This document shows positions 1 through 64,000 of a stretch of 64,000 nucleotides of DNA, in pieces. The notes under the pieces were generated by a model. The model ran no database searches, was not told where the DNA came from, and saw only the letters and a list, made by a program, of their open reading frames with translations. Where the stretch lies: positions 215,945,962-216,009,961 of the forward strand of contig CM077644.1 in assembly GCA_039707465.1 (NCBI GenBank), read 5' to 3'. This DNA comes from Rhabdophis nuchalis (taxonomy: Eukaryota > Chordata > Lepidosauria > Squamata > Natricidae). Every line of letters begins with the position of its first letter. Positions within the stretch are counted from its first letter, which is position 1. The position numbers and the translations under genes are program-made.

Positions 1-239
1 AGTAATCATGCAGAATGAAACCCATTTAGATGAATACCAGCAGGTAAGGGGCCAGTGAATGGAAGTTCTTTATACAATCAGCTTGCAAAAATTATGGGGA
101 AGACACACTCAACACTTATGTAATATAGTGCACAGTGAACTTGATCCAGGCATGAAATTCAGCAGTTTCTGACAGGTTCTAGAGAACTGGTAGCAGAAAT
201 TTTGAGTAGTTTGGAGAACTGGCAAATGCCACTTCTGAG

Positions 240-415
240 TGGCCCCAGAGTGGGGTGGGAATGGAGATTTTGAAATATCCTTTCCTCAGGAGTGGGGATG
301 GAATGAGGATTTTGCAGTATCCTTTTCCTGGAGTGAGGAAGGAATGGGGATTTTGCAGCATCCTTTCCCTGGAGTGGGATGGGAATGGAGATTTTGCAGT
401 ATCCTTCCCCCAGGA
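240..415. repeat. 41-bp minisatellite, left block (about 4 units)
   Basis: The word GATTTTG recurs at 266, 308, 349 and 390, giving a 41-42 bp period. Units differ by a few substitutions. The unit matches sequence that occurs about twice inside normal copies of the same MITE, for example 31494-31560 in the opposite orientation, so the array appears to have grown inside the element. Confidence 0.85.
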
Positions 416-961
416 GTTCAAGTTCAAGTTTATTACATTTATATACCGCCCTATCTCCCTGATGGGACTCAGGGCAGTGCACAGGAATAATAAAAACACA
501 ACAATAAATACAATAGAAATATTAAAAATAGATTAAATTTAGAACCCATGCTAAAATTATCAATTAAGAACCCTACTAAAATCCCATTTAAAACTATACC
601 AGGCTGGCAGCATGAAATAAGTGTGTTTTTAATGCCCGACGGAAGAGGCGCAGGTCTGTGATAGTACGAAGGTCGGGGGGCAGGTCATTCCAGAGGGCAG
701 GGGCTGCCACAGAGAAGGCTCTCACCCTGGGAGTCACCAGCCGGCATTGTCCGGAAGACGGTACCCTGAGGAGGCCCTCCCTGTGGGAGCGGACAGGTCA
801 AAGGGAGGTATGTGGTAGGAGGTAACCAGGTCCCATGCCATGGAGCGCTTTAAAGATGGTTACTAACACATTGAAGCGCACCCTGAAGGCCACAGGTAGC
901 CAGTGCAGCTCGCGCAGGAGAGGTGTTACATGGGAGTATCTCGAAACTCACGAAATCCCTC
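416..961 (-). mobile_element. L2 LINE 3' fragment
   Basis: On the minus strand this is the end of an L2 ORF2 and its 3' UTR. The plus strand shows the complement of the L2 3' motif (TATACCGCCC, ATGGGACTCAGGGC) and the antisense of the C-terminal coding part found intact at 39990-42725. It sits between minisatellite units, so it inserted after the array had formed. It is 5' truncated with several indels. Confidence 0.85.
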
Positions 962-1400
962 GGGGGAGGGAATGGGGATTTTGCAGTATCCTTCCCCTGG
1001 AGTGGGGAGGGAATGGGGATTTTGCAGTATCCTTTCCCTGGAGTGAGGAGGGAATGGGGATTTTGCAGTAACCTTCCTCCGGAGTGGGATGGGAATGGAG
1101 ATTTTGCGGTATCCTTCCCCCAGGAGTGGGGAGGGAATGTGGATTTTGCAGTATCATTCCACTGGAGTGCGGAGGGAATGGGGATTTTGCAGTAACCTTT
1201 CCTTGGAGTGGGGAGGGAATGGAGATTTTGCAATATCTTTCCCTCAGGAATGGGGGGGGGATGGGGATTTTGCAGTATCCTTCCACTGGAGTGCAGAGGG
1301 AATGGGGATTTTGCAGTAACCTTTCCCTGGAGTGAGGAGGGAATGGGGATTTTGCAGTACCCTTCCCCCAGATTGAGGTGGGAATGGAAATTTTGCAGCA
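962..1400. repeat. 41-bp minisatellite, right block (about 11 units)
   Basis: GATTTTGC recurs at 977, 1018, 1059, 1100, 1142, 1183, 1224, 1266, 1307 and 1348, a regular 41-42 bp step. Both strands stay open in several frames, which produces long but meaningless ORFs (for example 850-1431 minus). Confidence 0.9.
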
Positions 1401-1473
1401 TCTTTCTCCTGCCACGCCCACCAAGCTGCACCCACAGAACCAGTAATTTAAAAAAAATTGAATTTCACCACTG

Positions 1474-2561
1474 AGTTGATCATCAGCATGTTACATCTTG
1501 GTCTGGTTAATGTAAATGGACTGTTGGTGGAAAAATGACAGGCTAGATGTAAGGAAAGACTGTGCTAAATTAGGGAGGCAAGTGGTGAAGAGTATTCACG
1601 CACAGAATTAGGGTAGCAAAGGATTTGGGGGAAGATAAGTGTGACATGCTTGGGGTTGCCAATTTTCCCTGCTGGCATCTAGATATCTATGTTGTAATCC
1701 AAACAAATGTTCTGGAGCTTGTCTGTGTCAGCTTTAGTGATAAAAAGAAACCGGTGGAAGTATTAATTTATATTCCCATAGGAAAGCTTCTTTCCCTAGG
1801 GACAGAAGGAAGAACTATTGGACTGAACTGGCATCAAGGATAAGGTTGTAAAAAATTGCAGACATAACTCTTGGGTCCAAATTGAAGTAGAAGCTTGAAA
1901 AATGGCTGGCAAGTAAAATAGAGTAGACAGAAGATGGATGTTGAAGATGTACTATTAGTTTTAGGACAAAGATAATTTAGCATGTGAGCCTCAAATGGAC
2001 TGGTAGTTTTTATACTTCCGAAAGCTTGTTAGTTCTGGAGTGACTCAAAGTCCATGAAGCAGAGTTAGTCACGATAGAGACAAGATCAGAATGGCATGAA
2101 GAACACCGAGAAACAAACACAAACCAATACACAGAGCATAGAATGAGTGCCAGAACTTGCCAATCAATGTCATTTCAAATTATGATTTTGTACTGTATAG
2201 TACTAGCTAGGCCTCCTTGCTTGGTGCCAGTTGCAACTTTGATAATACCTCTTCCGTTTCATCACATACGTTTAGACAAGAAAAAGAAGAAGAAAGAACT
2301 CAAGAAAGAGTTTCAGAGAGCTATTAAAAGAGACAAGAATTGGTGTTGCAACACTATCTGTAAAGATTGAAATAGCAGGGAAAAACAAAAGTTCTGTGGC
2401 TGTGCCCCTGTCTTATAGAATACCTTTTCCCTATCAATCTGGCAGGCTCCCACCCTGTTAGACTTCCAGAAGTCCATTAAAATCTGTCTCTTCTACCCAA
2501 ATACTGGAGTAAAAGGGTGTGGAGGGTTGATGGGGTGTTTTTGACTGAGAAAGAAAGAGAA

Positions 2562-2594
<33 letters not shown>

Positions 2595-3104
2595 AAAGAG
2601 AAGTTTCCTGAAGATAGTCTCAAGCATGAGTTTGAAAGCTCAGAAGAATAAACCTTGTGTCCCAGTTACCAACTCAGATTTGATCTTGCAACATTATCCT
2701 GGTACACATATATTTGTCTTAATTCATAAAAAAATATCTGATCTAGGAAGGTCTAAGTACAAACTGGTAGGCTAAAAGACACCACTTAGAAAAGGCTAAG
2801 AGCATGAGACATTATTGCTGATGACCACTGGGTAATTGAAAAAGCCCAGGAATACCCCAAAATGGCCAGTTTGGTTAGCACCAGGTTAGAAATCAGAAAA
2901 CTGTGAGTCTAATCATGAACTTATACAAGGAAAGCCAGTTGGGTGACTTAGGCCAGTTACTCATTCTCAATCCAAGTCACCTCCTAGGAGGAGAAAGGAG
3001 TACTAGGTTCACTGCCTTGAGTTATTTATAAAAATATTTATATAAAATTTAGAATTTCATTTAGGGTATTTTAGAATTTAAAAAAATCTATAAAAGTAAG
3101 CCAC
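1474..3104. other. No gene or recognised repeat except a GA tract
   Basis: AT-rich unique-looking sequence. Short frames here (1625-1843, 2143-2370) show no domain. The lysine run in the second comes from an AAG-rich stretch. Confidence 0.5.
2549..2597. repeat. (GA)n / (GAAA)n simple repeat
   Basis: Purine-only tract of AGAAA units passing into a pure GA run. Confidence 0.9.
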
Positions 3105-3470
3105 TGGTTATTTTATTATTATTATTTAGATTTGCATTGCTGCCCATCTTAAAAGAAGTCTGGATGGCTCATAACAATAAATATATAAAAAAGCATAAAG
3201 ATATATAAGAAAAACTAAAATCCTGGCACCTCAGTCAACCTACAGTCAATGTAACCCAACAATCCTCCACAGGTTCCAGCTCTTTACTCCAGTGTTGGGG
3301 TCGAAGAATCAGAACAATTTAATGACCTTCTGGAAGTGTAACAGGGTGGAGACCTGCCAGATTGATAGAGGAAGGATGTTCTATAAGGCAAGGACAGCGA
3401 CAGAGAAGGCATGCTTCCTAGGTCTCATTAGGTGGCAATATTTTAGAGAAGGGACCTGGAATGTCTCTGA
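3105..3470 (-). mobile_element. Old L2/CR1-type LINE 3' end
   Basis: TTATTATTATTTAGATTTGCATTGCTGCCCAT followed by GGCTCATAACAATAAATA is a decayed antisense LINE 3' tail of the form seen intact elsewhere in the window. Further right, CAGAGAAGGC and a GTGGCAATATT block match the antisense C-terminal coding region of L2-like LINEs. Heavily diverged; the clade is uncertain. Confidence 0.5.
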
Positions 3471-3478
3471 CTGATCTA

Positions 3479-4823
3479 CCGTATCTGCCGGCGTATAAGA
3501 CGACTTTTTTGCCCTGAAAAACATGCCTCCAAGTGGAGGGGTCGTCTTATACGCCGGGTCGTCCGCGAGGTCCCCTTCTTGCAAGTCTACGCGCAATGGT
3601 TTCCTCTTTCCCCCCTGTCTCTTTCCCCTCCATGCAAGTCTCTCGCGCGCGATGGTTTCCTCTTTCCCCTTCATGCAAGTCTCTCTCGCGCGCGATGGTT
3701 TCCTCTTTCCCCCTGTCTCTTTCCCCTCCATGCAAGTCTCTCTCGCGCGCGATGGTTTCCTCTTTCCCCCTGTCTCTTTCCCCTCCATGCAAGTCTCTCT
3801 CGCGCGCGATGGTTTCCTCTTTCCCCCTGTCTCTTTCTCCTCCGCACAAGTCTCTCTCTCGCGTGATGGTTTCCTCTTTCCCCTCCATGCAAGTCTCTCT
3901 CGCGCGCGATGGTTTCCTCTTTCCCCCTGTCTCTTTCCCCTCCATGCAAGTCTCTCGCGCGCACGATGGTTTCCTCTTTCCCCTCCATGCAAGTCTCTCG
4001 CGCGCGCGATGGTTTCCTCTTTCCCCCTGTCTCTTTCCCCTCCATGCAAGTCTCTCTCTCGCGCGATGGTTTCCTCTTTCCCCCTGTCTCTTTCTCCTCT
4101 GCGCAAGTCTCTCTCACGCGCGATGGTTTCCTCTTTCCCCTCCATGCAAGTCTCTCTTGCGCGCGATGGTTTCCTCTTTCCCCCTGTCTCTTTCTCCTCC
4201 GCGCAAGTCTCTCTCTCGCGCGATGGTTTCCTCTTCCCCCCTGTCTCTTTCTCCTCCGCGCAAGTCTCTCGCGCGATGGTTTCCTCTTCCCCCCTGTCTC
4301 TTTCTCCTCCGCGCAAGTCTCTCTCGCGATGGTTTCCTCCCCCCTGTCTCTTTCCCCTCCGCGCAAGACTTGCACGGAGAGAGAGACTTGCACTGAAAGA
4401 GACAGGGGGGAAGGAGGAAACCATCGCGCAAGAGGGGAAAGAGACAGGGGGGGAGGAGGAAACCATCCGCAGCCACGCAGAGACTTGCCGCTTTTCCACG
4501 CGTGCAATTACAAGGCAAGTTTCCACCGCTGGTCTGAAGTGCAGTGACAGTGACAGAGAGAGAGAGAGGCCCAGAGCGAGAGAGAGAGACAGAGGGAGGG
4601 AATCAGAGTCTGTCAGGTACACACAGGGAGGGAGAAACAGAGAGAGACAGGGAGGGAGGGAGGGAGGGAAGGTGACAAAGAGCCACAGAGACATTGTGTG
4701 TGGAAGGTGTGCGGAAGAGGGGGTAGTCTTATACAGCGAGTATATAACAAACTCTATATTTTGAGTGGAAATGATGGGGGGTCGTCTTATACGCCCAGTC
4801 GTCTTATACGCCGGCAAATACGG
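3479..4823. mobile_element. TA-flanked MITE carrying a 57/43-bp tandem array
   Basis: The termini are near-perfect inverted repeats of 26 bp (25 of 26 match), beginning CCGTATYTGCCGGCGTATAA, flanked on both sides by TA (3477-3478 and 4824-4825). This suits a Tc1/mariner-type target. A subterminal TATAAGACGAC motif is repeated near both ends. The interior is a pyrimidine-rich tandem array (3594-4370) followed by purine-rich inverted copies (4371-4475), so the strand can fold back. No transposase. Long ORFs across it on both strands (up to 492 codons) are artefacts of a 57-bp (19-codon) stop-free unit. Confidence 0.8.
3594..4370. repeat. Tandem array with two unit lengths, 57 and 43 bp
   Basis: GATGGTTTCC recurs at 3651, 3694, 3751, 3808, 3865, 3908, 3965, 4008, 4065, 4122, 4165, 4222, 4275 and 4328. 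The steps are 43, 57, 57, 57, 43, 57, 43, 57, 57, 43, 57, 53 and 53. Short units lack a 14-bp CCCCTGTCTCTTTC-like segment. Each unit carries a GCGCGCG run, unusual in CpG-depleted surroundings. Confidence 0.95.
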
Positions 4824-5080
4824 TAGTAAAGTCACAAAATAAGGCTGCACATCCTCCACTTTTTAAAAAAATTAATCTACAGTATATGCTGAATATATCT
4901 TAAGGGAAGTAGATTAGAAGATGAGAATGGTTTACAATTAGAGGAACAGCCATCAATAACCTGCCTCCTACTGATAACTACTAGCTGAAAATGCAAAGGA
5001 TCTGCATGCTCCCGTAATGAAAGACAAGGAAGACAGTAAAAATTGGACTAATATTACATATTAGAAAGCTAAATTAATGA

Positions 5081-5620
5081 CAACAAGCAGTGACAATGAA
5101 GATTTAGAAATGACAGTAGAAATGACAATGAAGATTTCAAAGTACTAAATGGATTCCTCCCTTTAGGAGTCACCATCAAGAGTAAAGGAGCAGGTAATGA
5201 AGAAATATGCTGTGGACTAAATGTCTATGGAGATTCTCAGTCACCCAGAGCTCTTGGATGAGGAGCAAAATGTCTTCAATAAAACCCCAAGAAGTCCAGT
5301 TGTCGCTTGAAAAAGCACCTTTGGTGGACTGACATTTGGTAGAGAAATCATAATGACCTTGGAAAAGATATTCAGATCCTGTGAGATGTCTATACCTATA
5401 AAGATTACTTATAATGCAAGCAATGTGGCACTAAATGGAAGTGAAAGTTGGACTTTGAAGAAGTAAGATAGAAAGAATATTGATGCTTTTGAACTTAACA
5501 TTGAGAAAAGTGCTGAGAATACCATGGACATGGAAGAAAAAAATGGATCATTGAACAAATCAATTCAGCATTCTCACTTGAGGCACAATTGACCAGGCTC
5601 TTAGAATTCATGGGTTTTTC
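5081..5620 (+). pseudogene. BovB (RTE) ORF2 C-terminal relic
   Basis: Conceptual translation gives degraded BovB segments such as MTLEKIFRSCE and GSESWTLKK followed by a NIDAFEL-like stretch, matching the region after the RT palm in the better copy at 56940-57790. Multiple stops and frameshifts. It is interrupted at 5219-5323 by a small foldback insert. Confidence 0.65.
5219..5323. mobile_element. Small Penelope-like 3' foldback insert
   Basis: GAGATTCTCAGTCACCCAG is followed by an oppositely oriented CTTGGATGAGGAGCAAAATG...AAGTCCAGTTG segment. Both parts recur, in one orientation, at 50177-50330. GTGGACT occurs at 5212-5218 and 5324-5330 and may be a 7-bp target duplication. Assignment to Penelope-like elements is inferred from the inverted arrangement and the GGATGAG...AAA motif. 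Confidence 0.4.
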
Positions 5621-6078
5621 TTTGCGTTAGATTTCTGTACGAATAAGAGATATTCTATCCCACTTGACCCCCTGCTCAGTGTAGATGGATAATGTAATTT
5701 TATTCCATTTTTAAAATATAACTTAGATAAATCACATGTAGAATACAAAATAGAATGAACTTGAAATTCTCTATTTTAAAGAAGTTGAGAGATGATGACC
5801 ATTAACAGATTTGATTCCATAGAAAAAGAAAGATTCTGCTCCCAGATCCTTATATTTTGTAGATACTTTGCCCGCCACTGAATTCTTTCTTTGACTATAG
5901 GTTGTCCTTGACCTATGACCACAACTGAGCCCAAAATTTCTGCTGCTAAGGGAGACATTTTTGAAATGCATTTTGCTCCATTTTATGACGTTTCTTGCCC
6001 CAGTTGTTAAGTGAATTGTTAAGTTAGGATCACATGGTACATATGTGGTGCACTGACAATAAATAATAATAATAACAA

Positions 6079-6258
6079 CAACAGTGGAACTGCAAAAAAC
6101 TGTGCTACTTGGAACATCTTATATTTTAAGATGGTACTTGGTTGATACCTAGCACACTGGCAGCAAACCGTATCAACCATTAGCACCAGTCAATGGTATT
6201 TGTAATGCATTTTTAAATGTTCAGTTGGCTGAGTTTCATGTTTAATAGTAATAATAAT
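6079..6258 (+). mobile_element. R4 LINE 3' UTR fragment
   Basis: From CAGTGGAACTGCAAAAAACT to GAGTTTCATGTTTAATA it is almost identical to the 3' end of the R4 copy at 7788-7955, ending in a short TAATAATAATAA tail. It is a very short 5'-truncated insertion. Confidence 0.75.
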
Positions 6259-7958
6259 TCCAAAGTACAGAAAAAATACTGCAGGCTGTGAAAACGGAGA
6301 ACAGCATAAAAAAAACAGAAACAAAGGCAGAGTATAAAGAAAAACAGCTGGATAACAGATTAAATAGATGGAAAACCAAAGCTTTGTATGAACAGCACTT
6401 GAAAAACATTGAAGGAAAATGTGATGACAACTTGACATGGACATGGCTTAAGATAGGAACTATCAAGAAAGAAACGGAAGATTTAATACTGGCTGCTCAA
6501 GAACAAGCACTATAAATGAATGCCATGAAAGCGAAGATACAAAAATCCACCGACAACCCAAACTGCCGACTTTGCAATAACAAAGTTGAAACTGTTTCAC
6601 ATTTAATCTATGAATGCAGCAAAATAGCACAAACTGATTACAAAGCTAGACATGACTGATACGCCAGTTGCGCCCCTTACTGGACCGGGGAGCCCTTCGC
6701 ACAGTCACTCAAGCGCTTGTGACATCCCGGCTGGATTATTGCAACGCTCTCTACATGGGGCTCCCCTTGAGGTGCACTCAAAAGCTACAGTTAGTACAGA
6801 ATGCGGCCGCGTGGGTGATTATGGGTGCCTCAAGGCAAACCCACGTAACACCTCTCCTGCGCGAGCTGCACTGGCTGCCTGTGGCCTTTCGAGTGCGCTT
6901 CAAGGTGTTGACGACCATCTTTAAATCGCTCCATGGCTCGGGGCCTAGCTATATACGAGACCGCCTCCTGCCCCATACATCCCTTCGTCCGATCCGCTCC
7001 CACAGAGAGGGCCTTCTCGGGGTGCCGTCGGCGGGGCAATGCCGGTTGGCGATACCCAGGGGAAGGGCCTTCTCTGTGGCGGGCCGGCCCTCTGGAACGA
7101 CCTACGCCTCTTCCGCCAACGTCTTAAAACGTATTTATTTCAGCAAGCCGGCCTAGGATAGCCCCCTGCTTCTGACTTTTTAAAATATAAATTATAAATT
7201 TGGGAAGGTTTTAACATGGGTTTTAGCACGGGTTAACTAATTTAATATATTTTAACTGATATTTATTGTATTTTGTGGTTTTAATAATGCCTGTGCGCCG
7301 CCCTGGGTCCTAACAAGGAGAAGGGCGGGGTAGAAATTTAATAAAATAAAATAAAATAAATAAATAAGTTGCTAAATTAATCCACTGGACATTATGTTAA
7401 AAATATGATTTACCTCTATCCAGAAAATCATGGGAACATAAAGTGGAAAAAGTTATCAAAAATAAGAAGTTGAAGATCTTGTGGGACTTTCGAATATAAA
7501 TGGATCATTATTTGGAGCACAACACACCAGATATCATGGTTGTAGGGGGCCAAAATGTACAGTTGATTGATATCGCTGTTTCTGGAGATGCCAGAGTCAA
7601 AGAAAAAGAACTAGAAAAAATAATGAAATATCGCGACCTGGCCATCGAAACTACACAGCTATGGATGAAGCATGTAACAGTGATGCTCATTGTCATCGGG
7701 GTGGGGGTGAGGGGGTGGGGGCCACTTGGTACCATGTCCAAAAATTTTACAAGATACATCAACAAATTGCAGCTTCCTGCAATAACACCAGTGGAACTGC
7801 AAAAAACTGTGCTACTTGGAACATCTTATATTTTAAGAAGGTACTTGGTTGATACCTAGGACACTGGCAGCAGACCGTATCAACTATTAGCACCAGTCAA
7901 TGGTATTTGTAATGCATTTTTGAATGTTCAGTTGGCTGAGTTTCATGTTTAATGAATA
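6259..7958 (+). pseudogene. R4-clade LINE ORF2 relic, split by L2
   Basis: Codes for the C-terminal half of an R4/Dong-type ORF2. First comes a segment with LKIGTIKKETEDLILAAQEQA, then a CCHC knuckle (CRLCNNKVETVSHLIYEC). After the L2 insertion (6659-7366) the restriction-enzyme-like endonuclease region follows (NTPDIMVVGG...LIDIAVSGDARV, PD...D layout). Reading frames are broken by stops and the L2. The 3' UTR ends at about 7955. The short frames 6288-6515 and 7500-7859 are pieces of it. Confidence 0.75.
6659..7366 (+). mobile_element. L2 LINE 3' fragment inside R4
   Basis: Carries the L2 ORF2 C-terminus (frame 6668-7156: RPLLDRGALRTVTQALVTSR, HVTPLLRELHWLPVAF), very close to the intact copy at 39990-42725, but frameshifted near the end where WNDLPP should be. 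The 3' UTR has the GCCGCCCTGGGTCC...AGGGCGGGG hairpin and an AATAAAATAAA tail. It belongs to the youngest-looking L2 group of the window. Confidence 0.9.
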
Positions 7959-8775
7959 AGCTGACCAAAAACTAACTTGAAACTGGTTAAGATCAGGAGT
8001 ACTGAAAAAAGAAACAGAAGGCTTTATTTTGGCAGCTCAAGAACAAGCCTTAGCCACAAACTGCATGAAGGCAAAAATTCAACATGTTACCAACAACAGC
8101 AAATGTTGCCTCTGTAATGAGAAAGATGAGACAGTCGACCACCTGATCAGTGGGTGCAGCAAAATTTCACAAACTGACTACCTACAATGCCATGACTGCG
8201 TTGCTAAGATCATTCACTGGAAATTGTGCCAGACGTTTGGATTTGAGTATAGCAAAAATCACTGGGAACATCAGGTTGAGAAAGTTTTAGAGAATGAGAA
8301 AGTCAAGATCTTGTGGGACTTCAGAATTCAGACTGACAGGCACTTGTCCTACAACACACCTGATATAACAATCGTTGAAAAGAAAAAAGTATGGTTCGTT
8401 GACATTGCAATACCTGGCGATGCACGAATTGAAAATAAGCAGCAAGAAAAAAAATCACAAAAAAACGGGACTTGCAAATTGAAGTTGAGCGACAATGGAA
8501 AAAGAAATTGTGTGTTGTCCTGATTGTAATTGGAACCCTTGGAGCAATACCTAAAGGGCTACCTCACTATTTAGAAATTCTAAATTTACCGGACTTGAAC
8601 AGTCTGACTACAAAAAACCACCCTACTTGGAACAGCTTATATCCTCTGACGTTACCTTAACAGTTCCTAGGTCCTTGGTTAGGACTTGAGCTGTTGAGCT
8701 ATCAACCAGCCCCAAAGGCTGTGAATCTCACCAAAGATTAACCACAGAATAATAATAATAATAATAATAATAATC
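7959..8775 (+). mobile_element. R4-clade LINE 3' fragment with (AAT)n tail
   Basis: A second, distinct R4 copy. It contains the open frame at 8029-8523, a 3' UTR without close match to the neighbouring copy, and a tail of about nine AAT units (8749-8775). It abuts the right half of the split MITE. Confidence 0.75.
8029..8523 (+). pseudogene. R4 ORF2 C-terminus: zinc knuckle plus REL endonuclease
   Basis: 164 codons. A CX2CX8HX4C knuckle (CCLCNEKDETVDHLISGC) at about residues 27-44 is followed by an endonuclease-like region with PDITIVEKKKVWFVDIAIPG at about 110-130, matching the PD...D pattern of the restriction-like nuclease of R4/R2-type LINEs. The frame shifts after about residue 140: the real continuation (VLIVIGTLGAIPKGL) lies in another frame at 8472-8660. 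The RT domain is absent through 5' truncation. R4 elements are known in lizards; the call rests on these motifs. Confidence 0.75.
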
Positions 8776-9064
8776 ACAGTTGTTAAGTGAATCTGGCTCC
8801 CCCATTGACTTTGCTGATCAGAAGATTACAAAAGGTAATCCCATGACCCTGGGACACTGCAACCATCATAAATACTTATCAGTTGTCAAGCATCTGAATT
8901 TTGATCACGTGACCATGGGTTCCTTTTTTTTTCTATCTGCAACATTTGTAAGTATAAAAAACAGGCCATAAATCATTTTTGTCAGTGCTGTTATAACTTT
9001 GAATGGTCGCTAAATGAAGTGTTGTAAATCAAGGACTACCTGTATTAGCAAACAATGTTTCCTT

Positions 9065-9806
9065 AGAGTATAATACGCTCCAAAGTATAAGATGCAACAT
9101 ATTTTTGGGAGCATAAGACACTCTGAAGTTTAAGATGCACCTAGCTTTTGGGGAGTAAAACAAGAAAAAAAATCCGCCCCTGCCTCCCAGCAATTTGCTT
9201 CCTTGCAGAAAACAGCAAACATCCTGTTTCAGTTTCAGTTCCAGCACAGCCTGATTAGCAGAAGAAGAAAAAATATTCCTCTGCCTCCTAGCAATTTGCC
9301 TCCTTGCCTGTTTCATTTTCATTTTCAACACAGTCTGATTAGCATAAGCAGCTGATTGTCTGTTGGATCGGCCTCCTGAGGATCAGCTGTTTCAAGTTGC
9401 AGGGATTGCCATTGCCTATTGCTGCTCCACATGCCCTGTTTTCAGCCTCTGTATCCCATTTTCCATCTCCACATGTCCCCTTTTCCGTCCATTCTGGGTG
9501 ACGGGAATCGGAATGGGAGGAAAATGGGGCACGCGGAGGCAGCAATAGGCAATGGCAATCCCTGCAGCCTGAAACAGCTGATCCTCAGGAGGCCGATCCA
9601 ACAGGCAATCAGCTGCTTGTGCTAATCAGGCTGTGTTGAAGCTGAAATTGAAACAGGCTGATTGCTGTAAGGAGGCAAATTGCTGGAAGGCAAAGGCTAA
9701 AGGGTGGGTGCCGGCGGGTGGAGCTACATTTGGTGTATAAGATGCACCTAAATTTTCATGCTCTTTTGGGGGGAATGCGTCTTATACCCCCCCAAAAAAC
9801 AGTATG
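9065..9806. mobile_element. Foldback MITE with long inner arms
   Basis: Inner arms of about 130 bp (9290-9425 and 9540-9675) are reverse complements around a loop of about 110 bp. The same peptide (MDRPPEDQLFQ...) can therefore be read on both strands. Outer parts repeat a TATAAGATGCACCTA motif on both sides. Termini are decayed and no target duplication is certain. Confidence 0.65.
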
Positions 9807-9835
9807 TGTGAGATGGAAAAATACAAACAACATAT

Positions 9836-10274
9836 TTTTTATTTTATTTTATTAAATTTATATCCCGCCCTTCTCCAAACGGACCCAGGGCGGCGCACAG
9901 GAATGTTAAAATACATACAAAACATATAAAATTTAAAAAACTTATTCTAGTAAAACCTGTGCTAAAAACCGAATTAAAATCCCAAATTTAAAACTGTCTA
10001 ATGGTCAATACAGGGGGTTACGCTAGGCCGGCTAGATGGAATAAATGTGTCTTCAGACACTTGCGGAAGAGGCGGAGGTCAGAGATGGTACGGAGTTCAG
10101 GAGGTAGGTCGTTCCAGAGGGCTGGCCCAGTCACAGAGAAGGCTCTTCCCCTGGGTGTTGCCAGTCGGCATTGTCCAGCCGACGGCACCCTGAGGAGGCC
10201 CTCTCTGTGGGAGCGTATCAGTCTGAGGGATGTATGGAGCAGGAGGCGGTCTCGCATATAACTAGGCCCCGAGC
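9836..10274 (-). mobile_element. L2 LINE 3' fragment
   Basis: Antisense (TAAAA)n tail, then CCCGCCCTTCTCC...ACCCAGGGCGGCGC, then the antisense C-terminus (WNDLPPELRTISDLRLFRK on minus, within 10018-10446). It ends at a CATA repeat where the 5' truncation lies. Confidence 0.9.
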
Positions 10275-11176
10275 CATACATACATACATATAGATTTATT
10301 TTGGGGCTTTGAATATTGCTGTGAAATCTCTTTTCCTTCCATCCCAAAGTGCCAGCTGTTCCTGGCCAATGTAGTAGGATTGTATATGTGTTAGATAAAA
10401 AAAGGCCAAGGAACAGAAGGATTTTGAGTTGGTTGTAATTTTTCATTTAATTTAACTTGCCAGCAATTCGGGCCAAATGAATTAACCTGCCCCTCGAATA
10501 GGTAATCACCACCTGCCTTTAGGAAGCGCTACCATTTTTCTAACAATAAAATGGTAGTAAATATACCCAAGCACATTGTTGAGCTGTGCCGTATCTAAAG
10601 GCACAGTACAGTATTTATTTTAAGGTTTTAAACCATTTGTGCTTTCTTCTAAAATGGGAAGAGTTGCATTTGACCGTAATGACAATAGAACGTGCAATTG
10701 AAAATACTGTATACAAGAAATATGTATTAAGGGGGTTAAATGAAATTACTTGGCCCAAGGCATTAGGATAATAAATCTGTGAAAATGGAAAGCAAGCAAT
10801 GCTTGGTTGATCTCAGCAGGGAAGAAACATTTTTAACAGTTTATTTTAAGAATCTTAGGAAAGAATAGGGGCATTGATTCTTAGCACATAAACTATGGGG
10901 AAAACAAAAGGGTCTTTTGGGGGTCTTTCTGAAGTAACAAGCTTTATACAAGAATGCTGATCCAGGTAAATTACTTTTCCTGGCATTGTTCTAGAGAAAT
11001 ATCCTAGATTATCATGGTGCCCTTGGGCACGTTTTATTAAAATGCATCTTCTTCAAGGAATTAAATTCCTTTTACACCGGCAATATGTACATATAAATTA
11101 GATAAACTGAAATGGGCTTGTTGCAATGGGAGAAGTACATTACATGTTTTATACTTGGGCAATTATATTTTTAATT
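10275..11176. other. No gene or recognised repeat
   Basis: A few CATA units at 10275-10290, then AT-rich sequence without ORFs or repeat motifs I can name. Confidence 0.5.
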
Positions 11177-11616
11177 ATGGGTACTCCTCGACCTACGACC
11201 ACAATTGAGCCCAAAAATTGTGTTGCTAAGTGAGACATTTGTTAAGTGAGTTTTGCCCCATTTTAGGACCTTACTTGCCACTGTTGTTAAGTGAATCACT
11301 ACAGCTGTTAAGTCAGTGACATGGTTGTTAAGTGAATCTGGCTTCCCCTATGACTTTGCTTGTCAAAAGGTCACAAAAGGTGATCACATGACCATGGGAC
11401 ACTGCAACCCTGGGTCCATTCGGAGAAGGGCGGGATATAAATTGAATAAATAAATAAATAACCGTCATAAATATGAGTCAGTTGCCAAGCACCTGAATTT
11501 TGATCACGTGACTATGGGGTCTCCTAAGTGTGAGAAATGGTCATGCCACTTTTCAGTGTCATTGTAACTTTGAATGGTCACTAAATCAACTGTTGTTGAC
11601 AACATGTCTATCAAGT
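11177..11616 (+). mobile_element. TA MITE, same family as 5898-9042
   Basis: Starts TACTCCTCGACCTACGACC and contains several GTTGTTAAGTGAAT words and a TGATCACGTGACTATGGGG block shared with the split copy. The right terminus is decayed. A minimal L2 tail is inserted at 11409-11460. Confidence 0.7.
11409..11460 (+). mobile_element. Minimal L2 3' tail insertion
   Basis: About 50 bp: CTGGGTCCATTCGGAGAAGG, GCGGGATATAAATTGAATAA and AAATAAATAA, which is just the 3' hairpin and tail of L2. AACC on both sides could be a short target duplication. The host MITE reads through once it is removed. Confidence 0.8.
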
Positions 11617-11887
11617 GACTGTAGTTATCCTAGAAGAACTGGTCCTACATTTAGGAGAATAAATGCAAGCACTGCAGAACACAAGAACGCTGTCAAAAAA
11701 CAAGAAAAAACTTCCTCCCTTTTCCAACACCTTAAAGCAACAGGACATGAAATTGATTTTGAAAAAACCAAATTACTCTCCAAAACTGAACACTTCAACA
11801 AGAGAATAATTATGGTGATGAGCTGAAAGGCAGAAAAGGAGAGCAGTATGCTTCCTCCCTTAATTGGGGCTTAACAGGGTGTTGTGA

Positions 11888-11914
11888 CACACACACACAC
11901 ACACATATATATAT
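11888..11914. repeat. (CA)n(TA)n simple repeat
   Basis: Dinucleotide run inside the Penelope-like fragment. Confidence 0.9.
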
Positions 11915-11974
11915 GCTGGCATAGCTGGCTTCGGGGATTTTCCCGTGTATAAGGCATAGAAATGTTATTGCAAC

Positions 11975-12006
11975 GTTTCGACAAGATCTCACTTGTCATT
12001 ATCAGG
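11975..12006 (-). ncRNA. Decayed hammerhead-ribozyme-like core
   Basis: The minus strand reads CTGATAAT, then GACAAG, a 6-base loop, CTTGTC, then GAAAC. A six-pair stem II lies between a CUGAUGA-like box and the GAAA box, as in type I hammerheads reported from Penelope-like terminal repeats. The first box has A where the catalytic G8 should be, so activity is doubtful. The call is an inference from motif order. Confidence 0.45.
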
Positions 12007-12154
12007 CAGGCTTCAAACAACACCCTGTTAGGGCCCCAATTAAGGGAGGAAGCATACTGCTTTCCTCTTCTGCCTTTCGGCTCATCATCAGAGACTATCT
12101 AGACAGAAAGCCATGAGTTCCGTTGTGTGATTTTTTAAATATGTGTGTTAGTTA

Positions 12155-12213
12155 TATGAGCTGATCAATAAATACTAGTCTCCCTGATTTATTTATTGAT
12201 CAGCTCATAAAAC
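12155..12213. repeat. Short inverted repeat (hairpin)
   Basis: ATGAGCTGATCAATAAAT and ATTTATTGATCAGCTCAT are perfect reverse complements about 17 bases apart. It lies between the Penelope-like fragment and a hAT MITE remnant. Origin unknown. Confidence 0.85.
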
Positions 12214-12235
12214 TAATATATATATATATTAGTTA

Positions 12236-12418
12236 GAGGCGTAGAGTGGCTTGGCGGGCATGGCTTGGTAGGTGTGGCAGGGGAAGGATACCAAAATCTC
12301 CATTCCCACCTCACTCTGGGGTCAGCCAGAGATGACATTTACGGGTTTTCCAAACTACTCAAAATTTCCACTAGTGGTTCTCCAGAACCTGTCAGAACCT
12401 GCTAGATTTCAGCCTGAT
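12236..12418 (+). mobile_element. hAT MITE (CAGTGGTGG family), truncated
   Basis: Shares GGCTTGGTAGGTGTGGCAGG, ACTACTCAAAATTTCCACTA and CAGAACCTGCTAGATTTCAG with the copy at 31432-31707. The left terminus is missing and the right end runs into a TG repeat. Confidence 0.75.
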
Positions 12419-12462
12419 GTGTGTGTGTGTGTGTGTGTGTATAAAATGTGTGTGTGTGTGTG
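12419..12462. repeat. (TG)n simple repeat
   Basis: Two TG runs separated by TATAAAA. Confidence 0.9.
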
Positions 12463-12865
12463 TTCATCTCTTTCTCTGACTCACATATACAAATGCCCCA
12501 GAGGTAAGAAACCTAATTCCTTCTCTTGAGGCGTACATTCTGCTGAGTGCTGAGGAACATGGAAAGCTTAGAACAACTTTTTCAGTTAGCCAAAGGAATA
12601 GGAACATGTCAATCTTTTGAAAATAGGCCACAGTCTTCAAAAGGAGATTGGACAGGAGTAGATGGAATTTTAAAAATCTGATGGGAAAAGACTGATAGCA
12701 GTGTTCTATCCTTTTTTAGAGAAATCTTATCACACAAGCAATCTAGTATTTTTTATTTAACTGGTAGCAGATTTTTAGGAACTTTATCAAATATTTTTTG
12801 TACAGGGCTGCCTGGCATTATACTTGAAACTTTTTGTATCTCGGATGTGCTCTGACTATTATTGA
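12463..12865. other. No gene or recognised repeat
   Basis: AT-rich, no ORF of note. Confidence 0.4.
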
Positions 12866-14000
12866 ACACTGTTGCCATCTTAGGCATCAGCAAACTGAGA
12901 TGGACGGGAATTAGACAATGGCTGTCAGAAGATCAGACTATTTACTATTCAGGGAATTAAAAACAAAGAAGGAACATTGTTGATTTCACAGTTAGGAAGA
13001 ATACAATGCAAATGGTACTAGAATACAATGCAGTCGGTGACCAAGTAATACCGATTAGATTTTCCAGCCAAGTCTTTCTTATGGTGATTATTTATTCTTC
13101 AACCACTGATGCAGAAGAAGAAAAGTCTGATGAATTGTAGGATCAAGTTCAATGAAATCAGAAGAACATGCAAGATGTGCTGCTTGTGATTGGAGATTGG
13201 AGTGCAAATTTGGAAATAGTAAGGACAAAGATGTAATTGGATTGTATGGTTCAGGAAACCAAAGTGAAGCAGGGAGTACACACAGTTTTCAACAACCAAA
13301 TATTCAAACAACCAAAATGATATACTGTATATATGGGATATATATTGTAGAAAGCTGTGCTGGAAGAAGATTAATGTACTGGAAGAAGATTAATGTGGTT
13401 TTAAAACTGGAAGAAGAAAAATCAATAACCCGTGCTGTGCTGATCAGCAATTCCATAAGCTCTAATGATGAAAGTCAAGGAGCACAATGAAAACATGGGG
13501 CTAAAATTTTATGTAAAGAAAACCAAACTAATGATAACAGGTACAATGACCTGCCTTAGAATCAACAATGAAGATATTGAAATACTGCGTAGCATCTGCC
13601 TTTTAGGAACAATTATCAACAGGAACAAGCAGTCTAGAAATATGCTGCACCCTAGCACTTAGTAGAGTTGTGATGAGGACTTTGGAAAAAACATTCAAAC
13701 GTTGTGATGCATCTATACTGTATCTACAAAGATCAGAATAGTGCAAGCAGCTGTGTTTCCTGTGATAATCTATGAAAGCAAAAGTTGGAGTTTTGAAGAA
13801 GTAGGATAGAAAGTATTAACGCTTCTGAACTTTTCAATTTGAAGAAAATTGCTGAGAATACTATGGATAGACAAGAAAACAAAGAAATGGGTCATTGACC
13901 AAATCAATGCAGAGTTTCCTGTTGAGCTCCAATGATTAGGTTCAAATTATCCTACTTTAGACACATTATGTAAAGACCTACCTTTCTAGACAAGGCTCTA
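12866..14000 (+). pseudogene. BovB (RTE) LINE ORF2 relic
   Basis: Segments in order match BovB: endonuclease pieces (AILGISKLRWTGI; DVLLVIGDW at about 13169-13195), then after a deletion the RT C-terminal part (NMGLKFYVKKTKLMITGT near 13490) and the post-RT region to about 14000. Most of the RT palm is missing, with many stops. Short frames at 13152-13490 and 13465-13662 belong to it. The DVLLVIGDW...A order matches the GDWNAK-type catalytic block, here with S for the usual N. Confidence 0.7.
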
Positions 14001-15420
14001 TTTGGGAAAGATAGAAGAAAAAAAGAAAAGGATAACCAGCAGCAAGCAGGATAGATTCACTTACAGTGGTGATGAGTGCACTGTTGGTAGACTGAAAAAA
14101 AAAGTTTAGAGGCAGATTGTCATGGGAAAAAATATCTATATGGTTGCCAAGGCTTAACAATGATTTGAGGCCACCTCATAGTCAATCATCAACCATAACT
14201 GTGTGTAGATATATTTACTACTTTGAGAATTAGGTTACTAGGAATTTCACTCTACCTTCTGCCATCTAACCAAATAAAAATTGTGGAGTTCTTGGTCTTG
14301 AACATATTACCTGGATTGGTAATGAAACATCTGTAAACAAACAACTAAGCTCAGAGAGCATTATGGACTCTGTCGAACCCTGAACTACATATATTCTCTT
14401 CTAAAAATAGTGTTCATTTAATTATTAGGAATCAGGCTTACCTCTAGGAGTTCTTTACCTTTATAATGCTTGAATGCTCATCCCTATCATCAGTTTTCCC
14501 TTACAATATTAATATCTGAAACCAGGCCACAGTTTATTTAAATTCAGTGCACAGCATGATTGACAAAGTTCAGTCCCTGCAAATAATAAGCCTGTTTTCA
14601 TAATACCTTTAGCCCAATCAGCACTGACTCAGTCAAATCTCCTTACTACTGTTAAAAATAATTGTTTGAGAGACCATAGAATCCTTGTCCAGTTTTTCAA
14701 GGAAGTGCCTAATGCAATTTATTGTAGAATAGTGTGTAGTGGTTTATACTAATCGTAGAGCAGCATTACAAAATCAGTAAATGTGTCCAAAAAAGAACAT
14801 ATAAACGTACACTGAGAAATATAAAATAAAAAAGTACTAAAAATAAATGGCAAATAGAATAAACTTTTCAGTGGTACAGAAATGCATGTATACATTGGGA
14901 ATATTCTTAACTCTGAACTATTAGTTTTTGTATTGTAACACCAATAGCAGATAACCAAGTTGTGAGTTGAGAAGAGTGGTTATAGAAATAAACAAATCTG
15001 ATTAGTTTTTTTAAGATGGTTTCTGTATGCTTGTATGCCAAAAAGCAACAGCAGTTTTCATCCTCTGCCCTTCTGGAATAATTTAACAGCAGGATAAGGA
15101 TTGACTGCCAATTTATATAGAAAGGGACACTGAAACTTATGTAACCGATTTTGTTCACTTAAGCTGAGAGTGGCAGGATTTTGTTTTCCCAATAACATTA
15201 AAGGCAAAGTTTTGATATTATCAAAACTTAGCCTTTAGCAGCAAACAGAAGACATTAGATAGCTAGTTAGGTTGATTGAAGTTTGGCCTTCCTCCACACA
15301 TTCATGGGAGTCTGTGTGTAAAATTGAACACTGATCATTCTGAAAACTGGAGTTCAAAACACATTTCAGTTCCAGATTTGTGTGCCCCCAATATATTTGT
15401 AGGCAGGTCGGTGGATAAGT
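14001..15420. other. No gene or recognised repeat
   Basis: AT-rich sequence without convincing ORF or repeat. Predicted frames of 60-80 codons have no domain features. Confidence 0.45.
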
Positions 15421-15450
15421 ATATAATCAGGTTAGAAATTGGAGACTGTG

Positions 15451-15545
15451 ATAGACAGACAGATAGACAGACAGATGGATGAATGATAGAGACACTCACA
15501 CAGAGAGAGAGAGGTAGAGGGAGAGAGACAGAGACAGAGAGAGAG
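15451..15545. repeat. (GATAGACA)n / (GA)n simple repeat
   Basis: Mixed GATA/GACA units then AGAG units. It is flanked by two copies of ATCAGGTTAGAAATTGGAGA (15426-15445 and 15569-15588). Confidence 0.9.
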
Positions 15546-15757
15546 TTTTGTGTAATGGTTAAGGGATCAGGTTAGAAATTGGAGACTGTGAATTCTACAG
15601 TCTTGCCTTAGGCACAAAACCAGTTTGAGCCATTCATTTTCTTTCAGCTGTAGGAAGGTGACAATGTCAAATCACTTCTGAAAAACTTTGCCAAGAAAAC
15701 TGCAAGGACATGTCCAGAATGACTTCAAGAGTTAGACACGATTGAATGGAAGATAGT
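15546..15757 (+). mobile_element. tRNA-derived SINE with BovB-like tail
   Basis: Starts GTTTTGTGTAATGGTTAAGG (A-box-like), has a GTGAATTCTA segment where a B box would be, and ends AGAGTTAGACACGATTGAAT, resembling the GAGTCGGACACGACTGAA 3' end shared by BovB LINEs and the SINEs they move. Upstream duplication of its internal sequence suggests a second partial copy. Confidence 0.65.
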
Positions 15758-15797
15758 TTATTTTTTTTTAAAAAAGAATAAAAACAATACTTCCCAA

Positions 15798-17128
15798 TTG
15801 AAGTCCCTGACATCAATTGGGAAACCTGACATCAATTGGGAAACAAACTCTGCACCAAGTGGAAGATCCAACAGGTTCCTAACAAACCTAGCAGACAACT
15901 TTGTTTCCCAAAAGATAGAGAAGGGAACAAGGGGATCAGCAATATTGGACTTAATTCTCACTAACAGAGAGGAAATGATAGAAGGTGTAGAAGCTACAGG
16001 AACTTTGGGGGCAAGCGATCATGAAATACTGGAATTCAACATTATGCAAACAAAAGTAGTTGAACAAAGTCAAACTAGAGTCTTAGACTTCAAGAGAGCT
16101 AATTTCAATAAACTCAGAGAGAGCTTGGGAAGGATTCCATGGATGAGAATCCTCAAGGGGAAAACAACTCAAGAAGCTTGGGAAATTTTGAAAAATGAGA
16201 TTATAAAAGCCCAGTCCAGCGCAATACCAATGAAGAAGAAAAATAACAGTCCCCAAAAGAAACCAGCATGGCTGCATAAAGAACTCTCTGACAAATTGAA
16301 AGACAAAAAGGATAAATATAAAAAGTGGAAAAAGGGGGACATAACCAAGGCAAAATATCAGCAAATAGCCCGAGCCTGTAAAGATGAAGTGAGGAAAGCT
16401 AAGGCTCACAATGAAGAAAGGCTTGCCAAAAAAGTAAAAAATAACAAAAAAAGCTTCTTCCAACATGTTAAAAATAAGAAAAAAGTTAAGGAAACAATTG
16501 GTCCACTGCTGGGAGAAAATGGCAAGAAGATGATAAGTAACAGGGAGAAAGCAGAACTATTTAACTCTTTTTTTGCATCTGTCTTTACACAAAGGGATAA
16601 AACAGTCCAATCAATCAAAAACAGCACCACAAATATCAGATTAGGAACACAAGTTGAAATAGGGAAGAAAATGGTAAGTGAGCACCTGTCTGCCCTGGAC
16701 GAGTTCAAATCACCAGGACCGGATGGATTACACCCCAGGGTTCTGAAGGAACTGGCAGACGAGATCTCAGAACCACTGAACTATATCTTTCAGAGATCCT
16801 GGAGCACCGGGGAACTGCCAGAAGACTGGAAAAGAGCAGATGTGGTTCCCATCTTCAAAAAAGGAAAAAAAACAGATCCAGGAAACTATAGACCCATCAG
16901 CCTGACCTCAATACCAGGAAAGATTCTGGAAAAGATAATTAAACAACAAATAAGTGAACACCTAGAAGCAAACAAAGTAATAGCCAAAAGCCAACATGGG
17001 TTTGTCAAAAACAGATCATGCCAGACGAATCTAATTGCATTCTTTGACAAAGTAACAAAATCAGTGGACCAGAGGAATGCTGTTGATATAATTTACCTGG
17101 ACTTCAGTAAGGCATTTGATAAAGTAGA
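15798..17128 (+). CDS. CR1 ORF2, endonuclease end and RT start
   Basis: About 443 codons without a stop; the frame runs on by chance to 17165 inside the L2. Residues 1-100 are the C-terminal part of the AP-type endonuclease (ILDLILTNREE; LGASDHEILEF with the SDH triad end). Then comes a lysine-rich linker (about 130-230). The RT begins at about 290 (EFKSPGPDGLHPRVLKELAD; NYRPISLTSIPGKILEKII; QHGFVKNRSCQTNLIAF) and ends with the first palm aspartate block YLDFSKAFDKVDH, where the L2 breaks it. The N-terminal endonuclease and ORF1 are missing. The listed start is only the first codon of the open frame; the true start lay upstream of the truncation. Confidence 0.9.
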
Positions 17129-17349
17129 CCATAGCCCCCTGTTCCTGACTTTTTTAAAAAAATAAATAAATAAATTATAATTTGGGAAGGTTTTTAACAT
17201 GGTTTTTAGCACGGGTTAATCTAATTTAATATATTTTAAATTGATATTTATTGTATTTTTGTGGTTTTAATAATGCCTGTGCGCCGCCCTGGGTCCTAAC
17301 AAGGAGAAGGGCGGGGTATAAATTTAATAAAATAAAAAATAAATAAATA
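17129..17349 (+). mobile_element. L2 3' tail inserted in CR1
   Basis: TAGCCCCCTGTTCCTGAC through GCGCCGCCCTGGGTCC to an AATAAAATAAAAAATAAATA tail, nearly identical to the L2 3' UTR at 7160-7366. GATAAAGTAGA lies on both sides (17118-17128 and 17350-17360), an 11-bp target duplication. Confidence 0.92.
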
Positions 17350-17352
17350 GAT

Positions 17353-18366
17353 AAAGTAGAAAATTGTGGGTTAGACAGCAGCACCACCAAATGGATTCGT
17401 AACTGGCTGACCAACCGCACTCAACGTGTAGTCCTCAATGGAACTGCATCTACATGGAAGGAAGTATGCAGTGGAGTCCCCCAAGGCTCTGTTTTAGGCC
17501 CAGTACTCTTTAACATCTTCATCAACGATTTGGATGAGGGGATAAATGGGGAACTCATCAAATTCGCAGACGACACCAAGCTGGCAGGAATAGCCAACAC
17601 TCCAGAAGATAGGCTTAAGATACAGAAGGATCTAGACAAACTTGAACATTGGGCACTGTCTAATAAAATGAAATTCAATTGTGAAAAAAGTAAGGTCCTA
17701 CATATAGGCAAGAAAAACCAAATGCACAAGTACAGTATAGGTGGTACCTTGCTCAATAGTAGCAACTGTGAGAGGGATCTCGGAATCCTAGTGGACAACC
17801 ATTTAAATATGAGCCAGCAGTGTGCAGCAGCTGCCAAAAAAGCCAACACAGTTCTAGGCTGCATCAACAGAGGGATAGAATCTAGATCGCGTGAAGTGTT
17901 AATGCCACTGTATAGTGCCTTGGTAAGGCCACACTTGGAATACTGCATACAGTTTTGGTCGCCACGATGTAGAAAAGACGTGGAGACTCTGGAAAGAGTG
18001 CAAAGAAGAGCAACCAAGATGATTAGAGGACTGGAGACTAAGACATATGAAGAACGGCTGCAGGAGCTGGGTATGTCTAGTTTGATGAAGAGAAGGACCA
18101 GGGGAGACATGATAGCAGTGTTCCGATATCTCAGAGGGTGCCACAAAGAAGAGGGAGTCAAACTTTTCTCCAAGGCACCTGGGGGCAGGACAAGGAGCAA
18201 TGGGTGGAAACTAACCAAGGAGAGAAGCAACTTAGAACTAAGGAGAAATTTCCTAACAGTAAGAACAATTAACCTCTGGAACAGCTTGCCTCCAGCAGTT
18301 GTGAATGCCCCAACCCTGGAAGTCTTTAAAAAGATGTTAGACAGCCATTTGTCTGAAATGGTATAA
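17353..18366 (+). CDS. CR1 ORF2, RT palm to C-terminus
   Basis: Open from the L2 junction to the stop at 18366; the first usual start codon is at 17530, but the frame is open upstream. Visible motifs are CSGVPQGSVLGPVLFNIFIN, KFADDTK (the conserved FADD box) and NKMKFNCEKSKVLHIGKKNQ. The post-RT region ([51 protein letters not shown]) ends at HLSEMV. About 25 residues between the two palm blocks are lost at the insertion. It looks recently active by its intact frame, but the element cannot act alone. Confidence 0.92.
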   Translation, partial: KVENCGLDSSTTKWIRNWLTNRTQRVVLNGTASTWKEVCSGVPQGSVLGPVLFNIFINDLDEGINGELIKFADDTKLAGIANTPEDRLKIQKDLDKLEHWALSNKMKFNCEKSKVLHIGKKNQMHKYSIGGTLLNSSNCERDLGILVDNHLNMSQQCAAAAKKANTVLGCINRGIESRSREVLMPLYSALVRPHLEYCIQFWSPRCRKDVETLERVQRRATKMIRGLETKTYEERLQELGMSSLMKRRTRGDMIAVFRYLRGCHKEEGVKLFSKAPGGRTRSNGWKLTKERSNLELRRNFLTVRTINLWNSLPPAVVNAPTLEVFKKMLDSHLSEMV

Positions 18367-18444
18367 TGTTCCTGCCCATGCAGGGGGTTGGACTAGAAGA
18401 CCTACAAGGTCCCTTCCAACTCTGCTATTGTATTGTATTGTAAT

Positions 18445-18971
18445 ACAAATTTTGAAGAGAAAAATAAGAAAAGGAAACCAATAAGTAAGAGAAATAAGCA
18501 CAAAGGAAGAAATAAAAAAGAGAAAGGAAAGATAGGAAAAGAAGAAGACAAGGAGAAGGATAGTGCAAGGCAAGGCTCTGGTTTTCTTAACAGCCGCTAC
18601 AAGTATTTTTATATATTTTACCCTCTCTAATATTTCCACATTTTACTCTTTCTAATCATCAAAGTCATAAATCACAAGTTAATTTTTCTTTTTTCAGAAA
18701 AATAGCCATACAGTTTTCTAGTCACTAATAAATATAGTTATTGTCCTTTCCCTAATCAAGACTGTCAATGTTGCCATCTTTGCTAATTCTTTATTAACTG
18801 CAAACATAGCTGCAATTTTAAAAAAATATCTTTGGAAAGCATATAGTATTTACTCTTCCATCACTGGGTCCAGTCTGTGTATTTTCATATCAAAATTGTA
18901 TCAAAACCCACAAACATTTGTTAATTTTTAAGGAAATAGAGAAAGTTCTAGCAGAAATTCCAGGATAAGTA
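18445..18971. other. Purine-rich stretch, otherwise nothing recognised
   Basis: An A/G-rich run (18455-18575) translates to lysine-rich sequence without domain features, followed by AT-rich sequence. Confidence 0.4.
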
Positions 18972-19297
18972 TATAGTTTAGTTTAGTTTTATTAGATTTC
19001 TATCCCACCCTATCTCCCGAATGGGACCCAGGGCGGCGCACAGGAACTTAAAAATCTAAAAATACAAACAATACAAAATTCTACAAAAGTTATAACTAAA
19101 ATTAAACAATTTAGCCCGTGCTAAAAACAATTAATTTAAAAACCCAACTCTAAAAATAGAAACCCTTAAAAATCCAATGTTAAAAGCTAACCCGCAATAT
19201 AGGCATACACTAACTCTAAGCAAGGCCAGCGAGATGGAACAAATGCGTTTTTAATGAGCGGCGGAAAAGGCAAAGGTCCGTGATGGTACGAAGTTCT
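18972..19297 (-). mobile_element. L2 LINE 3' fragment
   Basis: GTTTAGTTTAGTTTTATTAG tail (antisense of CTAAA units), TATCCCACCCTATCTCCC, AATGGGACCCAGGGCGGCGC, then the antisense C-terminus (GAGATGGAACAAATGCG...GGTCCGTGATGGTACGAAG). 5' truncated. Confidence 0.88.
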
Positions 19298-19426
19298 ATT
19301 GCAAAGCAAATATTGTAAGATAGAAATATCTTGTTATTCTACAACCTCTAGAAATAGGTTTTTTTAAAGCAAAAATGTACATCACTCATGTTACTTCGGA
19401 AGCTTTATTAAGTTTTGTTCTGCACC

Positions 19427-19601
19427 CAGTGGTGGGATTCAAATTTGGTGGGTGTGGCAGGGGAAGGATACTGCAAAATCTCCATTTCCTCCCAATCAGC
19501 TGGGACTCCGGAGGCAGAGAACAGATGGGGGTAGGGCCAGTCAGAGGTCCTATTTACTGGTTCTTCAGACTACTCAAAATTTCTGCTGAATACCACCTCT
19601 G
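19427..19601 (+). mobile_element. hAT MITE (CAGTGGTGG family)
   Basis: Both termini are present (CAGTGGTGGGATTCAAATTT and AATACCACCTCTG). A part near the left end is deleted relative to 31432-31707. The flanks do not show a clear 8-bp duplication. Confidence 0.8.
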
Positions 19602-20848
19602 GTTCCCAAACCACTTTTATGGAAGATAAGGGGAGGAATAAAGAGGTCACATAAGTCACATCCAGAGGAAAGAGCTCTTTCTTAAATACTTGTGGCTTCC
19701 TTTTCGGAAATGAAACTGAAATGTAAACCTTCATTTTAAAGAATGAATTACTATAGATGAAAGGGGGGGGGGGGGGAGGACCTGAATTTAAAAGTTTCAA
19801 AAGAGTAACTTTATAGGACAAAACAAAACAAGTGCTAATTACCAACTGAAGTTATGCTTATGGAAAAAATTGTTGCGGTGAGAGAAATATTGATTATATA
19901 AAGATTTAATAAACATGAAAATTGGAGGTTATGGACTATAATCTACTATGTTGGTCCAGGGCAGGCTGTTAGATAAATGTTTTTCAGCTTGTCGGTCTAA
20001 AGGTGTGTGAGAATGACTCCTGTGCATCTGTGCCAAGATAGAATTAGAAATGGGTTTTGTGATACCTATTCCAGTCCTTTAAAACATTAACTAACACAAC
20101 CTCACATACATACATACATATTAAGATTTTGTCACCATTTTGATTACATATGTCATAAATGCCTATGACTTGTTCTTGGTATAAAAAACATTTGTGTGGT
20201 TTTTAAAATAAGGAATGCAAAAAGTACAACTTTAAAATACAATAGAGAGTCTAAGGGGGTTAAAATTGAATATTGAAGAAGATACTTAGTCAAATCATTT
20301 GGATATGCAGTGTACAATCATTGCTAAGCATTATAATACTTAGTGATATGCCTGTGTTACTGCACAAAGAACACAGTGCACAGTTAAGCTTATTGTAGAT
20401 ATTTCTTTAAGCTCTACACAATGACTCAGATAAACTTTCTAAAACTTACTTAACGCCTTTTATGTACAGAAGTCATAAATACATGAGGCTATGATACTGA
20501 AGGTGTAGAAATGGGTAAGCTTTGTACCTGACAAACTTTGGAAGAGACAAATCACAAGCTATTTAAGGGAACAAATATTAGTAATTGGATCTTCGAATGT
20601 TTGGTAGTCAGTCAGTCAATTAATAATTTAGTTAAAAACAAGGCTAGAAGAGTATGACTTTCTCTCTTATTACTTTCTTAAAGAATGGCACTCCCTTCAA
20701 GGGATTGCGAATGCTAGATAGTTTAAACTTTTCTCTAGGAATAAATATAAAATTTGGAGAAAGGATACACTATAGTTTTCATTAGAATATCATAGTTTTA
20801 ACTAGAGATGTATTATTAGCATCTCACTGAGCTTCCCAGGAGCTGATG
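19602..20848. other. No gene or recognised repeat
   Basis: A G12-type run near 19766 and a few CATA units near 20106; the rest is AT-rich without motifs. Confidence 0.45.
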
Positions 20849-20905
20849 ACTAGACTAGACTAGACTAGACTAGACTAGACTAGACTAGAATAGAATAGAA
20901 TAGAA
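20849..20905. repeat. (GACTA)n(GAATA)n pentamer array
   Basis: Eight or so GACTA units followed by four GAATA units form the tail of the CR1 just described, a case of a LINE tail growing into a microsatellite. Confidence 0.9.
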
Positions 20906-20956
20906 TTCTTTATTGGCCAAGTGTGTGGACACACAAGGAATTTGTCTTTGGTGCAT

Positions 20957-21617
20957 ATAATAATAATAATAATAATTTTAATACTTATAAACCGCTCCCT
21001 CTCCCCATGGGGACTCGGGGCGGTGCACAGGTAGAATAAAAACAATAAATACATACAAACATTCCTTAAAAACAAATTAAACCTAACCTGCGCTAAAATT
21101 TCCCATTAAAACTGAACTATACTAAAACTACCCAGTAAAACCCCAAAGACAGAGAGACTATCCTAGGCCGGCCAGACAGAAAAGATGAGTTTTTAATTTA
21201 AGACGGAAGGAGCGGAGGTCCGTGGTCGTCCTAATATCGGGGGGAAGGTCGTTCCAGAGGGCCGGGCCCGCCACAGAGATAGCCCTTCCCCTGGGTGTCG
21301 CCCGCTGACAGTGTCTAGTGGACGGCACCCGGAGAAGTCCCTCTCTGTGGGAGCGAATCGGCCGTGAGGATGTATGAGGCAGGATCCGATCCCGCAGGTA
21401 GCTAGGTCCCGAGCCATGGAGCGCTTTAAAGATGATAATTAACACCTTGAAGCGCACCCGAAAGACGACAGGTAGCCAATGCAGCTCGCGCAAGAGCGGT
21501 GTTACATGGGTGAACCTGGCGGTTCCCATAATTGCTCGCGCGGCTGCGTTCTGGACTAGCTGAAGCCTTCGGGTGCACCTCAAGGGGAGCCCCATGTAGA
21601 GAGAGTTACAATAGTTA
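20957..21617 (-). mobile_element. L2 LINE 3' fragment, (AAT)n-tail type
   Basis: AATAATAATAAT tail, then CTTATAAACCGCTCCCTCTC, GGGGACTCGGGGCGGTGCAC, and the antisense L2 C-terminus open on minus at 21158-21595 (HVTPLLRELHWLPVVFRVRF; SVAGPALWNDLPPDI). It differs from the (TAAAA)n-tail type and matches the copy at 35765. It splits the CR1 3' UTR at GTGCATAT / GCTCTCAG. Confidence 0.9.
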
Positions 21618-22010
21618 CACTGCTCTCAGTGTACATAAAGAAAACTAAAATAGAATACATTCATCAAGAATCATAAGATACAACACTTAGTGATAGTCAT
21701 AGGTTACTAATAAGCAATCAAATTATACTAGGAAACAAATAAAACAATATAAATTATAAAGATACAAGCAACATGGCTATAGTCATAAGTGGGAAGAGAT
21801 AGGTACTAGGAAGGAAGAGAAGAATAATAGTAATACAGTCTTAGTAAATAATTTGACAGTGTTGTGGGAATCAATTGTTTAGCAGAGTGATGGCATTGAG
21901 GAAAAAACTGTTCTTGTGTCTAGTTGTTCTGGTATGCAGTGTCCTATAGGGTCATTTTGAAAGTAGAAGTTGAAACAATTTATGTCCAGGATATGAGGGG
22001 TCTGTAGTAG

Positions 22011-22581
22011 AATGTCTTTATTCTGAGCAAAACTATGGTAAGATGAATGCTAGTAGAAATGAAACTCATTTAGCATGTGTCCTTCTTAGTTAAAAGATCC
22101 ATTTCATAAAGTATTTCAGGATAGGTTCTTGATTCCCTCTCACCATTCTTTTCACAACAACAGTGCCCTCAGAGATTTTCTAGGAAGGGCCACTATATTT
22201 CTCGCTTCTTGCCCAGGGTCTACATGCAATGAGAGACAGCAAAATGATTTACAAAGGACCGATGTTTTTGTAGCATAGAAGTTTCTGGAAAAAAAACTAA
22301 TTTATGTCATAGCGATAAAAGCATTACAGAGAGTTCCCAGAAGGAAATTTTGGCTGCCAAGTGTAACCTTGTGACTGAGCCTGAAGCTCCAAATGTTAAC
22401 AATTGTTAGCTGTTTGATCCATAAATCATTTATAACATATTTTATTGTATATTAGTTTGTACTTTGGTCTCCCTTTGAAAGCTAAACTAGATGATACATA
22501 AATTGTGCCCTGTTCTGCTCCAATTCTGAATCACTGCAAAGGGAATCCTTCTCGTTGCCTTCAGGGTTTTTTTGGAGGAAA
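22011..22581. other. No gene or recognised repeat
   Basis: AT-rich without domains or known repeats. Confidence 0.45.
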
Positions 22582-22607
22582 ATTCATTCATTCATTCATT
22601 CATTCAT
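22582..22607. repeat. (ATTC)n simple repeat
   Basis: Six ATTC units followed by a T run. Confidence 0.9.
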
Positions 22608-22848
22608 TTTTTTGGGACAAAAATTCAGGATCTCTTTCCAAAATGAGACTATTATGCTGTCACTTTTTTTGTTTCTTTGTTACTGCAATATCAGTAATAT
22701 TTATTATTTGTAAAATGCCACAGACATCAATCATTAAATTATATAACTGTTACAGACCTTAGAAGTCTGGTTTTGTTATATGATCATCATTTATTTAATA
22801 ATGTGAAATTCTAGAATAAACTATTCTTGGGACTGTGCTCTTGAATAG

Positions 22849-22873
22849 ATTTGTTTGTTTGTTTGTTTGTTTG
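22849..22873. repeat. (GTTT)n simple repeat
   Basis: Six GTTT units. Confidence 0.85.
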
Positions 22874-22952
22874 CTTATCAGACTTCTTAACCACCCATCT
22901 CCCTCATAAATTTATTTAAGTGCCTTTGGTTTTAAAAATTAGTCATCTACAG

Positions 22953-23283
22953 CAGGGGTGCTCAACCTGTGGGCCACATCGGGCTGCTTGAGTAGCTGGC
23001 CAGTACGCGGGCATCTGCGCATACATTACCCTACTTGCATGAATGTCAATTGTGGTCCCACTTGTGCTCATGGCCCCACTTGTGTGACACTGGTGGCCTC
23101 AATTGTACAAGCCTCACTGTGGGTGCTCAGGGTCACACTGACACCAGGGTTGCTGTGAATGTCACGGGTGCTCACGCACATACATGGACATGGACATGCA
23201 TTTGCTCCTCCCACAAAATCATCTCCTCTTTCCCCCCTCTCCCTGCTCCAGGCCACCCAACCTGGAAAGGTTGGGGAACTCTG
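22953..23283 (+). mobile_element. hAT MITE with perfect 8-bp target duplication
   Basis: ATCTACAG at 22945-22952 is repeated exactly at 23284-23291. The ends CAGGGGTGCTCAACCTGTGG and (reverse) CAGAGTTCCCCAACCTTTCC are imperfect inverted repeats of the kind seen in hAT MITEs. The interior contains GTGGGCCACAT and CATGGCCCCACTTG words. No transposase. Confidence 0.85.
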
Positions 23284-23322
23284 ATCTACAGTAATGAGGA
23301 ATTATGTATTGTTATTAAGAGC

Positions 23323-23560
23323 TGTGGGGGGCGCAGTGATTATAATGCAGTACTGAAGGCTAATTCTGCTGACTGCCAACTGCCAGCAGTTTGACAGTTC
23401 AATTGTCACCGGCTCAAGCTTGACTCAGCCTTCCATCTTTCTGAGATGAGTAAAATGAGGAGGCAGATTATTAGGGAAAATATGCTGATGCTGTAAACTG
23501 TTTTGGGAGGGCTGTAAGGCACTATGAAGCTGTATATAGGTCTAAGTACTATTGCTATTG
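23323..23560 (+). mobile_element. tRNA-derived SINE
   Basis: GGGGCGCAGTGATTATAATG (A-box-like), GACAGTTCAATTGTCACC (B-box-like), then TTGACTCAGCCTTCCATCTT and an end AAGTACTATTGCTATTG. It is the same family as 38663-38906 and 52802-53045. Confidence 0.85.
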
Positions 23561-24170
23561 CATCATTAAAAAGAAATGTCTTAGCATGTTTTCAGAAATG
23601 AAAAGGAGAAGAAAAAAACCTTAAGCAATAGCAATTGGGAGGAAATGTAGGCTATGCGACAAGCCACAGAAATACATTTCTTAATTCCCTTACAATTTAG
23701 ACAGGCAGCAAATTTGAAGGTTGTTATACCTTCTACTGATTAATCAAATGTAAATTGACTGTGAAGATCCCAGAAGAAAACCTAACAAATTTATGAGCCT
23801 CGAGACAAAGTTCAAAAGAAATCCAATCATTTATTAGGATTAACATCCTGGCGTTTCTTCGTTGCAGCTAAAACTGCAAATCATGTAATGGTGTCTGCAC
23901 TTTACCCCTGTATCTCCCTCCCTTCTGCCTGGTAATAAATCACATTAGCCAATTAGCAGCATAATTGAATCTATCCATGCGCATTACAGGCCAGCTTGGA
24001 ATTTCCCTCTGAGCACAGGAATGTTTGGAATTCACATTTCTCTATGTCAAGTTGATAAAGAGTCATGGTGATGTTTTTGCAAGTTGACATCAACCACATT
24101 TCTTGGTACCAGCTCAGTGTTTCATTAAATTAAATGTCCCTTTATTAGCAAAGAAAATAAACCCATTGAT
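23561..24170. other. Repeat-free block, candidate conserved non-coding DNA
   Basis: No repeat motif seen. From about 23760 to 24060 the sequence is of balanced composition and rich in TAAT/ATTA cores (AATCACATTAGCCAATTAGC), as in many vertebrate conserved enhancers. This is an impression only. Confidence 0.3.
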
Positions 24171-24360
24171 TATTAAACAAATCAACTCAGAAATCTCACT
24201 CAAATTGATCAGGCTCAAATTATCCTACTTCAGACACATATGGAAAACACTCTAATGCTAGGAAAGGGGGGGGGGTAAAAGAGAAAAGGGTGACAAGGGA
24301 AAAGGTCACATTGGTGCTAGGCGCACTACTGGAAAACTTAAAAAAACAGGTTAGGATTCA
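24171..24360 (+). pseudogene. BovB (RTE) C-terminal fragment
   Basis: Translation gives INSEISLKLIRLKLSYFRHI, then a TLMLGK-like stretch interrupted by a G run, matching the post-RT region of BovB at 57480-57620. Confidence 0.55.
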
Positions 24361-24399
24361 ATTATCACTGAGAAAATCTATCAGGTAGCTAAGAGTCAA

Positions 24400-24730
24400 A
24401 AAACAGGGACGTGGTGGCTCAGGGATTAGGACGTTGGCAGTTCTAATCCTGAGTTCTGCATAATGGAGTGAGCTCCCATTACTTGTCCCAGCTTCTGCCA
24501 ACCTAGCAGTTCGAAAGCATGTAAAAATGCAAGTACAAAAATAGGGACCACTTTGGGGGGAAGATAACAGCGTTCTGTGCTCCTTCAGCATTTAGTTGTA
24601 CTGGCCACACTACTACGGAGACGTCTTTGGACAGCGCTAGCTCTTCAACTTTGAAACGGAGATGAGCACCACCCCCTAGAGTCGGGAATGAATAGCACAT
24701 ATGTCCGAGGGGAACCTTTACCTTTACCTT
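24400..24730 (+). mobile_element. Sauria-type SINE with target duplication
   Basis: Begins GACGTGGTGGCTCAGGGATT (tRNA-like head) and ends AACCTTTACCTTTACCTT, the BovB-related tail of Sauria SINEs. TAAGAGTCAA flanks it at 24390-24399 and 24731-24740. Confidence 0.92.
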
Positions 24731-24740
24731 TAAGAGTCAA

Positions 24741-25924
24741 CAATGAACTAATGGGTTATAATCAATTACTTTAGGATTATCAGAATGGACAGACGTCAAT
24801 ATATAATCTGTAAATCCATCAACGTAATGTATATTAATAAACATACCTGCCAAGGTAAAATATTAATCATAGAGGTAAAGCAATATGCAGTAAATCTCTC
24901 CCGTAATTTTCAAATCTAGAATCTAGATTCTGGCTCCAAAATTAAAACCATCTGTTGCAAAGCAATTAATTCAGATTCCTGACGAATTGCAGCAGGGATA
25001 TAATTTGCATGCTGCCCAAAAGGAAAGATGTCTTCATGCAGGGACTGGATACTTTTCAGACCTCAGTCTCCACAGCAAAAGTAATTCATTATGAACCATC
25101 ATAGGAAAGAAGACATGATTTAGATTGTTTTCTGGAAAAACTCAGAATCATTTGTATGATCTGAGATGTTTTAATAACAAGAAAAAAAATGAAAGAAAAA
25201 CCACAGCAGAATTTTGTTTAATATACTTTGAAAAGAATTTTGTTACTCAACTTGGCCAGGTCTGAAAAATGATAGAGCTAGAAAAGGAATAGTAAAGAGC
25301 AACCCAAATAATCACCCTTAGAATGCAAGATTGCAATACATGTTTATTTAGAAAAATGCTGTATAAAGAAGCTGTAAGAGCAGTGTACAAAAATATGCCA
25401 GTGTCAGGAAGACATGAGAGCGGGATATTAAAAAAAAAGCCTTGTGTGAAGAAAATGGTTGAAAATATATTTATCCTTCTCACGTATTAGAAGTTGGAAA
25501 AGCTGAAGGAGGTGCAGGGATTTGGGTAAAAAAGGAGAAAGAAGTTAATTAAGTTCCTTTCTAGGAAATTTAATGATCATGACCAACTTTGAAAGAGGTT
25601 TAGCCAATTTTGTTGAACCAGAAACTCCCTCGGTCCTGTGGAATTATTCTATATCTAATTGGAAATCAGTTTCTTTAAGCTTCATTAAAAAACTCTCACA
25701 GAAATGAGGAATGAATAATTAACAAAGCTATCAAACTTATTTTTGTTCTGGTCTTTGTGCTAGAAAACATAGTACCATATGTACTCATGTTTCTCCTCAG
25801 CAGAGAAACTTATCCTTTAATTTATAACCAAAGTACCATAAAAAAGTATGACACGTGGAAAGGCTGACCTGCATTTTTCATGGCATTTTGGTTTATAGAT
25901 GGACTTATACATGAATATATGCAG
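24741..25924. other. No gene or recognised repeat
   Basis: AT-rich. No ORF with domain features; no repeat motif recognised. Confidence 0.45.
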
Positions 25925-26145
25925 GATATACAAGTACTTAAAAATGCATTTGTCTGAAGTGGTGTAGGGTTTCCTGCCTAAGCAGGGGGTTGGACTAGAT
26001 CAGGGGTCTGCAAAGTTGGCTCATTTAAGACTGGTGGACTTCACTCTGGGAGTTGAAGTCCACCACTCTTAAAAGAGCCAACTTTGCAGACCCCTGGACT
26101 AGAAGATGTCCAAGATCCCTTCCAACTCTGTTATTCTATTCTAAA
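25925..26145 (+). mobile_element. CR1 3' end, split by a palindromic MITE
   Basis: CATTTGTCTGAAGTGGTGTA, CAGGGGGTTGGACTAGA before the MITE, and CTAGAAGATGTCCAAGATCC with TCTATTCTA after it, matching the 3' UTR of CR1 at 18340-18444. Confidence 0.85.
26001..26096. mobile_element. Palindromic hAT MITE, 96 bp
   Basis: CAGGGGTCTGCAAAGTTGGC is the exact complement of the right end, and the two halves pair almost throughout (the central GGACTTCACTC...GAGTTGAAGTCC has a short loop). Flanks GACTAGAT / GACTAGAA are a 7-of-8 target duplication created from the CR1 tail. Confidence 0.88.
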
Positions 26146-26319
26146 TATGTAGGTATATAAGCTGAATCTAATTTTGGGGTACATTTTAAAATTCTTGGCT
26201 TATTCATGAGTATACATCAAATATGTAGATATATAAAACACATAATGCCTAACAGCTATAGATATAAATAAGAATGAGAATAATATACAATAACACTACA
26301 ACAAAAAACAATGAAAACA

Positions 26320-26890
26320 ATACACACAATAGTTGTGAACTATATGTCGTTGGTGATCTCGGACCTTGGTTGTTTTCTTTGCACACATTTCATTACACAA
26401 CTACCTAACATCATTAGTACTAGAAGGCAGAATGTTTTCTTTCTGTTTATATAGTAGTGGCTCACCCAGTCAGTGTTGATGAAAATGTTCTTGGTGGTTC
26501 CTTGATTAAGCTGTTTTCAAACTGTTTGATTGCTTGTCTGGGTTGGTATTCCTATTTGATTGTTGATTTAGTGTTAATACTGGTGTTAATCTCTGCTAAT
26601 TTGGATGTTTGGTGAGGTGTTGTTTTGGTCCTATTTTCCTTTCTACCTTTTTGATTGTCTCTTTTGAGTGGTATGTAAATGTAGTTTATCTCGATTTGCC
26701 TGTTGATGGCTGATTTGTCTGAGCGCCAGTCTTCCAGGAATTCTTAAGCTTTTTTTGGACTTGGTTTGGTCTAGGACTATAAATAGGTCATTTGTGAGAC
26801 AGTCCAAAGAGAAATATACCTGTAGGATGCAATGCTCACACAAAAGAGTGGAAATTGAATCTTGGTGGTGCCACACTGTTTTTTTTCTCC
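26320..26890 (-). pseudogene. Penelope-like element 3' relic
   Basis: The minus strand codes for LDQTKSKKS, then after a frameshift EFLEDWRSDKSAINRQIEIN, the C-terminal signature that follows the GIY-YIG domain in Penelope-like elements. About 300 bases further along the minus strand, AATGATGTTAGGTAG...GTAATGAAATGTGTGC corresponds to the terminal-repeat segment (ATGATGTTAC...AATGAAACG) of such elements and may be a decayed hammerhead. No RT. Confidence 0.6.
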
Positions 26891-26960
26891 TTTTGCTCAC
26901 TTGACTGCCAGAGACATATCTCTCCCTCCTGGTAGACAGAATTACTTTACTGAGAGAAGA

Positions 26961-27290
26961 GGTGTGGGGTAATAGATGAATGGTCTAGGAATCATGTTTG
27001 AACCAGTTCTCTCTCTCAGCCTAACCTGTCTCACAGAGTGGTTATTGTGGAAAAACAAAGGAGACAGAATTATTTTTATTTTGTGTTATTAATTAAATAA
27101 CAATTTTATTTATTTGTAACCCCCTCCGTATTCCTTAATTAAAGAATAATTGAAGGTGTATCATAGCTAATACGCCTTCCTACTTCTATTTTCTCCACCA
27201 CAACAGCCCTGTGAGGTAGGTTGAGCTGTGGGTCACCTAGAATGCCGCAATGAAAGGTAGACTATAAGCCTAATAAATAACAAGACCACA
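26961..27290. mobile_element. Possible SINE pair in opposite orientation
   Basis: TCTCAGCCTAACCTGTCTCA and GAGTGGTTATTGTGG (plus) and, 120 bases on, CACAACAGCCCTGTGAGGTA and GGTTGAGCTG (minus) are two orientations of a SINE-like segment common in vertebrates. Both are diverged; weak call. Confidence 0.35.
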
Positions 27291-27966
27291 AAGTGACAGT
27301 TTTTCATATCCAGGAGAGAATCAAAAAATAAATGAGTTGGCAACCCGAATCAATTTCATTACCCAAATGAAAAGCATGAGGCCCACAAGTGCGCCTCATG
27401 TTTATCCTATTGAAAGCATCGCTGATCTATACTATTTATAATTTTTGCCATCTCTTGTCATTCAAATGGATCCCTGCCCAGCATGGTTGTGAAGGAGAAA
27501 GACTGATGGGCTAATGGCATAGAACATTTAATACGATTTTGATTACATTAGCAACTCAGCCACCCTCCGAGAAGCTCGTGACCTTAGCTATGGAGTTGCT
27601 CCATTACAATCAATTTCTGATAATACTGTATCAGGCTGAAATGAAAGATAATGACTTGCTCCAATTCTTCTTATAAATGAGTTCATCAGGAAAGGAACAG
27701 CCACTCCTTCCCGCCTTTCAAAAGTGATTTTTTTTAATCAGATGAAAAAGAAAAAGAAGGAAAAAAGAGAAGAACCTCTGGCTATATTTTGCTTGAAATT
27801 TCCCCAATCCCACCCCAGGTCCTGGCAGTCCCTGCACTGCTATCTTTGAGAAAGAAAACTAAACCTTTGAAAAAGAAACCTGTGCCTTTCAGTAGATCCT
27901 GGGCCAGGGCAAGTGGCAAATGTGCGAGTTTATAATTCTTTTTGTTTATTTATTTATTTATTTGAA
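27291..27966. other. Repeat-free block, candidate conserved non-coding DNA
   Basis: No repeat motif seen. 27340-27690 is compositionally even and contains TAATACGATTTTGATTACAT and TTACAATCAATTTCTGATAA, resembling homeodomain-rich conserved elements. Conservation was not tested. Confidence 0.35.
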
Positions 27967-27978
27967 TTTTATCCCTTA

Positions 27979-28334
27979 AGTAAACGTAAAGGTCTCCCCC
28001 CCTCATGTTTGCTATTCGTTTCTGGCTCTAGGAGGCGGTACTCATCTCCATTTCTAAGCCAAAGAGCCAGTGCTATCTGAAGATATTTCTGTGGTCATGT
28101 GACTGGCATGATTAAACACCAAAGGCGCATGCAGCACTGTTACCTTCCCACCAAAGGTGGTTGCTATTTTTCTACTTCCATTTTTATGTGCTTTTCAGCT
28201 GCTGGGTTGGCAGAAGCTGGGACAAGTAACGGGAGCTCACTCTGTTACACGGTGCTAGGGATTTGAACCACTGAACAGCTGACCTTTCTGATTGACAAGC
28301 TCAGTGCCTTAGCCAGGGAGCCACTGTGTCCCTT
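27979..28334 (-). mobile_element. Sauria-type SINE with target duplication
   Basis: On plus it starts with the complement of the CCTTTAC tail (GTAAACGTAAAGGTC) and ends with the inverted tRNA-like head (GAGCCACTGTGTCC). Flanks TTTTATCCCTTA (27967-27978) and TTTTATTCCTTA (28335-28346) match at 11 of 12. Confidence 0.92.
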
Positions 28335-28346
28335 TTTTATTCCTTA

Positions 28347-28902
28347 TAAAGAATTATAAAATAATATTGTTTATAAATAACTCAAGATGACAAACATACC
28401 TAATATTCTATCTTATTTTTGGAATTTAATATGCTTTCATGGACTGGGATGATGACCCTTTTCAGTAAGATAAGAATTTTGTTTATGCTGGAATTTAATC
28501 ATGAAAGTTGAAACAAACAACTAGTGAAATAAAGAGGAGACTATAAATTGTCAAGAAAACATTTTTAGACATAAAGAATATTCGAGGGATAAACGTCTCC
28601 CTTATAACTATGAAATATGGAGGTATAAAAAGAAATTGAGAATAGGTTATAGCCTTTAAAATGTGGTTTTAAGGAGAAACTTAGGGAGTCACAAAAAATC
28701 ATATCTACAAGAGGAAAAAAGCCTCATAAAAGGCCATCAAACAAAGAAAACTTGGATAAAACTGAGACACAACTCTATGCAAAAAAGAATCCACTGGAAG
28801 GAGCAGTGGAAGAAAACACAGCAAGGAATCACAAAGAGAAGCCTGGAATGACAAAATAGATGACAAAAGGTAAAAAGTGCATGGGTATAAATTTTGGACA
28901 AT
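28347..28902. other. No gene or recognised repeat
   Basis: A-rich sequence. The short frame 28663-28851 is lysine-rich without domain features and could be LINE-derived, but I cannot place it. Confidence 0.35.
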
Positions 28903-28910
28903 GTGCAACA

Positions 28911-29125
28911 CAGTGGTGGAATTCAAAACTTTTTACTACTGGTTCTGTGGTCATGGCTTGGTGGGTGTGGCTTGATGGGCATGGCTTGGTAGGCGTGGCA
29001 CCCCACTCCAAGGGAAGGTTACTACAAAACCCCTTTTCCTCCCGATCAGCTGGGACTCGGGAGGCAGAGAATAGATGGGCTACTGGTTCTCCAGAACTAT
29101 CAGAACCTGCTAAATATCTCCTCTG
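28911..29125 (+). mobile_element. hAT MITE with perfect 8-bp target duplication
   Basis: CAGTGGTGGAATTCA start and an end ATCTCCTCTG, flanked by identical GTGCAACA at 28903-28910 and 29126-29133. It carries GGCTTGGTGGGTGTGGCTTG duplications. Same family as 31432-31707. Confidence 0.93.
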
Positions 29126-29212
29126 GTGCAACAGTGATACAATGATGAACACAGTGGAGACTCATGGTGCTCAAGAAACAACTTACATCTAAATACTAGC
29201 AAGACAAAGGAG

Positions 29213-29647
29213 ATGGTGCTAGACTTCCGGAGGCACAGAGAGGAACCTGCCCCACTGTATATCGAGGGGGGCTGTGTGGAGAGGGTTTCCTCTTTTAAAT
29301 TCTTAGGAGTGCTTATTAGCCAAGATCTCACCTGGAAAAACAACACGTCTCTGGTGATTGGAAAAGCTCAACAGAGACTTCATTTCCTTAGAGTCCTGCG
29401 GAAAAATCAGGTGGAACAACGGCTGATGACCTCTTTCTATCGGTCCATCATAGAAAGTGTCCTCACATATTGTATCACAGTGGGGTATGCTGGTTTAACA
29501 GTTGCGGAGAGGAAGGCACTACAGAGAGTGATCAATTCGGCACAAGAAACCATCGGTTGCCCTCTGACATCACTGGATAACATCGCCAGATCTCGCTGCT
29601 TTAGCAGAGCAAGGAAGATTCTCAAAGATGATTCACACCCTGGTTGA
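29213..29647 (+). pseudogene. Rex1/CR1-group RT C-terminus
   Basis: 144 codons: MVLDFRRHREEPAPLYIEGG, VSSFKFLGVLISQDLTW, KAQQRLHFLRVLRKN, FYRSIIESVLTYCITVGYAG. This is the region after the FADD box in Rex1-like LINEs. A stop at 29645 precedes LFALLPSGRRYQSIASRTNR and FKGSFYPWAVRLLNS, which should be in frame, so the gene is broken there. The N-terminal RT and endonuclease are absent. Confidence 0.75.
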
Positions 29648-29879
29648 TATCTCTTTGCCCTTCTACCATCAGGCAGAAGATATCAAAGTATAGCCAGCCG
29701 AACGAACAGGTTTAAAGGTAGCTTCTATCCATGGGCTGTGAGACTTTTAAATTCAACCGCAATCACTCCATGCACATGCTAGTTTTTTCTTTTTTCTTTT
29801 CTCTCTTTTTTGTTTCTGTTATAATTTTGCACCAGTGAAGTTAAAACCAATTTCATTGTAATTTTTACAATGATAATAA

Positions 29880-29881
29880 AG

Positions 29882-29963
<82 letters not shown>
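29880..29963. repeat. (ATT)n microsatellite on a LINE tail
   Basis: About 28 uninterrupted TTA units continuing the Rex1-like tail. Confidence 0.95.
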
Positions 29964-29964
<1 letters not shown>

Positions 29965-31117
29965 CTTTCAGGAAGAAGACACTTGAACTGAACTGATGGT
30001 TTGAGAATCACCCAGAATCTGATGAATGAGGATAAAGCATCACTGCAAACACCGTTGCAATCATTGAATAACTTTAAGTCAGTTGCCCTTTTTCTCAGTC
30101 CAACGAACTTGTTGGGGTTAAAAATATAAGAACAGGAGAAAAGCACGGGAAAAAAATAATATTTTTAAATAATATTTAAGAAAATTCCAGTTGGCTAGAA
30201 GGCAGCTGAACATAAGAGAATCTTTATAATGCAGGAACTTGAGCTGATCTTTTTGACTGAGCCCTTTCTTATAAATTCAAACAAACGCTCATTATCACAT
30301 AAAGCTGTAATCTTAAAAAATGCCTTTTGAAGTCTGAACCCAGGAAGCATCATTAAGACTTCAGTACACAAATAGCTTGTCACATTTTGCCTTCAAGCAT
30401 GCATGCACCTGCAGTACTGGAAAATAAAACAAAGCACTTCAGTGTTTCAGAGTACAAGCCCTCAAAAAGTAGAATACTTACCATAAGTTGGTCCATCCAG
30501 GAAACATTGCTTTGGTATGAAAGATATAAAAGGAGGGAGGGCTACTGATTTTTCAGTAGCTCATTAACACTTTATAGCTGATAGAGTAGATGTGAATACT
30601 GAAGAATAAAAAAGTTCTTTGAATAAAATAATGTTCTTTTCATATGCAGATGCCTCTGCCTTGCTTGGCCTTCTAATTAGCTTTGATTATAAGAAGCAGC
30701 AGAGTGGCAATGCCTGGTCATTCTAATTAAAATGATCCGTATCCATATTGTAAGCCATTTTGTGCAACAACAGCAGAATAGCGTAATGGTACATTTTCAT
30801 GAAAATATTTGCCTAGGTTCACCTACTCAACAATCAGGAAATAGAGGCTCTAGATTGTTCTTTTGGCAAATTTCCACAAGCAAACCATGCAAATTTTAGT
30901 TCCAAATAAATGTTTTCATAAGGTGGATACCATGGCAACAAATTACACCATCCACAAATTCTGACACTATAATACAGAGTCCCAGCTGGAACACACTTGT
31001 TATACTATTGATTGAAAAGTAGATCAAAGTTTTATATTGGAAGTTGGGTGATGTGCAAAAACATCCTAACAGAGAGTCATCTGAAGCCAATGAACAAAAT
31101 ATAAATGAATGGAGATG
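29964..31117. other. No repeat recognised; part may be conserved non-coding
   Basis: 30640-30800 contains CTTCTAATTAGCTTTGATTA and CATTCTAATTAAAATGATCC and is free of visible repeats, similar in texture to conserved enhancers. The rest shows nothing. Confidence 0.3.
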
Positions 31118-31125
31118 CTCTAACC

Positions 31126-31258
31126 CAGGACTGTCAAACTCCCGGCTCATGGGTCGAATGCATCCGTGTTGGCCATGCCCATGCTGGGTTTAGCGAAGGG
31201 AAAAATGTCCCGATACAGCATGTGACACCACCATGCAGACGTGAGTTTCACACTGCTG
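31126..31258 (+). mobile_element. hAT MITE, 133 bp
   Basis: CAGGACTGTCAAACTC and the inverted end GAGTTTCACACTGCTG. Flanks CTCTAACC (31118-31125) and CTTTAACC (31259-31266) match at 7 of 8. Belongs to a family different from the CAGTGGTGG one. Confidence 0.85.
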
Positions 31259-31431
31259 CTTTAACCTTAACACTGATCTCGATAAAGATAAGGAATTCAG
31301 GACAGAATAGAAGCTAGAGTGTTACATTTGGCCCCAAAGAACTGAGGATCAATATGTGTGTGAAGCTCAGTGGGTGGATTTTATGAGATCATTGTTACGA
31401 GAAAAATATGATAGCAGTCTTACCTTGAACT

Positions 31432-31707
31432 CAGTGGTGGGATTCAAATTTTTTTACTACCGGTTCTGTGGCGTGGCTTGGTAGGCGTGGCAGGGGAAAG
31501 GATACTGTAAAATCTCCATTCCCACCCCACTCCAGGGGAAGGTTACTGCAAAATCCCCATTTCCTTCCAAGCAGCTGGGACTCATGAGGTAAAGAATAGA
31601 TGGGGGTGGGGCCAGTCAGAGGTGATATTTACTGGTTCTCTGAACTACTCAAAATTTCCACTACCGGTTCTACAGAACTGGTCAGAACCTGCTGAACACC
31701 ACCTCTG
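31432..31707 (+). mobile_element. hAT MITE, most complete copy of the CAGTGGTGG family
   Basis: 276 bp with termini CAGTGGTGGGATTCA and TGAACACCACCTCTG, flanked by CTTGAACT (31424-31431) and CTTGAAGT (31708-31715). Its interior holds about one and a half copies of the 41-bp word that forms the minisatellite at 240-1400. A GGTTCT/AGAACC pair lies just inside each terminus. Confidence 0.93.
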
Positions 31708-31724
31708 CTTGAAGTCCTTCAAAA

Positions 31725-31782
31725 CACACAGATACACACACACACTGGATCTTCCTTCCTTCCTCCCTCCCTCCCTCCCTTT
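31725..31782. repeat. (CA)n and (CTTC)n/(CTCC)n simple repeats
   Basis: A CA run, then CTTC and CTCC tetramers. Confidence 0.85.
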
Positions 31783-32517
31783 CTAACACCCAGGAAGGGT
31801 GGAATAATTCCCAGGAACCACCCCCACCTCCCGACGCCAATGTCTACTGGAATAGAATTGGCCTAGAACCTGAAAATGAAACATTTCTTCACTGTGTTGC
31901 ATAATTAGTTTTACTCTGAAATTGAAAGGGATCAAATGTAATAAAATGCTAACTTCAAAGTGAATGAAATGGCATAAAATTGCCTACAGTGGTGGTTCTT
32001 CTCCGCAAAGAAGCTGCTTTTGTCTCCATTGTGAATGAATTCATTCCTTTTATGACATTTCAGTGGTGTTGTTGTTTTATTACCATTTCCCCCTATATTT
32101 TCTCACATGCTCAACCTGCATGATTGTAGAGTCCTTCACTTGTTTCTATTTTTTTCGTCTGCATTTCTATTAAGGGTTTAATTTTGCACTCGTTTCTATA
32201 CCTTTTGAGTCAAGCATCAGTATGCTTTCTGCAGCAATATTTTTTAGTTTACTTTTGATATGGGAAATGTTTCCCAAACTGAAAGACCTTGTGGAAGGAC
32301 TCAGAGTACAACTGTCTTCTAGCTGACATCTTTCAATCAACTCTTTCTTCCCTGTGGTGCTTGGTGAATATAATTTGCCATCGGAGGGATAAGTTACCAG
32401 GCTATTCCTGGCTTTGGATCATTACCCCATCAAACAAGGTAGATAAGCCACCACTGAAATCTTAGCTGAATTGTAATAAATATTTCAACATAAAGCAGAT
32501 ATGTTGTCTTTCTACAG
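31783..32517. other. No repeat or gene recognised
   Basis: 31880-32250 is free of repeat motifs. No ORF of interest. Confidence 0.4.
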
Positions 32518-32525
32518 CTCATTAG

Positions 32526-32778
32526 CAGAGGTGGGTATTCAGCAGGGTCTGACCAGTTCTGGAGAACCAGTAGCGTAGTTCGGAGAAACCAGTAAATACC
32601 AGCTCTGATTGGCTCACCTCCGTCTATTCTCTGAGTCCCGAGTCTCTGCTGATCGGGAGGGAATGGGGAAGTATCCTTCCTCTACCACACCTACCAAGTC
32701 ACGCCCACAAAACCATGCCACACATACCAAGCCACGCCCACAGAACTGGTAGTAAAAAAACTTAAATCCCACCACTGC
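32526..32778 (-). mobile_element. hAT MITE (CAGTGGTGG family), inverted
   Basis: Starts CAGAGGTGGGTATTCAGCAG and ends ATCCCACCACTG; flanks CTCATTAG (32518-32525) and CTTATTAG (32779-32786). Opposite orientation to the copy about 800 bp upstream. It has CACGCCCACA doublets near the right end. Confidence 0.92.
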
Positions 32779-32786
32779 TTATTAGG

Positions 32787-33374
32787 ATCTATTTGTGCAG
32801 AAATCCTAAGAGCTGTAGCTCATAAGCGTCTTTGGCGCCTAAAACACGGTGGTTCTCTTATTTTTAATTCATACATTATATGCAATATTTGGAGCTGCAA
32901 GTTGCAAATCTTATAACAGTTTCTTTTCATTTGCTTATATTTATATAAGAATAATCACCCTTATAATTTTAAAGGCCATATTTAATTGCCTTAATTTATA
33001 ACCATGAACACAGCAAGAATTAATCCAGATTCTGGTGTGGAAAGTGCTGTTGGATAGTGCTGTTGTGAGCACTTCAGCTTTCAACATGAGTTCTGTTTAA
33101 AAGATGGCAGCTGGAAGTAGAAGATACCAAGTACGAAGGGGGGTGAGCCACAATGAATTATTGCATTGCTTTTTCTTGTGCCTATCCGCCTCTATTTCAA
33201 TCTATATCATGATGCGTACCAGCTTGCTTAGCAGAGGAGGATACGAAAACATATCTATAATGTTTCTCCGGAATGGGGACACAAGCTTTTCTGTTTATCT
33301 CATTGAGAAAGCAATATGATAGATAGAACCCTGGATTTTGGAAGTTTGTACTGAAATTAAGGGTACATGTATTG
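32787..33374. other. No gene or recognised repeat
   Basis: The 71-codon frame at 33104-33319 has no recognisable domain. Confidence 0.4.
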
Positions 33375-33600
33375 TATCTATTATTATTTTTTATAAATTT
33401 TATTCAAAAACACATTTTTGAAAAACAGTGCATTGTCAAGGTATACATATTTGCAAATAAAAAAGGCCAAAAAAAGAAGAATGGTGCTAAACATTGACAT
33501 ACAAGCTAATAACAATAATAAGGATATAGTAACAGTAATAATATAACCAAAAAACATTTAGCTAAATTTCATAAAATCATGAAAATGGAAGAAGAAATAA
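33375..33600 (-). mobile_element. Possible L1 3' end
   Basis: TTTTATAAATTTTATTCAAAAACA resembles the antisense 3' end of the L1 at 60913 (TTTTATAAATTTTTTACAAA). Diverged, weak. Confidence 0.35.
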
Positions 33601-33639
33601 TTAAAGAAACAATGATTGTTTGGGCAAATTTTTTTTGGG

Positions 33640-34115
33640 TTATAATATAGAATTAGAGAAAAGGCAAAAACTTTTAGACAATCAACTATGGCTTCAGCTT
33701 ACAAAGAAAATCTTTATAAAATGTTTTACAGGTGACATCTGCCACCTGCAAGACTGGTGAAAATGTTTAGTAGCCTGTCCGCTAAGTGCTGGAAATGCAG
33801 TCAGACCCCAGGTACCTATTACCACATGTGGTTGACATGTAAAGCAAGACAATATTGGGAGAAAATACAAAACTGGCTGGAAATGATAATCAAACAGAAG
33901 ATTTAGTTGAAACCAGAAACATGTCCCCTAGGTATACTATCAGAGGGCTATGATAAAGGGAGCATATTAGTTAGTTTTATACATACTGACAGCAACAAGG
34001 ATCATATATGCTAAATATTGGGAAATGTGAACACCCCACCAGAGGAGGTTGTAAGTCGAATTTTTTTTGACTATGCCAAAATAAATTGTAACAATTAGAA
34101 TAGTTGCTCATGATC
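33640..34115 (+). pseudogene. L1 ORF2 C-terminal relic
   Basis: Translation gives LSAKCWKCSQTPGTYYHMWL followed by TCK, the CX2C...HX4-5C knuckle at the end of L1 ORF2, then TATRIIYAKYWEM and, in the next frame, TPPEEVVSRIFFDYAKI, which correspond to the last residues of the protein. Stops and one frameshift. The clade call rests on the knuckle and the following pattern. Confidence 0.65.
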
Positions 34116-34148
34116 TCCTATTGACCAAAGCTGAGAGCTGCTACTACC

Positions 34149-34235
34149 ATGTTTTCCCAAAAATAAGACTGGATCTTATTTTTTTTTAGGCTTGAAAATA
34201 AGCACCTAGGCTTATTTTCAGGGAGGTATTTTTTT
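34149..34235 (+). mobile_element. Half of a TA MITE (AATAAGAC family)
   Basis: CCATGTTTTCCCAAAAATAA, GACTGGATCTTATTTTT and a second AAAATAAGCACC block match the left half of the element at 36499-36737. The right half is absent. Confidence 0.7.
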
Positions 34236-34800
34236 TTTGAGGTGGAAACAGAGAGCATGGTCAACCCTTTCAAACAGCATGGCCTCCAATTCTTGTTAGT
34301 CTCCTGTTCTGACCTCCCTTTCTCAGACTAATTACAAGACTGGCTGCTTGACTAACTGACTCTTGGCTCCGTGCCCGAACTGACCTTGAACAGACCCGAA
34401 GCTTCTTAACTAACCTGCAACTCGACACTAAGGAACTCAAACCTGGAAACTATTCGTTGTTTTCTGCAAGGGCTTCCTTAGCAGAGGCTTCCTTTTAAAC
34501 CGTCTTGGGAGGGGCCAGTCATTAAACAGCTGTGACTAATTACCTCCTCCGAGTTCGTCTCTGCTGCAATTAAAGCTGCCTTCCTTCAATCCGTTTAACC
34601 TAACATCAGGGACAAAATGGCCTTGATCCTCCCCACTACTCCAAGACCCAGGTGCCTCCTGATGACTAGCCGGACTCTCTGCTCTCTCAAGGTCGCCCTC
34701 CTCCTCCAGAGCAGACTCATACGACTCCTCACTAGAGGAGTCCATCAGCAGCTCATCCGGAGCGGGCTGGGCCACAATAGTCTCCTATATCGTCCCTATT
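34236..34800 (-). mobile_element. Unclassified repeat with acidic coding tail
   Basis: On minus, an acidic 79-codon frame (34536-34775; DSSSEESYESALEEEGDLER, later GHFVPDVRLN) is followed by TGGCCCCTCCC, a TTTAAAAGG TATA-like word and CCTTGCAGAAAACAA. The same order appears in the copy at 39395-42990. The layout suggests the end of a retroelement ORF followed by a terminal repeat or promoter, but I cannot name the family. Confidence 0.45.
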
Positions 34801-35764
34801 ACCAGTAATGACTGTGTAAGTATGTCCAATGGTAGGGTCAACTCTTAAAACATACACATTGTTCTTATTCATTAAATCTCCACTAACAAAACTAGCTTAG
34901 GGCTGGTTCTAGGAGGGAAAAGTCTACCCCTTCATTTCCTAGCTGCAATTGCTCTTCAAAACTTCCCCTCCACTCTCTTTCACACGACAACAAAGCTTTG
35001 GTATTTTTAATGTTAGGGACACCTCATTTTTTAAAAACCCTGTTGGCTTTTAAAAGCTTGAAAGTTTGAAGTTTGAAAAACTTCATTTGAGAGTTCAAGG
35101 TGTTTAATGTCAATGCACAAAGCTTGGAAGTATAAAAAGAAATCTTGTGTCTGAACTCATGAAAATTCATAAATCATTGCCTATTTTTATGCTAAATAAT
35201 GTAAAAACAAAGTCTGGATGTCAGCGAATAAGTCTGGAAAGTTACTAGACTCAAGCATTTAATATAGTCCCAGCCACCCACCTATTCAGTTGTGCATATA
35301 CACATCGTATCTGGCTTCAGAACAGCCAATGGATGAAGCCAGAGAGTCAGTCCTTTCTGTAGCGCTAATCTCATCTAGGGTCATCTGAATTTTTATATTC
35401 CAGTCACAGCATGCCTCATTATGAACATTTAGATCTTCTCATGATGCAAGTAATTGGGAAGTTGGTTAACTGCAGTCTATGGGTATAGCTGAATGCATAC
35501 TGGGTTAGACTGATGAGTCAACTAATTTTCAGGGATTCAGTTTAATCCAAGCAATCACATGCAAGCTAAATCCATGCAATCAGTCATATTATAGGATGAG
35601 CTACTTCAATTATCCTGTTTTGAATATCCACATCCCCCACCCCAGTTTTTCAACTGTTCTGAGAAATAACAATTGAAAAAATACAAACATCTCAATTGTT
35701 GTTGTTAAGGCACAGAACATACACAATATACTTTACAATCAACTGATTGGTTACAGGATCAAAA
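34801..35764. other. No gene or recognised repeat
   Basis: AT-rich; no motif recognised. Confidence 0.45.
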
Positions 35765-36410
<646 letters not shown>

Positions 36411-36498
36411 GCTAGTTCTGCTTTTTTTTGCCCAATAAAGACAGTGCTAGTAAAATAATGAAGCTTCGACATTATTTTCATGGCACAAGATACAGTTA

Positions 36499-36737
36499 CC
36501 ATGTTTTCCCGAAAATAAGATAAGACAAGGTCTTATTTTCTTTTGACCCCTAAAATACGCATTTGGCCTTATTTTGGGAGAAGTCTTATTAGGAAGCGGC
36601 GAGTATGGTCACCTCATGGCTGCTGCTGTGTTGCAATATTTTCGAGGAGGGCTTATTTTCAGGGGATTTTAGTGAATGCGCTCAAAAGCCCAATTAGTCT
36701 TATTATCCGGGGATGTCTTATTTTGGGGAAAACAAGA
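36499..36737. mobile_element. TA MITE (AATAAGAC family)
   Basis: Inverted termini CCATGTTTTCCCGAAAATAA and TTATTTTGGGGAAAACAAGA between TA dinucleotides. Several internal TCTTATTTT/AAAATAAG words. No coding capacity. Confidence 0.8.
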
Positions 36738-36899
36738 TATTAGATCTGGTCTGCAAAAATCGAGATCACCACCAGACAACATCAAAGAGATGTTCTCTAT
36801 GTCTTGCTGCTATCTAGTGACCATCTAGAACATCTTTGGGGATACCAGACAGTTCCAGACAGTCAAGAATCTAGTTTTTACAAAATAGTTATTTTGACC

Positions 36900-37195
36900 T
36901 AGTGGGTTGTGCCTAGCATCTATGTTTGGTAGGATTCAGGGAAATAAACAAAGAGGAAGAACTGGCATCTGAATGCACAAGATCAAACAAATTATGGAAC
37001 TATCCTTGAAAGAGATATAAGTCAATACTAGAGACAGGTTGAGATGGAAAGCATCTGTCCCGGCCGTCACCAGGGATCACAGGTGACTCAAGGACACCTA
37101 ACTCTGTCATAATAGTTCAGCTAATGACTGATTTGGTGAACTCTATCATGATTGCTGGTTTTAATGTTCTTATATCAATAATAATAAAGTTAACA
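36900..37195 (+). pseudogene. LINE ORF2 C-terminal fragment, clade uncertain
   Basis: Frame with stops: FGRIQGNKQRGRTGI, then KIKQIMELSLKEI and RLRWKASVPAVTRDHR, the RGR...W...R...DR.RWR pattern found at the end of RTE-type and related ORF2 proteins. Ends near AATAATAATAAAG. Not matched to another copy in the window. Confidence 0.4.
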
Positions 37196-38337
37196 ATTAC
37201 ATTGACTCTCATAAATAAAAAAAGTATAGAATCAAAGTCTGGTGCAGCAGGAAATCAATTTAGATAATTTGTCTAAGTAAAGTGCGTCTCCACTTTATTG
37301 CACGGCAACAAAGACTGAACAAAATTGATCTCCTGTAGGAGATAATCCTAGGAGATGGAAGCAAACATGAAGACCTTATTTGGCAATTGTGACAGAAAAG
37401 CAAAGCTGTGTTTACCTTCTGTACTTTACTCAATCAATTAAAGATCAAGAAGTTGACTTTGTAAAACATATCAACCTTGGTTAGTATAAACTTTTGATTT
37501 TTTTCTTTTGATGTTTTAATGGGGTCCCAAACACAAACTCTTCATTATCACTTAAAGAAATTGTGCACAGGAAGAAATTGTGATGATGTAATATACATGT
37601 TAATTGATAGAAATGATTGCTATGTAATAATAGTGAGAAGCAAAGATAGCTCCTGACACAGATCCATTTGTAGGCTAACCCAGGTATAGCAAACTTATTT
37701 GGAGTTTTTGAAAGTTGGTTGCTATGGTGTGGCTGGTCAATCATCGCATATACCTTTTCCTCATGATAGATGAATGTGCTTAGTCCACATCTTTTCCATC
37801 TTCCATTTTATGTCTACTAATGTATGACTTATTTTGTCCTTTGGGGAACAACTGGGTTCATTTCTGAGCAAAGGCTTCAGTCACCCCATCATTTAAAATT
37901 TTTAGGAATTTCTATTGGACTTATATCATGATATAACTTCATGAGACAGAGGTTAAAATGTACCTATAACTGTTGGGAAGAAATATAGGAAGTCACTGAA
38001 TGTATCTTTTTTTTCTTTCTTTTCTGTTTTTCTTATTTTGCACTTTTTGCTTTCTCATTGCTTTTCCTCTTTTCTTCCTGACTTTATATTAACTGATATT
38101 AGTTTTTATCTTCTTTAAAAAAAGTTAAATAACACATATATAGAAAAAGATTGAAACAAGATGTGTTGTTACTTCTGGTAACCTTTCTGCTGACACTAGG
38201 ACCAAAAAATGAGCTTTTGTAGATTTATTTATAGATAAGAGATGGGAATAGGGTATCTCATATATCTCTTCTTTTTTTAAGCTTAGATTGCATTTACAGT
38301 TTGCTATTGCAGCAAAAAATATTAAATATATGTATGT
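37196..38337. other. No gene or recognised repeat
   Basis: AT-rich; short frames without features. Confidence 0.45.
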
Positions 38338-38338
38338 G

Positions 38339-38415
<77 letters not shown>

Positions 38416-38428
38416 GATAGATAGATAT
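38338..38428. repeat. (GATA)n microsatellite (Bkm type)
   Basis: About 19 perfect GATA units, then a few interrupted ones. GATA is the core of the Bkm satellite first found in snakes. Confidence 0.96.
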
Positions 38429-38662
38429 TAGTCTACTTTCAGAAACTAATTAATTACAATTGTTTTTGGAAAGTGTCTTGTAATTTTCTGACTCAAATGC
38501 TGGACATTGAACACTTGGTTATTCTGTGAAGTGTGGACATGTCCAAGACCTTTTAGTCGATAATCTTGAATATTTCTCACTTTGTTGATCTCTCCAGCAA
38601 TGATATTTCTGTATTTTTACCCTTACTATTCATCCATTAATGATAATCTATTTGGATAATAA

Positions 38663-38906
38663 GTGTGTGGTGGCACAGTGGTTAGAATGCAGTACTGCAG
38701 GTTATTTCTGCTGACTGCCGGCTGCTAGCAGTTTGGCAGTTCGATTCTCACCGGCTCAAGGTTGACTCAGCCTTCCATCCTTTTGAGGTCGGTAAAATGA
38801 GGACCCAGATTGTTGAGGGCAATATGCTGATTCTGTAAACCACTTAGAGAGGGTTGTAAAGAACTGTGAAGCAGTATATAAATTTAAGTGCTATTTCTAC
38901 AAATAT
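38663..38906 (+). mobile_element. tRNA-derived SINE
   Basis: GTGGTGGCACAGTGGTTAGA (A-box region) and GGCAGTTCGATTCTCACC (B-box region), then TTGACTCAGCCTTCCATCC and an end AAGTGCTATTTCTA. Best-preserved copy of its family here. Confidence 0.9.
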
Positions 38907-39394
38907 GTGCTTCAAATGTATTGTTCTGATTTTTTGAAATGCATATATGGGCAAATAATATTAGATTGGGTAAATTTATCAACAGTCTTGTCCATTGCAA
39001 TTTTTATTCCAAGCACCCAATTATGATCTTTAATTAGTTCTTCTTCCTTTGGCTGTTTGAATAAGTATTTTATCTATCATCGAACCTCTTGCCAATTAAG
39101 TCCATTAGATGACCTACATTTCTAGCAATTTTTGTCACTATCCAGTTTTCTATACCTTACAGAATCGCGTAAGTATCTTCAATGTCTGTTTCTTATCTTT
39201 CCCTAATATCCCCCAAAATATATTTTTTTCCTAGTAGGGGCAGGTCCGAGATGCTCCTTTCTGAGTTACAACCAATTCTGTTATTTCTATTTTTTTTTAA
39301 TGCAGCAATCGGATAAATATCCATATTTTAAATGCAGGTTTGCTGTATACTACCGCATTATGGTATTGTAAGTGGATTATTTCATCATGCACTC
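38907..39394. other. No gene or recognised repeat
   Basis: AT-rich; nothing recognised. Confidence 0.45.
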
Positions 39395-39779
39395 TGAATT
39401 AAAAACTGGGTTTGCACTGCAAGTTCTCCCCGACAACTGTGCGGTTGTCTCAATCGTGCTCTTGCTTTGTTGATAAAAGCCTCGGTTGTGGCCTGCCAGT
39501 GGCCAACAGATCTGGTGACAGACTCAGACAGTGAGGAGGTTGAGGAAGAACATGGGCCAGCCATGGAGTCTGGGAAGACTCTGAGGAGTGCTCTGTGTTG
39601 GAGGCAGAGATGGGGCAAGGGCCATCCGACAGTTATCACCTGCCTTTGGAGTCAGATATCAGTGGAGCAGAAGGACAGCTGGAGCCTGTTCCTGATGTAC
39701 GCATGTACCAGGAGAAGAGAACAGCTAAGGAACTCAGGAGTTAAGCCACAGGTGGATGGTGAATGGCCCCTCCCTGAGG

Positions 39780-42746
39780 GAATTTATTTATTTTATTTTA
39801 TTTTATTAAATTTATACCCCGCCCTTCTCCTTGTTAGGACCCAGGGCGGGGCACAGGCATTATATAAAACCATAAATACAATATACATCAATCAATTAAA
39901 AATATATTAAATTAATTCACCCGTGCTAAAACCCATTATTAAAACCGTAACCAAATTATAATTTATATTTAAAAGTCAGATGCGGGGGGCTATCCTAGGC
40001 CGGCTTGTTGGAATAAGTACGTCTTAAGACGTTGGCGGAAGAGGCAGAGGTCCGAGGTAGTGCGAAGGTCGGGGGGTAGGTCGTTCCAGAGGGCTGGGCC
40101 CGCCACAGAGAAGGCTCTTCCCCTGGGTGTCGCCAGCCGGCATTGCCCAGCCGACGGCACCCGGAGTAGGCCCGCTCTGTGGGAGCGGACCGGACGAAGG
40201 GATGTATGGGGCAGGAGGCGGTCTCGTATATAGCTAGGCCCCGAGCCATGGAGCGATTTAAAGATGGTGGTCAACACCTTGAAGCGCACTCGAAAGGCCA
40301 CAGGCAGCCAGTGCAGCTCGCGCAGGAGAGGTGTTACGTGGGCTTGCCTTGAGGCACCCATAACCACCCGCGCGGCCGCATTCTGCACTAACTGCAGCCT
40401 TCGAGTGCACCTCAAGGGGAGCCCCATGTAGAGAGCGTTACAGTAATCCAGCCGAGATGTCACGAGCGCTTGAGTGACTGTGCGAAGGGCCCCCCGGTCT
40501 AGTAAGGGGCGCAACTGGCGTATCAGGCGAACCTGATAGAACGCCCCCCTGGCCACGGCCGCCACATGGTCCTCCATGGCCAGCCGGGAATCCAGAAGGA
40601 TGCCCAAGTTGCGCGCCCTCTCCACGGGGGCAAGATGTTCGGCCCCAATGGCCAGTGTTAGATTTATCTGGCTAAACCGGGGTGCCGGAAACCACAGCCA
40701 CTCGGTCTTGGACGGGTTGAGCTTGAGTTTGTTACTACCCATCCAGATCCGTACGGCCTCCAGACACCGGGACAGCACCTCGATGGCATCGTTGGGGTGG
40801 TTTGGGGTGGATATGTACAGCTGAGTATCATCAGCGTACAGATGGTACTCCACCCCAAAACCACGGATGATCTCGCCCAGTGGCTTCATGTAGGTGTTGA
40901 ACAGAAGTGGCGAGAGGACCGACCCCTGAGGAACCCCACATGTGAGGGGCCTCGGGGCCGACCTCTGCCCTCCTGCCAACACCCATTGCGACCGACCAGA
41001 GAGGTAGGATGAGAACCACCGTAAAACGGTGCCTCTCAGCCCCAACCCCCCCAATCGGTGCAATAAGATACCATGGTCGATAGTATCGAAAGCCGCTGAG
41101 AGGTCTAACAGGACCAGGATAGAGGAGCAACCTCTATCCCGAGCCCTCCAGAGATCATCCACCAACGCGACCAATGCCGTCTCGGTACTGTGACCGGGCC
41201 GGAAGCCGGACTGGCGTGGGTCTAGATAATCAACTTCCTCCAGATGTCGAGGGAACTGTTGAGCCACCACACTCTCAACAACCTTCACTAAAAAGTGAAG
41301 GTTGGAGACGGGACGATAGTTCTCTAATAAAGCCGGGTCCAGGGATGGCTTCTTGAGGAGGGGCCTCACCACCGCCTCTTTCAAGACGGTAGGCAAGAAC
41401 CCCTCACTCAGAGATGAATTCACAATACCCTGGAGCCAGCCTCGTGTCACCTCCCAGGATGCCAGTACAAGCCAGGAGGGGCACGGGTCCAATAAACATG
41501 TGGTGGCTCTAAGGTTCCTCCGCAACCTGTCCATATCCTCGGTAGTAACAAAGTCGAACTCCTCCCAAGGTGTTATCTCAAGACCAGCACCGGGCACCTC
41601 GACCGGACCACTAGTGGAGGGCAGCTCGTTCCGAATCTGAGTGATTTTGTCCTGCAGGAAAACTCCAAATTCCTCTGCTCGACCCTGCAAAGGGGCTTCC
41701 CGCGGCCTCAGATGAAGGAGGGAACGGGTCACCCCAAACAGGGCGGCAGGGCGGTTTTCCGCGGACGCGATAAGGGTGGCACAATACTCACGTTTGGCCA
41801 CTCTTAGCGCCACTAAGTAAGTCCTAATATGGTCTCTCACTAGTGTTCGGTCAGCTTCGGATCGAGAAGATCTCCACCTACTCTCTAGGCGTCTCTTGCG
41901 GCGTTTCATCTCCCGAAGCTCCTCGGTAAACCAAGGAGCCTGGGTGACTCGACGCCGCATGAGAGGCCGCAAGGGCGCGACTCGGTCCAAGGCCCCCGTG
42001 GCCGCACTATACCATGCGGCCACTAGGTCCTCAGTCGAGCCGCGGGGCAGGGATACAGGTACTGGCCCAAGCTCCCTCTGGAACCTTTCCGGGTCCATCA
42101 GGCGCCTGGGGCGGAACCAACTTGGTGTTTCCGGTTCTGCCTCCCCGCGGTGGGGTGTGACGGTTGGAAAGTCTATCCGAAGGAGAGAGTGATCTGTCCA
42201 TGACAAGGGTAAGATGTCTAAATCCCCTGTTCCGAGATCACTAATCCAGTGTCCAGAGACAAAAATCAGATCCAGCGTGTGTCCTCCCTCGTGAGTGGGG
42301 CCCTGAACTACTTGGGTCAGGTCCATGGCCGTCATGGAAGCCATGAACTCCCGAGCCGCCTCGGATGTTTCGCCCGCCGACGGCAGGTTAAAGTCCCCCA
42401 TGACTATAAGTCTGGGGGTCTCCACCGCCATCGCGGCGATCACCTCGAGTAGCTCGGGCAGGGCTGCTGTTACATAGCGGGGAGCCAGGTATACAATCAG
42501 CAAGCCCAACTGCCTCTCTAGGCCCCACTTCACGAAGAGGGACTCACAGCCGGTCGTCTGAGGCACAGTGGTCTCCTTCGGCTCCAGACTTTCCTTAACA
42601 ATAACCGCCACCCCCCCACCCCTGCCAAGGGCCCTAGGCCGATGAAATGCACGGTAGCCTGGTGGGCACATTTCCACGAGGGGTAAACCCCCCTCGAGGC
42701 CCAACCAGGTTTCCGTGATTCCCACCAGGTCCGGGTCCCCCTCTTA
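39780..42746 (-). mobile_element. L2 LINE, nearly complete ORF2, (TAAAA)n tail
   Basis: Minus strand: starts inside the endonuclease coding region, carries an uninterrupted ORF2 remainder, a 3' UTR of about 200 bp with the CCTGGGTCC...AGGGCGGGG hairpin and a TAAAATAAAATAAA tail at 39781-39806. GC-rich against an AT-rich background, and close to the fragments at 6659 and 17129. 5' truncated, so promoter and ORF1 are missing. Confidence 0.95.
39990..42725 (-). CDS. L2 ORF2: endonuclease (N-truncated) and reverse transcriptase
   Basis: 911 codons without a stop. Residues 2-8 GITETWL hold the catalytic Glu of the AP-type endonuclease; GDFN is at 110-113 and the TDH end of the triad at 177-179. 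The RT spans about 440-680: NYRPVSNLHFLVKVVES, LDLSAAFDTIDH, LTCGVPQGSVLSPLLFN and HLYADDTQLY (the YADD box). After it follow NPSKTEWLWF and a C-terminal region with HVTPLLRELHWLPVAF and AFSVAGPALWNDLPPD, ending at QQAGLG. The frame is open a few codons upstream (EGDPDLV) to the truncation near 42746, so the first 30-40 residues of the endonuclease, including its first Asn, are lost. The listed start is a GTG in the frame, not a true start. Confidence 0.95.
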   Translation of the reverse strand: MGITETWLGLEGGLPLVEMCPPGYRAFHRPRALGRGGGVAVIVKESLEPKETTVPQTTGCESLFVKWGLERQLGLLIVYLAPRYVTAALPELLEVIAAMAVETPRLIVMGDFNLPSAGETSEAAREFMASMTAMDLTQVVQGPTHEGGHTLDLIFVSGHWISDLGTGDLDILPLSWTDHSLLRIDFPTVTPHRGEAEPETPSWFRPRRLMDPERFQRELGPVPVSLPRGSTEDLVAAWYSAATGALDRVAPLRPLMRRRVTQAPWFTEELREMKRRKRRLESRWRSSRSEADRTLVRDHIRTYLVALRVAKREYCATLIASAENRPAALFGVTRSLLHLRPREAPLQGRAEEFGVFLQDKITQIRNELPSTSGPVEVPGAGLEITPWEEFDFVTTEDMDRLRRNLRATTCLLDPCPSWLVLASWEVTRGWLQGIVNSSLSEGFLPTVLKEAVVRPLLKKPSLDPALLENYRPVSNLHFLVKVVESVVAQQFPRHLEEVDYLDPRQSGFRPGHSTETALVALVDDLWRARDRGCSSILVLLDLSAAFDTIDHGILLHRLGGLGLRGTVLRWFSSYLSGRSQWVLAGGQRSAPRPLTCGVPQGSVLSPLLFNTYMKPLGEIIRGFGVEYHLYADDTQLYISTPNHPNDAIEVLSRCLEAVRIWMGSNKLKLNPSKTEWLWFPAPRFSQINLTLAIGAEHLAPVERARNLGILLDSRLAMEDHVAAVARGAFYQVRLIRQLRPLLDRGALRTVTQALVTSRLDYCNALYMGLPLRCTRRLQLVQNAAARVVMGASRQAHVTPLLRELHWLPVAFRVRFKVLTTIFKSLHGSGPSYIRDRLLPHTSLRPVRSHRAGLLRVPSAGQCRLATPRGRAFSVAGPALWNDLPPDLRTTSDLCLFRQRLKTYLFQQAGLG

Positions 42747-42996
42747 AGAAGAACGAAAGGGGAGGGGAGTTTGCAGAAAACAATTAGTTCAATTCATTAG
42801 AATGAAGATCTGTTCCTGATTTCTTGCCAAGTAATTGCTGCTACAACGTGGCATTTGAAAGGTATTGGCCTGCCAACTCTCCAAGCCTGATAAAGGCCTG
42901 TAGTTCTCAGGAAAGACTGTATGCTGGAGAGGAATTCCCTTTAACCTAAATAAAAGAGGTTTTAGCTGCCTGAGGAGTCTGCTTCATGCTCTAGGG

Positions 42997-43193
42997 CAGA
43001 GGTCTCATTCTTGCGGCCCGCAGGCCAATTGCAGCCCGCAGGATGGTATCTTGTGGCCCCCACCGTGATATGAAAGTATAATATTAGTGCAGCCCGCAGG
43101 GGGAGTGTACCTCTGTGGAATCCCTTATGCGGCCCAGCCTCACCCAGCCTCTGCCTTCAGCGGCCCCCAGGTAAATTGAGTTTGAGACCCCTG
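42997..43193 (+). mobile_element. hAT MITE with perfect 8-bp target duplication
   Basis: CTCTAGGG at 42989-42996 and 43194-43201 are identical. Ends CAGAGGTCTCATTCTTGC and (inverted) GAGTTTGAGACCCCTG. The inside is rich in GCGGCCCGCAGG words, so GC-rich in AT-rich flanks. Confidence 0.93.
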
Positions 43194-43201
43194 CTCTAGG
43201 G

Positions 43202-44086
43202 AAACCTAGGCTAGATCTGTTTTTACACATCTGGTGGGGATCTTATAATCTTGGTGTGAATTAAATTTTTGTGCTTCTGTTGTTATGGTCAAACCACTGA
43301 AAGTGAGATTCAGAATCATTGAGAGTCAAAACCTTGCCAGAGACTAATGAAATCTTGATGAAGGTTTAGGAATGTTTCAGTCAAAATCACACACTTCTGT
43401 TGAGATTTGGTGCAGCATAGTTAGAGAGATTTACTGTCAAACATCTCCAATTTTGAAGCCTTCTTCAGGATTTGCCTTTTCTTTCATAAAATATATGGGA
43501 ATTTTTTTCGGAGATTACTTGAACAACAAAAATGAGTAGAATGAGTAGAGGAAAGAAAAGCTTCTAGTGTGGAACGGAGAACTCAATTCCATTTCTTTTT
43601 ATAACTTCACACAGCTGAGGAAGAGATTGTAACAAGGATGTATTTTGCACTGTTTGAAATCTCATTCTCTGATTTACTTTGCTAGGAAATTGTAAATTCA
43701 GATGCGTACTGAGAGCCCAAGAGAAATTCAGCATTTCTCTTGAGATTATTCTTTTATCTTTCAAATTCCAACCTAAATTCCCTTGGAGGCATAACAAACG
43801 GCTAACGAAAGCCTCTGCCTCTACCGCCATGCCTTTTAAAACTTTATTTTGAGCTTGCAAGTACCTTGGGAGAAATTAAACAGGCTTGGTTTATAGAAAA
43901 ATAAAATCCCCATGTCTTGCAAAGCCACTGATTATATTTGCAGGTCAGAAAAGACATATGCTGACATTCATACACATTTGTGTGTGTCTATGTGTTCATA
44001 GTTCTTCAAGTGAACTTGCTGAGAAGCATTGCTTTCCAGAAGTGTATAATCTTCTGTTTGAATAGTGGAAAAGTCACAAAAATGGC
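43202..44086. other. No gene or recognised repeat
   Basis: The 98-codon minus frame at 43564-43860 has no domain I recognise. Confidence 0.4.
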
Positions 44087-44181
<95 letters not shown>

Positions 44182-44236
44182 CATCCATCCATCCATCCAT
44201 CCATCCATCCATCCATCCATCCATCCATCCATCCAT
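44087..44236. repeat. (ATCT)n(CCAT)n compound microsatellite
   Basis: About 23 ATCT units (GATA on the other strand) followed by about 14 CCAT units, leading directly into a CR1 fragment. Confidence 0.96.
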
Positions 44237-44254
44237 CTCACCCATCTCACAAAC

Positions 44255-44970
44255 AAATTACAATATAGGTGGTACGTTGTTCAATAGTAGCAACTGTGAG
44301 AGGGATCTTGGAGTCCTAGTGGACAACCATTTAAATATGAGCCAGCAGTGTGCAGCAGCTGCCAAAAAAGCCAACGCAGTTCTAGGCTGCATAAATAGAG
44401 GGACAGAATCAAGATCACGTGAAGTGTTAATACCACTTTATAATGCCTTGGTAAGGCCACACTTGGAATACGGCATCCAGTTTTGGTCGCCACAATGTAG
44501 AAAAGATGTGGAGACTCTAGAAAGAGTGCAGAGAAGAGCAGCAAAGATTATTAGGGGACTGGAGACTAAAACATGAAGAACGGTTTCAGGAACTGGATAT
44601 GTCTAGTTTAATAAAAAGAAGGACTAGGGGAGACATGATAGCAGTGTTCCAATATCTCAGGGCTTGCCACAAAGAAGAGGGAGTCAAACTATTCTCCAAG
44701 GCACCTCCAAGACAACAAGAAGCAATGGTGGAAACTAATCAAGGACAGAAGCAACTCAGAACTGAGGAGAAATTTCCTGACAGTTAGAACAATTAATCAG
44801 TGGAACAGCTTGCCTCCAGAAGTTGTGAATGCCCCAACACTGGAAGTCTTTAAGAAGATGTTGGATAGCCATTTGTCTGAAATGGTATAGGGCTTCCTGC
44901 CTAGGCAGGGGGTTGGACTAGATGACCTCCAAGGTCCCTTCCAACTCTGCTATTCTATTGTATTGTAAAT
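44255..44970 (+). pseudogene. CR1 LINE 3' fragment
   Basis: Starts at the [20 protein letters not shown] block after the FADD box and closely follows the CR1 at 17740-18444. A 2-bp deletion near 44573 shifts the frame after RGLETKT; the rest is in 44599-44787 and beyond. Ends with TGCTATTCTATTGTATTG. Frame 43980-44576 joins the microsatellite to it by chance. Confidence 0.92.
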
Positions 44971-46155
44971 TACTCTGGACAGCATACAAAAGGGCTAGAA
45001 AAAATATTAGAGTTTTTAGTCTCCCCTAATCTCCAGAAGAGGAGAAAATAAGGAAATAAATAAAGGAAGAGAGAGCAGCACTGAACTAGCTAGTGGCAAA
45101 TAATAAAGACACATAAGACACACACCCAACCCCACGGAAGAATGGTGCAGTAAGATTCATTGAGAAGAAAAATGTGTTTGACAGTGTCACAGAAGACGGC
45201 AGTGAAATCAGTGTCACAAAATGGTGGCATATTCTGAAGAAAGAATTTGAGAGGCAGGCGATGGAATTCCTGGAACAGGGTCTGTTTTAGAATTACGGGA
45301 GGCAAAGCACACAGCTTATTCTGAAGTGTAGCTGCCTTACAAAATCCAGCTAGCAGAAAGAGTGAATGCATGGATCTTTGGTGCACAGACCATGATTGAT
45401 CACAGAGTTTTTCATCATTCCTAAGCACAAACAGAAAGCAGCAGAGTCACAGCAGCATACTAGCTGAAATTAAGAAACTGTCTAGATGCCAGTGTCCATG
45501 GAGCAGGAATTGGAGATCAAAAACAAACATTAAAAAGCAAGATGGCAGTCACAGCAGTGCAATTGTGCATGCACAGATGTGGCACATATGTACAAGGGTA
45601 CAGGGCTTGGATCATATTACTACAAACACCATATTTCCTGATTTGTCCCCTACAGATGTTGGGTAGATTTCCACAAACAATTGACTAGGCATAGAAAAAC
45701 CTATCCCTCACAGAAGCCCTGAAAAGGCAGGTCTTTCATTGTGATTATACAACACAAGCCCCACCCTCTATAAGAGTGGTTGCATCATAATACACATTTT
45801 AACTTCCCAAATATAGATCTCTTATTTATACAAACAATCTCCTACTTTCAGTGATTTCCCATTTACATTTAATTGGTTTGTCCTTCCTCATACATGCCCA
45901 TCCTGCATTAACTATGGCTGTATCCTTAGCAGCTGCTAACTATTTTTAAGATGTTGTTACTCTTGCAAGATGAAAGTTTTTGGTGAGTACCCAAAACTTC
46001 CAGTTGAGGTTTTGGGTACTCACCAAAAACTTCAACTGGAAGGAACCCTGGGTTGTTTCATGAAGCACTTGGAGTGCAAATAGCCTTTAATGTTACCATT
46101 CATGCTGCTCTTGCTCATATACTGAATATACTGTAAACATACTGTAAACATAATG
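44971..46155. other. No gene; one strong hairpin
   Basis: No repeat family or ORF domain recognised. Contains the inverted repeat at 45974-46032. Confidence 0.45.
45974..46032. repeat. Perfect 24-bp inverted repeat
   Basis: Arms 45974-45997 and 46009-46032 are exact reverse complements (AAGTTTTTGGTGAGTACCC...). The 11-base loop TTCCAGTTGAG is itself complementary to the CAACTGGAAGG that follows the right arm. Confidence 0.93.
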
Positions 46156-46270
46156 GATTGTGTTATGTATTGTATATAGCGTATAGTTGTCAGTCGAAGT
46201 TCTTATTCTGGTCCTCTGTTGGAGTGGAAAAATTCTCTCTCCTGATTGGTTGTTCAGCTGATCAGTTTCC

Positions 46271-46279
46271 TATAAAAGG
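46271..46279 (+). promoter_or_regulatory. TATA box of the solo LTR
   Basis: TATAAAAGG, 55 bases before the AATAAA signal. Confidence 0.6.
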
Positions 46280-46325
46280 AGCTCTGGTCAGCCATGGAGT
46301 TTCAGTTGCCTCACAGGCAGTATTG

Positions 46326-46331
46326 AATAAA
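46326..46331 (+). promoter_or_regulatory. Polyadenylation signal of the solo LTR
   Basis: AATAAA followed by AGAGCTGTTGG, downstream of the TATA box inside the same LTR. Confidence 0.55.
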
Positions 46332-46390
46332 GAGCTGTTGGAAATCACTCTGGCCTTGCCTCCATTTATCACCCAGAATATAACAGATTA

Positions 46391-47652
46391 CATAAAATAA
46401 AAAGACTCAGTGTATCACAATGAACAGGCTATTGGAACAGTCCAAAACTGGCAAAAATTCCTTTACAGGTGTGTGAAACAGCAAAACTATGATGCATAAT
46501 GGCATAGTGATAAGAGCATGGGTCACTTAAATTGCCTTTGTAATGCTCTAGAATACAGGTGTTTTTTCCCCTAGGATACCATGACTTCCCTAGGATACCA
46601 TGATCTTTCCAAATACACGTGGATGGGTTCATAGTCTCAACCATCTTATATCACTCTGAAACATAGTGCACTCTTGGGGTGAAACAATGGAAAACTCATC
46701 TCTTCCAGGGGAAGGAGGTGCTGCTGCTTGCTCTCTTTCTCTTGCCTTGGCCTCTTCTGTGATGGGTCTTTTCCTCCTACCCAGACTTGTATTTGGGCAA
46801 TAGCTTTCCAACTTTTGTCCCTGGATCTTAGTTCATAGGCAGTCTCCTAAGTGACATGCAGAACAACAAGCAGAGATTAAAAAAGCAATTTAAGAAGAAA
46901 AAATAGTATTTTGATGTGAAGAAATTTCATAGATGATGTTCCACTTTCAGGGGGGAATCTATATTTCAATTTAATAGCTGTGGTTAATTTGTCAGCAAAT
47001 AAATCTTTAAAACTAATGTTGTCCCATAACTGTACCAAAACAAAAAAAAATCATTTCCTCCCCAAATGAAACTGATCAAAATAATGCTGCATCATCAGGT
47101 GGAGTTATTGCAATAATATGTTAGAATCAGAGAAAAAGAGAGATTCACATTCTGTCTAGCTGGATATTCATGTATTATCAGTTAAGAGAATAGCTTTCTT
47201 ACCATTTCCCACAGGAGTTATGAGAAAAATCTCTGCCTTAGGAACGTGGGAGATAATTGAATTCTAAAGGAGAAAAATGATTCAGTCTCTGTGACATTAT
47301 CCTATCCTCTTTCAAGAAATCTTGGTAAAGAAATTCCAAAAGAGTTTTGCTTTCTGAGGAGGGAAATGGCCAAGAACAGTTACAGAATGGCAGAAGGGTG
47401 AGAAGAGATTATTTAGGCTAACCTATGACAGCCAAAGATCAGGAGGAGTCTGCTAGAACCTTTTCAGACTCCTATATCAAATTTCATTTAAAGGCTGTAT
47501 TTTATTTACTTACTAAAGAAAATTTATATGGCCGTTTAACTCACTCTCAGCATGAGACGTACCTCCTTCAAAATCCAAGAAAGGAAACCCCCATCTCCAT
47601 GGTTTTAGAGAAAAGGTACTTTTACTGGATATGAAGGGATAGCAGCGAAAGT
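46391..47652. other. No gene or recognised repeat
   Basis: A short tandem duplication of CCTAGGATACCATGA at 46572-46601; otherwise nothing. Confidence 0.45.
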
Positions 47653-47706
47653 TTGAGTTTTATTTGATTTATATCCCGCCCTTCTCCAAAAGGACCCAGG
47701 GCGGAA
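47653..47706 (-). mobile_element. Minimal L2 3' end
   Basis: TTTATATCCCGCCCTTCTCC and AAAAGGACCCAGGGCGG, the antisense L2 3' hairpin, about 54 bp only. Confidence 0.8.
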
Positions 47707-48982
47707 AGTAAAGCCAAAGGCGCAAAGAGGCTAAAAGCGTGAAAAATTACATATTGAAAGTATTCCCAGATCCCTCTCCCTACAGACCCAGGCTGAATAC
47801 CCAATCCCAAGCCCCCAAGGGTGTCATGTGGGGAGCATCTTCAGGTGGCTTCATCCATCTGATATGCAGGGACGGTTGACTTTGATTGGGCATAAACAAG
47901 TCCTTCCACTTTCTATGGTAGCCGATAGCAAGCAAGCAAGATAGAGGCTGACACTTCAGTGATTCCAATTGACCTTCAAAGATGAAAGCCCAATTTTAAA
48001 AGAAAACCAGTTAAAAACAATAACACTCAACCTGCTGGTGACAACAGTCAAATGGGCTCCATCCTATTCTGAGATCCCCAGGCTTGTTGGTAGAACCAGG
48101 ACTTCAGAGCCTTGCTAAAGAGTGTCAAGTATGGTTTCCTGAATTATTTAGCATACTGTGACCTGAATATCTCTTCTGTGTTTCATGTGCTGGTGTATCT
48201 GCTCTTTGGTGTACTGTGCAACAAATTTGCATTAGTTAGTTAACATTTATGTAACATTTAGGATTAAAAGATTACCTAAAAGTTAATCTACATTGGTAGA
48301 AGGAAATGGCAGATTCTGGAATAATTAGAAACAAATTATTAGCACAAGCAAAGATTAGCCATTATAGAATCTATATGTGTTAGATGAATCGTTATGTCCT
48401 GTAGATACTGGTAGTGATAGTGGCTTGGAGTCACCTTCTTTTATATAATAAATCTGTACAATTCTATGTTAGTGTTTGAGATTTTGGAACAAACTCTGGA
48501 GCTCATATGGATGTGCCTCAGCACAGGAACAGTCCTCATGGCAAAATAATTTGGTTCTTCCCTGCTTTGAGAAAAATAAACCTTTAATCTTCCTAATATG
48601 GTTGACTGCAGTCTTGAAATTTTTCTGAAAAAGGGCAAGGGAGATCGATCTAGGCAGCATAACCAATTTTGCCTCTATTAAACACACAACTGAGAGCAAG
48701 AGGAATATTTTATACAATAAACGTTTTGCTATACCATTTTCCTTTGCCTGACCTAATACAAACGGCAATACTATAAAATGAAGTGATGAAGTAGTTTCTA
48801 CTTCTGGGGACATTTTTCTTTCCTCTACTAGCTACATATTCCACTTCACTACTTCAAAACTGAACCTCAAGCGCAAGAAAGAGAGAGAACATACTTTAGA
48901 TGCGTTTGGAAGTATGGATACTGCCTCAGAAGAAGGCCACCAGATATATTCATCAGTTACAGGAGCAGAAAATCCAGTCAAA
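47707..48982. other. No gene or recognised repeat
   Basis: The 114-codon minus frame 48469-48813 has no recognisable domain. Confidence 0.4.
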
Positions 48983-48993
48983 ATGAGTATCCC

Positions 48994-49354
48994 TTAAGTA
49001 AAGGTAAAGGTAAAGGTTCCCCTTGCACGTATGTGCTAGTCATTTCCGACTCTAGGGGGCAGTGCTCATCTCCATTTCAAAGCTGAAGAGACAGCGCTGT
49101 CTGAAAACATCTCCATGGTCATGTGGCCAGTATGACTAAATGCCAAAGGCGCACCAACACTGTCACTTTCCCACCAGAGGTGGTTCCTATTTTTCTTCTT
49201 GCATTTTTACATGCTTTAAAACTGCTAGGTTGGCAGAAGCTAGGACAAGTAACAGGAGCTCACTCCGTTATATGGTGCTAGGGATTCAAACCACCAAACT
49301 GTTGACCTTTCTGATTGACACACTCAGCATCTTAGCTCCTGAGCCACCATGTCC
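48994..49354 (-). mobile_element. Sauria-type SINE with perfect target duplication
   Basis: AAGGTAAAGGTAAAGGTTCC at the left is the inverted tail and GAGCCACCATGTCC at the right is the inverted tRNA-like head. ATGAGTATCCC is found at 48983-48993 and 49355-49365. Confidence 0.95.
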
Positions 49355-49485
49355 ATGAGTATCCCATATATTGTGTTAAAAAATGCAGAATTTCTCCCTC
49401 TTCTCCACAGAAGGCAGATAACATTGTGAAACAGAAGAATACAATAATTTAATATCCATAAATCTCTGTTTTGCGTCCTTAAGGC

Positions 49486-49600
49486 AGGGGTCACCAACCC
49501 CAGTCCATAGACTCTCCCTCAGCCCATTCCTTATAGATCAGTCCGTGGCCCATTCCCTGCACATGAGCAAATGAAGCTTTGCGCACTCACTCGTTGCTAA
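49486..49600 (+). mobile_element. hAT MITE, left part only
   Basis: CAGGGGTCACCAACCCCAGT with CAGTCCGTGGCCCATT words resembles the left half of a hAT MITE. No right end found. Confidence 0.45.
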
Positions 49601-50176
49601 CATGGAATGCTTGAAAATAGGTTTGAAACAGGAATATTTGTTACATATCACAAATACATGTTTCCCCAACTTTTATATACCATAGGTAGATTTGGATTAT
49701 TAATAATCTGATTAATTTGGGCAAGCATATTTATGCAGCTGAACTCTGAACTCTCATTCCATTGATTTAAATCAGCATCCACTGATTTAATATTGTAAGT
49801 AGTTTATAACAACTTTGGGCCAGTTTTGATTCATGCCTTATACTACATAATGCACTACATAAATCTACATAATACATTTGATTTCTCAAAAATGGACAGT
49901 CCTTTGAAAACCTAACCTAAGATGATATGATGTTAATATTTAGACAGAACTGAAAATACGTGGCAAAACTGGCTTGAATTAAATTACAGCAGAGTTGTAC
50001 TTTAAAGAATAGCAAGAAATAGCCAATTCAACCTCCCAGCCTTAGTGTGACAAGCATGGCGATACCTTTGCAATGTCTCAAATTAAACATTGGAAGCTCA
50101 AGGTCCATTGCATATGGAAAGCTTCTTGCTCAGAGACTGCTATCAAAAAGAAAAAAGAGAAATACAATGGAAGTAA
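49601..50176. other. No gene or recognised repeat
   Basis: AT-rich; nothing recognised. Confidence 0.45.
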
Positions 50177-50685
50177 GTCTGTAGAAATTCTCAGTCATCC
50201 AGGTGATGCTTGTCCCAGAGGTGTTTTTTAAGGAGGCAACTGGACTTTGTTATTTTCTTTGAAGAGGTTTTGCTCCTCATCCAAGAAGCTTCTTCAACTC
50301 TGACAGGATAGTGAGGAATTCATTACAGACCATTTGTATCCTTTTAGAAGGTCGGTGAAGCACTTGGAGGTTTATCTCTGACCTCAGGGACACCTGAGTA
50401 GTGCTCCTGATTCCTGTAATCTGCAATTTTTTTCCTCTGGAAATCCATTCCTACTCCCACACCATTCAAAGGATATTCATCCCAAATGGTACAGCTAAAA
50501 GTCTGTAGAAATTCTCAGTCATCCAAGTCATAGCTGTCCCAAAGGTGCTTTTTCAGGAGGCAACTGGACTTTGGTTGTTTTTTCCTTTGAAGATGTTTTG
50601 CTTTTCATTCAGGAAATGTCTTCAGTAGACAATTTGGGATGGACACACTTTGAATGATGTGGGAATAGAAGTTCATTATGGCCTG
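50177..50685 (-). mobile_element. Penelope-like terminal repeats in tandem, with inverted flank
   Basis: Two direct copies start at 50177 and 50501 (both GTCTGTAGAAATTCTCAGTC), sharing GGAGGCAACTGGACTTTG and a TTTTGCT...CATYCA segment. On minus that segment is GGATGAGGAGCAAAAC, similar to a hammerhead 3' core. Arms 50448-50492 and 50625-50671 are imperfect inverted repeats around the second copy. Class is inferred from this arrangement and from the related insert at 5219. Confidence 0.5.
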
Positions 50686-51911
50686 TTTTTCTGCTCAAAC
50701 TTTCCTGGAGCTGCTATTTTACTCAAGGAATAAACAGAGAAGGAATTAAGTATTTGATCAAGAATTAGGAAAACATTGGAGGCAGAGATGTGAAAATGCC
50801 ACCCACCCCTATTTTTTCACGTTTGTTTACAACTTTCTACTGCTGTTATTGATGGACAATTGTAGGCCTATCTACTCTAATTGTACACTATCTCCCTAGG
50901 GGGCAGCAAAAAGACACAGAAACTCCTTTGGTGCCATCTACTGGTTATTAGATTTTTACTGGTTATTAGATTTTTACAACCTAGGTATAACAAGCCTAAT
51001 GGGGAATTTGTATCTGATGCCTAACATTTAGCTGATCCCTTAGTGTGAGCCATAATTTTGAAAATAATATTGGGCTAGAAATATAAAAAGGAAAATCTTG
51101 TTTTCTTGACCCATTGGGCACTTGTTGGAATTAGGCAGGGTGTAAGTTACTTTCAGAAGTAAATAAAAAGGAACCAGTAAACATAAAGATGACTTAAAAT
51201 GCATGAAGTAATTACTTCTTTTGAGAAGTGAAGAGGAAAGGTAAGGCATTAGACAATTAGGGCCTAATGAAAGTCTTGAAAGCACAGTTATTGGTAAATC
51301 TCAGATAAAGAATTATCTAAGAAAATGCACACAGTCTTAATTATCTCCAAGTGCCATGATTAATGGTCAATACATGTGGAAATGAAGAACCTGGAGACTA
51401 TTTCCCAGTAATAGGGTCTTTTTCATTTCCTGGGAATTCAAATTAGGATGGAAAAAATGGCAAGGCTCTTGTATCTGTAACAGCTTCTGAGAAAGAAAAG
51501 GAAAACTTTTGCTTGCTTTCTCCTACATAACTGTGAAAATATTTGCCTCATTCAATTTCATCCAGCCTCAAGGGACTAAATTGCAAGCTGTCCTCCCAGA
51601 AAAGACTGCTGAGAAGAATAGCAGGATAAGCAACAGTACGTGAGCCCCTTCCAGTAAATACAGTTCATAAGCTTTCCACAAACAGCCAGTCATGAACTGT
51701 GGTTCATCTTTAAATGAAAGATAGTTGGCCACGTTCTTTTATGTAAGATCCTTACTTTCGGTCAAGATTCACATACTATGCCAAGCCAAGATGTGGCTTG
51801 TTTGCAACTTACCCTGTTTTATCAAAATAGCTAAGGCAATTTGGGAATGATTGATTGTTTTAGCATGTTTGAAGCCAACAGTTATTACTTCCATAAATAA
51901 GTAGGTTTTGG
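50686..51911. other. No gene or recognised repeat
   Basis: A tandem duplication of ACTGGTTATTAGATTTTT at about 50939-50976; nothing else. Confidence 0.45.
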
Positions 51912-52228
51912 TGAAGGTAAAGGTTCCTCTCGCACATATGTGCTAGTCGTTCCTGGCTCTAGGGGGCGGTGCTCATCTCTGTTTCAAAGCTGAAGAACCA
52001 GCACTATCCAAAGATGTCTCCATGGTCATGTGGTCAGCATGATTAAACGCAGAAGGTGCACCTTTCCACCAAAGGTGGGTCCTATTTTTCTACTTGCACT
52101 GCTAAGTTGGCAGAAGCTGGGACAAGTAATGGGAACTCACTCCGTTATGCAGTGCTAGGGATTTGAACTGCCGAACTGCCAACCTTTCTGATCAACAAGC
52201 TCATCATCTTAGCCACTAAACATGTCCC
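51912..52228 (-). mobile_element. Sauria-type SINE
   Basis: AAGGTAAAGGTTCCTCTCGC at the left, CTCTAGGGGGCGGTGCTCAT inside, and the inverted tRNA-like head near 52200. Slightly shorter than the copies at 27979 and 48994. No clear target duplication. Confidence 0.88.
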
Positions 52229-52479
52229 TGCAGGTTAAGCATATTGTGTATCCAGTTCTTTCTGAAAACAATTTAATTCATGTCAAAAGATAAATTTCGA
52301 GCTTAGCAGCAGCCCAAATATCATACAATTGACCTGACATAGAGGACTATATATTTAATACAATAATTCAGTTCCAAGACAGATAAAAATGAAAGTTTGT
52401 TGTGAGTACAATTTCAAAAGGAAAGATCAAGGGAGATCTATATGTGAGAAGTCACCTAGGTATCAGAGAGCAGCATATT
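52229..52479. other. No gene or recognised repeat
   Basis: AT-rich; nothing recognised. Confidence 0.4.
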
Positions 52480-52620
52480 TATTTATTTCACTGAATTTTT
52501 ATAACCTTTCAATCCAACAGATTTTAGGCAGCTTACAAAATCCAATACAAAATTAAAATTATTAATGTAAAGCAAGACAACCTGGACCAAAAGCAGCCAA
52601 TAAAACATGGCATGACAGGG
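52480..52620 (-). mobile_element. Decayed LINE 3' tail (L2/CR1 type)
   Basis: ATTTATTTATTTCACTGAAT then GGCAGCTTACAAAATCCAAT is a worn form of the antisense LINE 3' end. Confidence 0.5.
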
Positions 52621-52702
52621 ATGTTTGATTGTCAGATACATTAACTCCAGCCTAGACAACAGCCTTACTACAGAACTGAGGACTAGGAGACACTTTCTAG
52701 TG

Positions 52703-53072
52703 TATGGTATACAACCTTAGCAACTTTAAGACTTATGGACTTCAACTCCCAGAATTCCCCAACCAGCATGTCTGGCTGGAGAATTTTGTGAGTTGAAGTG
52801 CATAGTAATAGCAATAACACTTAGACTTATAGCACTTTACAGTGCTTTACATCCCTCTCTAAGTGGTTTACAGAGTTAGCATATTGCCCCCAACAATCTG
52901 GGTCCTCATTTTACCCACCTCAGAAGGATGGAAGGCTGAGTCAACCTTGAGCCTGCTGAGATTCAATCTGCCAAACTGCTGGCAGCCGGTGATCAACAGA
53001 AGTAGACTGCAGTACTGTACTCTAACCACTGTGCCACCGTGGCTCTTAAGTCTTAAATTTGCCAAAGTTGGA
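52703..53072. mobile_element. Palindromic hAT-like MITE split by a SINE
   Basis: The left arm GCAACTTTAAGACTTATGGA and GGACTTCAACTCCCAG pair with GAGTTGAAGTGCA and, past the SINE, with TAAGTCTTAAATTTGCCAAA. It resembles the MITE at 26001, with a longer centre (CCAGCATGTCTGGCTGG). Outer ends are worn. Confidence 0.6.
52802..53045 (-). mobile_element. tRNA-derived SINE inside a MITE
   Basis: TAATAGCAATAACACTTAGA at the left, AAGGCTGAGTCAACCTTGAG inside and CACTGTGCCACCGTGGCTC (inverted A-box region) at the right. Same family as 38663. Confidence 0.88.
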
Positions 53073-54000
53073 CATCATATACTACAGTGTTTTGAGCCTC
53101 AACATATCCAAGGCTCAGCTGTTGACTCTTGCACGTTCTTGCTGGATTTCTACATCTGAGGAGGGATGAGCAGTAAGAGTCCTGCTTTTAGTTTCATATA
53201 TTGTCACTTCTTTCCCGGAAGCGAGCGCTTCATCAAATTGGCCAAAGGTTCATTGGCCATCTTGTGAGCAGAAGAAGCCCTCTCTACAAACCAAGGAAGA
53301 GTTATAGCAAGATCTTTTTGGCAAGGTGGGTTAGCTGGTTTATTTTTGTATGTGAACCTTCTTTTTCTAAGAGGGGAATGAAAACTACTTGGCGATCTCT
53401 TGGGTAAAATCAACGTATATATCCCAGTAAAGAAATAAAAAAAAAATAGTGTTGCAAAATGTATGATATCTTCCTACATAATGGAAATATTTCCTTTAAT
53501 ATTTAGGAGAAGTTATTACATTCAATTGTATCAATCGAAATATTCTTATTTTGCTCCCAATAGGAGGAAAAAAGTTTTATTGCAGTTTCTAAATGCAATT
53601 AAACTCTGAATCTTATTGATTTTTAAAAACATTCATAATTATTTTGGAACACTTTCCCAGTTCCTTACCATAAAGTTTTAGCAAGATTATCTTCTGTCTC
53701 GGCTCTCTCTCTTGATGCCTACAATTATTACATTAGTATGGTTTTGTTTGTAAAGAATTAGTAACCAGAAAATTGTGTCTGTATAAATTGTTTGGGGGGT
53801 GATATTCAAACCTCACTAATAAAATCTGTACAAATTATACATTTTCTTTGTATGGGGATTTGTATAATGAAGTTAATGATTTTCTTTCTTGCAAAATTCT
53901 CCTTTCAAAACGCACTGCTAAAAAACATCTGCTTGTAAGATTTTTCTTGCTTTGTAATTTTGTTAGTATACAAAACTTTGTTGCTCTCTGACACTCTTAT
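53073..54000. other. No gene or recognised repeat
   Basis: Short frames near 53200-53410 on both strands have no domain. Confidence 0.4.
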
Positions 54001-54100
54001 TTATTTAGGTATTTGTTACATTTATTTGCCCATGATAATTCTAGGTGGCATATGGAATTAAGCAATTAAAATAGAGCCAAACTAAATTCAAATGATTTTA
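54001..54100 (-). mobile_element. Decayed LINE 3' tail
   Basis: TTATTTATTTAGGTATTTGT and CTAGGTGGCATATGGAATTAAG, an old antisense LINE 3' end. Confidence 0.4.
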
Positions 54101-54317
54101 AAAAATGCCCCCCAAACCCTCCATATAGAAAGTGCATTCCAGGTCACCACTGTGTAATCATCTAGCAGGCTTTACTCTATCATGGGATCCCCAGGCCAAT
54201 TGACCAAACCAAATTTTAAGAGTTTTAAACTCAATATATTTGAGATGTGAGTGTTTTTATTGGATAAGGATTATATAAAAGTATACATTGATATAACTGT
54301 AGGGTGTCCTCTCTTGA

Positions 54318-55040
54318 CATGTAAGCAGGCAATATTACACCCCTTCCTAGATCGGGATGCCCTACGCACAGTCACTCACACCCTTGTCTCTTCCCGTCTG
54401 GACTACTGCAATGCTCTCTACATGGGGCTCCCCTTGAAGAGCATCCGGAGCCTTCAACTGGTCCAGAATGCGGCCGCACAGGTAATTATAGGAGCAACGC
54501 GACGCTCCCATGTAATACCGCTCCTGCGCGAGCTGCACTGGCTTCCGGTGGTTTTCCGGGTGCAATTCAAGGTGTTGGTTACTATCTTTAAAGCAGTCCA
54601 TGGCTTAGGACCGGGGTACTTACAAGATCGCCTTCTGCCACCAAGAGCCTCCCACCGGCCAGTACGCTCCCATAGAGAGGGTCTCCTCATGGTGCCGTCA
54701 GCTAAACAATGTCGACTGGCGACACCCAGGGGGAAAGCCTTCTCCGTGGGAGCACCTGACTCTGGAACGAATTGCCCCCGGAATTAAGAACTATCCCTGA
54801 CTTATGCACCTTCCGCTGTGGTCTCAAAACCTTTTTCTTCCAACAAGCCGGGCTGGCATAAAACATGTTTTTTTTAAATTCATATTTTTATTAATTTTAA
54901 TCAGGGTTAGTTTGGATTTTTTTCCATGTTTCGGCCAGGGTTTTAATATGTTTTTAAAAGCTTTTTAACTTTAGTATATTTGTTTTTATTCTGGCTGTAC
55001 ACCGCCCTGAGTCCTTCGGGAGTAGGGCGGTATAAAAAAC

Positions 55041-55072
<32 letters not shown>

Positions 55073-55163
55073 CTAAACTAAACTAAACTAAACTAAACTA
55101 AACTAAACTAAACTAAACTAAACTAAACTAAACTAAACTAAACTAAACTAAACTAAACTAAAC
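54318..55163 (+). mobile_element. L2 LINE 3' part, (AACTA)n-tail type
   Basis: C-terminal coding region (frame 54251-54787: DALRTVTHTLVSSRLDYCNA; HVIPLLRELHWLPVVF; VPSAKQCRLATPRGKAFSV) with a frameshift before WNELPP, then a 3' UTR with ACACCGCCCTGAGTCCTTCG and an AACTA pentamer tail. Sequence and tail differ from the other two L2 types. The extra N-terminal residues of the ORF before about 54320 are not LINE. Confidence 0.9.
55041..55163. repeat. (AACTA)n microsatellite on an L2 tail
   Basis: About 24 perfect pentamers directly after CAATAAACTA. Confidence 0.97.
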
Positions 55164-55777
55164 ACCCAAAGTCACCCTATATTTAAAAAACTGCAAAATT
55201 TGGTTTTTGAAAAAGGCACACAAGACTTCAAAGTCAATACCAGAAAGTACCTGGTGGCCAGTGTGTCCTTCGAATCATTTGTGTGGTGCTATTTCCAATT
55301 CTTCCAAAGTGGAAAACACATTTTGGACACCTGTCTGGTTGTTACGGGCCTCAAAGCTATTATTCTTTCAATATAAACAGTTTCTGAGAATTGCTGTTAG
55401 CTTCACTAAGTAAATAAGACCAGGAAATCTATATTTTAACTGTTATTGGCCATAATAGCAAAATCTTTCAAGACCGATTATACATATTGTTCCTCCCTCT
55501 TTCTTATACTTGATTTCCTGAACTGCTTCCAAATGATATTTTGTTTTGTTTTCCAGAACTTTAAATAATATTTCAGTCCTTTGAAATATTTAAATAATTA
55601 AAATGAGGTTTATAGTTGATCTTTTCTTTTCAATAAATAAATATTTTGCTCCGCTCTTGTGAAATTCACCAATTATTCCAGTAAGAGCTGGACAATTTTG
55701 TCACATATCTTTATATTCTATGACTAGAAATTGATACTATTCAATCAATTCACTTCTATATCTTTTATTTTTCTTCA
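55164..55777. other. No gene or recognised repeat
   Basis: AT-rich; nothing recognised. Confidence 0.45.
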
Positions 55778-56208
55778 TTCCCAGTTGCAATGTAGAGCTG
55801 TGAAAGTTGGACCATAAGAAAGGCTGAGTGCCAAAGAATTGAGGCCTTTGAACTATGGTGCCGGAGAAGACTCCTGTGAGTCCCTTGGACTGCAAGGCGA
55901 TCAAACCAGTCAGTCCTAGAGAAAATCAACCCTAACTGCTCTTTAGAAGGCCAGATTGTGAAGATGAAACTCAAATACGTTAACCACCTAATGAGAATGA
56001 AGGGCTCATTCGAGCCTAATGCTGGGAAAGATTGAGGGCAAAAGAAGAATGGGATGACAGAGAATGAGGTGGCTGGATGGAGTCACTGAAGCTGTAGGCA
56101 TGAGCTTAAATGGACTCCAGAGGAGGGTAGAGGACAGGAAGGTCTGGAGGAACATTGTCCATTGAGTCATGATGGGTCGGACACTTCGCAACTAACAACA
56201 ACAACAAT
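55778..56208 (+). pseudogene. BovB (RTE) 3' end with (AAC)n tail
   Basis: ESWTIRKAECQRIEAFELWC (near 55805) then RRLL...PWTARRSNQSVL, LKYVNHLMRMK and a terminal MGRTLRN-like frame; ends AACAACAACAACAA. Stops and a frameshift. 5' truncated after the RT. Confidence 0.8.
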
Positions 56209-56939
56209 TACCAGAAAGGTAATTACCCTCTCTCATCAGTTCACTACCCTGAAAGGCTGGGGAACTGCTGCTTTAAGCCAAACAGGTGAGGCCAGGATAT
56301 AAAGACCAAGAGGGCTTTTCTAAAAGTGGATCCCACCTATTTGTGAATATAAAAGTAGGGGGTCATATGTCAATCTCTTTCAGGCATGCAAGAGAGTTAA
56401 AGTTTACCCGTTGCAGTGGGCATTAGTATTTTGCCAATGACCACTAATTTTCACCACCATTTCTTGCTTGATATTGAGATGTTGCCACACAGAAGAATTA
56501 ACTGACAGGGAAGGGAATGAAACTCCTACTTACACTTCTTCAATTCCAAAAATTCAAGATGACGATGATTAAAGTAGAACTTTGATTGAAATAATTACAA
56601 TGATCTGATGCCGCAAAAATACCATTGTCTTTGATGTCATTTTAAAGATGAGGAGACATGTTATTACTTAAGATTTGTGGACTGTGAAGAAATGTCCTCT
56701 TTTCTCTTAAAATAAAAAAGTAATAGGTCTCTCTTTCTTGGAGATAAGGGCAGAATATAGCATCTCCCATTTAAAATTGTTATTAAATTTAGGCAATTAA
56801 TCATGCTTTTCAGACCACATCAGATGTGTTCACACATCATGCTAAAACCCAATCCAAACAATATTGTAGTATGAGCTATGTGTACCTAATATAAATACAT
56901 ATCCATTTTTATAGCCATCCGTGAGGGCCAAAAAACAAC
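56209..56939. other. No gene or recognised repeat
   Basis: AT-rich spacer between two BovB 3' ends. Confidence 0.45.
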
Positions 56940-57790
56940 AACAAATATGTATTCAAGAAAGACGGGACTAGATGAATCTAAAGTTGAAATTAAGATTGAA
57001 GATTGGAGAAATATCAACAACCTCAGATATGCAGATGATACCACTCTTATGGCAGAAAATGAAGAGGAGCTAAAGAGCCTCTTGATGGAGTGAAAAAGGA
57101 GGATGCAAAACTTGGCTTGAAACTCAAAATTACAAAAACTAAGATCATGGCATCCAACCCTCTCAATTCCTGGCAGTTGAGGAAGAAATGGAGGTAGTAA
57201 CAGATTTTATTTTCCTGGGCTCCAAGATCACCGCAGATGGGGACTGCAGCCAAAAAATTAAAAGATGCTTGCTCTGGGGGACAGAGGCTATGGCAAATCT
57301 AGATAGCATACTAAAAAGCAGAGACATTACCCTGCCAACAAAAGAACATATCGTCAAGGCTATGGTTTTCCCGGTTCCAACGAATGGAAATGCTGTGAAA
57401 GTTGGACCATAAGAAAGGCTGAGGCCTTTGAACTATAGTGCTGGAGAAGACTCCTGCAAGTTCCTTGGACTGCAAGGCTATCAAACCAGTCAGTCCTTGA
57501 GGAGATCAACCCTGGCTGCTGTTTAGAAAGCCAGATCCTAATGATGAAACTCAAATACTTTGGCCACCAAGGAAGAAGGAAGGACTCACTGGAGAAGAGT
57601 CTAATGCTGGGAATGATTGAGGGCAAAAAAAGTAGGAGATGACAGAGAATGTGGTGGCTGGATGGAGTCACCGAAACAGTAGGTATAAGCTTAAATGGAC
57701 TCCAGAGGATGGTAGAGGACAGGAAGGCCTGGAGGAACATTGTCAATGGGGTTGTGTGGGTCAGTCACAACTTTGCAACCAACAACAACA
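56940..57790 (+). pseudogene. BovB (RTE) RT palm to 3' end
   Basis: INNLRYADDTTLMAENEEEL carries the YADD box at about 57030. Then, in a shifted frame, VVTDFIFLGSKITADGDCSQ, LDSILKSRDITLPTKEHIVK and the post-RT region as in 55778, ending ACAACAACAA. Several stops and frameshifts, and a small deletion around 57400. It is the longest BovB piece here with the RT active-site box. Confidence 0.88.
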
Positions 57791-58288
57791 AATTCAAGAC
57801 GCTCTCTGAACAAACTCTTTAGGGTGAATATAACTTTGAATCTACAGTGTGCTATCTCCATTACCAAATTTATTGTTGGAAATATTCTTCATTGTACGAA
57901 AGGCTCTTTTTTTGTAATTGGTTAGCAATGCAAAAAAATAATAATCTTGCAATAACTCTGTAGCTTTATAAAGACTGAATTCTCTGATGAGCAGTAGTTT
58001 TAGCTTCCTAAACAAAAGCTGGTGATGAGAATGAAATATATAGTTAACAAAAGGACTGCAGGTGATAACTTAATCTATGCAACCAGTTCAGTTAGTGCTC
58101 AGCCTAATAGCACTTGATTTTTCATGCACTAGCATTTTAATGTCCATTATAACCTGGAGATCCTTGTGCTCCAAAGACAGTTGCTCAGGATACACTGACA
58201 TATACCAGCAGAAACACACTTCAAGGATACTTATCCAATGCAGTCCACAGCTGAATTTCTTATATATTCTTGACTTGGGTATAGATCA
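57791..58288. other. No gene or recognised repeat
   Basis: AT-rich; nothing recognised. Confidence 0.45.
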
Positions 58289-58490
58289 GAGGTGTCAAAC
58301 ATAATTTCATTGAGTTTCATTGAGTCATTGAGCCTTCATTAAGGGCCACGTCAGGGTTGTGTTTGACCTTGGAGGTGCTGGAGGTACACGTGGCCAGGGT
58401 GGGCATGACCAGCTCGACGTCACTCATGTCAGTGCCTGTGGTTGCCTGAGGGCTCTGCCAGCGAAAATGAGTTCCTGAGCTCCGTAAGAA
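58289..58490 (+). mobile_element. hAT-like MITE, left part
   Basis: CAGAGGTGTCAAACATAATT, AAGGGCCACGTCAGGGTTGT and GAGTTTCATTGAG words resemble a known style of hAT MITE. No right end found. Confidence 0.45.
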
Positions 58491-60811
58491 GTCTAACTGA
58501 TACCATAAGATATCTAGCAGTGAGAGAGGATAAGACTATGTGGTCTAAAGTTTATTTGCATTAGGTTATGGCAGTTTCAGATAGAGGCAACTAGGATGCT
58601 AAGAAAGCATTTTGAAAAAGAGCTAAAGTATTTAATTTATGTTTAGGCTGGAGGGTTATTTTCCAAGATCTGAAGACCTGTCATATAAAAAATGGATAAG
58701 ATTATTTTCTTTGCCTATAAAGATAGGACTAGGATGAATGAGTAGACCTGGCAATGTATTCTGAAAAACATAAGGGAAAAATTTGTAGCACGAAGAGCTA
58801 AACCTCAGTGGAACAGATTGCTCAGGAGTTGAGGAATTTTTTTTCTTAATTAAAGCATTTCAATATATTTAAAAGGATTGCTCTTTGCAAGGGGTTCATC
58901 TGGATGACCCACAATATTTCTTCAGATCCCAAGTTTTATAGTCCTATGTTTATTCTGATTGTTAATACATGCATTCACTCTATCTTTCCTTCGGGGTTCA
59001 TTGAAGTTTTAATAAGGCAGCTGAAACTTAATATATACCCAGCAGCAATAGCCAAAATAAGGGGTGGGTGGGAAGTTGGTCTGAATAATTTGTAGCTAAT
59101 TCAGTGATTTGTAAATATTACACACAAATTGTTGATGGTAATGAGATAAAAGTATAAAAGAACGTTTATATTATCGAATGTAATTGTCCAATCCTCAGCT
59201 TCAACTAATTCACAGTGACAATTCTGTACCAAAAAGTTATAAAAATTAACAATTTTATCTGAAGAGTTTGTTTCAAAAGATCTTTTAACCATCACCACCA
59301 TTAAACAGTCAAGATTATTTGATTGTATAAAATTTGTATAAAAAAGAAAATTGTATACTACTTGTTGACTAATATCCTAATATAAGCTTTCACCAAGAGA
59401 CTATGCTACATTATAAACCTGAATAAAATACAGGTTAACTCACCTAATCCCTGACAGCAGATCCTTGTTCAAACAGCTTCCAGAAACCTGGTAATGTTTC
59501 CCCAAAGACACATATAAAACTGAAGACCTACCTACAGGCAGACCTTCAGCTGCACAATAACAACCACTGTATTAAGTTTTCTTGCCCACACACACACAGA
59601 CATTATTATATCCCTGAGTAGTTAACGGAAAGGCCATGTGAAAATTCAGAGGATCATGACACTTCTTTGAAACATTACATTTTCAAGATCTGATGTATCA
59701 TTTGGCTTTTAGCCCTGTAAGTAACAGAGGCCAAATATACATTTTAGAAAATAATGATTTATAGTTGTAGTGGTTTCATGGTACATACTTTTTATCTAGT
59801 ATTAAATGACTTGTACTTGGTGCCAGCAGCTGTATACAAAATGAAGATAATGGAATGAGTGTTTTAGATGCAAATGTTGTAATCAATTTTACCCCTTTCC
59901 AAATCTATGTTGTTATGACACTTATCAAAAGTCCGCCTGTGCATTCTGTGTGAATTTTTTCTCTTATCTTTAGATGTTTCATATCAAAACTTTAAATTTG
60001 CTATCATCTTATTTTATTCTAATATTGTCCTTTAATTATATACTCTAATTAAGATTGAATTATGACAAGAAATATACTTAGTACATTCAGCAAATATACA
60101 TTTTTTTGTTTGAGTATAATTTCAAAAGATCTCAGGAGAAGAAGCACTATTGTGATGTTATCTTATTGTTTATAGAAAATCCACAGGAGAAAAGAAACCA
60201 CAATTGGGGGGAAATTACTGGAAACCAGCAGCAGAAAGCCTGAAAAAACAATCAGACAGAACAAGAGAATAAACACTATATATTCAGAAAACAATGTAGT
60301 ATAAGAACTATTTCTCCCCTGCTGAAATCTCATTTACAAGAATGTTAAACTGAGAAATTAAAATAAAGGTTATAAAGAAAATTAATCCTAGCTAAGAATT
60401 TGAATTGTGTGTTTGGAAATGGTGTAAACAAATCAATCAAATGGGAATGCCAGTCATGATAGCATTCTAAAAAACTTTCAGATATGGTGTTCTAAACCTT
60501 TTAAAATAGATATCAGCGTAAATAGATATTTTGAGCATACTTTGTATGGTAGGTAGAAAATATACTCAAAATCATTATTATTTTATTGCTATATGTACTC
60601 CTGAATTGATGGGAAGCAAGTAGAAGGGCTTGCAAGGAAGTCTCCAGATTAAAGTTCCTACCTTGCATTTGGTGATCATGTTTAAGGTAAAACTGGCTTT
60701 GACTATGCTTGTGGCGTACTGCCCAACATTTGCTAACTAACACTGTGTCACCTTTTTCTTAGAATTTTTCAGGTGACATGGGAATTATGAAGGCTGGTAT
60801 GGCAGTCAAAA
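58491..60811. other. No gene or recognised repeat
   Basis: 2.3 kb of AT-rich sequence with only short featureless frames and a CA run at 59588. Longest repeat-poor stretch of the window. Confidence 0.45.
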
Positions 60812-61167
60812 CTATCTTCCAGTGGTGGGTTCCAGATCCCATTGCAACTGGTACGGTTGCAATGGGGCCCAGCATCCTCCACATGAATGCGTGCAGCACG
60901 CACATGCGTCTTCGTTTTGAAAAAGTTTTATTGGGTTTTATAAATTTTTTACAAATAGGGTAAAGGGTAAGGTGTAAAAAGACATTTTGAGAACTTTCAC
61001 GTCGAAGTCGTTGACTCCTTCCGAAACTTCATAACAGAATATAGATAATACATTTAACTTACATTTGTACTACAAAGTGGAGAGAAATGCAAATATATCA
61101 TTGTGAAAAACTATGCTAGCAAACATGTATAAACATCCAAACAATATTATATTATATTAAAATAAAG

Positions 61168-62046
61168 TCACTTTTGAGATCTAAGTCTTTTGGCAATTGT
61201 ATCTTCTTTTCCCTGGCCCCCAGTGGGCGGGGCCGCGGCACCCTCTGCTCCCCCATTTTCATCCTCCAGGATTGAGGAATGTTTTTCAAGAAAGGCTTCC
61301 GCCTCTGCAATTGTTTTAATTCTTACTCTTCCTCCCTCCCAGAATATCAACATTCCCTCTGGCATCACCCACTTGAACCAGACCCCCCTTTTAAATAATC
61401 TTTTAGACAAGAAGGAATACTTCCTTCTTATCTCTCTAATCTTCTTCGGGACCTGCTTCAAGATAGCTACCTCTTTCTGTTGATAAACTAAGGGATCGTC
61501 TCTCTGCGCCCTCAAGATCCTTTCCCTTGTCGACCTTCTAACAAATTTAATATGTATCTCTCTGGGTACTTCATTTATCCTGGCATATGCTGAATTTATT
61601 CTATATATCAAATCGATGTCCCCCCTTATCTCCTCCTTAGGCTTGTGTAAATAATCTGCTAAAATTGTACACATTAAATCAGTTAAATCTTCATCACTTG
61701 CCTCAGGAACGTTCTGAAATCTTAAAAAATATGACATCCTTTCAAAATCCATCCTAGACATATGACCAGTTAAATCTCCAATTTCATTATTAATACTTTT
61801 AAGCTCTCCCTTTGCCCCAACTAACCCCACCTCCAGCTCATCAGTCTTTTGTGCATTTTCCATTAATTTCTTCTGTACCTCCAAAAGTTCTAACTTAGAG
61901 CTGACTTGGTCCTTTCTCATTTCTTTAATTTCTTTCACCAAGGTTTGAAGAGTTTCTTCCATTGCTGTTAATCTAGCATCCGTATCAGGTTTTTCAGGTA
62001 ACATCGAAGTGATTTTAGGCTGATGTGTCTGCTTTTTTGAAGCCAT
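61168..62046 (-). CDS. L1 ORF1 RNA-binding protein
   Basis: 292 codons, intact, starting ATG at 62046 after a long leader. Residues about 24-100 have heptad-like spacing typical of the coiled-coil trimer region. About 104-195 form the RRM (YFLRFQNVPE), and about 196-275 the C-terminal domain (KEVAILKQVPKKIREIRRKY; FKWVMPEGMLIFWEGGRVRI). The tail is Gly/Ala-rich and ends RLRSQK. In L1 elements this protein binds L1 RNA as a chaperone in the cytoplasmic particle. The length is near the 300-340 residues usual for the family. No ORF2 follows. Confidence 0.92.
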   Translation of the reverse strand: MASKKQTHQPKITSMLPEKPDTDARLTAMEETLQTLVKEIKEMRKDQVSSKLELLEVQKKLMENAQKTDELEVGLVGAKGELKSINNEIGDLTGHMSRMDFERMSYFLRFQNVPEASDEDLTDLMCTILADYLHKPKEEIRGDIDLIYRINSAYARINEVPREIHIKFVRRSTRERILRAQRDDPLVYQQKEVAILKQVPKKIREIRRKYSFLSKRLFKRGVWFKWVMPEGMLIFWEGGRVRIKTIAEAEAFLEKHSSILEDENGGAEGAAAPPTGGQGKEDTIAKRLRSQK

Positions 62047-62923
62047 GGTGAAGAATTTAAGTCTGTGTCAGTAAGATGGCGTCTGCTGGAAAGGAGCTAG
62101 TGAGGCAGGAAACGAGCAAGTTCCAATGAACAAAGTCTTAGTTGTTACCTAATTAAAGTCCAGAGAGAAACCAAATTTTTACAATCGAATAGAAGAAAAA
62201 AGGCACTTCAGGGAAAGGACCAATTAATCAATTACAAACAATCATAAGTAAAGAAAAGGAGAGGCAGTCCCATTCACTAGGGAATATCAGCAATCATCCA
62301 TGAATAGTGTATCTCAGGAGAACAAAGGAACGCCATCTTCCCTGCCCATCTGGAAGCCACCGGGAATTAACAAAGTGGAAAATTGCTTCTTTATTGCCAG
62401 ACTTCGATTCTAAGTATCCACGATCATTCCGGAAAGACTTTCACTCACGATCAGAAAAGTTTGAATGCAGGTTTCTATGCTTCCTCAAGCCTGAGGAGCA
62501 GTTTCAAAACGCCGCTTTTCTTCCGTTCCAAGGGGGGGTTTCACAAACCCCCCCCTCCATCGCTTTGTTAAGCAAAAGTTGCAAGCAGAAAGAGAAAGTC
62601 ACTCACAATCCACTCTGCAGCGAAGAGTCTCAGCTTTGCCTCCGACTCCAGCGATTCAGCCCTCTCACGAAGCATTAGATGTTCCGGTCCTCCTTCAGCG
62701 AAGGGAACCAAGCCCCCCGCAGCATGTTCCTTTACTCCTGGGTTGAGGACAAGGACCCCCCCCCGCCGACCGCCGTCGGGATAGGGAAATCCCAGCGAGC
62801 CGACCGTACGGCGGGAATCCTTTAAAAGGAATTCCCTGCCCCGTTGGGGGCCGTAAAAGAAGCAAAATGGCGGACGAGTCCCAGGATTCGACCGTCGCCT
62901 CCGGGAAACCGGAAGAAAGTCCA
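62047..62923 (-). promoter_or_regulatory. L1 5' UTR, presumed internal promoter
   Basis: GC-rich leader with CpG-containing blocks and C runs (GGGGGGGGGTCC on minus), ending at the left target-site copy. L1 5' UTRs carry the promoter; its presence in full here is inferred from the target duplication starting right at its end. Confidence 0.55.
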
Positions 62924-63175
62924 CACATGCGTCTTAATGTCCAGTGATGCCTCTGTGAGCCTCCGCAATGCTCCAGCTGCTTGGCAGAGCATTGCACAGG
63001 CACTGTATGCACCATCTGCGTGTGTGGAAATGCGGAGTTTAAAGACAGGTAAGGAGTGTAAGCGGGCGGGGTGGGCCTTCTGGAGCACCATACCGGAACA
63101 GTACCCGGTGCTCCGAGCAGGCTCTAGTACGCCCGTACCGGGGTGTACTGCCTGCAACCCACCACTGCCACATTC

Positions 63176-64000
63176 ACCTTATTAAAAATAGGACTGGGTA
63201 TGATGTAGCAGTCTTAAGAGTATATCTTGGGAGAAATGGGCAAGGAAGAAAAGGAAAGAAGTTGAAGATATGAGATTGAAAGAAGAATGACTGCAGGAAA
63301 AGAATATAATGAGTTTATGAAGAAATATTAGAAGGTAGGTTAATCTCCCAACAAAATGAATGGAATGAGGTTGTAAGGGTGGAGGATGTGGAAGCTAATT
63401 GGAACACAGTGAAAATAATTATGCTAAATAGTATGTGGAATAATACTAATGGGACATATAAAAACAGGATGTTTGGTGGAATGATGAAAAAGATTATGGA
63501 TAAGAAAAACACTTAAGGAAATACTGCAGGAATGAAGATGTTGTTTGATGTTTATATGCAGAAAGAGATAAAACCAAGGAGGAGTCAAAAGGAAGCAACA
63601 GTTTTGAGGGAAAATGCAGAACAATGTTAATGGAGCTAAATAATTTTTAGGGACGAGAGTGAAGAGAGCTAAATAAGGAGGCTCCAGAGTGAATAAAATT
63701 AAAAATAGAACTAATAAAATAATTTGGGATGAAAGTGAAGGTAAGGGATGATTTAAGATATACTTTAGAGTTTTGAATGATGCATAACATGTAATGATGC
63801 ATTGAAGCGCGGAATTAAAAGAATGTATGAAATCCCCTTGATTGTTATGATATTTCTGGATAAATCCACAGGAAATTCTTTTGACTCTAGAGGTATACTG
63901 TTGGGGATATGAATATACATTTAATATTGTCCACAAAGTGTGCTGTGCTTTTGGGCAAGACTCTATTTTTTGCAGCAAGCGACCATAAGAGTTGAACGTA
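63176..64000. other. No gene recognised; possibly LINE-derived
   Basis: A plus-strand frame with stops gives EWNEVVRVEDVEANWNTVKI, which looks like the linker between endonuclease and RT of a LINE, but I cannot assign it. The 184-codon minus frame is the antisense of this stretch. Confidence 0.3.

Follow-up and report, generated by a model that had tools for sequence, protein, structure and literature searches.

A propagating half-L1 family with an open ORF1 and no ORF2 in the genome of Rhabdophis nuchalis

A stretch of 64,000 nucleotides from contig CM077644.1 of the Rhabdophis nuchalis assembly, referred to here as the window, contains an L1-like unit that has an open ORF1 but no ORF2. One-off internal deletions and processed copies of spliced RNAs are known for L1, and a single locus formed in either way would look identical to a member of a propagating family. 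In mammals, elements of this layout, termed HAL1 or half-L1, have reportedly been described by Smit in 1999 and by Bao and Jurka in 2010. The locus therefore raises the question of whether the unit is an isolated product or one copy of a family that multiplies in this form, and whether its ORF1 is open through youth or through selection.

An earlier note, made from the letters of the window alone, had described a unit between perfect 12-bp target duplications with a leader, a 292-codon ORF1 and a 3' end without ORF2. This description was confirmed to the base (Table 1). The unit lies in a repeat that we take to be a hAT-like DNA transposon, whose inverted ends (60820-60835 and 63152-63167) match at 94%. 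The candidate 8-bp duplication flanking this host repeat, CTATCTTC and CCACATTC, matched at 5 of 8 positions only.

Table 1. Features of the half-L1 locus, in window positions
Feature	Position	Strand	Remarks
Older host repeat	60820..63167		terminal inverted repeats CAGTGGTGGGTT; interrupted by the half-L1 insertion
Target-site duplication, element's 3' side	60901..60912		CACATGCGTCTT, 12/12 identical to 62924-62935
Half-L1 element, 2011 bp	60913..62923	-	39/40 scored matches (window copy included) cover nearly the whole unit at 90-100% identity
3' end, 255 nt	60913..61167	-	AATAAA at 60927-60932, terminal CAAAACG
ORF1, 292 codons + stop, ATG to TGA	61168..62046	-	open frame; coiled coil, RRM-like part, C-terminal part
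5' leader, 877 nt	62047..62923	-	between duplication and ORF1 ATG
Target-site duplication, element's 5' side	62924..62935		CACATGCGTCTT, 12/12 identical

Near the extreme 5' end of the element (62903-62923), the sequence CTTCCGG was observed, presumably an ETS-type promoter motif; it occurs twice in an old copy of 70% identity at locus L010. A further candidate at the 5' end, which we took for a YY1-like site, was set aside because the copy at L009 differs in one base there.

Translated searches of the window element were made with pieces of L1 ORF2 from this genome (endonuclease, reverse transcriptase and C-terminus) and gave no match (best E 0.15). Each of these pieces, used as a query, matched other loci at E 2.7e-22 or better. 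When the queries were compared with Pfam, the two reverse-transcriptase pieces were assigned to RVT_1 (6e-16 and 3.5e-18), the endonuclease piece reached only 16.8 bits against a cut-off of 27.4, and no family was matched by the C-terminal piece, which comes from L027. This last piece was counted as L1 ORF2 on the ground that it forms the end of a 628-residue frame in L030, the element of which continues in L035.

The same assembly (1.918 Gb, 348 contigs) was searched with the element, and the best 40 of 8153 first-look candidates were scored. All 40 matched, and 39, the window copy among them, were near full length at 90-100% identity; the remaining one (query bases 461-2009, + strand) lacked the 3' part. 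Twenty-eight of the 40 copies (L001-L028) were examined; since these were the best-scoring ones, completeness is favoured in the sample. All 28 ran for about 2 kb from the 5' end to the 3' end without ORF2. The 3' end was reached within ten bases in every copy and the 5' start within ten bases in 26, L009 and L028 starting at bases 45 and 37. Duplications of at least 7 bp flanked 25 copies (three had none); in 23 the copy's own duplication measured 9 bp or more, with a median of 15, compared with a chance level at 9 bp of 12 in 1314 random placements; those of L003 and L022, among a few, lie in simple sequence and are weak. The copies occupy different places with mostly different duplications, and only 15 flank-to-flank matches were found between copies, which resemble other repeats. 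The earlier note had suggested a HAL1-like propagating family and had named as its test the finding of many copies that share the ORF1/3' junction, each with its own duplication. The outcome was positive, and the window element belongs to a propagating half-L1 family with its own target duplications. The two bases before the duplication were mostly T and the duplication began A-rich, resembling sites of the L1 endonuclease; because A tails blur the boundary, this preference is L1-like without being exactly measured.

The weak or absent poly(A), noted earlier as odd, was also seen again. The window copy ends in CAAAACG directly against the duplication, an ending found in four of the 28 copies (L001, L010, L019, and L020). 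Several others end in CAAAAC(G) plus a few extra bases, and in many of the rest the end is a short A-rich run, the one in L012 reaching about 20 bases. Because the terminus recurs in this way, it is a trait of the family and no accident of the window copy. Tailless retropseudogenes are reported from the green anole (PMC5322556). The 3' ends of L018 and L022 have additional bases between CAAAACGAA and the duplication, possibly read-through of the source locus. On inspection, some older copies had seemed to form a hairpin stem near the 3' end, but folding did not bear this out and the idea was set aside: of six stretches folded, one (L010) did clearly better than its shuffles (z -3.2, against -0.6 to 0.4 for the rest), and a consensus fold made from 17 sequences reached -1.7 kcal/mol, with one of seven pairs changed on both sides.

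Mean pairwise divergence among the 28 copies was 5.2% (mean K2P of the leader, 0.063), and their tree contained at least three supported subfamilies. The window copy's own branch was 1.0%. The divergence by codon position in ORF1 was 0.037/0.026/0.066 over the 28 copies, and the full 292-codon frame was open in 17 of them. Among these 17 intact ORF1s, variants shared by at least two copies comprised 25 nonsynonymous and 37 synonymous changes, whereas under six neutral models a nonsynonymous share of 70-75% would be expected (p 1.1e-6 to 5.6e-9); these p values are rough because variants were treated as independent. In contrast, private variants (77 nonsynonymous, 35 synonymous) matched the neutral expectation (p 0.07-0.41). 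The scarcity of amino-acid changes among shared but not private variants means that selection acted on ORF1 in the source lineages; the pattern is that expected if sources are selected and their copies then drift. The earlier note had offered a young insertion or a selected ORF1 as alternatives, and both hold.

Older relatives were present in the loci of the 28 copies, where ten further matches from nine elements showed 66-81% identity. Two of them (L010 1271-3250 and L026 7618-9575) preserve nearly the whole unit at about 70% in the same layout, and the L010 copy has a 20-bp duplication. Older ORF1 stretches compared with the window ORF1 gave dN/dS of 0.11-0.24, except for 0.43 in one 44-codon stretch. 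Of eight such stretches, four would be open but for one or two stops, or lay in decayed parts (L010 and L025), indicating that the older copies also drifted after insertion.

The identity of ORF1 was examined at the levels of sequence and fold. The Pfam L1 RBD model scored 16.8 bits against ORF1, under its cut-off of 22.4, and a false coiled-coil match scored slightly higher; human L1 ORF1p reached an E of about 0.1 against the single sequence. A profile of eight aligned relatives, including the L1 ORF1 of L035, retrieved human L1 ORF1p at E 5.3e-5 to 2.5e-4, with a coiled-coil myosin chain just ahead (4.8e-5). In the predicted model, which is of fair confidence only (mean pLDDT 60.5, pTM 0.36), a long helix (22-96) and RRM-like and C-terminal parts can be distinguished. 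The top eleven Foldseek matches were all human LINE-1 ORF1p, ten of them under E 0.001, and the human L1 ORF1p trimer was matched at E 1.2e-7. Whole-chain TM-scores to L1 ORF1p were low (0.21-0.39, rmsd 14-18 A), and the central domain alone gave a target-normalised TM-score of 0.64. The ORF1 of L035, the 5' part of the L1 in L030 and the sole L1 ORF1 compared with that of the half-L1, was 41.7% identical to it over 108 residues. Because profile and fold both lead to human L1 ORF1p and the L035 ORF1 is related at this level, the frame belongs to a distinct lineage of L1 ORF1s. The named relatives from the protein search were all snakes (Naja, Laticauda, Pseudonaja, Micrurus, and Erythrolamprus) at 31-44% identity, and in a tree without mammals the half-L1 ORF1 was nested among the ORF1s of snake L1s. 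The half-L1 ORF1s clustered with full support, together with a pair of short public records, P0001 and P0002, whose contigs do not extend far enough to reveal the layout. Neither the viral nor the phage collection contained a match to ORF1, and an exact search of the viral collection with 23 bases from the 3' end also gave nothing.

Potential donors of ORF2 protein are abundant. A 205-residue C-terminal piece of L1 ORF2 matched at least 150 C-termini in the genome, all at E 4.1e-78 or better, of 25742 loose candidates; other pieces, present in the window, in L012 and in L013, are very different from this query. A full L1 with the half-L1 leader, ORF1 or 3' end was not found among six L1 loci (L029-L034), where the half-L1 3' end had at best a match of 44 bp that was not significant (E 0.017). 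Elsewhere in the window, at 33748-33960, lies another fragment of an L1 ORF2 C-terminus, 51% identical to that of L027 and with a stop codon.

We consider it very likely that the window element belongs to a non-autonomous L1 derivative of HAL1-like layout that has persisted for a long time and is probably moved by the ORF2 protein of ordinary L1s. The earlier note had also raised a one-off internal deletion and the reverse transcription of one spliced L1 RNA. Both fail because the layout recurs with the same ends in all 28 copies at different places, because subfamilies exist and because two copies of only about 70% identity share it, so that we give this origin almost no credence. An autonomous L1 family unseen in our results might instead splice ORF1 to the 3' end repeatedly, giving the 2-kb form each time. 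Full L1s are common, and such a parent is absent from results in which only the best 40 DNA candidates were scored; but the 28 copies lack ORF2, subfamilies are marked by shared variants, and no ORF2 match at E 1e-5 was found upstream of related 3' ends in 12 pieces, ten of them only 551 bp long. Recurrent splicing is thus improbable.

Purifying selection on ORF1 would also be seen if it were a domesticated gene, incidentally copied as processed pseudogenes. There are several source lineages, however, 26 of the 28 copies begin at most ten bases from the same 5' end (in a sample of best-scoring copies), and older copies have the same layout, which makes a domesticated gene highly unlikely. That ORF1 is intact merely through the youth of the copies agrees with the short branch of the window copy and with the neutral look of private variants, but hardly with the strong depletion of amino-acid changes among shared variants or with dN/dS values against older copies, most of them 0.11-0.24; we regard youth without selection as distinctly unlikely.

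For the long-lived non-autonomous derivative, the following cycle can be proposed. An RNA driven by the leader would carry ORF1 and end near the AATAAA, and ORF1p would coat the half-L1 RNA that encodes it. ORF2p supplied in trans by L1 would nick target sites of the TT/AAAA type and reverse-transcribe the RNA starting at the short run of A at its 3' end, so that duplications of about 15 bp result. Judged from sequence, mobilisation in trans by L1 ORF2p is probable, being consistent with the L1-like target sites and with the many L1 ORF2 C-termini.

A related branch lacks an intact ORF1. A search with the 3' end of the older L016 copy returned the query and 39 matches at 98%, as the best 40 of 2349 candidates, and upstream sequence was fetched for 12 of the 39, ten of the pieces being only 551 bp long. 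Half-L1 ORF1 sequence was present in ten of the 12; L043 and L046 showed no element within the 551 bp fetched. L037 and L040 were 5'-truncated inside ORF1. The middle of ORF1 is covered by eight pieces, every one of which carries a deletion in it: one common junction is shared by L038, L041, L042, and L045, and a larger deletion whose right-hand side is the same occurs, with small mutual differences, in L036, L039, L044, and L047. The ORF1 ATG was gone in all seven pieces that reach the ORF1 start. In three of these seven pieces (L038, L039, and L047) the frame starting at the next ATG remained open throughout the sequence fetched, so this branch may encode a shortened protein. With the older L026 copy as outgroup, a calculation by hand put dN/dS at about 0.26 for the branch of the window copy and at 0.49 for that of L036. 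As judged from the 39 3'-end matches and 12 upstream pieces, the branch with a damaged ORF1 has also multiplied, implying that ORF1 in cis is not strictly needed. We tentatively suggest, as a scenario somewhat short of probable, two tiers of L1 parasitism, in which a half-L1 with a selected ORF1p borrows ORF2p, and a daughter without the ORF1 start, shaped by stepwise nested deletions that removed part of the RRM, borrows both proteins, perhaps including the ORF1p of the half-L1.

As a layout class, half-L1 describes the family directly: the L1 ORF1 is open, ORF2 is absent, and the unit propagates with duplications. Like mammalian HAL1 as described in PMC5753468, PMC3627910, and PMC5322556, it encodes L1 ORF1p only, makes target duplications, is multi-copy and has long kept a coding ORF1, and there is good support for the view that it functions as HAL1 does. 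Half-L1s are reported to have arisen several times in mammals (PMC5753468), and in guinea pig ORF1 is reported to have retained its coding capacity for about 29-44 million years (PMC3627910). Unlike mammalian HAL1, the present family has a squamate host, an ORF1 that falls among snake L1 ORF1s in a tree without mammals, and an ORF1-broken sister branch; its tails are short or absent, whereas HAL1 is said to have poly(A). We infer an independent origin from a squamate L1. With full-length squamate L1 it shares the type of ORF1, target-site duplications and a long leader; Anolis L1AC1-15 leaders are 800-1500 bp and full-length Anolis elements 5.2-6.8 kb (PMC5389967), but the half-L1 is 2.0 kb long and without ORF2. 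Like SINEs it is non-autonomous and probably moved by LINE proteins; it differs from them in coding for a protein under selection and in its length of 2 kb.

Half-L1s are described as mammalian in PMC5753468, PMC3627910, PMC4161310, PMC5322556, PMC3747384, and PMC5389967. No squamate half-L1 appeared among the open-licence literature matches listed; Repbase lay outside this scope, and the family may be catalogued elsewhere. The family would extend half-L1s beyond mammals, and loss of ORF2 with ORF1 kept would be a repeated, stable outcome of L1 evolution. With sister branches of selected and broken ORF1 in one genome, both of which multiplied, the reason why L1 parasites keep ORF1p becomes directly testable.

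Two further observations concern other parts of the window. At 39990-42743, an open 917-residue reverse-transcriptase frame of another LINE is closest to squamate reverse-transcriptase proteins. Its best-scoring matches were lizards at about 50% (120 of 655 matches listed), and the highest identities among the matches listed were to snakes, Pituophis (82% over 22% of the query) and Erythrolamprus (72% over 51%). At 3571-4370, direct repeats carry long open frames on both strands, which are probably repeat-driven.
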